From Bacteroidota bacterium (lineage in GTDB: Bacteria > Bacteroidota > Bacteroidia > 2-12-FULL-35-15), in the NCBI GenBank assembly GCA_947466965.1, contig CANIFU010000001.1, positions 125,885 through 173,248 on the forward strand: a stretch of DNA of 47,364 nt, given 5' to 3'. Under the pieces are notes generated by a model, which worked only from the letters and a program-made list of their open reading frames with translations, searched no databases and was not told the DNA's origin. This document shows positions 1-47,364 of this stretch, piece after piece. The position numbers and the translations under genes were made by a program. The first letter of the stretch is position 1. Every line of letters starts with the position of its first letter.

Positions 1-1648
<1,648 letters not shown>

Positions 1649-3988
1649 TTAAAAGGTCATTACTAAACTAACCGAAGGTAAGAAAGGCAATTGGTCAACT
1701 CGTTTATATTTTACACGATCGAAATAAAATACATTCTGACGGCTATATACATTCGTTGCTCCAGCTGATGCTTCTAGTTTCGTGTTTTCAAAAAAGTGGA
1801 ACGTACGTTTGATATTCAAATCCATACGGTGATACCATGGCAATTCTTCTACTTGTCCAGCTGCGAAGAAATAATTCATATCGCCATTGCTACCTACATA
1901 ATCGGTATTTACACCACCGCTGAAGTTTTGATCTTCATAAAATCCTCCGGTTGGTTTGTAAGGGAATCCTGATCCGATATTCCAGCGTACGCCGAGTTCC
2001 CAATTGCGGTTTTTCCCGAAGGTATAGGATGCAACAATGTTTGCATTATGTCGCCTATCGAAATGAGGGCGGTATTCTTCAATGCCATCCCAGCGGTTTA
2101 CGAATCCTAAAGAATAAACAACCCATATATACATACGTTTGTAATCATATTTCACAACCACATCAATGCCTTGTGCCGTGCCGGTCTCAATAATAAAATC
2201 TTTTTTCAAAACATCAGGTGTTGATGAGTTTGCTTCAGTATCATCAAAAAGTTTGTTGGTATTTAAATTGGTTAACTGTTTAAAGTCTTTGCGATATCCT
2301 TCAATATTCAAATCGATGTGTTTTGCTAGGTCGAATTCAAATCCTGCAACATAATGATTCGCTTTTTGCAATTTGTGATTTACATCTTGCGTTTTCCCAT
2401 TGATATCTGTATATTTCTGTGGTAAATTATCCGGCCCGGATAAGAATCCATAAAATAAATTTACAACATCTCTGTCGGAATTTGCAGCGATTAGATTCTG
2501 AGAATACATTCCGGCAGCAAATTTAAAGCGCATTCGCGATACGATATTCCATTTTACGCTTAGTCGTGGTTCAGGCGAAAAGTTAGCCAATGAAGCATAA
2601 TACATCACTCTGAAACTTGGCTCTAGTAATAATTTTTTACGTTTAGATACGTATTTGTATTTTACATATCCGCCAATTTCTGTTGTGCTTTCTGCTTGGG
2701 AAATACGACGGTTCAAAGCATTATAAAAATCGAAATCTGTTTTAAATCCTAATACTTCAAGGCCATAATTCATTTCATTTTTACCCATAAAATAAGTGAA
2801 GCCTACTCCCATATTAAAGCCCTTGATCGCACTCGTTTTAGCCGTAAGACCTTCCGGTTGAAGTTTGATATTATACTGTGAATATGCGAAGTTTCCTGTG
2901 ATTAGGATCGGAGAGTTTTGAGGAACCAACAAGAAGTTTCCTCCTCCACCATATGAATCCCATTTCATATCCTGAACAGACTTATAACTTACTTTATCGT
3001 TGAAGTTGAACCCGAATAGATTTAATTTACTTCCATTGTTTGAATTAAAGGAAACTTTCGCATAATAATCATTGAAGCTGAAAGGTAAACCTGCGGTATC
3101 TATATAACTGTATAGTATTTTTGATGTTGTAGGTAAATAGGAGGTTTTTGCAGAGATGATAAACGAAGCTGTTGCCCTCCCGTCATCCTTTTGTTTGATT
3201 AATGGACCTTCTACCAATACTTTTGATCCAAATGGACTTGCGCCAATTTTTCCTGATACTCTTCGTTTGTTTCCATCGCGTGTAGTAATATCCATAATTG
3301 AAGATATCCTTCCACCATATTCAGCACCAAATCCACCGCTATATACATCGGCATTGCGAATGATATCTGCATCAAACACAGAGAATAATCCAATCGAGTG
3401 AAATGGATTGTAAACAATCATTCCATCCAATAATACCTTATTTTGAATAGGGGAGCCTCCACGAATATATAATTGACCTCCTTGGTCACCTGTAAAAATT
3501 ACTCCAGGTAACACTTGTAAATATTGAGCCAAATCTGGTTCGCCTCCAACAGAAGGCAGTTTTTTGATGGAGATTGGGTCGATTTTATTTACAGATACTT
3601 GTGTCTCTGTTTGTTTTGCTTCTTGTTCTGCAGAAATTTCAACTACTTTAAGATTTACATTCGACTTTGTTAAATATAATTTTTTTGTAAGAATATCTCC
3701 AGCAGTTACAGTAACTTTTTCTATCAAACTATCATACCCCATTGACGAAGGAATGATAATAGTATAGTTGCCTGCAGGGATTTTGGTTATAGAAAAATAT
3801 CCGTTTACATCCGTAGCATTCCCGATTGTGGTTCCTTTTAAAAAAACATTTGTAAATAAAACCGGCTCACCAGATTCTTTTAAGTAAACAAATCCTCGGA
3901 TGGTTCCTAATTGAGCATATGTAAATGTTGAGGTGAGAATTAAAAAGGCGAATAATATTTTTTTTAATGATAAAGTTGGGGCGTTCAT
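1649..3988 (-). CDS. TonB-dependent outer-membrane receptor
   Basis: Predicted outer-membrane beta-barrel that takes up a substrate using TonB/ExbBD energy. The first ~26 residues form a signal peptide ending FTYAQ. A CarboxypepD_reg-like domain follows (residues ~30-110, with GTTIGNATDVNGYFS). Next comes the plug, containing QLYIRGGSP and an LLDGMIVYNPFH-like stretch, then a ~500-residue barrel ending in aromatic strands (final residues SLVMTF). About 779 residues fits the non-SusC class. I chose the ATG at 3988; an in-frame ATG at 4000 would add four residues. No SusD gene lies alongside, so the substrate is unknown and a glycan is not implied. Confidence 0.88.
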   Translation of the reverse strand: MNAPTLSLKKILFAFLILTSTFTYAQLGTIRGFVYLKESGEPVLFTNVFLKGTTIGNATDVNGYFSITKIPAGNYTIIIPSSMGYDSLIEKVTVTAGDILTKKLYLTKSNVNLKVVEISAEQEAKQTETQVSVNKIDPISIKKLPSVGGEPDLAQYLQVLPGVIFTGDQGGQLYIRGGSPIQNKVLLDGMIVYNPFHSIGLFSVFDADIIRNADVYSGGFGAEYGGRISSIMDITTRDGNKRRVSGKIGASPFGSKVLVEGPLIKQKDDGRATASFIISAKTSYLPTTSKILYSYIDTAGLPFSFNDYYAKVSFNSNNGSKLNLFGFNFNDKVSYKSVQDMKWDSYGGGGNFLLVPQNSPILITGNFAYSQYNIKLQPEGLTAKTSAIKGFNMGVGFTYFMGKNEMNYGLEVLGFKTDFDFYNALNRRISQAESTTEIGGYVKYKYVSKRKKLLLEPSFRVMYYASLANFSPEPRLSVKWNIVSRMRFKFAAGMYSQNLIAANSDRDVVNLFYGFLSGPDNLPQKYTDINGKTQDVNHKLQKANHYVAGFEFDLAKHIDLNIEGYRKDFKQLTNLNTNKLFDDTEANSSTPDVLKKDFIIETGTAQGIDVVVKYDYKRMYIWVVYSLGFVNRWDGIEEYRPHFDRRHNANIVASYTFGKNRNWELGVRWNIGSGFPYKPTGGFYEDQNFSGGVNTDYVGSNGDMNYFFAAGQVEELPWYHRMDLNIKRTFHFFENTKLEASAGATNVYSRQNVFYFDRVKYKRVDQLPFLPSVSLVMTF

Positions 3989-4194
3989 ATATAGCAACAT
4001 TTTAATATTTTTAGTCCTTTTTTTAGGTTCGTAAAGGTAATAATTTATTGTATCAAAAAGGTCGTAAATTTTTAGATTGCTATTTCTTTAAGATAATCGG
4101 TCGTTTTTAGGCGTAAGTGGTATCATTGGTTGATTTTGGCTTTTAATAAAACATCCGTCTAGTAAAAAAACTTCTTTCTTTACTAATAAATAGG

Positions 4195-6573
4195 TTAAAA
4201 TTCTATTTTATATCCAAAGTAAGGAAACAAACCTAATTGATATTCCTGTTGTATAATTTGAGTATTTGCATTGTAAGATTCTCTTAAAATATTCTGTGTG
4301 TCGAATATGTTTTCTACAACTAAAAAAATACTTTGTGATGTTTTTTTACGGTTTGTTTTAAATGATAATTTAATGTCGAATCGGGCGTAATCTTTTAACT
4401 GTTTTGAAAATGCTTCCTCATCAATGTATACAGCTTGCCTGGATAATTTTGATTTTTCAATATCTATTGGGGTGTATCTGTTACCTCCTGATTGCGTGTA
4501 TTTCATGTCAAGAGATAAGGCTTTGTTTTTATTTTTACCAAGACTTAGTTCATATCCTGCCAATGCATTAAAAACATAACCTCCGTCAAAACTTGTGTGA
4601 TGTTCAACGCTATTGCTTCCTTTGTATTTCGACTGGTAAATGGATGCCGTTAAGAGGTAATAAAAATGCTTGCTGAAAAATTTTTCAAATGTAAACTCTA
4701 TTCCTATATTTTCTCCATCACCTTTGTTCACTAAACTATCAACTAATGGAATTCCTTCTAATGCATTGCCAACATTAATCATTGAAAATGAGGAGTTCAA
4801 ATTTTGTTGAACAGGTACGTTGTAAACATATTGATAATATCCTTCCAGTTTTACACGATATGATTTGGTGAAATTAAAATCGTAAGCTAAAATAGCATGC
4901 TGACTTTTTGTGAGGTTGAGTTTACGATTGCTCTTGAAGTAACTGTCGGTGGATGGAATATATGTTTCATAAAAATAATAAATAGTAGGCTGCATCTGAC
5001 TGTGCATTCCGTAACCTAAACTCAGATTTTGTTTAGGGCTTATTTGAATTCGCAATCCTAGGCGTGGTTCGAGGGCTGAAGTGTTGTTCAGCAAAAAGTT
5101 TTGGTAATGAAGCCCGCTATTAATCGTAACCTTGTCTGATGGTCGGAATTGCCAATGAAAAAAACCTTGTAAAAGATCAGCTGTTGATTTGTTGACATTG
5201 AGATTATAAATGTATTTTCCATATTGTGTTGAATAGTCAAATGATTTGGCATCAAAATAGATGCTTTGATAGGTGGCTCCGAATTTGATCAGATGCTTTG
5301 CATTTATTTTTGCAGATACGATATAGTTCGCAATAAAATTTGCTTCAGTAGATTTGTTTTTGCGTTTTAAAAAAGTAGAACGATCGATAGGAGAAAGTGT
5401 ATCAACAAATGCGTCTAGGTCTGTTGCTGAAACAGAAAGTGAAAGTTTTCCTGAGGCATTAGTATTGAAAAAGTATAAATGTGAAATACCTGTTGTGCCC
5501 ATGCTTGTTCCAAATACAAGGTCCTGTCCGCTGCTAATGTAAGACCAATCTGTTTCTTTTCGTTCACTATCCAATAAGGATAATTTACTCTTCCCTCCAA
5601 TACCCCAAAGTGTAAAAATACCTGCTCTTTTTGTTGGAACATTTACTTTATAAGAAATGTCTTGGTATTGAGGACTCGCAGATACTCCAAAGCGAATTCC
5701 TAATTTGTTAAATAGTTCAAGTGTTGAATAGCGGTAGTTAATTAAATAAGAGCTGCCATTTTTTTTTGATATAGGGCCTTCTGCTCCAAGCTCTATTCCA
5801 TTTATTCCGAGTGAACCGGTATATTCGTTTTGTTCATTATTTCCATTTCGCAATCGTATGTCGAAAACGGCAGCTGTTTTATTCCCGTATTCAGCAGGAA
5901 ATGCACCTGTTAAAAAATCGGTGTTGCCTAAAATGTTATTGTTAAGCATGCTAATGGGCCCGCCTGTTGCCCCCTGAGCTGAAAAATGGTTGGGGTTGGG
6001 GATGTCAATTCCTTCCATACGCCACAATACGCCTAATGGAGAATTACCTCGAACAATAATATCATTTCGTGCATCATTACCCGATGACACTCCGGCATAG
6101 TTTGCAACCATTTTGCTCGGATCGCCTCTGCTACCGGCATATCTACCAGTTTCTTCTGCCAGAAAGTTGCGGGAAGATACAGTTACCAGCTCATTGTTTG
6201 CCTTTGTTTTGTCCTTTTCAGAGATAATCTCGACCACTTCCGATGTATATACTTTTTCCCGAAGCTCAATTGTTAGAACGACTTCTTTACCTGATGTAAC
6301 AATAATATTGTTTACAATCGCTTCTTCATATCCAAGCGATGCTATTTTAATTGCCCTTCTGCCAACAGGGATATTGACTAACCTAAATTTTCCGTCCACA
6401 TCTGTAGTAGAACCTATGAGTGTGTCGCTATTCAATAAAATAACGTTGGCACCAAATAGAATCGATTTTGAATCGGCATCTATTATTTTTCCACGAATAG
6501 TTTGAGTATAGGTTTGAGCCTTTGCCGAAAAAATGCAAAAAGAAAATATGAATATGAAAGTTATTTTTTTCAC
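4195..6573 (-). CDS. TonB-dependent outer-membrane receptor
   Basis: A second outer-membrane receptor on the same strand, 206 bp upstream of the first, but not a close copy of it. It has a signal peptide (first ~20 residues, FSAKAQ), a CarboxypepD_reg-like domain (~25-110, containing DVDGKFRLVNIPVG), and a plug with DIIVRGNSPLG and an MEGIDIPNPNHF stretch. The barrel of roughly 550 residues ends FPYFGYKIEF. Its 792 residues are normal for the family. No SusD partner is present and the substrate is unknown. A TAnnTTTG box ends only 4 nt before the ATG, so the message may be leaderless. Confidence 0.88.
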   Translation of the reverse strand: MKKITFIFIFSFCIFSAKAQTYTQTIRGKIIDADSKSILFGANVILLNSDTLIGSTTDVDGKFRLVNIPVGRRAIKIASLGYEEAIVNNIIVTSGKEVVLTIELREKVYTSEVVEIISEKDKTKANNELVTVSSRNFLAEETGRYAGSRGDPSKMVANYAGVSSGNDARNDIIVRGNSPLGVLWRMEGIDIPNPNHFSAQGATGGPISMLNNNILGNTDFLTGAFPAEYGNKTAAVFDIRLRNGNNEQNEYTGSLGINGIELGAEGPISKKNGSSYLINYRYSTLELFNKLGIRFGVSASPQYQDISYKVNVPTKRAGIFTLWGIGGKSKLSLLDSERKETDWSYISSGQDLVFGTSMGTTGISHLYFFNTNASGKLSLSVSATDLDAFVDTLSPIDRSTFLKRKNKSTEANFIANYIVSAKINAKHLIKFGATYQSIYFDAKSFDYSTQYGKYIYNLNVNKSTADLLQGFFHWQFRPSDKVTINSGLHYQNFLLNNTSALEPRLGLRIQISPKQNLSLGYGMHSQMQPTIYYFYETYIPSTDSYFKSNRKLNLTKSQHAILAYDFNFTKSYRVKLEGYYQYVYNVPVQQNLNSSFSMINVGNALEGIPLVDSLVNKGDGENIGIEFTFEKFFSKHFYYLLTASIYQSKYKGSNSVEHHTSFDGGYVFNALAGYELSLGKNKNKALSLDMKYTQSGGNRYTPIDIEKSKLSRQAVYIDEEAFSKQLKDYARFDIKLSFKTNRKKTSQSIFLVVENIFDTQNILRESYNANTQIIQQEYQLGLFPYFGYKIEF

Positions 6574-6577
6574 GAAG

Positions 6578-6585
6578 CAAATTTA
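6578..6585 (-). promoter_or_regulatory. Candidate -7 box immediately before the receptor ATG
   Basis: The minus strand reads TAAATTTG, then 4 nt, then the ATG at 6573. Bacteroidota transcripts start a few bases after this element, so the mRNA would begin at or next to the start codon. Confidence 0.5.
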
Positions 6586-6665
6586 ACATTATATCGGTCA
6601 AGTTTATTATTTTATAATCTCATTTCGTAGCTATTGCTTCCTGATATAATCAATAAAATAATTGT

Positions 6666-6673
6666 TAATTTTG
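6666..6673 (+). promoter_or_regulatory. Candidate -7 box immediately before the EI24 gene
   Basis: The plus strand reads TAATTTTG, then TGAG, then the ATG at 6678. The 4-nt gap equals that of the divergent receptor gene across this 104-bp intergenic region and points to leaderless transcription. Confidence 0.5.
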
Positions 6674-6677
6674 TGAG

Positions 6678-7463
6678 ATGCAAAAACAGATGTCTTTTTT
6701 TGAACAAGTTGTTATGGCAATAAAAAGTTATGGTAAAGCAATCTCTTTTGTTTTTGAAAAAGGCTTGTGGCTTTATTTTATATATTCTATTGTTATTGCC
6801 GGCTTGTTAACTTTTGTTGGCTTTGAAATAATTCGTCACCTGTCCGATTTACTTGAAGAGTGGATCATGTCTTTTTTTACTGCTGATAAAAAAGATGGAT
6901 GGTTTCGCTTTCTGAGTGATGCACTTTATTTTCTTTTGTCGATCGGACTAAAAATTCTATTCTTTTTTATTTTTTCAACGTTTAGTAAATATATTTTGTT
7001 GATTCTGATGTCACCTATAATGGCATTGATATCAGAGCGGACGGAAGAGATTATTACCGGAAATGTATATCCATTTAATTTTAATCAATACATAAAAGAT
7101 ATAGGCAGAGGCATTGTAATTGCATTGCGTAATATGCTTATCGAATTTGGATTTATTTATCTGGGATTCTTAGTAGTATGGATTCCTATTATCGGATGGA
7201 TAGCTGCTTTATTTTTAATTGTTTTATCTTATTATTTTTATGGATTTTCAATGATTGATTATGTGAGTGAACGCAGAAGAATGGGGATGTCACAGAGTGT
7301 AAGCTATGTTCGTAAAAATAAAGGATTATCGATTGGAAACGGATTTGTTTTTTCCCTCATATTTGCAATTCCTCTAATTGGAGGGATGCTGGCTGCAGTG
7401 GTGGCTCCCGCCGCCGCTTGTATTGCCGTATTGGAATTAGAAAGCAGAAAATATAATGAATAA
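6678..7463 (+). CDS. EI24/CysZ-like multi-pass membrane protein
   Basis: Inner-membrane protein of 261 residues. Hydrophobic segments lie near residues 30-50, 90-118, 150-195 (two helices) and 222-255, with a loop holding SERTEEIITGNVYPFN. Length and pattern fit the EI24 (CysZ-like) family; CysZ itself is a sulfate importer, but most Bacteroidota members have no proven function, so transport of sulfate is not claimed. Its last 8 bases (ATGAATAA) contain the start codon of mqnA, so the two are co-transcribed and probably translationally coupled. Confidence 0.75.
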   Translation: MQKQMSFFEQVVMAIKSYGKAISFVFEKGLWLYFIYSIVIAGLLTFVGFEIIRHLSDLLEEWIMSFFTADKKDGWFRFLSDALYFLLSIGLKILFFFIFSTFSKYILLILMSPIMALISERTEEIITGNVYPFNFNQYIKDIGRGIVIALRNMLIEFGFIYLGFLVVWIPIIGWIAALFLIVLSYYFYGFSMIDYVSERRRMGMSQSVSYVRKNKGLSIGNGFVFSLIFAIPLIGGMLAAVVAPAAACIAVLELESRKYNE

Positions 7464-8211
7464 AATTAAAATTTCAGTTGTTTCTTATCTTAATTCAAAA
7501 CCATTTATAAATGGTTTGCAGCAATCTTATTTAATACAAAAAATAGATCTTCAAACAGATATACCTTCAGTTTGTGCCAGTAAATTAATAGAGGGTAAGG
7601 TAGATGTTGGTTTGATTCCTGTTGCGATGCTTCCTAAGATGAAAGAAAAATATATCATCAGTGATTATTGTATTGGTGCTGTAGGAAAAGTTGCATCTGT
7701 GAACTTATATAGTGAGGTTCCTTTATCTGAAATAAAAGTAATTTTGCTTGATTATCAATCTCGAACATCGGTTGCATTGGTTAAAATATTGGCAACAGAA
7801 TTTTGGAAAATTAAACCAGATTGGATCCCTGCAAGTTTAAATTTTGAAAATGATGTTGTTGGCACAACTGCTGCTTTAATAATTGGTGATCGAACATTTG
7901 GTTTAGAAAATAAATACAAATTCAGTTACGATCTTGCTGAGGAGTGGCAAAAATTTACAGGATTACCATTTGTATTCGCCTGTTGGGTTGCAAATAAGCA
8001 GTTGCCTTCTGAATTCATTTCAGCGTTTAATAATGCCCTAAAAAAAGGGCTTGATATGCGTGTTGAACTTATAAAGGAATTGGAAAAAAGTAATATTTAT
8101 AATACTGACATTGGTGTGTATCTATATCAAAAGATCGACTATCACTATGATAAAGAGAAAAAACAAGCTTTGGAACTATTTTTAAAGTATCTGGCTAATC
8201 TCGAGCAATAA
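7456..8211 (+). CDS. mqnA: Chorismate dehydratase, menaquinone synthesis (futalosine pathway)
   Basis: Converts chorismate to 3-enolpyruvoylbenzoate, the first step of the futalosine route to menaquinone, in the cytosol. The 251-residue protein has the periplasmic-binding-protein-like MqnA/MqnD fold: it opens ISVVSYLNSKPFI, then GKVDVGLIPVAMLPKM near residue 48, DYQSRTSVAL near 95, and GLPFVFACWVA near 170. It starts inside the stop region of the preceding membrane-protein gene (8-nt overlap). Its presence implies futalosine-type rather than MenFDHCEB menaquinone synthesis; the other mqn genes are outside the window. Confidence 0.92.
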   Translation: MNKIKISVVSYLNSKPFINGLQQSYLIQKIDLQTDIPSVCASKLIEGKVDVGLIPVAMLPKMKEKYIISDYCIGAVGKVASVNLYSEVPLSEIKVILLDYQSRTSVALVKILATEFWKIKPDWIPASLNFENDVVGTTAALIIGDRTFGLENKYKFSYDLAEEWQKFTGLPFVFACWVANKQLPSEFISAFNNALKKGLDMRVELIKELEKSNIYNTDIGVYLYQKIDYHYDKEKKQALELFLKYLANLEQ

Positions 8212-8216
8212 TTTTT

Positions 8217-8224
8217 TATATTTG
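8217..8224 (+). promoter_or_regulatory. Candidate -7 box upstream of the PD40 protein gene
   Basis: TATATTTG occurs directly after the mqnA stop and 115 nt before the ATG at 8340. No exact -33 TTTG is seen. If used, it gives the PD40 gene its own promoter with a long leader. Confidence 0.35.
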
Positions 8225-8339
8225 TTCGTGCTACTTTCATGAAAATTATTAATGATTGTCATTTGATAGTGATCTCCCTTATTGCCGAGATTCGTGATTG
8301 AATAGTTCTTGTTTTGAATTAAACCCTAAGCTTTTCGAT

Positions 8340-9989
8340 ATGAAAAAAGTAATGTATCTGTCAATGTTCTTAATGTTTTTATTAGGCGTTGTTTCTGCTC
8401 AGGAAAAAACGGATAACAAACAGAATTTATTTGATAAAGGCGGAGATGTTGCCAAAATGGTTCTTGCAGAACAAAAATTCTATGCATTAGATTTTAAAGG
8501 AGCATTAAATATTTATACAGATATTTTGTCTGGTAAGCCAAATGATGCGAATGTGATTTTTCATATTGCCGAATGTTATTATGAAATGAAGCAAATGAAA
8601 GAAGCGCTTGAAAATGCTGAAAAGGCGAAACGTATTGATCCCAAAGCGAATCCCAATAATTCATTTTTATTAGGTAAACTCTATCAGATGGAAGGGTTTT
8701 CAGATGAAGCTTTGGTTGAATACACTGCATTTAAAATGAATACAGTAAGTAATAAAAAAACACAAGAAAGTGGTGTTGATATTTGTATAATGCAAGTGAA
8801 CACTTCAAAACAATTAATGGCAAATCCTGTTGATGTGAAAGTAGTAAATATGGGTGATGTGATTAATTCTGAGTTTGAAGATAAAGCACCAATGGTAAGT
8901 GCCGATGGTAAAACCTTGATTTTTACTTCGCAGCGTCCAGGTAAATCAAGTGCAGTAAATTCGGATGACGGAATGTATTTTGAGGATATTTATATTTCTA
9001 GATGGGATACTTTAAAAAAAAGCTGGGGTGATGCAGAGCTTATTCCCGGATCTTTAAATACAGAGGGACAAGATGCTGCAACAAGTATTTCTCCTGATGG
9101 AAAACAAATTTTTCTATTTAAAAATGATATCGATGCGGAATCCCGGGGGGGCGATATTTATGTTTCCCGTTTAAGTTCTTCAGGAAAATGGGGTGCTCCA
9201 AAATCAATGGGAAAGCCTATAAATACTACGTTTGCGGAGTTGGGTGCCTGTAGTTCCCCTGATGGCAAAACTCTTTATTTTACAAGTGAGCGTCAAGGTG
9301 GATTTGGAATGCAGGATATTTATATGGTGAAACGTAAATCACGAACAGAATGGGAAAGGCCTGTGAATTTGGGTGAAGTAGTAAATACACAAGAGGATGA
9401 CGCCGGAATTTTTATTGCTCCGGATGGTAAAACACTTTTTTTTACTTCTAAGGGTCATGCTTCAATGGGTGGTTACGACATTTTTAAAACCACAATGGAA
9501 AATGGAAAATGGACTAAGCCAGTGAATTTAGGCTACCCCATCAATACTATTTATGATGATTTGTGTTTTAGTTTATCCATTGATGCTAAAACAGGTTATA
9601 TTTCAAGTAACAGAAAAGGTGGCTTTGGTGCTCGCGATGTATACATGGTTGATCTTGCTAATTATCCTGTTCTTGAAAAAGAAATGAAAAAGCGGGTTGA
9701 AAATAATGGTCCTGTTATGGCAATCTTAAAAGGAGATATTTTCGATGCAAGTGCCGGATCTGGAATGGAAGCAGAGGTAGTTGTTTATGATGAAACTGGA
9801 GCTAAAGTTGGAAGTACGTTATCAATTGAAGGAAGCGGAGAGTATTTCCTAACATTGATTACCGGTAAAACATACCAAGTAAAAATAGAAGTGAAAGGCT
9901 ATAAACCTGTTGATGAAAAGGTTGAGGTCAACGCATCTAAAGATGGGGCAACCACAATAGTGAAGCATTATTTACTTTATAAAAAATAA
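8340..9989 (+). CDS. Secreted/periplasmic TPR and PD40 beta-propeller protein
   Basis: 549 residues with a signal peptide (MKKVMYLSMF to VSAQ), a TPR-like helical region (~40-150), then a WD40-like PD40 propeller (~185-440) with repeated motifs such as APMVSADGKTLIFTS, TSISPDGKQIFLF and IFIAPDGKTLFFTS. A small Cna-B/carboxypeptidase-regulatory-like beta domain ends the protein. The order TPR-PD40-regulatory domain is that of T9SS-linked periplasmic proteins such as PorE, but the C-terminal OmpA peptidoglycan-binding domain of PorE is absent. I chose the ATG at 8340 because it begins the signal peptide; an in-frame codon at 8298 would bury it. Function is not established. Confidence 0.82.
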   Translation: MKKVMYLSMFLMFLLGVVSAQEKTDNKQNLFDKGGDVAKMVLAEQKFYALDFKGALNIYTDILSGKPNDANVIFHIAECYYEMKQMKEALENAEKAKRIDPKANPNNSFLLGKLYQMEGFSDEALVEYTAFKMNTVSNKKTQESGVDICIMQVNTSKQLMANPVDVKVVNMGDVINSEFEDKAPMVSADGKTLIFTSQRPGKSSAVNSDDGMYFEDIYISRWDTLKKSWGDAELIPGSLNTEGQDAATSISPDGKQIFLFKNDIDAESRGGDIYVSRLSSSGKWGAPKSMGKPINTTFAELGACSSPDGKTLYFTSERQGGFGMQDIYMVKRKSRTEWERPVNLGEVVNTQEDDAGIFIAPDGKTLFFTSKGHASMGGYDIFKTTMENGKWTKPVNLGYPINTIYDDLCFSLSIDAKTGYISSNRKGGFGARDVYMVDLANYPVLEKEMKKRVENNGPVMAILKGDIFDASAGSGMEAEVVVYDETGAKVGSTLSIEGSGEYFLTLITGKTYQVKIEVKGYKPVDEKVEVNASKDGATTIVKHYLLYKK

Positions 9990-10070
9990 ATTCTATTGAA
10001 TTTTTTGTAATTCAATAGGCCGTAAAGATTGATTTTTGGGTTATCTGTCAAATCAATTCGTGTAAAACAA

Positions 10071-10101
10071 AAAACGTCCTATCAATCAGATAGGACGTTT
10101 T
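10071..10101. terminator. Bidirectional rho-independent terminator
   Basis: A perfect 13-bp stem (AAAACGTCCTATC / GATAGGACGTTTT) with a 5-nt loop lies between the convergent PD40 and glutamate dehydrogenase genes. A-rich and T-rich flanks allow it to work in both directions. Confidence 0.9.
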
Positions 10102-10126
10102 TTATTTCTTAGAAATAAATCAACTG

Positions 10127-11404
10127 CTAAAAATTACCTCTTGCTTTGATACCCAATTCAACCTTTTTTAATGCGGTAATATATGCACCGATTCGCATGG
10201 TGGTTTTATATTGTTGTCCGTTGTTCCAAACACTTTCAAATGCTAGATTCATAGATGCGTCGTGCTTTGCATTCACTTCATCTTCAGGCCAATAGTAACC
10301 AGCATTGTTTTGAACCCATTCAAAATAAGAAACAGTAACACCACCACCGTTTGCTAAAATATCAGGAACTACAATAACTTTTTTGTCTTGAAGGATTGCA
10401 TCTGCTTCAGGAGTTGTCGGTCCATTTGCTCCCTCGATGATTAATTTTGCTTTGATATGGTGAGCGATTTCTTCTGTGATCACGTTTTGTAATGCTGCAG
10501 GAACCAAAACGTCAACATTTGCAGTTAACAATTCAGCCGCTTTTATCTCATCTCCACCGGTGAATCCTTTTAGAACGTTTCCGTTTTCTTTAACATAATT
10601 TAAAGCTGCTTTAATATCAATGCCGTTTTCGTTCCAGATAGTAGCCGTATGATCACCAATAGCACAAATTTTAATTCCTTGTTCATGTAAAAGGCGGGCA
10701 GCATGTGAACCTACGTTTCCGAAACCTTGAACTGCGCAAGTAACATCTTTTGCATTTAAGTTCATTTTTTTTAAGGCAGCAAGCGTAGCAACCATAACTC
10801 CTCTTCCCGTTGCAGCATCGCGTCCTAATGAACCGCCTAATCCAACAGGTTTACCAGTTGTAACTCCAGGGAAATTTCCACGGTGAACTTTGTTATACGC
10901 TTCAACTAACCAAGCCATCTCGCGACCGCTGGTGCCCATGTCAGGAGCAGGAATATCAGTTGTAGGACCAAACACATCGGCTAAAGCAACAGTGTATGCT
11001 TTCGTTAAACGCTCTAATTCTCCAATACTCATTTTGCGTGGATCACATTTGATACCACCTTTTGCACCACCATAAGGTAAGTTAGCAACAGCACATTTGA
11101 ATGTCATCCAAGCAGAAAGTGCTTTCACTTCATCATCACAAACATCCATTGCATAGCGAATACCGCCTTTTGAAGGTCCTAATACGGTAGAATGAACTGT
11201 TCTGAATCCTTCAAAAACTTGTAATTTTCCATCATCCATCATTACTGGAAGACTTACTTTTACTTGTTTTTGTGGATTTCTTAAAATCGTTGTAACATCA
11301 TCGGATAAACCATAAATTTTTGCAGCAACATCAAGTCTGGCAATAACTGCATCAAACATACTGTCGTGATTTTCTACTGTTGTCGAATTTGTTTTAGTTG
11401 TCAT
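10127..11404 (-). CDS. gdhA: Glutamate dehydrogenase (Glu/Leu/Phe/Val family)
   Basis: Interconverts glutamate and 2-oxoglutarate plus ammonium with NAD(P), linking nitrogen and carbon metabolism in the cytosol. The 425-residue protein has the dimerisation domain with GGIRY near 80, the signature LPYGGAKGGIKCDP (catalytic Lys115), the catalytic Asp in PAPDMGTSG (~155), and the Rossmann motif VQGFGNVGS near 245. Length is typical of the hexameric ~420-residue class. I chose the ATG at 11404 (MTTKTNS); an upstream in-frame codon at 11446 adds 14 residues unlike the family. Coenzyme preference cannot be read with confidence. A shared bidirectional terminator follows. Confidence 0.93.
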   Translation of the reverse strand: MTTKTNSTTVENHDSMFDAVIARLDVAAKIYGLSDDVTTILRNPQKQVKVSLPVMMDDGKLQVFEGFRTVHSTVLGPSKGGIRYAMDVCDDEVKALSAWMTFKCAVANLPYGGAKGGIKCDPRKMSIGELERLTKAYTVALADVFGPTTDIPAPDMGTSGREMAWLVEAYNKVHRGNFPGVTTGKPVGLGGSLGRDAATGRGVMVATLAALKKMNLNAKDVTCAVQGFGNVGSHAARLLHEQGIKICAIGDHTATIWNENGIDIKAALNYVKENGNVLKGFTGGDEIKAAELLTANVDVLVPAALQNVITEEIAHHIKAKLIIEGANGPTTPEADAILQDKKVIVVPDILANGGGVTVSYFEWVQNNAGYYWPEDEVNAKHDASMNLAFESVWNNGQQYKTTMRIGAYITALKKVELGIKARGNF

Positions 11405-11562
11405 AATTTCTATGTTAGGTTCCTTTATTTTTAGAGATCGGAACATATTAAAGTCTGCGAATTTAATTAAAATTATAAACTATGTAAAATGTAATCGTTA
11501 AATCTCGCATTTCTTTTGCTCAAATCTGAATTTTTATACTCTTTTTGTACTTTTGGATGCTA

Positions 11563-12384
11563 TTAATGGTTAAAAAGTTGGGACAAATATAAATATGTAA
11601 ATACAAAAGGGCTGGACATTAAAAGGCTATCAAATCGATCCAATATTCCACCATGTCCTGGTAATAATGTTCCTGAGTCTTTTACATTTTTACTTCGTTT
11701 GTATAGCGATTCCACTAAATCTCCCAATGTTCCGATAACAATAAGAATTGCTGCGATGACCATCCAGTCAATTATACTGAATCCTGTATACCATTTTGAT
11801 ATTATAAATACAACGATATAGCTTGCTATAGCACCGCCAATGCTTCCTTCCCAAGACTTTCCCGGAGAAATTCTTGGGAATAATTTTCTTTTCCCGAAAG
11901 CCGATCCTGCTAAATAGGCTCCTGAATCATTGGACCACAGTATAAAGAAAAATCCAAATAAAAGTTCATGGTTATATTCGCCTGTATAGGTTACCAAATA
12001 ATTTAATAATGAAAATGGAATGGCTACATAAACGATTCCTAAAATAGTAAAGGCGATATTTCTAAATGGGTTTGTGGATTTGGCATATAATTCAAGAATG
12101 AAAATTAAAAATAAAACAGGAATATTAATTACCAATAGCCGATAATCGGCATAGCCCATACAAACAATTGCTGTTGTAGCAAAAATAGTTGCTCCTGTAA
12201 TTGTTCCCCAAATTTTTTGTGGTTTGTTTGATCCTTTTTCTGAAAGGGAATAAAATTCCCAAACCCCTAAGCTGGTAATGATCAAAAATAAAATAGAAAA
12301 AGAGAGTTGGCTATGATAAGTACAACCTAGAAGAACTGCAACAAAAGCTCCTGCGGTGAGTGTGCGTTTATAAAAATTGTTCAT
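11563..12384 (-). CDS. cdsA: Phosphatidate cytidylyltransferase (CDP-diacylglycerol synthase)
   Basis: Makes CDP-diacylglycerol from phosphatidic acid and CTP in the inner membrane, the branch point for phospholipids. The 273 residues form about eight hydrophobic segments. The family signature is complete: SPGKSWEGSIGG in the middle, then GDLVESLYKR and KDSGTLLPGHGGILDRFDS near the C-terminus. The ATG at 12384 is preferred to an in-frame TTG at 12402. It is the last gene of the rsfS-ftsH-LUD-cdsA run, 76 bp after the LUD gene. The phosphatidylserine decarboxylase gene often found next in this phylum is not here. Confidence 0.95.
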   Translation of the reverse strand: MNNFYKRTLTAGAFVAVLLGCTYHSQLSFSILFLIITSLGVWEFYSLSEKGSNKPQKIWGTITGATIFATTAIVCMGYADYRLLVINIPVLFLIFILELYAKSTNPFRNIAFTILGIVYVAIPFSLLNYLVTYTGEYNHELLFGFFFILWSNDSGAYLAGSAFGKRKLFPRISPGKSWEGSIGGAIASYIVVFIISKWYTGFSIIDWMVIAAILIVIGTLGDLVESLYKRSKNVKDSGTLLPGHGGILDRFDSLLMSSPFVFTYLYLSQLFNH

Positions 12385-12460
12385 TCTGCTTAGTTTATTC
12401 AATGGTTCAACACGAAATTTGTTAATTTGTGATTTTTAGTCTTTATTTTTATAATGTGAA

Positions 12461-13114
12461 TTATAATACTTGCACATCATCAACTAAAAATACAAATATT
12501 TCTTTCGGTCCGTGTGCTCCTTGAACGAGTGTTTTTTCGATGTCTGCCGTGCGGCTCGGACCGCTTATTGTCGAGATCATAGATGGCAGTTGGTCATTAT
12601 ATTTTTCTCTGATGTATTTAATTCCATCTTTTACGTTTTCCAATAATTGCGAAGTATAAGCAATAACAATATGGAAATTAGCAAACACTGGCAATCTTCT
12701 GCCCGATGCCTGTTTGGATGTTATCATTACGCTACCTGTGCGAGCAATTAAACATTCACAGAAAGTAATTCCAATATCCGTAGAAAGCAAATCTGTTTCT
12801 TTGTCAGAAAAATTGATTTTTCCTTTTTTAAGAAGTTCTTTTAATTTGGGTTCCAGACAATATAAATTTTTCCATTCATTGTCCTTCGCTATCCAATCTA
12901 GATTTTCAAGAAATTCGATTTCGTTTTCACAGAAAATAAACTTTCCATTCAATGCAGTAAAGTTCTGCGCGAATTGAATCTCCAAGGGTTCTTCAGAGGA
13001 TGTAAATATTTCCGAATCATTATCAATATCTCCAATTTCCAATGCGGATTTGTGAATTAATGCCTTTCGGATTTTTTTTAAAATTTTTTCTTTTGAAGTA
13101 GTACTGTCGCGCAT
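12461..13114 (-). CDS. LUD-domain protein (LutC/YkgG family)
   Basis: 217-residue cytosolic protein of the LUD (lactate utilization) family, close to LutC. Family features include GITFCECLIARTGSVM near residue 130 and the C-terminal TISGPSRTADIEKTLVQGAHGP, given here as two adjoining motifs: TISGPSRTADIE and LVQGAHGP. In lactate-utilising bacteria LutC works with LutA and the iron-sulfur protein LutB, but neither is present here. In Bacteroidota this gene is commonly found beside ftsH and cdsA, where its role is unproven, so lactate oxidation is not claimed. It lies 148 bp after ftsH; that gap holds a hairpin. Confidence 0.85.
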   Translation of the reverse strand: MRDSTTSKEKILKKIRKALIHKSALEIGDIDNDSEIFTSSEEPLEIQFAQNFTALNGKFIFCENEIEFLENLDWIAKDNEWKNLYCLEPKLKELLKKGKINFSDKETDLLSTDIGITFCECLIARTGSVMITSKQASGRRLPVFANFHIVIAYTSQLLENVKDGIKYIREKYNDQLPSMISTISGPSRTADIEKTLVQGAHGPKEIFVFLVDDVQVL

Positions 13115-13202
13115 ATTTATTTATAATGTGAACAATCCTTTTACAATTTTTGTGTGCTTCGATACCGTTTTTTTTCTTCTTACAATTACTATTCAATGGA
13201 TA

Positions 13203-13228
13203 AGATCCCTTGTCGTGGCAAGGAATCT
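13203..13228 (-). other. Hairpin between ftsH and the LUD gene
   Basis: On the minus strand AGATTCCTTG and CAAGGGATCT pair as a 10-bp stem with one G-U pair and the loop CCACGA. On the plus strand the same position is a C-A mismatch, so the stem is intact only in RNA made from the minus strand, the direction of the flanking genes. No U-tract follows, so it may be a processing or stability element rather than a terminator. Confidence 0.45.
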
Positions 13229-13262
13229 CAACCACTTAAAAGTAAAATTAGTTAATTGTAAT

Positions 13263-15350
13263 TTAAAAAAGTGTATCCTTTGGTTTTTCAGTACCGCTAT
13301 CTTTTTTTTCTTCGGGAGCCACTTCTTGTTGTTGGGGCTCTTCTTTGTTAATTTGAGCGTTTTTAGTTTCAGCAGAAGCGCTTATTTCTTCTACTTTCAA
13401 TAACGGAACTTCTTCTTTATCAAATGGACGTTTCCCGAAAATTGTTTCAAGATCTTCCTTAAAAATCACTTCTTTATCTAGTAATTGTTCAGCCAATTGT
13501 GTCAGTAATTGTTTGTTTTTAGTAAGAATATCTTTCGCACGAACGTATGCGGTTTCTATTAATTTACTAACTTCTTCATCAATGGTTTGTGACGTTTTTT
13601 CGCTGTAAGGTTTTGTGAAACCATATTCGTTTGCTCCTGTGGAATCGTAATAACTAATGTTTCCTATCTTGCTGTTTAAGCCATAGATGGTGATCATTGC
13701 ATACGCTTGTTTTGTTACTTTTTCCAGATCACTTAGTGCACCTGTAGAAATTTTACCGAACATAACTTCCTCTGCAGCTCTTCCACCAAGGGTAGCGCAC
13801 ATTTCGTCCATCAATTGTTCTGTAGTAGTTATTTGACGTTCTTCGGGAAGATACCAAGCTGCACCAAGCGATCTTCCACGAGGAACAATAGTTACTTTAA
13901 TTAATGGATGCGCATGTTCTAATAACCAGCTGGTAGCCGCATGTCCCGCTTCGTGATATGCAATTACTTTTTTCTCGTTTACAGAAATAATTTTGTTTTT
14001 CTTTTCTAGACCGCCAATGATACGATCAACAGCATCCAGGAAGTCTTGTTTTTGAATAACGGTTTTGTCGTGACGAGCAGCAATTAAAGCTGCTTCATTA
14101 CAAATATTAGCAATATCTGCACCTGAGAAGCCAGGAGTTTGTTTTGCAAGAAAATCAACGTCCACAGAATTATCCAATTTTAATGGTTTTAAATGCACTT
14201 TAAAAATGTCTTTTCGTTCATTTAAATCAGGCATATCAACATAAATCTGTCTGTCGAATCGGCCAGCGCGCATTAACGCTCTGTCTAAAATATCAGCACG
14301 GTTTGTAGCTGCTAGAATAATTACACCACTATTTGTACCGAAGCCATCCATCTCTGTTAATAATTGATTCAAAGTGTTCTCACGTTCATCATTACCACCT
14401 TGAGCAGGATTTTTTCCGCGTGCACGACCGATTGCATCAATTTCATCAATAAAAATGATACAAGGAGATTTTTCTTTTGCTTGTCTGAATAGGTCACGAA
14501 CACGAGAAGCACCAACACCTACGAACATCTCAACGAAATCAGAACCAGAAAGTGAGAAAAACGGAACCTTCGCTTCACCGGCAACTGCTTTTGCCAAAAG
14601 TGTTTTTCCTGTTCCCGGAGGTCCAACAAGTAAAGCTCCTTTGGGAATTTTTGCACCCAAAGCTGTATACTTTTTAGGGTTTTTAAGAAAATCTACAATT
14701 TCTTTTATTTCAACTTTTGCTCCTTCAAGACCAGCAACATCGTTGAACGTAATGTTTACATTTGTGTTTTTATCAAAGAGGGTAGCTTTGGATTTTCCGA
14801 TATTGAAAATTTGTCCACCTCCGGCGCCGCCACCCATTCTTCGCATAATAATAATCCAAATTACGATCATTAAAGCAATAGGAATTAACCAGCCCAATGT
14901 ATCGCTCCAGGATGTACGGTTTTCACTTTCAGCATCCACTCGTTGAGCAGGTGCGAAATCTTTTTGTGCTTCAGTTAAACGAGCATTAAAAGAATCAACA
15001 CTGGAGATTTTTACTTTGTAATGAGGGCCGTTTTGTTGCTTCTCAAGATTGTCAGAAGCATATTGTGGAAGTTTCAGATAGTCCTTGCCAATAGTTATTT
15101 CAGCAACATTGTCTGTTGGTACAATCACGATTTTTACAACGTGATGTTGCTTTAGCATTGTTTCAATAAATTCTGTTGTACTTTTTTCCTTTAATGCAGG
15201 TGAAAAATTCATTACCTGCATTGCAATTAATCCAACAGCAATGATTCCGTAAATCCAATAAAAATTGAATGGATTTTTTGGAAGATTAGGCTTTTTTGGA
15301 AACTTATCTTTTAGATTTTTATTCTCGGATGGTTTTTCTTGCTCGCTCAT
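13263..15350 (-). CDS. ftsH: ATP-dependent zinc metalloprotease FtsH
   Basis: Membrane-anchored AAA+ protease that removes misfolded membrane proteins and short-lived cytosolic regulators. The 695 residues have transmembrane helices at ~31-47 and ~152-170, a periplasmic domain between them, Walker A GPPGTGKT (243-250), Walker B IIFIDEID (~298-305), the second region of homology ending [10 protein letters not shown], and the zinc site HEAGH (466-470). A C-terminal tail rich in Glu, Lys and Gln extends past the protease domain. The ATG at 15350 was chosen; an in-frame codon at 15386 would overlap rsfS. It lies 19 bp after rsfS, so the two form an operon. Confidence 0.97.
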
Positions 15351-15369
15351 ATATTCTCTTTCTATAAAA

Positions 15370-15966
15370 TTATTTGTCAAATGCAATTTGCGTTACTTCG
15401 GCATCAGCCCATAACGATTCAAGGTTGTAAAAATTGCGCACTTCGGTTTGGAAAATATGCACCACAACGGTAACATAGTCCACTAGGATCCACTCAGCAT
15501 TTTCAAATCCTTCTTTCCGGTAAGGGCGTTCACCTGTTTGTTTCTTTACCATTTCTTCAACTGAGCCTGCTATTGCATTTACCTGCGTGTTTGAATCAGC
15601 CTGACAAATGATGAAAAAGTCGCAAACGCGGTTATGGATATTCATTAAATTCAATATGGAGATATTTCTCCCTTTCACTTCCAGTATTCCTTCAACAATT
15701 GAGTTGGCAAGAAGTTCTGTGGGTCCTTTGATTTTTTTAGTTTCAGTTTTTGAAACTGATTTTATAGCCTTCACCGCTTTCGCACTAACTTTTTTTGTTG
15801 TTGCTGTTTTAACTTTTGATGCAGGGGCTTTGGTTTTTGAAGCGCTAGCTTTTGCAGCTGTTTTTTTTGCAGCCGGACGAGCTGTTTTAATTTCCGTTTT
15901 TTTTGGTGTTGTTGCTGTTTTTTTTGCAGCTGTTTTTTTTACAGGTGTTGCTTTCTTTTTCGCCAT
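15370..15966 (-). CDS. rsfS: Ribosomal silencing factor RsfS with basic N-terminal extension
   Basis: RsfS binds ribosomal protein uL14 and blocks subunit joining when nutrients are short. The RsfS/Iojap domain covers residues ~85-198, with NRVCDFFIICQADS, KEGFENAEWILVDY and VVVHIFQTEVRNFYNLE. Before it lies an ~80-residue extension made almost only of Lys, Ala, Thr, Ser, Pro and Val, with repeated KKTAAKK-type units like histone H1 or the Alanin-rich bacterial H1 homologues. The usual family length is 105-130 residues; here it is 198. The ATG at 15966 is the only ATG before the domain. First gene of the ftsH operon and divergent from birA. Confidence 0.9.
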   Translation of the reverse strand: MAKKKATPVKKTAAKKTATTPKKTEIKTARPAAKKTAAKASASKTKAPASKVKTATTKKVSAKAVKAIKSVSKTETKKIKGPTELLANSIVEGILEVKGRNISILNLMNIHNRVCDFFIICQADSNTQVNAIAGSVEEMVKKQTGERPYRKEGFENAEWILVDYVTVVVHIFQTEVRNFYNLESLWADAEVTQIAFDK

Positions 15967-16013
15967 TGAAGGTTATATCTATTTTATTTCGTTATTTGCA
16001 GAATGATTATTGG

Positions 16014-16021
16014 CAAAAATA
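16014..16021 (-). promoter_or_regulatory. Candidate -7 box of the rsfS-ftsH operon
   Basis: The minus strand reads TATTTTTG, matching TAnnTTTG, 47 nt upstream of the rsfS ATG. A TTTG lies upstream but only 13 nt away instead of about 19, so the -33 assignment is weak. Confidence 0.4.
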
Positions 16022-16046
16022 GTCAATTCTTTCGCAAAAACGCTCA

Positions 16047-16808
16047 ATGAAAACATTATTTATAGGGCAAAATAGCATTCATGTTGAGTCAATTGGTTCT
16101 ACCAACAGTTATGCCAGTGAAATGTTACGACAAATTCAACTGTCGGAAGGCAGTGTTATTTATAGTTTTTCGCAGTTGGATGGTCGTGGTCAACGAGGTA
16201 ATTTTTGGGAGAGTGAACCCACTAAAAACCTGGCTTTGAGCTATGTTTTGTATCCTAAATTTTTACCGCTGGAAAAGCAGTTTTTACTTACTAAAATTAC
16301 CTCCTTAGCTGTTGCTGACGTATTGGCAGAAATGCTGCAAGAATATAACATAAAAGCAAAGGTGAGTATAAAATGGCCAAACGATATTTATGTGAACGAT
16401 AAAAAAATTGCTGGTATTTTAATTGAAAATACACTAAAGGAAACAGTTATTCAAAGTTCGGTTATAGGGATTGGTATAAATGTGAATCAAAAAGTTTTCA
16501 ATTCTACTAATAAGGCTACATCTCTGATTTCAATTCTTAAAAAAGAAATTTCATTAACGGCAGTATTAGAGCGTTTGTGTGATTTTTTTGAAGCAAGATA
16601 TTTGCAATTAAAATCAAATAAGCTGGATGTGCTGGATAAAGCATATTTGGATCGGCTTTATAAAATAGATGAATGGGCTAATTTTCGAAATGCTCAAGGT
16701 GTTTTTCAGGGAAAAATAAAAGGCGTTTCCGAATTTGGTAAACTTGTTGTTGAAGTAAATAACGGTGATCTGCTGTTGTTTGATTTGAAAGAAATTGGAT
16801 TTATTTAA
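16047..16808 (+). CDS. birA: Biotin--[acetyl-CoA-carboxylase] ligase
   Basis: Attaches biotin to the carrier protein of acetyl-CoA carboxylase and related enzymes by way of biotinyl-AMP. The 253 residues show SIGSTNSYA near 17, the biotin/ATP loop DGRGQRGNFWES near 48-59, and the catalytic block VSIKWPNDIYVNDKKIAG near 108, with a small C-terminal SH3-like domain. There is no N-terminal winged-helix DNA-binding domain, so this is the monofunctional (group I) enzyme and not a repressor. Its 3' end overlaps the convergent SRPBCC gene by 8 bp. Confidence 0.94.
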   Translation: MKTLFIGQNSIHVESIGSTNSYASEMLRQIQLSEGSVIYSFSQLDGRGQRGNFWESEPTKNLALSYVLYPKFLPLEKQFLLTKITSLAVADVLAEMLQEYNIKAKVSIKWPNDIYVNDKKIAGILIENTLKETVIQSSVIGIGINVNQKVFNSTNKATSLISILKKEISLTAVLERLCDFFEARYLQLKSNKLDVLDKAYLDRLYKIDEWANFRNAQGVFQGKIKGVSEFGKLVVEVNNGDLLLFDLKEIGFI

Positions 16809-17205
16809 TGTCTTTCATTTTCTGAGCAAGCATATTAAAAAAGTTACCCAACGGCTTTTCTACCATCATTTTTATCATCGGATTCATATCCGATTCAAAA
16901 GTAAGTTGTCCAAAACAGTTGCTCGCATCTTTTTCTGTAATCAATACAAACAATTTAAATTCAAAAGGTATTTTGCCGTTTGATACGATGGAGATTGTTG
17001 AAAAAGGCGATTTTTCAATGATCTTCATGCTGATAGTTGCCATTCCATTAATAGTAAAAGCGCATTCTTCGCTTGTGGATGTCCAGTTTGTAACCTGAGG
17101 TGGCATTAACTTTTCGAAATTATTAAAATCGCTCAAGTAGTTAAAAATATTTTCAGATGTATTGCTGATTTCTACTTTTTCGCTTTCTATTTTAGTTAAT
17201 GACAT
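16801..17205 (-). CDS. SRPBCC-fold (START/polyketide-cyclase-like) protein
   Basis: 134-residue soluble protein. The start TKIESEKVEISNTSENIFNYL, here named by its core VEISNTSENIFNYLSD, followed by FNNFEKLMPPQV and a C-terminal amphipathic helix, is the pattern of SRPBCC ligand-binding proteins. No ligand is known for this phylum-specific group. Its last 8 bp overlap the end of birA on the other strand, and pyrE lies 66 bp upstream on the same strand. The fixed position between pyrE and birA recurs in Bacteroidota, but the functional link is unknown. Confidence 0.82.
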   Translation of the reverse strand: MSLTKIESEKVEISNTSENIFNYLSDFNNFEKLMPPQVTNWTSTSEECAFTINGMATISMKIIEKSPFSTISIVSNGKIPFEFKLFVLITEKDASNCFGQLTFESDMNPMIKMMVEKPLGNFFNMLAQKMKDIK

Positions 17206-17271
17206 AAAAAATTTATTTAAATGTTTTAAAGTAAACGGTTATTGAGAAACAAGTAATTGGGTTTCGTTTGC

Positions 17272-17913
17272 TTATTTCCCCCAATCAGCAGGGTTTTCGC
17301 GCCAAGCTTTTAATGATTTTAAATCATTGTCGTTAATATAATTTGATTGAAGCGCCTGGTTAATCATAGTATCATAATTACTGAGCGTAACCAATTCGCA
17401 TTTTAATTTTTTAAAATTGTCGGTAGCTGTTTTGAATCCATACGTAAAAATTGCCGCCATTCCTTTAACGTCACATCCTGCTTCCCGGAGTGCTTCCACC
17501 GCTTTTAAGCTGCTTCCTCCCGTAGAAATAAGGTCTTCAATTACAACAACTGATTGTCCTTTTTCAACAACCCCCTCAATCATATTAGTAAGTCCGTGTT
17601 TTTTTGCTTCAGAGCGAATATAAATAAAAGGTAACCCCATTTCTTGTGCCACAAGAGCACCAAGAGCAATGCCGCCTGTAGCAACTCCCGCAATCACATC
17701 TGGTTTGCCAAATTTATCAAGAATTGCATTAACAAATTGTTGGCGAATAAAAGTACGTACTTGTGGAAATGATAATGTTACTCTGTTATCACAATATATT
17801 GGTGATTTCCATCCCGATGCCCAGGTGAATGGTTTGTTGGGTTGTAATTTTACCGCTTTCACTTGCAACAAAAATTCTGCAACCTTTAATGCAGATTCGT
17901 CATTTTTTTTCAT
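17272..17913 (-). CDS. pyrE: Orotate phosphoribosyltransferase
   Basis: Joins orotate to PRPP to give orotidine monophosphate in de novo pyrimidine synthesis. The 213 residues include the substrate segment FTWASGWKSPIYCDNR near 25, GVATGGIALGALVAQEMG near 78, and the PRPP-binding motif VVVIEDLISTGGSS near 125. Length is standard. The ATG at 17913 lies only 4 nt after a TAnnTTTG box, so the message is probably leaderless. pyrG, another pyrimidine gene, is 16 kb away, so there is no pyr operon here. Confidence 0.95.
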   Translation of the reverse strand: MKKNDESALKVAEFLLQVKAVKLQPNKPFTWASGWKSPIYCDNRVTLSFPQVRTFIRQQFVNAILDKFGKPDVIAGVATGGIALGALVAQEMGLPFIYIRSEAKKHGLTNMIEGVVEKGQSVVVIEDLISTGGSSLKAVEALREAGCDVKGMAAIFTYGFKTATDNFKKLKCELVTLSNYDTMINQALQSNYINDNDLKSLKAWRENPADWGK

Positions 17914-17917
17914 CCGC

Positions 17918-17925
17918 CAAAAATA
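17918..17925 (-). promoter_or_regulatory. Candidate -7 box immediately before pyrE
   Basis: The minus strand reads TATTTTTG followed by GCGG and the ATG at 17913. The 4-nt gap matches that seen at 6578-6585 and 6666-6673. Confidence 0.5.
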
Positions 17926-17972
17926 AACTAAATTTGTTGATGTAATCTATTTTTTAATTAACAAACTTAGCA

Positions 17973-18587
17973 ATGGTAAAAGTCTTTTCATCGAACAAAA
18001 CAATCTGTCTCACCAGTAATCTTATTGATTATCAACAAAAGAAAGACACGATGCTTGTAAAGATTCATTCTTTGGATGAGTTACAGATGATGTATGACGA
18101 ATTAATTACTAAAAATTATTTGCAAGAGGTTTATTATTATTATGAAAATGAAAAATTATTATTAGCTAGTTTTTCAGCATCTTTTAAAAGCATTCATGCG
18201 GCAGGTGGATTGGTAAGAAATATAAAGGGTCAATATTTGTTTATTTTTAGAAATGGTAAGTGGGATTTACCTAAAGGGAAGATAGAAAAAGGAGAAGGAA
18301 TTAAGTCGGCTGCTATTCGCGAAGTAGAAGAGGAGTGTGGTATTAAAAAACTCAGCATCGGAAAAGAATTAGAATCCACATATCATATTTATCATATCAA
18401 TGAGAAAGCTGTTTTAAAACGTACGTATTGGTTTGAAATGTTATGTGAGGATGAGTCGCCTCTTATTCCTCAAGTAGAGGAGGGTATTACGGATGTCAAA
18501 TGGCTTTCTGAAAATGAGTTGAACATGGTTCTCGAAAATACGTTTGATTCGATAAAGGAAGTAATGAAAGGGATCTATAAATATTGA
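17973..18587 (+). CDS. Nudix hydrolase
   Basis: 204-residue member of the Nudix superfamily, enzymes that hydrolyse nucleoside diphosphates linked to another group. The Nudix box is complete and matches GX5EX7REUXEEXGU, running from GKIEKGE to REVEEECGI near residues 107-129. An N-terminal ~70-residue region typical of Bacteroidota homologues precedes it. Substrate cannot be told from sequence. It diverges from pyrE with a 59-bp gap and is convergent with the TlpA-like gene 45 bp away. Confidence 0.88.
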   Translation: MVKVFSSNKTICLTSNLIDYQQKKDTMLVKIHSLDELQMMYDELITKNYLQEVYYYYENEKLLLASFSASFKSIHAAGGLVRNIKGQYLFIFRNGKWDLPKGKIEKGEGIKSAAIREVEEECGIKKLSIGKELESTYHIYHINEKAVLKRTYWFEMLCEDESPLIPQVEEGITDVKWLSENELNMVLENTFDSIKEVMKGIYKY

Positions 18588-18632
18588 AGGGTGATACGCT
18601 TCGTTTTTTTTGGTGTAGAATTGTATAAATAA

Positions 18633-20048
18633 TTAGTGATTTATTTTATCACCTATTCCATGTGATTTCGCTTTTGGTTTCGTGAGATCATAAAAAGTCC
18701 TATCAATCTCTCCATCCGGACTTTCAGCAGGCACTTGAATGAATTTTCCATCTGGATCGATTAGAAAATAACTCGGTATGGATTTTATCTCATAATCCTT
18801 ATTAAGTTTCCCCAAAGAATTGTCATATAAAAACAACCAAGAGTATTTGGTGTTTTTAGATTGAAAATTTTTCAAGTCTGCAATTTTTTTGTCAGAAGAT
18901 ATGCTCACAAATGTTATTCGATCTCCATATAATTTTATTAAAGAGGGAATTATTTTCATTTGTTGCTGACAAACAGAACAGTTGACATCATAGAACATCA
19001 AATACACATATTTCTTATTCCTGAGTTCATCGATACTATGAGTTAATCCTGTTTTGTCAGGTAATTCAAAGTAAGGAGCAAATGTTCCTGTTTTTAATTT
19101 TGAAAAAGAATTTAAAATGTTCTGTGCAATACGTTTGTGTTCTTCTATTATTGTTTCCTGAACAACTTGTTGTAAAATAGCAACTACTGCAGGACGTTTA
19201 AAGGAGTTGTCGTAGTAGGCTTCGTACATTCCTTTAATCAATACTAATTCGCGTAGGGTATCGTTTTGCAAAAATGAATCTCTTTTTAAAAGTTCCATGG
19301 TTCCTGCAAAACTGCCTCTATCGTTTATTTGAAATCCCATAGGTGCTCCAGCTTTAGTCATTGAAAAATCTTTGATTTTTTGTTTGAAAAAAGCATTGAA
19401 TAAAAGCATGTATTCCGGATTATTATAAATGATAGGTTTGTTCATAAGGTATTCTGCAAATAATTTTTTTTCACTTATTTTAGTTTTTTGTTCTATTGAG
19501 GCGATAGTATAATTGATGTATGTTTTGAAATAAGGATTGTTTACTGTTGAATAAAATTCACGCATCGACAGTTTGAAAGAATCTATCTGTAACTGAGGTT
19601 TTATTCTTAAGTAGGATGTGCCTAAAAATTCATCAAATCGATCATCATAGTCCATTGTAATAGCATTAATTTCCGTTTTGCTTTTTAGTTTTATTGAAAG
19701 CTGTATAATTTTTTCCAGATTGGGATTTTGGTAGGTACTTGAATCGGGTGGGAAGAGAATGATCTCATAATTTCCTTTAGGTTCAATATACAGTGAAGAA
19801 ATATTCTTTTCTATTTTTAACGTTATATATTGAATTTCTTTACTATTGAATTCCAGTGTGAAATTTCCCGAAGAATCAATCACAGTATATGTTAATTGTT
19901 TTTGTATGTTGGAAATGTAATCGCTGTTTACCCATACGCCAATTTCTTTAAATTCGTATGTTTTTGCAAGACCTTTTATGATCACATTTTGCGCATGAGT
20001 TATTAACGACAAGAGGAGACTGAATAGGACTATAAAAAATTTATTCAT
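18633..20048 (-). CDS. TlpA-like thiol-disulfide oxidoreductase, exported
   Basis: 471 residues with a signal peptide (to THAQ, ~residue 20), a long N-terminal region (~20-320) of the kind annotated as DUF4369/DUF5106 in Bacteroidota, and a C-terminal thioredoxin-fold domain (~325-455). The redox motif is CSVC in FYDVNCSVCQQQM, followed by the cis-Pro region IKSIPSYFLIDPDG. It probably acts in the periplasm or is anchored to the envelope, although no lipoprotein Cys follows the signal peptide. The partner protein is unknown. It lies 79 bp after coaD on the same strand. Confidence 0.85.
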   Translation of the reverse strand: MNKFFIVLFSLLLSLITHAQNVIIKGLAKTYEFKEIGVWVNSDYISNIQKQLTYTVIDSSGNFTLEFNSKEIQYITLKIEKNISSLYIEPKGNYEIILFPPDSSTYQNPNLEKIIQLSIKLKSKTEINAITMDYDDRFDEFLGTSYLRIKPQLQIDSFKLSMREFYSTVNNPYFKTYINYTIASIEQKTKISEKKLFAEYLMNKPIIYNNPEYMLLFNAFFKQKIKDFSMTKAGAPMGFQINDRGSFAGTMELLKRDSFLQNDTLRELVLIKGMYEAYYDNSFKRPAVVAILQQVVQETIIEEHKRIAQNILNSFSKLKTGTFAPYFELPDKTGLTHSIDELRNKKYVYLMFYDVNCSVCQQQMKIIPSLIKLYGDRITFVSISSDKKIADLKNFQSKNTKYSWLFLYDNSLGKLNKDYEIKSIPSYFLIDPDGKFIQVPAESPDGEIDRTFYDLTKPKAKSHGIGDKINH

Positions 20049-20127
20049 AGAAGTTAATGATTTGTGACTACTTCATCCCGATAACCTTTGTCACTTTTTG
20101 TTTGATGATTGCAATAGTTGTGCCCGA

Positions 20128-20598
20128 TTATATTTTTTTAAAATCAACTCCTTCGGGTACGAAAGGAGAAGCATCGCCACCATTTCGAATTATATCACGC
20201 ACAATTGTTGAATTTATTGCAGAAAGTTCAGGAATTGGTAAAATAAATATGGTTTCTATATGCTGCGCCATTACTTTATTATTTTGTGCGATTGATTTTT
20301 CAAATTCAAAATCTGCAGAAGTACGCAGCCCGCGAAGGATGAAGTTTGCATTTACTTTTTTACAAAATTCAATTGTAAGTCCAGTGTATGATTCTATGTG
20401 AACATTGGGCTCATTCAAAAAGACTTGTCTGATCCACTTTTCACGTTGTTCCAGACTAAAGTAATTTTGTTTGCTGCTATTTTTTCCTATTGCAATAATT
20501 ATTTCATCGAAAAGTGGTAAAGCTCTTCTTAAAATATTCTCGTGTCCTTTTGTTATAGGATCGAAAGATCCCGGAAAAATTGCAATACGTTTGTTCAT
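20128..20598 (-). CDS. coaD: Phosphopantetheine adenylyltransferase
   Basis: Transfers AMP to 4'-phosphopantetheine to form dephospho-CoA, the penultimate step of coenzyme A synthesis. The 156 residues are the family length. The nucleotidyltransferase motif is seen in FPGSFDPITKGH (residues 8-19), with FILRGLRTSADFEFE near 90 and the C-terminal STIVRDIIRNGGD. The ATG at 20598 begins the conserved strand. Upstream, the minus strand reads TAAATTCG at 20621-20628, a one-base variant of the -7 box. Confidence 0.96.
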   Translation of the reverse strand: MNKRIAIFPGSFDPITKGHENILRRALPLFDEIIIAIGKNSSKQNYFSLEQREKWIRQVFLNEPNVHIESYTGLTIEFCKKVNANFILRGLRTSADFEFEKSIAQNNKVMAQHIETIFILPIPELSAINSTIVRDIIRNGGDASPFVPEGVDFKKI

Positions 20599-20702
20599 TA
20601 TTTTAGCATTAATCTTATTACGAATTTACGAAAATATTTTAAATATAAGTGTATACTTTGTATCTGATAAGGTGTGATAATGCTTTGTGAAAGGGTGATT
20701 CT

Positions 20703-21245
20703 TTACCCAACATTGTTTTCAAATATTGCAAAATTTACATTCCCATAACTACGGTGTTCTTTGAAATGAAGTAGTTTACTTAAGTCTGTTGTAGGTCCGT
20801 GTTCAACGATTAACCAACCATTCGGTTTTAGTAATTTGTTTGCGAAAACAAGTTCGGGTAAAAGTTCAAAATGTTCCATGTCATAAGGTGGATCACAGAA
20901 AACAATATGATAAGGTAGATTTGCTCTTTTCAAAAAGGTAAACGCATCTGATTTTATTACTTTTATTGTATTCATCTTGAACTCGGAACTTGTTTTTTTT
21001 ACAAATTCACAACAGCTGTAATTGCTATCTACACTTGTGATATCACCACAGCCACGGGATGCAAATTCGTAGGTGATGTTACCTGTTCCGCAAAAGAGAT
21101 CTACTATTTTTAGTCCATCAAATTCAAAATGATTATTCAGGATATTGAATATACTTTCTTTTGCAAAATCTGTGGTAGGTCGAACCGGAAGATTTTTGGG
21201 AGGATGAACAACTCTTCCTTTGTGAGTGCCACTTATTATACGCAT
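20703..21245 (-). CDS. rsmD: 16S rRNA (guanine(966)-N(2))-methyltransferase
   Basis: Methylates G966 of 16S rRNA in the assembling small subunit. The 180 residues have MRIISGTHKGRVV at the start, the SAM motif VDLFCGTGN (48-56) and the N-methyltransferase motif DPPY (118-121). Its first 10 bases overlap the end of the DUF3822 gene, so the two are co-transcribed and probably coupled in translation. This pairing is common in Bacteroidota. Confidence 0.94.
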   Translation of the reverse strand: MRIISGTHKGRVVHPPKNLPVRPTTDFAKESIFNILNNHFEFDGLKIVDLFCGTGNITYEFASRGCGDITSVDSNYSCCEFVKKTSSEFKMNTIKVIKSDAFTFLKRANLPYHIVFCDPPYDMEHFELLPELVFANKLLKPNGWLIVEHGPTTDLSKLLHFKEHRSYGNVNFAIFENNVG

Positions 21246-22120
21246 TCGTTATAGTAGCTATTAAATAAGGTGAAATTAAAATGTTTGGGTAATGTTTGTA
21301 ATTGGTAGCTATAGTCTGAGTTTACTGTTCGTTCAGCAAATTTTATATTACGGATGTATTTGTTAATTAGTATGTATAGGCTAGACGACTTTTCGATTTC
21401 GCCTAATATGACAGTTTCTGTTTTTTCGGGATTGAGTTGAAGTTGTTCAAACGCAAATAAAACATAATAAATAAAATCTTCTGGTGAATGGTAGTTGAAT
21501 GAATTGTAAAATATTAAATTTCTACTCTCTAATAATAGTATCTCTAAGCGAGAAGATTCAATATTTATGTATATTTTTTTTCCAGTTTGATTTTTATTGC
21601 TTGTTGAAAGCGTATTTATTAATGCACTGGAAGTATGGTGGTATTTTACATTTGAATAGAATTGATCCAGTTTTAATTTTAAGGATGCTGGCATTGCAAA
21701 TACATTTTTAGCATCTAAATTTTTGAGCTCATCCACCAATATAAATTCACTCTCGTTGATTGAAACATTGAATTTTAAATACATTTCTTTTCTGTTTTCT
21801 TCAAATAATGCATTTGGAACCAGGGTTGACAAATTGCTTACAATCAAACAAACTACTGATTGGAATCTATGATTGATAAGTTTACTTTCCTCTACTAGTA
21901 AATCGAATAATTCAGTAAATGCTTCAGAACTATCTGTGTTAGAAACAATATATTTTTCTAATGCAATGTATTTGTTTTGTTGATTATCATGAATTGCTAT
22001 TAGAATATCATTCACTCCAATTTGAAGCAATAGCTGATACGATTGCGATTTCTTTTCATCGAATGCTTCATCAATGAATGAATGAAGCTGGGTTATTTTT
22101 TTTTTAAAATCGGTTGACAT
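21236..22120 (-). CDS. DUF3822 family protein
   Basis: 294-residue cytosolic protein recognised as DUF3822 from its position directly before rsmD and from its general pattern (for example YINIESSRLEILLLESRNL in the middle, and a C-terminal segment with FAERTVNSDYSYQLQTLP). There is no catalytic motif I can name and no signal peptide. The ATG at 22120 is preferred because an upstream in-frame codon at 22171 would run through the promoter box at 22127-22134. Function is unknown; the overlap with rsmD hints at ribosome or RNA work, but this is inference. Confidence 0.75.
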   Translation of the reverse strand: MSTDFKKKITQLHSFIDEAFDEKKSQSYQLLLQIGVNDILIAIHDNQQNKYIALEKYIVSNTDSSEAFTELFDLLVEESKLINHRFQSVVCLIVSNLSTLVPNALFEENRKEMYLKFNVSINESEFILVDELKNLDAKNVFAMPASLKLKLDQFYSNVKYHHTSSALINTLSTSNKNQTGKKIYINIESSRLEILLLESRNLIFYNSFNYHSPEDFIYYVLFAFEQLQLNPEKTETVILGEIEKSSSLYILINKYIRNIKFAERTVNSDYSYQLQTLPKHFNFTLFNSYYNECV

Positions 22121-22126
22121 CTTTTG

Positions 22127-22134
22127 CAAAGATA
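22127..22134 (-). promoter_or_regulatory. Candidate -7 box immediately before the DUF3822 gene
   Basis: The minus strand reads TATCTTTG, then 6 nt, then the ATG at 22120, again implying an extremely short or absent leader. Confidence 0.45.
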
Positions 22135-22293
22135 TACATTTTACTGATTTTATTGCCTCGTAGGGTCTCAAAGTTGATAGCTGTTTTTATTCTTTTATTT
22201 CTTGCGTTATTAATTACAAAAAAAAATAGGTATTCAATAACCCGTGAACGACATTGAGCAGTAGTTTGGTGTGGTGAATTCCATACATAATCG

Positions 22294-22301
22294 TAAATTT
22301 G
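22294..22301 (+). promoter_or_regulatory. Candidate -7 box of the RecD-like helicase gene
   Basis: TAAATTTG lies 20 nt before the ATG at 22322. A TTTG sits at 22265-22268, 25 nt upstream, wider than the usual ~19-nt spacer. Confidence 0.45.
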
Positions 22302-22321
22302 TTATTATTCTTTATTATACA

Positions 22322-23749
22322 ATGAAGCAGGAAGCGTTTAGTAAAATTTTATTGGATAGCTTTCCATTTGAAACTACAAGTGGACAGCGCTCTTTATTAA
22401 CAAAACTATCGGAGTTTATCCTGAATAAAAATTCGGATCAGATCTTTGTTTTAAAAGGATATGCAGGAACAGGAAAAACTACGATTGTTCGTTCCTTGGT
22501 AAAAAGTATGCCTGCTGTGAATGGTAAAACAGTTTTGTTGGCTCCTACAGGCCGAGCGGCAAAAGTTCTTTCTAATTATACCGACAAACAAGCATTAACG
22601 ATTCATAAAAAAATTTACCATCGGAAACCTGAAAATTCAGAAGGATTAGCATTTATACTTCAACAAAATTTACATACGGATACTATTTTTATAGTGGATG
22701 AGTCTTCTATGATTTCCAATTCTGGAGGTTTAACTACTAGTGGAATGTTTGGTGGAGGAAGTTTGTTAGACGATTTGATTGCCTATGTTTTTAATGGTAA
22801 TAATTGTAAACTACTGTTTATTGGTGATACAGCACAGTTGCCTCCTGTAGGTTTGGATGTGAGTCCCGCTCTCGATGTTGATTTTTTAAAAGCATCGTAT
22901 TCTTTTCAGTTGGATTGGTTTGAATTGACAGAGGTAGTAAGACAGGCGGGTGATTCTGGTGTATTAACAAATGCAACTGAAATTCGTAATCAGATAAAAA
23001 GTAAGTCAGGGACTAAGCCTCATTTTTTGTTAAATGGTTTTAAGGATGTCATTCGCTTAGGTGGTGATGAGTTGGAAGATGCGCTCAATAGTGCATATTC
23101 AAAATATGGTGCAGAAGAAACAATGGTTATTTGCCGCTCGAATAAACGTGCAAATATTTTTAATCAACAAATCAGAGCTCGTATTCGCTGGCAGGAAAAC
23201 GAATTATCTGCCGGTGATTTTATGATGGTTGTGAAGAATAATTATTTTTGGCTTCCTCAGGAGTCGAAGGCTGGCTTTGTAGCCAATGGTGATATTATAC
23301 AACTTACAAGCATTGGTAAAATTCAGGAAATGCATGGTTTTAGATTTGCGGATGTAAGAATGCGGATGATTGATTATCCTGATGAACCTGAATTAGAAAC
23401 ACGCTTGTTGTTAGATACAATTATGAGTGATGCTCCTGCGCTTTCTCAAGCTGAAAATAAGCGATTATATCTGTCTGTTTTAGATGACTATGCCGATATA
23501 GCAGATAGAAGATTGCGATTAAAAAAAGTGAAAGAAGATTCATTTTTTAATGCTCTGCAAGTTAAATTTGCCTATGCTATAACTTGTCATAAAGCCCAAG
23601 GTGGTCAGTGGCCATGCGTATTTGTTGAACAAGGTTATTTAACAGATGAAATGATCAATACAGAATATCTACGTTGGTTATATACCGCTGTATCGCGTGC
23701 ATCAACTAAATTATATCTTGTGAATTTTAATGAAGAATTTTTTGAGTAA
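22322..23749 (+). CDS. RecD/PIF1-like ATP-dependent DNA helicase
   Basis: 475-residue superfamily 1B helicase. Visible motifs in order are Walker A GYAGTGKTT (46-54), PTGRAAKVLS (motif Ia), VDESSM (motif II), LLFIGDTAQLPPVG (motif III) and, at the C-terminus, YAITCHKAQGGQW and LYTAVSRAST (motifs V and VI). It lacks the long N-terminal domain of RecD2 and there are no recB/recC genes nearby, so a stand-alone 5'-3' helicase in repair or replication is likely. The ATG at 22322 was chosen over an in-frame codon at 22271 because of the promoter box between them. Confidence 0.88.
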   Translation: MKQEAFSKILLDSFPFETTSGQRSLLTKLSEFILNKNSDQIFVLKGYAGTGKTTIVRSLVKSMPAVNGKTVLLAPTGRAAKVLSNYTDKQALTIHKKIYHRKPENSEGLAFILQQNLHTDTIFIVDESSMISNSGGLTTSGMFGGGSLLDDLIAYVFNGNNCKLLFIGDTAQLPPVGLDVSPALDVDFLKASYSFQLDWFELTEVVRQAGDSGVLTNATEIRNQIKSKSGTKPHFLLNGFKDVIRLGGDELEDALNSAYSKYGAEETMVICRSNKRANIFNQQIRARIRWQENELSAGDFMMVVKNNYFWLPQESKAGFVANGDIIQLTSIGKIQEMHGFRFADVRMRMIDYPDEPELETRLLLDTIMSDAPALSQAENKRLYLSVLDDYADIADRRLRLKKVKEDSFFNALQVKFAYAITCHKAQGGQWPCVFVEQGYLTDEMINTEYLRWLYTAVSRASTKLYLVNFNEEFFE

Positions 23750-23762
23750 AAATAGAATTAAT

Positions 23763-24164
23763 TTACTCTTCCCTTTCGAAAGCAAAACCAATCTTAGTAT
23801 TGAATTTAGGCCATTGGGTTACAGTTCCGTTTTTTTCTTTTACTCTGATATTCTTAAAAAAAAGGGTAGTTCCATTATCAACTCTGTTTATTCTGTTTTG
23901 CATTGTTGTTGAAAGTGTATGGCCTGTTACACTTTCTTTAAATTCAATTCCTTTTATAATAACCATTACGTCAAAGGATATAATTGCTGAATCTAAAATG
24001 TTGCCATAATTATCTTTGCCCACCAACCGGTTGTTTACATTGTCGAAAAGTAAGCTAAATATTTTTCCATTTTTCTGCACTTTAATAGTTCCCTTCATGT
24101 CTTCTTGTGCTATGGAAGCAATGTTTAAAAGAATTAGACAGCAGACTATTAATAGCTTTTTCAT
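23763..24164 (-). CDS. Small exported protein, possibly GldM C-terminal-domain-like
   Basis: 133 residues with a clear signal peptide (MKKLLIVCCLILLNIASIAQ). The mature ~113 residues are beta-rich. The segment with SFDVMVIIKG, VTGHTLSTTMQNRINRVDNG and LFFKNIRVKEKNG recalls the last beta domain of GldM/PorM, where a phrase about an unordered helix is followed by a FENI/YFEDIKV strand and a K-x-DG turn. This is a visual resemblance only. The gene is convergent with the helicase gene (13-bp gap). No other function can be proposed. Confidence 0.6.
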   Translation of the reverse strand: MKKLLIVCCLILLNIASIAQEDMKGTIKVQKNGKIFSLLFDNVNNRLVGKDNYGNILDSAIISFDVMVIIKGIEFKESVTGHTLSTTMQNRINRVDNGTTLFFKNIRVKEKNGTVTQWPKFNTKIGFAFEREE

Positions 24165-24178
24165 GGAAATTGTTTAAG

Positions 24179-24186
24179 CAAATATA
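24179..24186 (-). promoter_or_regulatory. Candidate -7 box of the small exported protein gene
   Basis: The minus strand reads TATATTTG, 14 nt before the ATG at 24164. No exact -33 element is visible. Confidence 0.45.
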
Positions 24187-24253
24187 AGACCATCTTTTTT
24201 TCTAGATTTTTTGATTTCTTTTGCTCCGATGGATACTTTTTGTAATCGTTAAA

Positions 24254-25207
24254 TTAAAATTTGTAAGAAATTCCAATTGCTAATACTTCTTTAAATTGAA
24301 GACGTGGTCCGGTTCTGTTTATGATAACACCATTTACAGTTTCACTTACTGGAACAGGAATGTTATGATCATAAATCATATTGGTACTTATGCTGGCTGA
24401 TATAAGTTTGTTAACTTTCATTGATAATAAAAGTTCCCAGTTCACCTGAATGTTTTGTGGGTCTTTTAGGTAATTACTGAATAATTCAAGTTTAGTAGCA
24501 AGATTTACATTTTTCATGATGTCCTTTTTGAAAGCGATTTTTATATAGCCGCCAAATTGACTATTTATCATTTCTCCATTTTTGACAATAACATAAGCTC
24601 CTGCAACGGTGTCGTATTGTGCAGGAGTAACTCCGAATGCTCCTTCATTTGCAAGTCGTTTGTCGTTTACAATTATGGTTTTGGATGTAATTGGAGAAAC
24701 GAATACAGAGAAACTATTATCTTTTGTTTTATAATCCAATCCTATAGAACCAATAACATAACCAGGTGCCATAAAATGGGAAACTATATTTGATTCATCG
24801 GGCAGGTTATACCCGTCATCAAACTGACTTTTGAAATTAATAAGTGCTGTGTAATACCAATGATTATAAAAAGCATAACGGCCAATTTTAGAAGTAAAAT
24901 CTATTTTATCTTCATTTTTACGAACCTTTTGATTCCCTGATTTTAATAATCCGTAGGCCACTTCAATTGTATTATCCCAGGTCCACTTGTCCTTTTGATA
25001 ATTTGCGAAAAGAGTTGTTAAGGCTGTTGCTGAAAATGCGTTTTCACCCCCTGCAGCCCAGTTGGTAAAGCTAGATTGTGTAAAATTCAATCCAGTCATA
25101 CCGCCTTTTTTCCAATACTTTGGAGCAGGTTGGGTTGTATCTACCGTTTGAGAAAAAGAAATTCTTGTAATGAAAATTGTTACAAGCAATAGGATTATTT
25201 TTTTCAT
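24254..25207 (-). CDS. DUF3078 family outer-membrane-type protein
   Basis: 317 residues with a signal peptide ending ISFSQ. The mature N-terminus has the family hallmark WKKGGMTGLNFTQSSFTNWA and AAGGENAFS, typical of DUF3078 proteins. Alternating amphipathic strands rich in Tyr, Phe and Asn run to the final aromatic strand IGISYKF, so an outer-membrane beta-barrel is likely. No function is established for the family. It starts 6 bp after mscL on the same strand and should be co-transcribed with it. Confidence 0.85.
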   Translation of the reverse strand: MKKIILLLVTIFITRISFSQTVDTTQPAPKYWKKGGMTGLNFTQSSFTNWAAGGENAFSATALTTLFANYQKDKWTWDNTIEVAYGLLKSGNQKVRKNEDKIDFTSKIGRYAFYNHWYYTALINFKSQFDDGYNLPDESNIVSHFMAPGYVIGSIGLDYKTKDNSFSVFVSPITSKTIIVNDKRLANEGAFGVTPAQYDTVAGAYVIVKNGEMINSQFGGYIKIAFKKDIMKNVNLATKLELFSNYLKDPQNIQVNWELLLSMKVNKLISASISTNMIYDHNIPVPVSETVNGVIINRTGPRLQFKEVLAIGISYKF

Positions 25208-25213
25208 TATTAC

Positions 25214-25597
25214 TTATTTTTTTAGTAAATCGCGAATCTCTGTTAATAATTCTTCTTGTGAAGGTCCTGTAGGAACTGCTGGATGAACTGTTGCTTCTTC
25301 TTTTTTCTTTGCTGCATTCATACCTTTTATAATCATAAATAAAACAAATGCAACAATAATAAAGTTGATGATTGCTGATAGAAAGCTTCCGTATTTAACA
25401 GAGCCAAAAATAGTTAATTCAGCAAGATTAGAAACATGTGCTGCTTCCAATGCAGGTTTTAATATAAGAGGTGTAATAACGTCATCAATTAAGGAGCTCA
25501 CTATTTTTCCAAATGCCCCACCAATTATAACACCTATTGCTAAATCAACAACATTGCCTTTCATGGCAAAGTCCTTAAATTCTTTCATCATTCCCAT
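25214..25597 (-). CDS. mscL: Large-conductance mechanosensitive channel
   Basis: Pentameric inner-membrane channel that opens under sudden turgor and releases solutes. The 127 residues have the conserved first helix FKDFAMKGNVVDLAIGVIIG, the pore-lining GGAFGKIVSSLIDDVITP, a second membrane helix (~75-97) with AIINFIIVAFVLFMIIKG, and a C-terminal helix with EELLTEIRDLLKK. It is followed after 6 bp by the DUF3078 gene, so osmotic protection and an envelope protein share a transcript. Confidence 0.95.
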   Translation of the reverse strand: MGMMKEFKDFAMKGNVVDLAIGVIIGGAFGKIVSSLIDDVITPLILKPALEAAHVSNLAELTIFGSVKYGSFLSAIINFIIVAFVLFMIIKGMNAAKKKEEATVHPAVPTGPSQEELLTEIRDLLKK

Positions 25598-25625
25598 TTC
25601 TTTATATTTTAATAGTTAAACATAG

Positions 25626-25633
25626 CAAATATA
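25626..25633 (-). promoter_or_regulatory. Candidate -7 box of mscL
   Basis: The minus strand reads TATATTTG 28 nt before the mscL ATG. A TTG lies 15 nt upstream in the T-tract of the preceding terminator, a shorter spacer than usual. Confidence 0.45.
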
Positions 25634-25652
25634 TAGTAAAATAGAAGACAAA

Positions 25653-25681
25653 AAAAGACGCACCTACTTGGTGCGTCTTTT
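25653..25681 (-). terminator. Rho-independent terminator of icd
   Basis: A perfect 12-bp stem (AAAAGACGCACC / GGTGCGTCTTTT) with a 5-nt loop; on the minus strand it runs into a T-tract. It separates icd from mscL. Confidence 0.9.
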
Positions 25682-25698
25682 ATCTTGTAAGAATTATA

Positions 25699-26931
25699 TT
25701 ATTGACCCAATTTAGTTTTTAAGTTGGTATCCAACGCGGTTAAAAATTCTTCGGTATATAAATAATGTTCACCATGAGAAACTTTATTTCCATGGATACA
25801 AACGGCTAAATCTTTTGTCATTTTACCAGATTCAACCGTTTCCACACAAACTTGTTCAAGTGCATGACAGAAATTGATTAGTTCTTGGTTGCCATCTAAT
25901 TTTCCGCGAAATTCTAATCCGCGTGTCCAAGCAAAAATAGAAGCAATTGGATTTGTAGATGTAGGTTTTCCTGCTTGATGATCTCTGAAGTGACGTGTAA
26001 CGGTTCCATGTGCAGCTTCTGCTTCCATTGTCTTTCCATCAGGCGTCACTAAAACAGACGTCATTAAACCTAATGAACCAAAGCCTTGAGCAACAGTATC
26101 TGATTGTACATCTCCATCGTAATTTTTACAAGCCCAAACAAAGTTTCCGTTCCATTTTAAAGCGGAAGCAACCATGTCGTCAATTAAACGGTGTTCATAA
26201 ACGATTCCGGCTGCAGTAAATTTTTCTTTGTAATCTGCTTGATAAATTTCTTCAAAAATATCTTTGAAACGACCATCATATTTTTTTAAGATGGTATTTT
26301 TTGTTGATAAGTACAAAGGCCATTTTTTTGCTAATGCAGTATTGAAACATGAATGAGCAAATCCTCTGATAGACTCATCTGTGTTGTACATTGTCATCGC
26401 TACACCATCCCCTTTAAAGTTGAATACTTCAAAACTTTGAACAGCACTTCCATCTTCTGGTGTAAAGCTAACTGTTAACTTTCCTTTACCTTTGGTAACG
26501 AAATCTGTTGCACGGTATTGGTCTCCAAATGCATGACGGCCAATGCAAATAGGAGCAGTCCAGTTTGGAACTAATCTTGGAACATTTTTACAAACGATAG
26601 GTTCACGAAAAACAGTACCATCTAAGATGTTACGAATTGTTCCGTTTGGTGATTTCCACATTTGTTTTAATTTGAACTCAGTAACACGCTCTTCATCAGG
26701 AGTAATTGTTGCGCATTTAATTCCAACATTGTATTTTTTAATTGCTTCAGCAGAATCAATTGTAACTTGATCATTTGTAGCATCGCGGTGCTCAACACCT
26801 AAATCAAAGTATTTAATATCTAGCTCCAGATAAGGAAGTATTAATTTGTCTTTTATGAATTTCCAAATGATTCGCGTCATTTCATCACCATCAAGTTCTA
26901 CAACTGGATTTGCTACTTTAATTTTGCTCAT
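25699..26931 (-). CDS. icd: NADP-dependent isocitrate dehydrogenase (homodimeric, eukaryote-like type)
   Basis: Oxidises isocitrate to 2-oxoglutarate with NADP in the TCA cycle. The 410 residues are of the type found in mitochondria and cytosol of eukaryotes rather than E. coli Icd: [18 protein letters not shown] near the start, the substrate loop [19 protein letters not shown] near 95, and [15 protein letters not shown] near 130 (the arginine that corresponds to human IDH1 R132). The C-terminal part has [17 protein letters not shown] near 310. A TAnnTTTG box lies about 64 nt upstream and a terminator 18 bp downstream. Confidence 0.95.
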
Positions 26932-26995
26932 GTTAATTATAATTTAAAGATTGAAAGAATAAAGGTTAAAAGGTTTTTGGTTTAATAAACTGAGG

Positions 26996-27003
26996 CAAAT
27001 ATA
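26996..27003 (-). promoter_or_regulatory. Candidate -7 box of icd
   Basis: The minus strand reads TATATTTG, 64 nt before the icd ATG, directly after the terminator of the M16 peptidase gene. The -33 region (TTTTTTCGG) is only partly like TTTG. Confidence 0.45.
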
Positions 27004-27019
27004 ACATTTTTGTCCGAAA

Positions 27020-27050
27020 AAAGAGCCTAAATTTGATGGTTAGGCTCTTT
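27020..27050 (-). terminator. Rho-independent terminator of the M16 peptidase gene
   Basis: Stem AAAGAGCCTAA / TTAGGCTCTTT (11 bp) with a 9-nt loop; the minus-strand transcript continues with T residues. It lies about 95 bp past the peptidase stop. Confidence 0.88.
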
Positions 27051-27144
27051 GAAAGTAGGATAAAATTAACCTTATTGAAATAAACCCAGCAGACTTGAAA
27101 AGATAATGCTAGCCTGCCGGTATATTGTTAATTTGTTTTTAAGA

Positions 27145-30063
27145 TTAGTAACCGAAAATTTCCTCTAGCTCCAAAAACTTTACTGTGCCATATTTTTCAA
27201 GCGTTTTAATATCTAAATCCTCTTTTTTTCCAATTACAAGAACGGTGTATTTCTTATTTTTTACATGAATTTCTTCGAAAGATTTTAATTCATCAAACGT
27301 GATCATAGGAACACGAGCGTATATATCTTTTCTGATATCGTAATCGTTACCCAGTCGAAGTGCACTTTCATAATTAAACAAAATATTTGCTTTCGTAATG
27401 CGTTCTGTTCGTATTCCTTGAATGATTGATTCTTTTGACGCATTAAAATTATTTTCTGCTTTCGGCATGTTATTGAGAAGTTCCATCATACCAGCCATGG
27501 CTTCAGGCAATTTGTCGGCTTGGGTACCGATATATGAAAAAACATAATTGTTTTCTGTTTTATTATTTGCAGAACTATAATTTGAATATACTGAATATGC
27601 TAAAGCTTTTGATTCTCTCATTTCCTGAAAAACAATAGAAGACATTCCGCCACCAAAATATTCGTTAAACAATCTGATGTTGGGAACATTTCTTCTGTCG
27701 TATTTTTCATCTTTGGATATAAAAATAACTTCTGCCTGTTTCATGTCGTAATTCACAGCATACACATTTGTGTTTGCATCTGTTTCTTCAAATTTCACAG
27801 GTAGAGGAGTCGGTATTAATTGTTCTGGAGTTAAATGTAATTTGTTTAGCATTGCTGTCAAATCTGAAAGGTCGTTATCGCCATAATACAAAACGCTGTG
27901 TTGATAGGATGTAATACTGTTAATGATTTTAATCAATTCGGAAGATTTTAAATTTTGCAATTCTGTTGTAGATAAAATATTTGTATAAGGAGAGTTTTTA
28001 CCATATTTACCAAACGAGGTAAGAGCTCCGAATAAAATTTCGCCTTTATTTAGTTTTGCATCCTCACGTTTTTTTAGGATATCAGAGATAAGGTTTTGAA
28101 GTGCCTCTTCATTTGGTTGAGCATTAGCTAATAAATTTTCAAAAAGTTTTGTTGCATTTTCAATGTTTTCTGAAAGTCCACTTAAGCTGACCCATGTCTG
28201 CTCTTCATCCACATAAACATCAAATGAACACCCCAATTTGAAAAACTCTTGTTGAACCTGAGCGGCAGTCAGCTCTTTTGTTCCTAAGTACTTTAAATAG
28301 TTGATAGCAACATTTGTTTTTTTGTTTTGGTTAGAACCCATATCGAAAACATAATACATGTCAAATGTTTTATTTTCATTATTCACATTGTATAAAACCT
28401 GAATCCCATTTTTTAGAGTTGCTTTTTTGATGTCTGTTGAATAATCAATAAAAACAGGCTCTATGTTTTTTATTGGTGAAGCAATCACAGCTTTTAAAAA
28501 ATCACTCTGATCATCGCGGTTAACATTTACAGGAGTGATTGCAGGCTTTTCAACTTTCATTACTGATTGATCTTCACCTGTTCGTTTATATACTAATACA
28601 TAATTATTTGTATAATTTTCCTTCGCAAAATCCATTATTTGTTGTTTTGTAATTTTAGATAGGCGATCAATTTCTGTAACTGTTTCTTTCCAACTTCTTT
28701 CTGAAATGAATGAGTTTACAAATGCATCTGCGCGTGCACTGTTGTATTCGTAGGTTTTTGTTTGTTGCAATCTCATATCCGTGATGATGGCACTCATGAT
28801 CCAATCAGGAAATTCGCCTTTTTTAACTTTTTCGATTTGTTCAAGTAAGAGGTCTTTCAATTGTTCTAATGATTGTCCTTCTTTGGGACTTCCGCTTAAA
28901 ATGTGAGCAGAATAATCTTTAAATTCCATATCAAAAGCTCCTGCTTCCAATACTTTTTGTTCCTGATTTAAATTTAAGTCAATCAATCCGGCTTTGCCGT
29001 TGGATATGATTTTATTAATCATCCTAATCATATCAGCATCATTGCTGCCTATTCCTTGGAAACGATATCCGATTATTACATTTTGAGCATCTGGTCCGAT
29101 TACTTCTTTCACTATCGGGGTAAGAATTGGATTTTCGATGAAGGGTGTATATGCAGGAATAGGTTTGCTTTTCCATGCTCCGAATTTTTTATCGATCATC
29201 TTAATTGTTGCATCAGGATCCAGATCTCCAGATAAACAGATGGCCATATTATTGGGAACATAATAGGTGTTGAAATATTTTTTTATTTCTGTTAAAGAAG
29301 GGTTTTTTAAATGATCGATTGTGCCAATGGTTGTTTGAGATCCGTATGTGTTGTTTGGGAACAACCCCTTGAATAGAGCTTCCCACGACTTTTCACCATC
29401 ATTATCTAACCCTCTGTTTTTTTCTTCATATACGGCTTCTAATTCTGTGTGAAATAGTCGCAAAACTGGATTCCGAAATCGTTCGGATTCTATGGTTGTC
29501 CATTTGTCTAATTGATTTGATGGAATATCATTTACATATACGGTTTGCTCAAGCCAGGTATATGCATTTGTTCCTTTTGCTCCTATATTTGAAAGCATTT
29601 TATCGTATTCGTTTGCAATTGCAAATGTGGAAGCGTATCCTGAAATACTATCAATTTTGTGATAAATTATTTTCCGTTTTGATTCGTCTTTTGTTTTACG
29701 GTAAACTTCATATAGCGCCTCAATTTTAGCTAATTCTATTTTTTCTTTGGCATAGTCTTTACTCCCGAATTTGTCAGTTCCTTTAAAAAGCATATGCTCT
29801 AAGTAATGCGCCAAACCTGTAGCATCTTTAGGGTCATTTTTACTACCAGCACGCGTTGCGATGTATGTTTGGATTCGTGGTGCGTTTTTGTAAACACTGA
29901 TGTATACACTTAGTCCGTTGTCTAATTTATAAATTCGTGCATTTAATGCATCACCGCTTATATTTTCGTATGTGTATATTTTTTGTGCGTTGGAAACAGA
30001 AATACTATTGAAAAGAATTAAAAACAGTGAACCGAAAACTTTTTTTGCGATTGATTTTATCAT
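27145..30063 (-). CDS. M16 family zinc metallopeptidase (pitrilysin/insulinase-like), exported
   Basis: 972 residues with a signal peptide (to SVSNAQ, ~27). The first M16 half has the inverted zinc motif HYLEH (His86, Glu89, His90) with the distal Glu in ELEAVYEEKNRGLD; the second half (from ~550) lacks HxxEH, as is usual for the two-domain enzymes. It probably degrades peptides in the periplasm. I chose the ATG at 30063 because it begins the signal peptide (MIKSIAKKVF); an in-frame codon at 30144 would add 27 residues in front of it. A terminator follows; lhgO lies upstream on the same strand. Confidence 0.93.
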   Translation of the reverse strand: MIKSIAKKVFGSLFLILFNSISVSNAQKIYTYENISGDALNARIYKLDNGLSVYISVYKNAPRIQTYIATRAGSKNDPKDATGLAHYLEHMLFKGTDKFGSKDYAKEKIELAKIEALYEVYRKTKDESKRKIIYHKIDSISGYASTFAIANEYDKMLSNIGAKGTNAYTWLEQTVYVNDIPSNQLDKWTTIESERFRNPVLRLFHTELEAVYEEKNRGLDNDGEKSWEALFKGLFPNNTYGSQTTIGTIDHLKNPSLTEIKKYFNTYYVPNNMAICLSGDLDPDATIKMIDKKFGAWKSKPIPAYTPFIENPILTPIVKEVIGPDAQNVIIGYRFQGIGSNDADMIRMINKIISNGKAGLIDLNLNQEQKVLEAGAFDMEFKDYSAHILSGSPKEGQSLEQLKDLLLEQIEKVKKGEFPDWIMSAIITDMRLQQTKTYEYNSARADAFVNSFISERSWKETVTEIDRLSKITKQQIMDFAKENYTNNYVLVYKRTGEDQSVMKVEKPAITPVNVNRDDQSDFLKAVIASPIKNIEPVFIDYSTDIKKATLKNGIQVLYNVNNENKTFDMYYVFDMGSNQNKKTNVAINYLKYLGTKELTAAQVQQEFFKLGCSFDVYVDEEQTWVSLSGLSENIENATKLFENLLANAQPNEEALQNLISDILKKREDAKLNKGEILFGALTSFGKYGKNSPYTNILSTTELQNLKSSELIKIINSITSYQHSVLYYGDNDLSDLTAMLNKLHLTPEQLIPTPLPVKFEETDANTNVYAVNYDMKQAEVIFISKDEKYDRRNVPNIRLFNEYFGGGMSSIVFQEMRESKALAYSVYSNYSSANNKTENNYVFSYIGTQADKLPEAMAGMMELLNNMPKAENNFNASKESIIQGIRTERITKANILFNYESALRLGNDYDIRKDIYARVPMITFDELKSFEEIHVKNKKYTVLVIGKKEDLDIKTLEKYGTVKFLELEEIFGY

Positions 30064-30224
30064 TTTATTATTATTTAAAATATTAATTAATGTACTAGTA
30101 GAAACTATTTTTGAGTTTTTTAATGTCTTATTTTGTAGGTTCATTTTAATAAATTCTCTGCATCCTCTTTATTCCTTTATATTTTGTATTTACTTTTCGG
30201 TTTTGAACTTTAATTAAAAAATTA

Positions 30225-30237
30225 GCTGAAGGTCAGC
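30225..30237 (-). terminator. Possible weak terminator after lhgO
   Basis: A 5-bp stem GCTGA/TCAGC with a 3-nt loop; on the minus strand it is followed by TAATTTTTT. It is short, so only a possible terminator about 95 bp after the lhgO stop. Confidence 0.35.
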
Positions 30238-30330
30238 CCTGTTTTTATAGAAATCATTGCGTTTGTTTTTTCGATAGACTGAATTGTTTTGAGGTTAAAA
30301 TATAAAAAAATTAAAAATCTAAAATCAATG

Positions 30331-31632
30331 TTACTGTAAATTAAAATGTTTTGTAGCCATTTCTTGTATTGCTGTTCCGATTGCTAATGAAGATGTTGCA
30401 GCAGGCGATGGTGCATTTAAAACATGAATTGCATTTCCGTTCAGTTCAATTTTAAAATCGTCTATCATTTCACCTTCCGGAGCAAGTGCCATCGCTCTTA
30501 CTCCAGCTCTTCCGGGTTTAAGGTCATCCATCTGAAGAGAGGGGATAAGTGTGCGCAAACGTTTTAAAAAGTATCTTTTTGAAAATGCACCACGGTATTC
30601 ATCAATACCAAATTTCATATTTTTTGCAAAGAATTTCCAAGTGCCTCCAAAACCAAATGCTTCAGTTGTATCTTTGAGTGAGAAATCTGTTTTTCCATAT
30701 CCTTCGCGTTTAAAAACAAAAACCGCGTTTGGTCCGCATTCTGTTCCACCGTGTATCATACGCGTAAAGTGAACGCCAAGAAATGGGTATTTGGGATTCG
30801 GAACGGGATAAATTAAGTTTTTTACTTTGCTTAATCCTTTATCCGTTAGGTCAAAATAGTCACCTCGAAAACCAACAATGGCTGTGTCGATTTTTGCTCC
30901 TTCTTTTTTCGCAATACGATCACTTTGTAAACCTGCACAAGTAATAATATAGGTTCCTCTGAACGTTCCCTTTTGAGTAATCACATTGGTATAACCTTCG
31001 TGTTTATCAAAAGCTTTTACTTCTTGTTCGGTTAGTACTTTGCTTTCTGAGAATTTGGAATGAATAAGTTCAACGTATTTTCTGCTGACATCAGCATAGT
31101 CAATAATGCCGGTACAAGGCACCCATAACCCTTCAATGCCTAAAACAAATGGTTCAATTTCTTTGATGCGTTTTGCATCAATTTTTTCTACTCCTTCCAC
31201 ACCATTGGCCAACCCGTTATTAAAAACTTTATTCATGTGTGCCAATTCAGAAGCATTGGTTGCAACTACAATTTTGCCGCAAATATCATGTTGTATTTTA
31301 TGTTCTTTTGCAAAAGCTACAAGTTCTCTTCTCCCATCCACACAATTTTTTGCTTTGTATGAGCCAGGTTTGTAATATAGTCCAGAGTGGATTACACCAG
31401 AGTTGTGACCAGTTTGATGGGCTGCCACTTCCTTTTCTTTTTCAAGGACAAGAATTTTTTTATTCGGATATTTTAAATTTATCTTATATGCAGCTGCTAG
31501 TCCTACTATTCCTCCACCTACTATTATTAAGTCAAATTGATTGTTTTTCACACTACTGTTTTTTGTAAAAATAAGGATTTGTTTTGATACTATTTTACGT
31601 GTTGAAATAAAAAAGGAGGCCATTATAGACAT
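30331..31632 (-). CDS. lhgO: L-2-hydroxyglutarate oxidase
   Basis: FAD enzyme that oxidises L-2-hydroxyglutarate to 2-oxoglutarate and passes electrons to the quinone pool. The FAD-binding motif DLIIVGGGIVGLAAAYK begins near residue 34; HQTGHNSGVIHSGLYYKPGS, here noted as HQTGHNSGVIH plus GLYYKPGS, is the family hallmark, and LNAPSPAATSSLAIG lies near the C-terminus. The 433-residue frame starts with two ATGs (31632, 31623), giving a ~27-residue extension absent from known LhgO. A GTG at 31551 would begin 7 residues before the FAD strand and is a credible alternative start. A role in clearing a by-product of 2-oxoglutarate metabolism is inferred. Confidence 0.9.
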   Translation of the reverse strand: MSIMASFFISTRKIVSKQILIFTKNSSVKNNQFDLIIVGGGIVGLAAAYKINLKYPNKKILVLEKEKEVAAHQTGHNSGVIHSGLYYKPGSYKAKNCVDGRRELVAFAKEHKIQHDICGKIVVATNASELAHMNKVFNNGLANGVEGVEKIDAKRIKEIEPFVLGIEGLWVPCTGIIDYADVSRKYVELIHSKFSESKVLTEQEVKAFDKHEGYTNVITQKGTFRGTYIITCAGLQSDRIAKKEGAKIDTAIVGFRGDYFDLTDKGLSKVKNLIYPVPNPKYPFLGVHFTRMIHGGTECGPNAVFVFKREGYGKTDFSLKDTTEAFGFGGTWKFFAKNMKFGIDEYRGAFSKRYFLKRLRTLIPSLQMDDLKPGRAGVRAMALAPEGEMIDDFKIELNGNAIHVLNAPSPAATSSLAIGTAIQEMATKHFNLQ

Positions 31633-31648
31633 CCTTTTATCGTAAATT

Positions 31649-32004
31649 TAGATGGGCGTTATTGAATAATTAATTTATACACTTTTAATCCTTCATTCGA
31701 TTTAATATTAACGTAATATAAATCCTTTGAAATATCTTGGGTATTGATTTCTTTATTGAAGTTTGAGGTTAAGTTGTTATCAGTTGTGCTGAAAATAATT
31801 TTCCATTGAGATAGGTGTATTTCCTGCATTGCAATCTAACTATTTATAAACAGCAGTTGTTGTATTTGCTGATAAAGTAAAGCCTGATGAGCTAGTAGTT
31901 AAGTCAAGCGCTGATATGGCTATATTTGAAGTTACAGTGCTATCGGATGTGTTGAAAGCATTTAAAACGTTAGTGTAAGTTCCAACAGATGTTTCTTTCT
32001 TTTG
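31649..32004 (-). pseudogene. Decayed gene for a T9SS-secreted protein (C-terminal remnant)
   Basis: On the minus strand 32004-31840 is open and reads ETSVGTYTNVLNAFNTSD and then AISALDLTTSSSGFTLS, ending at TAG. In another frame, 31819-31649 reads a 56-residue piece with WKIIFSTTDNNLTSNFN and ISKDLYYVNIKSNEGLKVYK ending LIIQ and TAA. The second piece has the look of a type A T9SS sorting domain (a G/DLYYVxI strand, then KVYKLIIQ). A frame change plus a stop separate the two, and no start or signal peptide is visible upstream. This explains most of the 490-bp gap between lhgO and pdhB. Parent family beyond T9SS is not recognised. Confidence 0.65.
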
Positions 32005-32093
32005 TTATTTAATTTTATAATTATTATTGAATATAGTTTAGCGTTTGTAATATAAAATCAATCACCTATACGTTATCTGTATCATAAAATCAT

Positions 32094-32101
32094 TAAATTT
32101 G
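32094..32101 (+). promoter_or_regulatory. Candidate -7 box of pdhB
   Basis: TAAATTTG lies 22 nt before the pdhB ATG. No clean TTTG is found at the expected -33 position. Confidence 0.5.
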
Positions 32102-32123
32102 TAGTCAAATAAATTAAAAGAAA

Positions 32124-33107
32124 ATGAGAACAATTGAATTTCGTGAAGCACTTCGTGAAGCAATGAATGAAGAAATGCGTAGAGATGAAAAAGTGTATTT
32201 GATGGGCGAAGAAGTTGCTGAATACAACGGTGCTTATAAAGTAAGTAAAGGCATGCTTACCGAGTTTGGTGAAAAACGAATAATTGATACACCCATTGCA
32301 GAGCTTGGTTTTACCGGTATTGCAATTGGTTCTGCCGTTAACGGACTTCGGCCTATTGTTGAATTTATGACGTTTAATTTTTCATTGGTGGCTATTGATC
32401 AGATTATTAATTCTGCTGCTAAAATGATGAGTATGAGCGGAGGTCAATTTCATGTTCCTATTGTTTTTCGGGGTGCTACAGCTTCTGCAGGGATGCTTAG
32501 TTCCCAGCATTCTCAAGCTTTTGATAATTGGTATGCCAACTGTCCTGGGCTAAAAGTAATTGTTCCTTCTAATCCTTACGACGCCAAAGGGCTTTTAAAG
32601 TCCGCTATCCGCGATAACGATCCCGTTATTTTTATGGAAAGTGAACAAATGTATGGTGACAAAGGGGAAGTGCCTGAAGGTGAATATTTAATTCCTATCG
32701 GCGTTGCCGATATTAAGCGCGAAGGAAAAGATGTTACGATTGTTTCTTTTGGTAAAATTATGAAACAAGCTTTAGCTGCTGCTGTTGAATTGGAGAAAGA
32801 AGGAATCAGTGTTGAAGTGATCGATTTAAGAACCATTCGCCCGATTGATTACGCAACAGTTATTAGTTCAGTGAAAAAAACGAATCGTCTTGTTGTTGTA
32901 GAAGAGGCTTGGCCGCTCGGTTCTATTGCTACTGAGGTTGCGTTTAAGGTACAAAAAGAAGCATTTGATTATTTAGATGCTCCTGTTATTCGAATCACTA
33001 CTGCTGATGTTCCATTGCCTTATGCGCCAACTTTAATTGAAGCATCCTTGCCAAATGTTGAGCGTGTTATAAAAGCTGTGAAAGAGGTAATGTATGTGAA
33101 GAAATAG
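32124..33107 (+). CDS. pdhB: Pyruvate dehydrogenase E1 component, beta subunit
   Basis: Beta half of the thiamine-diphosphate E1 enzyme that decarboxylates pyruvate for the pyruvate dehydrogenase complex. The 327 residues have the conserved IEFREALREAMNEEM start, MGEEVAEYNGAYKVSKG near 28, DTPIAELGFTGIAIGSA near 55, SQHSQAFDNWYANCPGLKV near 128 and the C-terminal domain with EEAWPLGSIATEV. Length is standard. The alpha subunit is not adjacent, as is common in Bacteroidota where pdhA and pdhB are separate; a branched-chain 2-oxoacid role is less likely but not excluded. A terminator follows. Confidence 0.92.
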   Translation: MRTIEFREALREAMNEEMRRDEKVYLMGEEVAEYNGAYKVSKGMLTEFGEKRIIDTPIAELGFTGIAIGSAVNGLRPIVEFMTFNFSLVAIDQIINSAAKMMSMSGGQFHVPIVFRGATASAGMLSSQHSQAFDNWYANCPGLKVIVPSNPYDAKGLLKSAIRDNDPVIFMESEQMYGDKGEVPEGEYLIPIGVADIKREGKDVTIVSFGKIMKQALAAAVELEKEGISVEVIDLRTIRPIDYATVISSVKKTNRLVVVEEAWPLGSIATEVAFKVQKEAFDYLDAPVIRITTADVPLPYAPTLIEASLPNVERVIKAVKEVMYVKK

Positions 33108-33110
33108 CAA

Positions 33111-33136
33111 GGTGATTAAGTGATAAGGTAGTAAAG
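33111..33136 (+). repeat. Degenerate inverted copy of the 33211-33507 repeat words
   Basis: GGTGATTAAGTGATAAGG and GTAGTAAAG directly follow the pdhB stop. They resemble the reverse complement of the ACCTCATY words beyond the terminator, so the terminator is flanked by opposed arms of the same simple word. Confidence 0.5.
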
Positions 33137-33167
33137 ATATAAAGGAAATATTCCATCTGTAAAAAAT

Positions 33168-33207
33168 AAAAAGAGTGCTGAAATCTTAATTTCAGCACTC
33201 TTTTTTT
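33168..33207. terminator. Bidirectional rho-independent terminator
   Basis: Stem AAGAGTGCTGAAAT / ATTTCAGCACTCTT (14 bp) with the 4-nt loop CTTA, flanked by A-rich and T7 tracts. It serves pdhB on the plus strand and could serve the convergent large gene after the repeat on the minus strand. Confidence 0.92.
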
Positions 33208-33210
33208 ATT

Positions 33211-33507
33211 ACCTCATTACCTCATTACCTCATTACCTCATCACCTCATCACCTCATCACCTCATCACCTCATCACTTCATCAATCATCACCTCATCAAT
33301 CATCACCTCATTACCTCATCACCTCATCACCTCATCACTTCATCAATCATCACCTAATCAATCATCACCTCATCAATCATCAATCATCACCTCATTACCT
33401 CATCACTTCATCAATCATCACCTCATCACTTCATCACCTCATCAATCATCACCTCATTACCTCATCACCTCATCACTCATCACCTCACCACATCATTACT
33501 TCATCAC
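33211..33507. repeat. Mosaic tandem repeat of 8-bp and 7-bp words
   Basis: About 297 bp are built almost entirely from ACCTCATC, ACCTCATT, ACTTCATC (8 bp) and AATCATC (7 bp), in irregular order. The array starts 3 bases after the terminator T-tract and ends at the stop codon of the T9SS gene on the minus strand. The mixed word lengths shift the frame continually and stops appear in every frame, so it is not coding. It is not a CRISPR: there are no unique spacers. Confidence 0.92.
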
Positions 33508-36500
33508 CTATTTTACAACAGTAACAGTTCCGATGTAATTGTGTTTCTTATCGAATACGTCAGTTAATTTCACTTTCCAAACATAAACATCTTGTTGTGC
33601 TATATCTTTTCCGTGATTTGCCTTACCATCCCAATATTTATTTAGTTCATCTGCAAAGAAAATTAAATTACCCCAACGGTCGAATACAAACAATTCATAT
33701 TTCGTTATTCCAACGCCCTTACCGTAAAAGAAATCGTTAATGCCATCATCGTTGGGAGAGAATGCATTTGGAATAAAGAAGGTGAATTCAGGTGCAATTA
33801 CAATTGGATGTGAAACAACATCGGTACAACCATGAGCATCAACAACAGTTAATGTTACCGTATATGTTCCGTCAACTATAGAGGGATAAATATGTGTTGG
33901 ATTTGAATTTGTACCATTTAAACTTCCATCGCCAAAATCCCAGGTCCATGAAGTAATTGGAGCTACAGATGACGATTGATCGGTAAAATTAACAGTCGGT
34001 TCGGTCACCGTTGCAGGGTTAGGAGATGCTGTAAATTCTGCAATAGGGTTTGGAAATACCGTAATGTAGTTTAGGTAGGTATCTGTTGCAACACAACCTC
34101 CTAATGTTGAGGAAACAGTTAATCCAACAGTATATTGACCAGTATTCGTGTAACAATGCAAAGGAGGATTTTGTCCAACGAATGTTGTCCCGTCTCCAAA
34201 TGTCCAATTCCATGTTGCAATTGTGCTTCCTACAACTGTTGATGCATCCGTAAAATTAACACATACTGGAGAACATCCTGAAAGCAAATCTCCTGAAAAA
34301 ACAACGACAGGAATAGGGAGAACTGTAACCGTTACTGTTGCTGTTAAAGGAGGAGAACAACCATCATTGGCAGTTACCGTATAAGTTGTAGTTGTAACTG
34401 GGGAAGCTGATGGATTGGCAATGCCTGCATTGCTTAGACCTGTTGCCGGTGACCATGAATAAGTATATGGTCCACCTGAACCTAATCCAGCTAAAGCAGA
34501 AATAGGAGTTGAACCACCCGGACAAATAGATGTTGATCCGTTAGCAGCAAGAGTCATTGGCGGGTTTATAGTAACAGTAACGTTTACCGCAGCAGCCGGG
34601 CAGCCATTCGCATCGAAAGCATTTACTGTATAAACCGTTGTTGCAACTGGTGAAGCAGTAGGATTTGCAATATTCGTTGCACTTAATCCTGTTGCTGGTG
34701 ACCATGAATAGGTATATGGTCCACCATTTCCTCCACTGGCAATTGCAGTTAAAATAGTACTAGCTCCAATGCATATTGTTGGTGAAACAATAGGCGCAAG
34801 TAAAACTAATGAAGGCTCCGTAATTATTACACTAGTTGTTGAGGTGCAACCATTTGCATCCGTTATTGTACAGGTGTAATTTCCATTGCATAGTCCAGTA
34901 GCTGTTGCAGTAAGTTGAGCAGGAACGGTGTTCCATGAATAGCCATAAGCTGCACCCATTGTTCCTCCATTTCCAGCAGCAGTTGCAGTTCCATCACAAA
35001 CACCATTACAACTTGCATTGGATGAAGCAGTGATTGAAGCTGTTAATAATGTAGGTTGAATAATGGAAGTATCATTTGTTGCTGTGCAGCCCCATGAGTC
35101 AGTAACGGTTACCGAATAGCTACCTGGACATAGAGATCCACAGGATGCAGCAATACATCCTGAATTCCATAAATAGGTATAACCAGATGTTCCTCCTGTA
35201 GGAATGCAAATTGTTTGTCCATTACATGCACCAAAACAAGTTACATCAATACCTGCAATAGCAACATTAATTTGCGGATCAGCATAAATTGTCACATTAT
35301 CGGTGCCAACACATCCACTTGCATCTGTAACAGTAACGGTGTAATTGGTAGTTGTTGCAGCGTTTGCAATTGGATTGAAAATAGTTGTACTACTCAATCC
35401 TGCAGCAGCAGTCCAAACATAAGTATACCCCGCTCCATTTGGAGTGACATTCAATGTCGTATTTCCACCAAAGCAAAGTGTATCATCTGGTCCGGCATTT
35501 ACAGCTAATCCCGGAGCAATGGTCACCGTAACTGGAGTTAATGGGCTCGGACAACCAAGGATTGTCGTTTGAACATAGTATGTTGTAGCTGTAGTTAAAA
35601 GCGGAGTCGTATAACTGGCATTTGTAATTAACAATGTTCCAGCGGCAGGGGCGTCATACCATTCGTATGTTCCACCTGGAGCACTTGCCGTTAAAGTTGT
35701 TGAGTTGTTAATACAAACGGAAGCTCCTAAAGCAGTGGGAGCAGCGGGTGTAGGATTAACAGTGATTGTATAGGTGTTGGGTGTTCCAGGACAACCTGCA
35801 ACAGTTGGTGTTACAGAAATGGTTGCTGTAATGGCAGCACCTGTTAAATTTGTAGCTATAAATGCCGGGGTATTTCCTGCGCCGGATGCAGCAAGTCCTA
35901 TTGCCGGATTAGAGTTAGTCCATGTAAATGTTCCTCCAGCTGGAGTGCTTGTAAATACAGATGCAGGAATGTTACCGCCATTGCAAATAGTAATGTTTGC
36001 TGGTACAGTAACAGTTGGGGTTGGATTAACAGTGATTGTATAAGTGTTCGGTGTTCCCGGACAACCAGCTACCGTTGGTGTAACGGTTATTGTAGAGGTG
36101 ATTGCTGCTACTGTTGAGTTGGTTGCTGTAAAAGATGGTGTATTTCCTGTTCCGGAAGCTGCTAATCCAATGGCAGCATTTGTATTTGTCCAAGAATATG
36201 ATGCACCAGCAGGAGCACTAACATACGCACTTGCAGGAACATTCCCGCCATTACACACTGTAATGTTTGCCGGAACTGTAACTGTAGGAGTAGGATTTAC
36301 AGTGATTGTAAAAGTATTCGGTGTCCCCGGACAACCTGCTAAAGTTGCTGTAACAGTAATGGTTCCCGTTATGGCAGCAGTTGTTGCATTTGTAGCTGTG
36401 AATGCAGGAACGCTTCCAACACCAGAGCCACCTAAACCAATGGCCGTGTTGGAGTTTGTCCACGAAAACGTTGCTCCCACGGGAACACTCGTGAATCCTG

Positions 36501-38100
36501 TTAATGGAACATTACCGCCATTACAAACTGTAATTGGTCCAGGAACGTTTACTGTAGGATTTGGGTTAATAACGACAGTGACCGTAGAGGAAGCAGTACA
36601 CCCTGCAACACTTGCCACTACTGTGTAGGTTCCTGCTGCACTTGCAGTAACTCCTGTAATACTTGGGTTTTGTAGCGCAGATGCAAAAGCACTCGGACCA
36701 GTCCAAGCGTAAGTTGCTCCAGCAACAGTTGCTGCTGTTAAATTTAAAGTAGCGCCAACGCAGACTGGACTATTGCTTCCGGCTGTAGGAGTAGCAAGTA
36801 CAACTCCACTGGCAACTGTTACAGTATTTGTAAAGACACAACCTAAGGTAGTATTTGTAACCGTTACAGTATATGTTCCCGCAGGTAATCCTGATGCTGT
36901 ATTTGCACCAGCAACTCCTGAAGTTGTTGATACAATAGTACCTGCAGCATTCGTCCAAACATAATTATATGGTCCTGAAACACCTACTGGTGTTGATGTT
37001 GCACTTCCTGTTCCTCCGCAAGGAGCTGCAATAGAAGATACGGTTGGAGCACAGCAAGATCCAACTGCAGGTAAAACAGAGGCGGGATCGTCTAAACATC
37101 CTAAACTACTCCATGATCCCGACTCACCATCTCCAGATGTATTTACTGTAACATTTAAGTTAGAACCTGGTGCGCAACCTGCGGCAACGGCAATTGAAAA
37201 ACAAAAATTCCAAGTTCCAGCACCCAAAAAACCAGTACAATTATCACCAAAATTATTTCCTGGATTTGTTCCAGCATCTGGAGTGTCAAAATAAAAACCA
37301 GGACCAAATGCTGCCCCTGTAGCTGATGAGGTGCAGCCACCTGGATAATATGCCCATGTTCCGCCTGCAGGAGTTGTTTGACAAGCTGGTGGAGGTGTGG
37401 TTGTAAGTGAAGCTAAATTCCATCCTGATCCAAAGGTTAATTGAACACCATGTAACCAGTTGGTGTTAATTTGGGTGTATTGGCTAACATGATAACAAAA
37501 GTTTACAACTTGTCCTGGCGAATACATTCCTCCAACAGGCAAAGGAGCTGCTGTAAAAGTTGAGGCATTTAAACAATCCGCACAATCTTTATTGTTTTTG
37601 ATATTTATATTGAAAGTACCTGTTTGCCCTGTTCCACCACTAATTTGTAAATAGTAGGTAGTACCTGGTACCATTTGTTCCACAGTTAAAGTTGCTGAGC
37701 CCGCTGTTCCAACAGCACAACCACCAACACCACCACCCAATGCAGCACACGTTCCGGAATACATCGCAATATTTACTGTTGAAAATGTAGCAGTAACTGT
37801 AATGGATGCTTGGTAACTACTTGCTGTAAACGTATACCATACATCATTGGCAGGAACAGACATAGCTCCACCTGTACAGCCTGGTTGGTAAAGATATGGA
37901 CTAGCTGGCGTAGCACCCACAATTGTACCAGGTATATTTAGCGCAGCTCCTAGTGATGGTGCAGTTCCAGAACATGCAGCAGGTGTTGGAAGTGTACCTA
38001 TAGCTTGCGCAGTTGCGCAGTTATCATTTGCCGGTTGGGCAAATGCTTGTTTGCTTAAAAAGCTAACAAAGAGCATTAGGATGAGTAAGTTTTTTTTCAT
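33508..38100 (-). CDS. Large T9SS-secreted adhesin-like protein with CHU C-terminal domain
   Basis: 1530 residues. A signal peptide ends FAQPANDNC. A PPC-like domain (~25-170) follows, then a region with Cys pairs, then Ig-like/PKD-like repeats rich in Thr, Gly, Ala, Pro and Val. Three copies of a 90-residue unit lie at ~513-782, containing ITVCNGGNVP, and SprB-like units (TDANGCTSTTSV type) lie around 980-1130. Two PKD domains (NWTFGDGTT, SWTWDFGDGS) occupy ~1270-1435. The last ~90 residues are the gliding-motility (CHU) sorting domain: FFIPNAFSPNDDGIND and ELFVFDRWGNLIF. It is exported by T9SS (type B signal) and is probably displayed or released at the cell surface. Ligand unknown. Confidence 0.92.
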   Translation of the reverse strand: MKKNLLILMLFVSFLSKQAFAQPANDNCATAQAIGTLPTPAACSGTAPSLGAALNIPGTIVGATPASPYLYQPGCTGGAMSVPANDVWYTFTASSYQASITVTATFSTVNIAMYSGTCAALGGGVGGCAVGTAGSATLTVEQMVPGTTYYLQISGGTGQTGTFNINIKNNKDCADCLNASTFTAAPLPVGGMYSPGQVVNFCYHVSQYTQINTNWLHGVQLTFGSGWNLASLTTTPPPACQTTPAGGTWAYYPGGCTSSATGAAFGPGFYFDTPDAGTNPGNNFGDNCTGFLGAGTWNFCFSIAVAAGCAPGSNLNVTVNTSGDGESGSWSSLGCLDDPASVLPAVGSCCAPTVSSIAAPCGGTGSATSTPVGVSGPYNYVWTNAAGTIVSTTSGVAGANTASGLPAGTYTVTVTNTTLGCVFTNTVTVASGVVLATPTAGSNSPVCVGATLNLTAATVAGATYAWTGPSAFASALQNPSITGVTASAAGTYTVVASVAGCTASSTVTVVINPNPTVNVPGPITVCNGGNVPLTGFTSVPVGATFSWTNSNTAIGLGGSGVGSVPAFTATNATTAAITGTITVTATLAGCPGTPNTFTITVNPTPTVTVPANITVCNGGNVPASAYVSAPAGASYSWTNTNAAIGLAASGTGNTPSFTATNSTVAAITSTITVTPTVAGCPGTPNTYTITVNPTPTVTVPANITICNGGNIPASVFTSTPAGGTFTWTNSNPAIGLAASGAGNTPAFIATNLTGAAITATISVTPTVAGCPGTPNTYTITVNPTPAAPTALGASVCINNSTTLTASAPGGTYEWYDAPAAGTLLITNASYTTPLLTTATTYYVQTTILGCPSPLTPVTVTIAPGLAVNAGPDDTLCFGGNTTLNVTPNGAGYTYVWTAAAGLSSTTIFNPIANAATTTNYTVTVTDASGCVGTDNVTIYADPQINVAIAGIDVTCFGACNGQTICIPTGGTSGYTYLWNSGCIAASCGSLCPGSYSVTVTDSWGCTATNDTSIIQPTLLTASITASSNASCNGVCDGTATAAGNGGTMGAAYGYSWNTVPAQLTATATGLCNGNYTCTITDANGCTSTTSVIITEPSLVLLAPIVSPTICIGASTILTAIASGGNGGPYTYSWSPATGLSATNIANPTASPVATTVYTVNAFDANGCPAAAVNVTVTINPPMTLAANGSTSICPGGSTPISALAGLGSGGPYTYSWSPATGLSNAGIANPSASPVTTTTYTVTANDGCSPPLTATVTVTVLPIPVVVFSGDLLSGCSPVCVNFTDASTVVGSTIATWNWTFGDGTTFVGQNPPLHCYTNTGQYTVGLTVSSTLGGCVATDTYLNYITVFPNPIAEFTASPNPATVTEPTVNFTDQSSSVAPITSWTWDFGDGSLNGTNSNPTHIYPSIVDGTYTVTLTVVDAHGCTDVVSHPIVIAPEFTFFIPNAFSPNDDGINDFFYGKGVGITKYELFVFDRWGNLIFFADELNKYWDGKANHGKDIAQQDVYVWKVKLTDVFDKKHNYIGTVTVVK

Positions 38101-38142
38101 TTTGTTTAGAGATTAGAGAGAAAGAGAGCGATTTACTTTTAT

Positions 38143-38526
38143 TTAATGTGACTTGCCTGTTACGTGGTGCTCTTCCATAATAAAATTATTGGGGCCCAAT
38201 GAAAATACAGGTATGTCTCGGTTCGTAGGAAATTTTTCTGAATAATCAGATAAGTTTAAAGGATGCACATTCGCATTTATTTCTGTCGCCGAAAACAATT
38301 CTACTTTTACTCCGGTGTTAAATTCAATGATATTTCTAACCTTCTTTAACCGGTGATATTTCATGTCTGAATTATTTAATGCATCTATGTATGGTTGCAT
38401 GCTACTTATAGCAGAATTACCAATAATCGCATACGTTTTTCCTTGGATTTCTTGCGCATTTAATATGGCAGAAAAAGTAATTCCTAAAAAAAGGAGTATA
38501 TGTTTTACTAAGCTATTCTTTTTCAT
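38143..38526 (-). CDS. Small exported protein of unknown function
   Basis: 127 residues with a signal peptide (MKKNSLVKHILLFLGITFSA, cleaved after NAQ). The mature ~100 residues include KTYAIIGNSAISSMQPYID and YHRLKKVRNIIEFNTGVKVE and end in a His-rich tail MEEHHVTGKSH. I do not recognise a family. It starts 42 bp before the large T9SS protein gene on the same strand, so they may share a transcript. No type A or type B sorting signal is seen, so it is likely periplasmic or secreted by another route. Confidence 0.7.
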   Translation of the reverse strand: MKKNSLVKHILLFLGITFSAILNAQEIQGKTYAIIGNSAISSMQPYIDALNNSDMKYHRLKKVRNIIEFNTGVKVELFSATEINANVHPLNLSDYSEKFPTNRDIPVFSLGPNNFIMEEHHVTGKSH

Positions 38527-38768
38527 TTTGTTATGTTTAAAATTGGAGTATGCTAAGTAAGTAAAAAAATATTAAGAATACAAATCAAACCTATAAAAAG
38601 GTATGGGAACTGGAAAGGATTAATTTTCTTTTTATGAGATGCTAAAATCAAAGAAATAGTTGCATTGAAATAAATGAAGCGTCTAAGTCAACTACTATTT
38701 AGTTGAGACTTTTATTATTTTTTTTTTAAAATCTAATTTGACAATTAAACTAAAGCACGAAATTCGTT
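38527..38768. other. Intergenic region, no gene seen
   Basis: No reading frame, RNA gene or clear terminator. A 6-bp stem TCAACT/AGTTGA at 38688-38706, followed on the plus strand by a T-rich run to 38726, is the only structure; no plus-strand gene precedes it, so its role is unclear. Confidence 0.5.
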
Positions 38769-40550
38769 TTAGAATTCAACGTCTAAGTCGAAGCGTTGGC
38801 GGAATTTGTTGATTGCAGGGTTTTTTTCTACAAGTCTTTTGTATCGGTCGGTTGCAGTGTATAGATTGGTTTTGTCGTCTATTGCAGATAAAACCAGGTT
38901 AAGCTGGATAGAATAATTGTTTAACTCTTTACGTAAAAAGCCTAAAAAAGGCATCTTTTCTTCATTTATACTTTCCTCAATAGCTTTGTTATTTATAGGA
39001 AATTCAATGATCATTTCATCTTTTAAAACAGGTCTTTTACTAAGCAGTGAGGTAGATAAATTTGTTTTTCCTTTCTCTTTTAGTTCATTTGCGTATTTAT
39101 CCCAGGCAGCTTCAAGCTCAAGTTGACTGAAACTGCTTTTAGGCTGAGTGGAAAAATGTTGTTCAGTCTTCTCTTCTAAAGGTTTATCCGTTTTTTTTTC
39201 GCTGTTGAGATGTTGATGAATAGAAATAGTTGCCGTTTTTATGAATGGCTTTTTTACAACCGTTGAAACATCAACTAAAGAAACATTCTTATCAATTAAA
39301 GAAACATTCTTATCAATATTAGAAGGTTGTGACGTTATTGCGATTTCGGCAATTGGTTTAATAACAGGTGATGATGTGCTAACTGAAGTTGTCTTTTGTG
39401 CTACAGGAGGTTTGATTTGTTGACTTAAGTCATTTTTTTTTTCAGCCTCATTTCCAATGGAATTGAGCGAACAGAGTTGCATAAGCGATAACTCGACTTG
39501 GAGTCGGTGGTTTTTACTCGACTTATAATTGATATCTGTCTTGTTTAGTATCGTAAGACCCTTGATTAAAACGGATAGTGAACATTTGCCAGATTGGTCC
39601 TTATATTTATCTCTTATGTTGGTGCCAACTTCCAATAGTTGAAGTGTTTCTGGGTCTTTGCTTACCAGCAAATTCCTGAAGTGATCACCCATGCCAGCAA
39701 CAAAATTGTGCCCATCAAAACCATTGTTTAAAATTTCATTGAAAAGCAATAGAGCAGTGGAAATGTTTTCGTTTAAAATAGCATCCGTAACTTTAAAATA
39801 ATAGTCGTAATCGAGGATGTTTAAATTGTCGATCACATCTTTATAGGTTAGATTATTTCCAGCAAAACTTACAATCTGATCGAATATTGAACATGCATCC
39901 CGAAGAGCGCCATCAGCCTTTTGAGCAATAATATGTAAGGCATCTTTTTCTGCAACAATGTGTTCGCTATTGGCAATAAATGCCAAATGATTCGCGATGT
40001 CTTCAATCTGAATTCTATTGAAATCAAAAATTTGACAGCGAGAAAGAATGGTAGGAATGATTTTATGCTTTTCTGTTGTTGCTAAAATAAATATAGCATG
40101 TTTGGGTGGTTCTTCCAATGTTTTCAGAAAGGCATTGAAGGCCTGATTGGATAGCATGTGCACCTCATCAATGATGTATACTTTGTGTGTTCCTAGTTGT
40201 GGTGCATATCTTACCTGGTCAACCAAATTGCGGATATCATCGACCGAATTATTGGATGCTGCATCTAATTCAGATACATTGAGTGATGCACCGCTGTTAA
40301 AGGATTCGCAGGATTCACATTTATCACATGCTTCAATACTTTCGGATCTGTTTGTACAATTAATTGTTTTTGCAAGAATTCGAGCACAGGTTGTTTTTCC
40401 AACACCACGTGGACCGCAGAATAGAAAAGCTTGCGCTAAGTGATCAGTTTTTATAGCATTTTTTAATGTATTGGTAATATGCGCCTGACCTACAACCGTG
40501 TTAAAGGTTGCTGGGCGGTATTTACGAGCTGATACAATAAAATTGTCCAT
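38769..40550 (-). CDS. dnaX: DNA polymerase III subunit gamma/tau
   Basis: Clamp-loader ATPase that loads the sliding clamp during replication. The 593 residues have Walker A GPRGVGKT (46-53), the four zinc cysteines (65, 75, 78, 81), Walker B IIDEVHML and the SRC motif TILSRCQIF. A long low-complexity linker (~360-480) rich in Lys, Ser and Thr precedes a C-terminal tau-like domain (~490-593). The linker holds a perfect 21-bp tandem duplication at 39276-39317. The ATG at 40550 is preferred to a GTG at 40562, which lies inside the promoter box. Confidence 0.95.
   Translation of the reverse strand: MDNFIVSARKYRPATFNTVVGQAHITNTLKNAIKTDHLAQAFLFCGPRGVGKTTCARILAKTINCTNRSESIEACDKCESCESFNSGASLNVSELDAASNNSVDDIRNLVDQVRYAPQLGTHKVYIIDEVHMLSNQAFNAFLKTLEEPPKHAIFILATTEKHKIIPTILSRCQIFDFNRIQIEDIANHLAFIANSEHIVAEKDALHIIAQKADGALRDACSIFDQIVSFAGNNLTYKDVIDNLNILDYDYYFKVTDAILNENISTALLLFNEILNNGFDGHNFVAGMGDHFRNLLVSKDPETLQLLEVGTNIRDKYKDQSGKCSLSVLIKGLTILNKTDINYKSSKNHRLQVELSLMQLCSLNSIGNEAEKKNDLSQQIKPPVAQKTTSVSTSSPVIKPIAEIAITSQPSNIDKNVSLIDKNVSLVDVSTVVKKPFIKTATISIHQHLNSEKKTDKPLEEKTEQHFSTQPKSSFSQLELEAAWDKYANELKEKGKTNLSTSLLSKRPVLKDEMIIEFPINNKAIEESINEEKMPFLGFLRKELNNYSIQLNLVLSAIDDKTNLYTATDRYKRLVEKNPAINKFRQRFDLDVEF
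39276..39317 (-). repeat. 21-bp perfect tandem duplication in dnaX linker
   Basis: Two identical 21-bp copies lie back to back in frame inside the low-complexity linker of DnaX. They give the repeated KNVSLID peptide and can change copy number without breaking the reading frame. Confidence 0.9.
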
Positions 40551-40561
40551 AGAAGATGACA

Positions 40562-40590
40562 CAAAACTAACTATTAAAATGTAAATTCAA
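40562..40590 (-). promoter_or_regulatory. Promoter of dnaX
   Basis: On the minus strand TTG (40590-40588) is followed after 18 nt by TAGTTTTG (40569-40562), a good fit to the Bacteroidota TTTG-N19-TAnnTTTG promoter. The ATG lies 11 nt further, so the 5' leader would be only a few nucleotides. Confidence 0.65.
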
Positions 40591-40745
40591 TAAAATGTTT
40601 AAAAGTTGTATTTTAGTTAATAAAATGTAGCCCCAAATTAGAAAAAAATCAAAAAAAGAAAAGGTGTCGTTTTTCATATAGGCAGTGGTTTGCTGTGTAC
40701 TTTCTTTTTATTTTCGATTAAATTCAGCACTTTCTGACCTTTTTT

Positions 40746-40776
40746 TTTGGTGAAAATTCAAAATTTGCTATATTTG
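40746..40776 (+). promoter_or_regulatory. Promoter of the rpsF-rpsR-rplI operon
   Basis: TTTG (40746-40749), a 19-nt spacer and TATATTTG (40769-40776) match the Bacteroidota housekeeping promoter exactly. The leader of about 50 nt contains a small CCTTTT/AAAAGG hairpin at 40782-40797 that could be a site for S6/S18 feedback, though the CCG bulge typical of the S6:S18 leader is not evident. Confidence 0.82.
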
Positions 40777-40831
40777 CGTCCCTTTTAGAAAAAAGGAACA
40801 CTAAAATATTAACCAACTAAATTACAAAACA

Positions 40832-41173
40832 ATGCTAAAACATTATGAAACCGTCTTCATCATGACTCCCGTTTTGTCTGAAGAACAGGCAAAGGAGACG
40901 GTAAGTAAGTACAAAAAGTTACTTACAGACAATGGTTGCAAAATTGTAACCGAAAATGCTTGGGGCCTGCGCAAATTGCAGTATCCAATACAAAAGAAAA
41001 CAACTGGTTTCTACCATTTGTTTGAATTTCAAGCTCCTGCTAATTTTATTGCTGACCTGGAAGTTGCTTACAAACGTGATGAGCGCTTGTTACGCTTCTT
41101 AACAGTTGCTTTAGATAAGCATGCAGTTGCATACAGCTTAAAAAGCAGAAACAAAGCAAAAGTAGTAGCTTAA
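40832..41173 (+). CDS. rpsF: 30S ribosomal protein S6 (bS6)
   Basis: Small-subunit protein that binds S18 on the platform of the 30S subunit. The 113 residues start with HYETVFIMTPVLSEEQAKE and include ENAWGLRKLQYPIQKKTTGFY, given here as WGLRKLQYPIQKKTTGFY near residue 46, and a DERLLRFLTV strand near 88. It heads the rpsF-rpsR-rplI operon, with a strong promoter upstream. Confidence 0.97.
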   Translation: MLKHYETVFIMTPVLSEEQAKETVSKYKKLLTDNGCKIVTENAWGLRKLQYPIQKKTTGFYHLFEFQAPANFIADLEVAYKRDERLLRFLTVALDKHAVAYSLKSRNKAKVVA

Positions 41174-41198
41174 TTCATTCATTTAAATCATTAAAAAA

Positions 41199-41465
41199 AT
41201 GGCAGACAATTCAGAAATCAGATATCTTGCGCCTCCAACTGTGGACGTTAAGAAAAAGAAATACTGTCGCTTCAAAAAAAGCGGTATTAAGTATATCGAT
41301 TACAAGGACCCTCAATTTTTATTGAAGTTCATTAATGAGCAAGGTAAAATTTTACCCCGCAGATTAACAGGTACATCAGTTAAATATCAACGTAAAGTTT
41401 CTAAAGCAGTTAAGCGTGCTCGTCATTTAGCTTTATTGCCTTATGTTGCTGATATGTTAAAATAA
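41199..41465 (+). CDS. rpsR: 30S ribosomal protein S18 (bS18)
   Basis: Small basic 88-residue protein that forms a heterodimer with S6. [19 protein letters not shown] near residue 14 and the C-terminal [20 protein letters not shown] region are the family core. It starts 25 bp after rpsF and 10 bp before rplI. Only one cysteine (Cys20) lies in the region where zinc-binding S18 forms carry several, so it is probably a non-zinc form. Confidence 0.97.
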
Positions 41466-41475
41466 GATTTAAGAC

Positions 41476-41922
41476 ATGGAAGTAATTTTAAAACAGGACG
41501 TTAAAAACCTTGGATACAAGGATGACGTTGTAAGTGTAAAACCTGGTTACGGAAGAAATTTTTTGATCCCAAATAACCTTGCAGAAATGGCTACTGTTGC
41601 ATCTAAAAAGATGTTAACAGAAACAGTAAAACAACGCGCTTTCAAAGAACAAAAAGTGAAAGCTGCTGCTGAAGTTACTGCTGCTAAATTGAAAGATCTT
41701 GTTATTAAGGTTGGTGCTAAAGTGGGTGAGTCCGGAAAAATTTTCGGTTCGGTTACTTCAGTTCAATTAGCTGATGCAATTAAAAAATTAGGTTACGAAG
41801 TGGATCGTAAAAATATCACAATGAGCGAAGACAGCGTTAAAACTGTTGGTACTTATTCTGCAGATGTTCGTTTTCACAAAGATGTAGTTGGAGCAGTTAC
41901 TTTTGAAGTAGTTCAAGAATAA
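41476..41922 (+). CDS. rplI: 50S ribosomal protein L9 (bL9)
   Basis: Large-subunit protein that binds 23S rRNA and helps keep the reading frame. The 148 residues have the N-terminal domain with LKQDVKNLGYKDDVVSVKPGYGRNFLIPN, of which VKPGYGRNFLIPN is the signature, a long connecting helix (~42-75), and the C-terminal domain starting near 80 with GKIFGSVT. Third gene of the operon and followed by a terminator. Confidence 0.97.
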   Translation: MEVILKQDVKNLGYKDDVVSVKPGYGRNFLIPNNLAEMATVASKKMLTETVKQRAFKEQKVKAAAEVTAAKLKDLVIKVGAKVGESGKIFGSVTSVQLADAIKKLGYEVDRKNITMSEDSVKTVGTYSADVRFHKDVVGAVTFEVVQE

Positions 41923-41940
41923 TTCTTTCACAAATTTTTA

Positions 41941-41978
41941 AAGGCAATTCAAAAATTTTGAATTGCCTTTTTTTTTGA
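41941..41978 (+). terminator. Terminator of the rpsF-rpsR-rplI operon
   Basis: Stem AAGGCAATTC / GAATTGCCTT (10 bp) with an A/T-rich loop, followed by a run of nine Ts on the plus strand. Confidence 0.93.
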
Positions 41979-42034
41979 TTTTATTTTTTAATAAAAAAAA
42001 GATACACCATTTTACTGATTTTAAAAACACAATT

Positions 42035-42382
42035 ATGACTGAGTTTACTATTAAAGAAGCGCAACATCAAGTTGATAAATGGATAAAAAAATATGGCGTC
42101 AGATACTTTTCTGAACTTACGAATATGGCAATTTTAACGGAAGAGGTAGGGGAAGTTGCGAGAATCATTTCTAGAAAATACGGAGAGCAGTCGTTTAAAA
42201 ATAAAGAAACTAATAAAAAATTGGCAGATGAATTAGCCGATGTTTTTTTTGTTTTAATTTGTTTAGCAAATCAAACAGGTGTTGATCTGAATGATGCATT
42301 CGAAAAAAATATGAATAAAAAAACGAAGCGAGATAAGGTAAGACATAAAAAAAATGAAAAGTTGAAATTAAAAAAAAGTTAA
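42035..42382 (+). CDS. MazG-like nucleotide pyrophosphohydrolase
   Basis: 115-residue all-alpha NTP-PPase of the MazG/dUTPase-like superfamily that removes pyrophosphate from (d)NTPs. The metal-binding pattern is present: ILTEEVGEVARII near residues 31-43 and KLADELADVFFVLICLAN near 65-82. The C-terminal tail is very Lys-rich. I chose the ATG at 42035 (MTEFTIKEAQHQ); an in-frame codon at 41963 lies inside the preceding terminator. Its substrate cannot be told from sequence. Confidence 0.86.
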   Translation: MTEFTIKEAQHQVDKWIKKYGVRYFSELTNMAILTEEVGEVARIISRKYGEQSFKNKETNKKLADELADVFFVLICLANQTGVDLNDAFEKNMNKKTKRDKVRHKKNEKLKLKKS

Positions 42383-42482
42383 TTGAATTTCATCGCTTGA
42401 TTGTGTCTTCTTGAACAGCAAAAGTTTAAGGTAATGTCAAGCAAGTCGTATTTTATGTTGCTATTAAATAAGAATAAACATA

Positions 42483-42516
42483 AAAAAATCCTGTTTCAGT
42501 TGAAACAGGATTTTTT
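42483..42516. terminator. Bidirectional terminator between atpC and the MazG-like gene
   Basis: Stem AAAAAATCCTGTTTCA / TGAAACAGGATTTTTT (16 bp) with the 2-nt loop GT. It lies 16 bp after the atpC stop and can also end plus-strand transcription 100 bp after the MazG-like gene. Confidence 0.9.
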
Positions 42517-42532
42517 GTTTTGTTTTTAAGTT

Positions 42533-42772
42533 TTATGCTTCTGCTAAAACAATTACTTTATTGTTTTGGACTTCAACAACACCGCCATTAATTTCAAATG
42601 TTTCTATGTTTTTTTTTGAGTCAGTTACTTTTATTGTTCCCTTTTTTAAGGAAGCAATAATTGGAGCGTGATTGTTTAGAATTCCAAAAGAGCCCTCAGC
42701 ACCCGGAAGCTTTATCGCATCCACATCACCACTATATACTTTTTTATCCGGAGTTATTATTTCTAAGTGCAT
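42533..42772 (-). CDS. atpC: ATP synthase F1 epsilon subunit (short form)
   Basis: Central-stalk subunit of the F1 ATPase. The 79 residues cover only the N-terminal beta-sandwich (IITPDKKVYSGDVDAIKLPG, GSFGILNNHAPII). The C-terminal two-helix regulatory domain of E. coli epsilon is absent. Short epsilon subunits are common in Bacteroidota. It follows atpD after 90 bp that hold a palindromic element. Confidence 0.93.
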   Translation of the reverse strand: MHLEIITPDKKVYSGDVDAIKLPGAEGSFGILNNHAPIIASLKKGTIKVTDSKKNIETFEINGGVVEVQNNKVIVLAEA

Positions 42773-42862
42773 GTTTTTAATTTGAAAATTTGAAAATGTG
42801 TTAATTTGGAAATGAAATCATTGTTTTAATTTCCAAATTAACTCATTTCCAAATCGATTAAT
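42773..42862 (-). repeat. Palindromic intercistronic element between atpD and atpC
   Basis: The 90-bp gap has a perfect 14-bp inverted repeat, GTTAATTTGGAAAT (42800-42813) and ATTTCCAAATTAAC (42829-42842), with a 15-nt loop. A second copy, TCATTTCCAAAT (42843-42854), is also perfectly complementary to 42804-42815, so two exclusive hairpins are possible. Variants TTTGAAAATTTGAAAATG lie at the atpC end. It resembles short AT-rich palindromic repeats that I recall from Bacteroidota intergenic regions. Confidence 0.7.
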
Positions 42863-44386
<1,524 letters not shown>

Positions 44387-44581
44387 TTAATTTTTAAAAT
44401 TCGACTGCGAAATTACACTATTTTATTTAGGTAAAAAATCGATTTTTAATATTTTTATAATTAAATTTGATGCTTTAAATCATACTTCATTATTTGTGGA
44501 GAAGATAATCGATTTTAACCTTGATTTTTAGTCAATTATCGAAACGTGTTAGTATTTTGTATGATATAATCAGTTGATTGA

Positions 44582-45511
44582 ATGAAGGTTTATACCCAAA
44601 TTGAGGATTTTAAGAACGTAAAAAACCCTGTTGTTACTACCGGCACTTTTGATGGAGTTCATTTAGGGCATCAAAAAATTATTTCGCGTTTAAAGGATGT
44701 AGCATCTGAAGAGCATGGCGAAACCGTTTTGCTGACATTTTATCCACATCCGAGAATGGTGCTTTTTCCTGATGATAATGAATTAAAATTGTTGAATACT
44801 CAGCTAGAAAAAATACAACTTTTAGAAAATTACGGCATCGACCATTTGATTATTTACCCTTTTACAAAAGAATTCTCTCGTCTTACTTCTGTTGAGTTTG
44901 TTCGTAATGTATTAGTTAATAATATACATACAAAGCGTTTAGTAATTGGTTACAATCATCATTTTGGCCGTAACAGGGAAGGATCATTTGATCACTTGAA
45001 AGAATTTGGTCCTGTTTATGGTTTTGATGTTGAAGAGATTCCTGCTAAAGATATTGATCACATTGAAATCAGTTCTACCAAAATTCGTCAGGCGCTGCAA
45101 GCAGGAGAAGTAAATGTTGCAGCAACCTTTTTGGGTCACACCTATTCTTTAAGTGGTAAAGTGGTTGAAGGACGTCAACTGGGCCGGACAATCGGTTATC
45201 CAACTGCTAATATTGTCATTGAAGATAATTTTAAATTGATTCCTGCTGATGGAGTTTATGCTGTAAATGTGGGGATCAGAGGTGAAATGTATCAGGGTAT
45301 GTTAAATATTGGAAATAATCCCACTGTTTTAGGGAAGGGAAGGAGTATCGAAGTAAATATTTTTGACTTCAATCAGAATATTTATGGAGATGACGCAACC
45401 ATTTATTTTATCGAGCGTCTTAGAGATGAAATTAAATTTAGTGGCCTGGATGCCTTAAAAGTAGCTTTGGCTGAAGACAAAAAAAACGCATTAAAAATTT
45501 TGAATACTTGA
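44582..45511 (+). CDS. ribF: Bifunctional riboflavin kinase / FAD synthetase
   Basis: Makes FMN and then FAD from riboflavin. The 309 residues have an N-terminal nucleotidyltransferase domain with TGTFDGVHLGHQKII near 20 and GYNHHFGRNREGS near 122, followed by SSTKIRQAL near 163. The C-terminal riboflavin kinase domain contains GRTIGYPTANI near 202 and a GVYAV strand. The stop TGA overlaps the TTG start of the next gene (TTGA), so the genes are translationally linked. Confidence 0.96.
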   Translation: MKVYTQIEDFKNVKNPVVTTGTFDGVHLGHQKIISRLKDVASEEHGETVLLTFYPHPRMVLFPDDNELKLLNTQLEKIQLLENYGIDHLIIYPFTKEFSRLTSVEFVRNVLVNNIHTKRLVIGYNHHFGRNREGSFDHLKEFGPVYGFDVEEIPAKDIDHIEISSTKIRQALQAGEVNVAATFLGHTYSLSGKVVEGRQLGRTIGYPTANIVIEDNFKLIPADGVYAVNVGIRGEMYQGMLNIGNNPTVLGKGRSIEVNIFDFNQNIYGDDATIYFIERLRDEIKFSGLDALKVALAEDKKNALKILNT

Positions 45512-46137
45512 AATTCTTAAAAATATATCATTCCTTTTTTAAATCTATCATTCTTTTTTTGTTGTTGGTTTTTTCGCAAAAAATAATTGCCCAAAAGGCC
45601 TTGCTTGATTCACTTTCGCTGGATACAATTCATTCATATAAAAGTATAGAGGAAGCGCTTAAGTATCCAGAAAAAGTTATTAAGCTAGAGTTGAGAAAAC
45701 AGAGGTTGAAAGCTTTTCCAATGGAAATTTTAAAATTCCCGAATTTGCAATATCTGGATTTAAGTAAAAATAATATTAAAGAACTTCCTGTTGAGATTTC
45801 TCAGCTTGAAAATTTACAATATTTCGCTATTTCAAAAAATAGTTTGGAGGAGTTGCCTCCACAAATTGGCGAACTATCAAACTTATTCTATTTGAATGCA
45901 AATCAAAATGAACTGACTTCAATTCCTGCTTCAATTGGCAAACTTACGAAATTAAAAAACTTGGATTTGTGGAGCAATAATATTGATCGCTTCCCAGAGG
46001 AATTAAAAGATTTAAAAAGTTTATTACTTTTCGATCTTCGAGTTATACTTATTCCCGATGCGCAGCAAAGTAGTATTCAGGCAATGTTGCCAAATACAAA
46101 AGTATACTTTTCTCCTTATTGTAAATGTCAACAATAA
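45508..46137 (+). CDS. Exported leucine-rich-repeat protein, TTG start
   Basis: 209 residues starting at TTG, which overlaps the ribF stop as TTGA. The N-terminus is a signal peptide (~residues 1-29, IILFLLLVFSQKIIAQ). From ~55 to ~190 there are about five leucine-rich repeats of LxxLxLxxNxLxxLPxxI type, such as LQYLDLSKNNIKELPVEI and LKNLDLWSNNIDRFPEEL. The protein ends with two cysteines in YCKCQQ. It is probably envelope-located and involved in protein binding. No ATG precedes the signal peptide, so TTG is the only start that keeps it. Confidence 0.8.
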   Translation: MKFLKIYHSFFKSIILFLLLVFSQKIIAQKALLDSLSLDTIHSYKSIEEALKYPEKVIKLELRKQRLKAFPMEILKFPNLQYLDLSKNNIKELPVEISQLENLQYFAISKNSLEELPPQIGELSNLFYLNANQNELTSIPASIGKLTKLKNLDLWSNNIDRFPEELKDLKSLLLFDLRVILIPDAQQSSIQAMLPNTKVYFSPYCKCQQ

Positions 46138-46146
46138 AACTATCGA

Positions 46147-47106
46147 ATGGACTTTCATCTGCAATTCCCGATTACTCCTTCTGTTGAGAAAATGAATTAT
46201 TCTCAGTCTTCTTTATTTATAGGTTCTTGTTTTGCTGAAAACATTGGCGATACAATGCAGCAATTTAAATTCAAGACAATAGTGAATCCTCATGGAATTT
46301 TATACAACCCATTGAGCATTGCGGTAGCTTTGCGCAGATATATGAAGAGTGATTTTGTAACGGAGAGCGAATTGTTTTTTGCAAACGATTGTTGGAATTC
46401 ATGGGAACATCATAGTCGTTTTTCAAATCCTGATCAACAAAACTGTCTTTTAGAAATAAATAAAAATATTTCCGATGCGCATGTGTCACTAAAAAACGCG
46501 GAGTGGTTATTCATTACATTCGGTTCTGCATTTGTTTACCGGAAAAACAACAAACTTGTTAGTAATTGCCATAAGCAGCCTCAAAAAGAATTCTTGAAAC
46601 AATTATTAAATCCTTCAGAGATTATAGACGCATATACATCTTTGATGATGGAATTAAAAAAGTTTAATCCCAAATTGAAAATTGTTTTCACAATCAGTCC
46701 GGTTAGATATGTGCGGGATGGAGTGGTGGAAAATAATTTAAGTAAAGCACGGTTAATAGATGCCGTTCATCAGTTGAAAAACGATGCTGCTTTTTATTTC
46801 CCAGCATATGAATTGGTAATTGACGACTTGCGCGATTATCGTTTTTACAAAGAAGATATGGTTCATCCCAACGAACAGGCTGTTAAATATGTTTTTGATA
46901 AATTCAGAAATTCTTTTTTTGATGAAAGCACGGATAGCTTGTTTGAAAGGATAAATGAAATTTTATTGGCGAAAAAGCACAAGCCCTTTAATGCTGATTC
47001 AACCTCCCATAAAAAGTTTAAAAATAATTTTCTTCAACGCATTCAATCCATACAAACGCAGCATCCGTTTTTAGATCTTCGTGCAGAACAAACGTATTTT
47101 TCTTGA
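46147..47106 (+). CDS. GSCFA domain protein
   Basis: 319-residue protein with the family name motif LFIGSCFAENIGD near residue 26, NPHGILYNPLSIAVAL near 48, an EWLFITFGSAFVYR stretch near 118 and FTISPVRYVRDG near 184. GSCFA proteins are GDSL/SGNH-like hydrolase relatives in Bacteroidota, with no proven substrate. It starts 9 bp after the leucine-rich-repeat gene, so ribF, the LRR gene and this gene form one operon. Confidence 0.88.
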   Translation: MDFHLQFPITPSVEKMNYSQSSLFIGSCFAENIGDTMQQFKFKTIVNPHGILYNPLSIAVALRRYMKSDFVTESELFFANDCWNSWEHHSRFSNPDQQNCLLEINKNISDAHVSLKNAEWLFITFGSAFVYRKNNKLVSNCHKQPQKEFLKQLLNPSEIIDAYTSLMMELKKFNPKLKIVFTISPVRYVRDGVVENNLSKARLIDAVHQLKNDAAFYFPAYELVIDDLRDYRFYKEDMVHPNEQAVKYVFDKFRNSFFDESTDSLFERINEILLAKKHKPFNADSTSHKKFKNNFLQRIQSIQTQHPFLDLRAEQTYFS

Positions 47107-47134
47107 TGCATTCGGAACATTTTTTTACAAAAAA

Positions 47135-47183
47135 TATCGGTAATAATTAGTTGATTCTTTTTTACTTGTAATTATTACCGATA
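47135..47183. repeat. 15-bp inverted repeat between convergent genes
   Basis: TATCGGTAATAATTA and TAATTATTACCGATA form a perfect 15-bp stem with a 19-nt loop between the GSCFA gene and the convergent receptor gene. It is AT-rich and lacks a clear U-tract, so it may be a bidirectional terminator or a binding site. Confidence 0.55.
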
Positions 47184-47235
47184 GTACAAAAATGTACTCA
47201 GTTATATCGCATTGATTTGATTTTTTGGTTATGAA

Positions 47236-47364
47236 TTAAAACTTAAAGCTCAATCCTGCCGTAAAATTCATTCCTGCTTGAGGATAATAAAAGTTTTCTA
47301 CAACATGATCCCCGCCATAGATATAGCCATATGTATATCCGTTTGATTCATATAACTCATTAAG
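47236..47364 (-). CDS. C-terminal end of an outer-membrane receptor (5' part outside window)
   Basis: Reading the minus strand gives 42 residues and a TAA stop, ending NFYYPQAGMNFTAGLSFKF. The YYPQAGxNFxAGLSFKF ending with a terminal Phe is the last barrel strand of TonB-dependent receptors (including the heme/siderophore-type) in Bacteroidota. Nothing more can be said of its substrate. Confidence 0.75.
   Translation of the reverse strand, partial: LNELYESNGYTYGYIYGGDHVVENFYYPQAGMNFTAGLSFKF

Follow-up and report, generated by a model that had tools for sequence, protein, structure and literature searches.

Bacteroidota do not use Shine-Dalgarno sequences, and in the small number of species mapped, leaderless transcripts have been dismissed as rare. 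In mycobacteria, the start codon of leaderless mRNAs is restricted to ATG or GTG. The published maps of Flavobacterium johnsoniae (PMC6847099) and Flavobacterium psychrophilum (PMC9723704) place the TAnnTTTG box at positions -12 to -5 and the transcription start site 4-5 nt past the box. Of the mRNAs of F. psychrophilum, 5.5% are leaderless (PMC9723704), in F. johnsoniae about 13% of the leaders do not exceed 10 nt (PMC6847099), and 3.7% of the 5' UTRs were found by dRNA-seq to be under 10 nt in Bacteroides thetaiotaomicron (PMC7366714).

The window analysed here, i.e. the whole stretch of 47,364 nucleotides, contains a divergent gene pair separated by a gap of 104 bp (6574-6677). On the minus strand lies a receptor-like gene (4195-6573, 792 aa) with a signal peptide-like N-terminus (VKKITFIFIFSFCIFSAKAQ) and a CarboxypepD_reg N-terminal domain, and on the plus strand an EI24/CysZ-like gene (PF07264, 6678-7463, 261 aa). 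A preliminary description of this DNA reported a TAnnTTTG box 4 nt before both divergent starts, and the coordinates bear this out. The EI24 box TAATTTTG (6666-6673, plus strand) is followed by the four nucleotides TGAG and the ATG at 6678, which is the predicted +1. The box of the receptor-like gene, TAAATTTG (6578-6585, minus strand), is followed by CTTC and the start codon. This codon had been described as ATG; the spacing holds, but the codon is GTG (6573-6571, minus strand), and its first base would be the +1 of the transcript. Two more genes on the minus strand had been listed with similar gaps, and both gaps were found as described. The pyrE-like phosphoribosyltransferase gene (17272-17913, 213 aa) carries TATTTTTG at 17918-17925, 4 nt before the ATG at 17913, and the DUF3822 gene (21236-22120, 294 aa from the ATG at 22120) carries TATCTTTG at 22127-22134, 6 nt before its ATG. 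All four boxes match the narrower pattern TAHHTTTG, in which neither free position is a G. In the window, pyrE is divergent to a gene for a NUDIX hydrolase.

The box alone says little, as the window has 94 TAnnTTTG matches where 76 +/- 8 would be expected; it is the spacing that is informative. Of the window's 36 called genes, four have a box at 4-6 nt (P ~4e-6 against the chance background; P ~0.02 against the genome's own rate of 41/1423). A genome-wide excess at 4-6 nt had been named beforehand as the check. We ran it on 1.9 Mb (34.6% G+C) sampled from the genome of 3.1 Mb in 128 contigs, in which 1425 genes were called by a dicodon model with starts picked independently of any motif, and the spacing was counted over 1423 of them. 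The excess was found, with its peak at 4 nt: the counts at spacings 0-11 nt were 0, 4, 2, 3, 21, 11, 9, 9, 8, 5, 1 and 1, with a background of 1.4 per position. The value at 4 nt is about 15-fold over the background (P ~1e-17), and the view that the repeated spacing is unlikely to arise by chance thus holds both in the window and genome-wide. Permuted and reversed motifs gave no peak over the same genes (0-4 per position), and the peak was missing at 8962 internal in-frame ATGs. The distribution is two-humped, with one hump at 4-9 nt (leader of 0-5 nt) and another from about 15 nt (leader >10 nt). The trough at 10-14 nt, where the implied leaders are about 6-10 nt, holds 12 boxes, where the flanks would predict about 54. 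The surplus at 4-9 nt amounts to about 54 genes, or 20% of the total box excess at 4-79 nt. The same trend, with small numbers, was seen in G009, a distant species of the genus (48% G+C, 400 kb).

In the genome of the window, the in-frame start codons at 4 nt were 22 ATG, 2 GTG and 1 TTG, and a pattern count gave no excess of GTG at this spacing there (19 vs 24 in the control). Raw counts discriminate poorly in this genome (94 at 4 nt vs 76 for the reversed pattern), since most of the ATGs counted are internal and the counts depend on codon phase; they were replaced by start-based counts and by counts at spacings that share a codon phase (1, 4, 7, 10 and 22 nt). We also noticed that TATCTTTGTATGGTG is identical in two species (G000:C12:8391-8405 and G025:C2:111445-111459). 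Here, an ATG lies 1 nt and a GTG 4 nt past the box, both in the same frame, and the GTG may be the real start.

The spacing is also conserved in the genus. For EI24, 14 of the 19 readable orthologues have the box at 4 nt, at identities down to 43%, and in four of these 14 the box ends in TTTA. One subclade (G004, G014, G026) has it about 19-22 nt upstream, i.e. in a leadered layout, so the leaderless layout is not needed for the function of EI24. For pyrE, 18 of the genus's 20 other species have a 4-nt spacing, the box being TATTTTTG, TATCTTTG or TATATTTG, and seven relatives of the DUF3822 gene have TATCTTTG at 6-9 nt. Regarding the receptor-like gene, the start codon varies with the layout. 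All 12 orthologues with GTG have the box at 4 nt, one of them via a box with one mismatch, while none of the nine with ATG does (7-19 nt, except one at about 41 nt). On the protein tree, which predates the settling of two start assignments, the GTG label needs three changes, so the association between GTG and the 4-nt spacing reflects few independent events.

Outside the genus, about 21 of the 26 loci that could be read have the pyrE box at 4-8 nt. At eight loci or more it overlaps or abuts the first codons of a divergent gene, and as the box is partly confounded with these codons, we do not use the outside loci as main evidence. In other families (L190, L199, L203 and L206-L210) a divergent gene of about 200 aa lies on the opposite strand, its start 0-8 nt away from the ATG of pyrE. 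Its product typically starts with MYKVFI..., and the pyrE box lies within its first codons.

What we observed here are the boxes, their exact spacing, the genome-wide excess, the two humps and the conservation in the genus; the distance from the box to the transcription start is taken from other Bacteroidota. With the G of the box at -5, a start codon at a spacing of 4 nt would begin at +1. The boxes would then serve as promoter -7 elements for the primary sigma factor of Bacteroidota (sigma-ABfr type), RNA polymerase would initiate at the start codon or within 1-2 nt of it, and the genes would be transcribed as leaderless mRNAs. The DUF3822 gene, with its 6-nt spacing, would have a predicted leader of 0-2 nt. 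From this geometry we infer the 5' ends of the transcripts, and likewise that ribosomes would begin on a 5'-terminal AUG, or GUG in the receptor-like gene. The genome-wide peak, the spacing kept across the genus and the published geometry together support the leaderless mRNAs proposed in the preliminary description, and we give a probability of roughly 0.88 to the reading that the boxes are sigma-ABfr -7 elements of genes yielding leaderless mRNAs that start on AUG or GUG.

The boxes could be real promoters and yet the main transcripts could come from promoters further upstream, the leaderless form being minor. Boxes of alternative sigma factors fall outside the consensus, and the long gaps before some genes leave room for other promoters; additional upstream promoters with a non-consensus box may exist and would count against our reading. 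However, a search of the 104-bp gap found exactly one exact TAnnTTTG per strand and no further one, and a single extra box with one mismatch, oriented for the receptor-like gene. Moreover, the divergent order of the two genes is retained in many species with gap lengths from about 90 to >400 bp, and the 4-nt spacings of pyrE, EI24 and the receptor-like gene are preserved across the genus though gap lengths differ. Such purifying conservation of the exact spacing suggests that the leaderless form matters, and we consider dominant upstream promoters unlikely.

The leaderless appearance could also come from mis-called starts, with the true start codons further downstream and ordinary short leaders before them. 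In EI24, the second in-frame ATG at 6690 would make a leader of about 12 nt. The orthologues, however, retain the first start and lack the second Met, which supports the ATG at 6678 as the start. The 4-nt peak persists under all start-picking rules tried and for the 853 unambiguous ATG starts with no competing ATG nearby, and proteins of the leaderless set, such as UvrB, CoaX, RecR and SurE, match their family profiles from about residue 1. Mis-called starts would also give no sharp cut-off at 4 nt. This explanation seems quite improbable to us.

The promoter features of the leaderless-type set (box at 4-9 nt) were compared with those of leadered genes. TAHHTTTG fits 60 of the 63 boxes at 4-9 nt genome-wide. 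Inspection of the sequence found no TTTG element at -33 at either promoter of the divergent pair, and the element is not enriched in the leaderless set (2/60 vs 26/247 leadered, Fisher P 0.13). The preliminary description was right about this absence and took it to weaken the case, but TTTG is uncommon even at the leadered promoters, so its absence is no strong objection; nor do we treat it as required, since it is hardly visible in F. johnsoniae too (PMC6847099). An AT-rich tract at -15 to -20 is common to leaderless and leadered promoters, and in the leaderless set the G+C content at -20 to -16 is about 5-12%. Genes of the leaderless type are divergent in 36 of 63 cases against 386 of 1391 genes in general, as would be expected of genes that have their own promoter. 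The set includes priA, uvrB, recR, a recQ-type gene, coaX, surE and folK, as well as futalosine hydrolase, tilS-like and NAD synthase genes. Several members, namely priA, uvrB, recR, the recQ-type gene and a MutS-like gene, belong to DNA repair or replication.

These features bear on whether TTTG with the four following bases is a translation initiation signal within a leader and not part of a promoter. Such a signal is conceivable, since Bacteroidota have no Shine-Dalgarno sites and rely on different sequence features around the start (PMC6847099). However, the full box with its AT-rich tract also precedes other genes at 15-40 nt, as expected of a promoter, the near absence of G at the free positions at 4-9 nt resembles mapped promoters, and in orthologues the box shifts as a unit to longer distances. 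We regard a translation signal as very improbable. Chance matches of a short AT-rich motif, which the number of boxes in the window would by itself allow, have next to no probability: for these genes taken together, the permuted and reversed motif controls, the 4-nt peak and the conservation in orthologues refute them.

Similar layouts seem to be spread well beyond the genus. In an annotation-free pattern count over one genome per family, using spacings of the same codon phase, 61 of the 63 Bacteroidia families showed a larger number of sites at 4 nt than at 10 nt (median ratio 1.96). Two families had a large excess of TAHHTTTG exactly 4 nt before ATG or GTG. In the genomes of f41, which are about 2 Mb in size (G075, G108, G143 and G169), 137-190 ATG per genome were at 4 nt, compared to 5-20 at each of 1, 10 and 22 nt and 34-55 at 7 nt; for GTG, 48-64 were at 4 nt vs 4-7 for the reversed pattern. 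The genomes of f37 (G071, G105 and G122) had 234-317 ATG at 4 nt vs 68-92 at 1, 10 and 22 nt, and 44-56 GTG vs 9-21. The pattern counts, on which all families outside the genus were assessed, suggest as a lead that leaderless mRNAs are widespread in the clades f37 and f41. Initiation on a leaderless AUG or GUG is probably a standing mode throughout the class Bacteroidia, and a major one in these two families.

A fixed and conserved spacing between box and start could offer a route to leaderless genes in uncultured Bacteroidota from the sequence alone. It could be used to correct gene starts, including GTG, and to choose clades for the study of leaderless translation. The orthologues of the receptor-like gene, some with GTG in a leaderless layout and others with ATG and a leader, would be a natural test of start-codon rules.

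Among the known systems, F. psychrophilum and F. johnsoniae share with our organism the phylum, the TAnnTTTG -7 box and the lack of Shine-Dalgarno use (PMC9723704, PMC6847099). The 5' ends were mapped there, whereas here the case is built on genomic sequence, with about 20% of the consensus-box excess within 80 nt at 4-9 nt. B. thetaiotaomicron is of the same class and promoter type and also has a small share of short leaders, but these were measured by dRNA-seq and the genes named are different ones, namely transposases, sensor kinases and transporters (PMC7366714). The leaderless mRNAs of mycobacteria resemble our case in having a box directly before the start, both AUG and GUG at +1, and frequent conservation among orthologues (PMC4633059). 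They differ in that the box belongs to another sigma factor, about a quarter of the transcripts are leaderless, and translation was tested by reporters, whereas we infer it (PMC4633059). The TA-led genes predicted in bacterial genomes were likewise taken as leaderless from a promoter box some 10 bp ahead of the start codon; the box there was the sigma-70 Pribnow box, and the Bacteroidetes genes came out atypical (PMC3160421). Leaderless mRNAs are thus already known in Bacteroidota, at about 4-13% of transcripts, and the finding is ordinary in kind. For Bacteroidota, a limited literature search brought up no account of a leaderless GUG. The new part is the conserved, putatively GUG-type leaderless case in the receptor-like gene, together with the candidate families f37 and f41, whose pattern counts give hundreds of sites at 4 nt.
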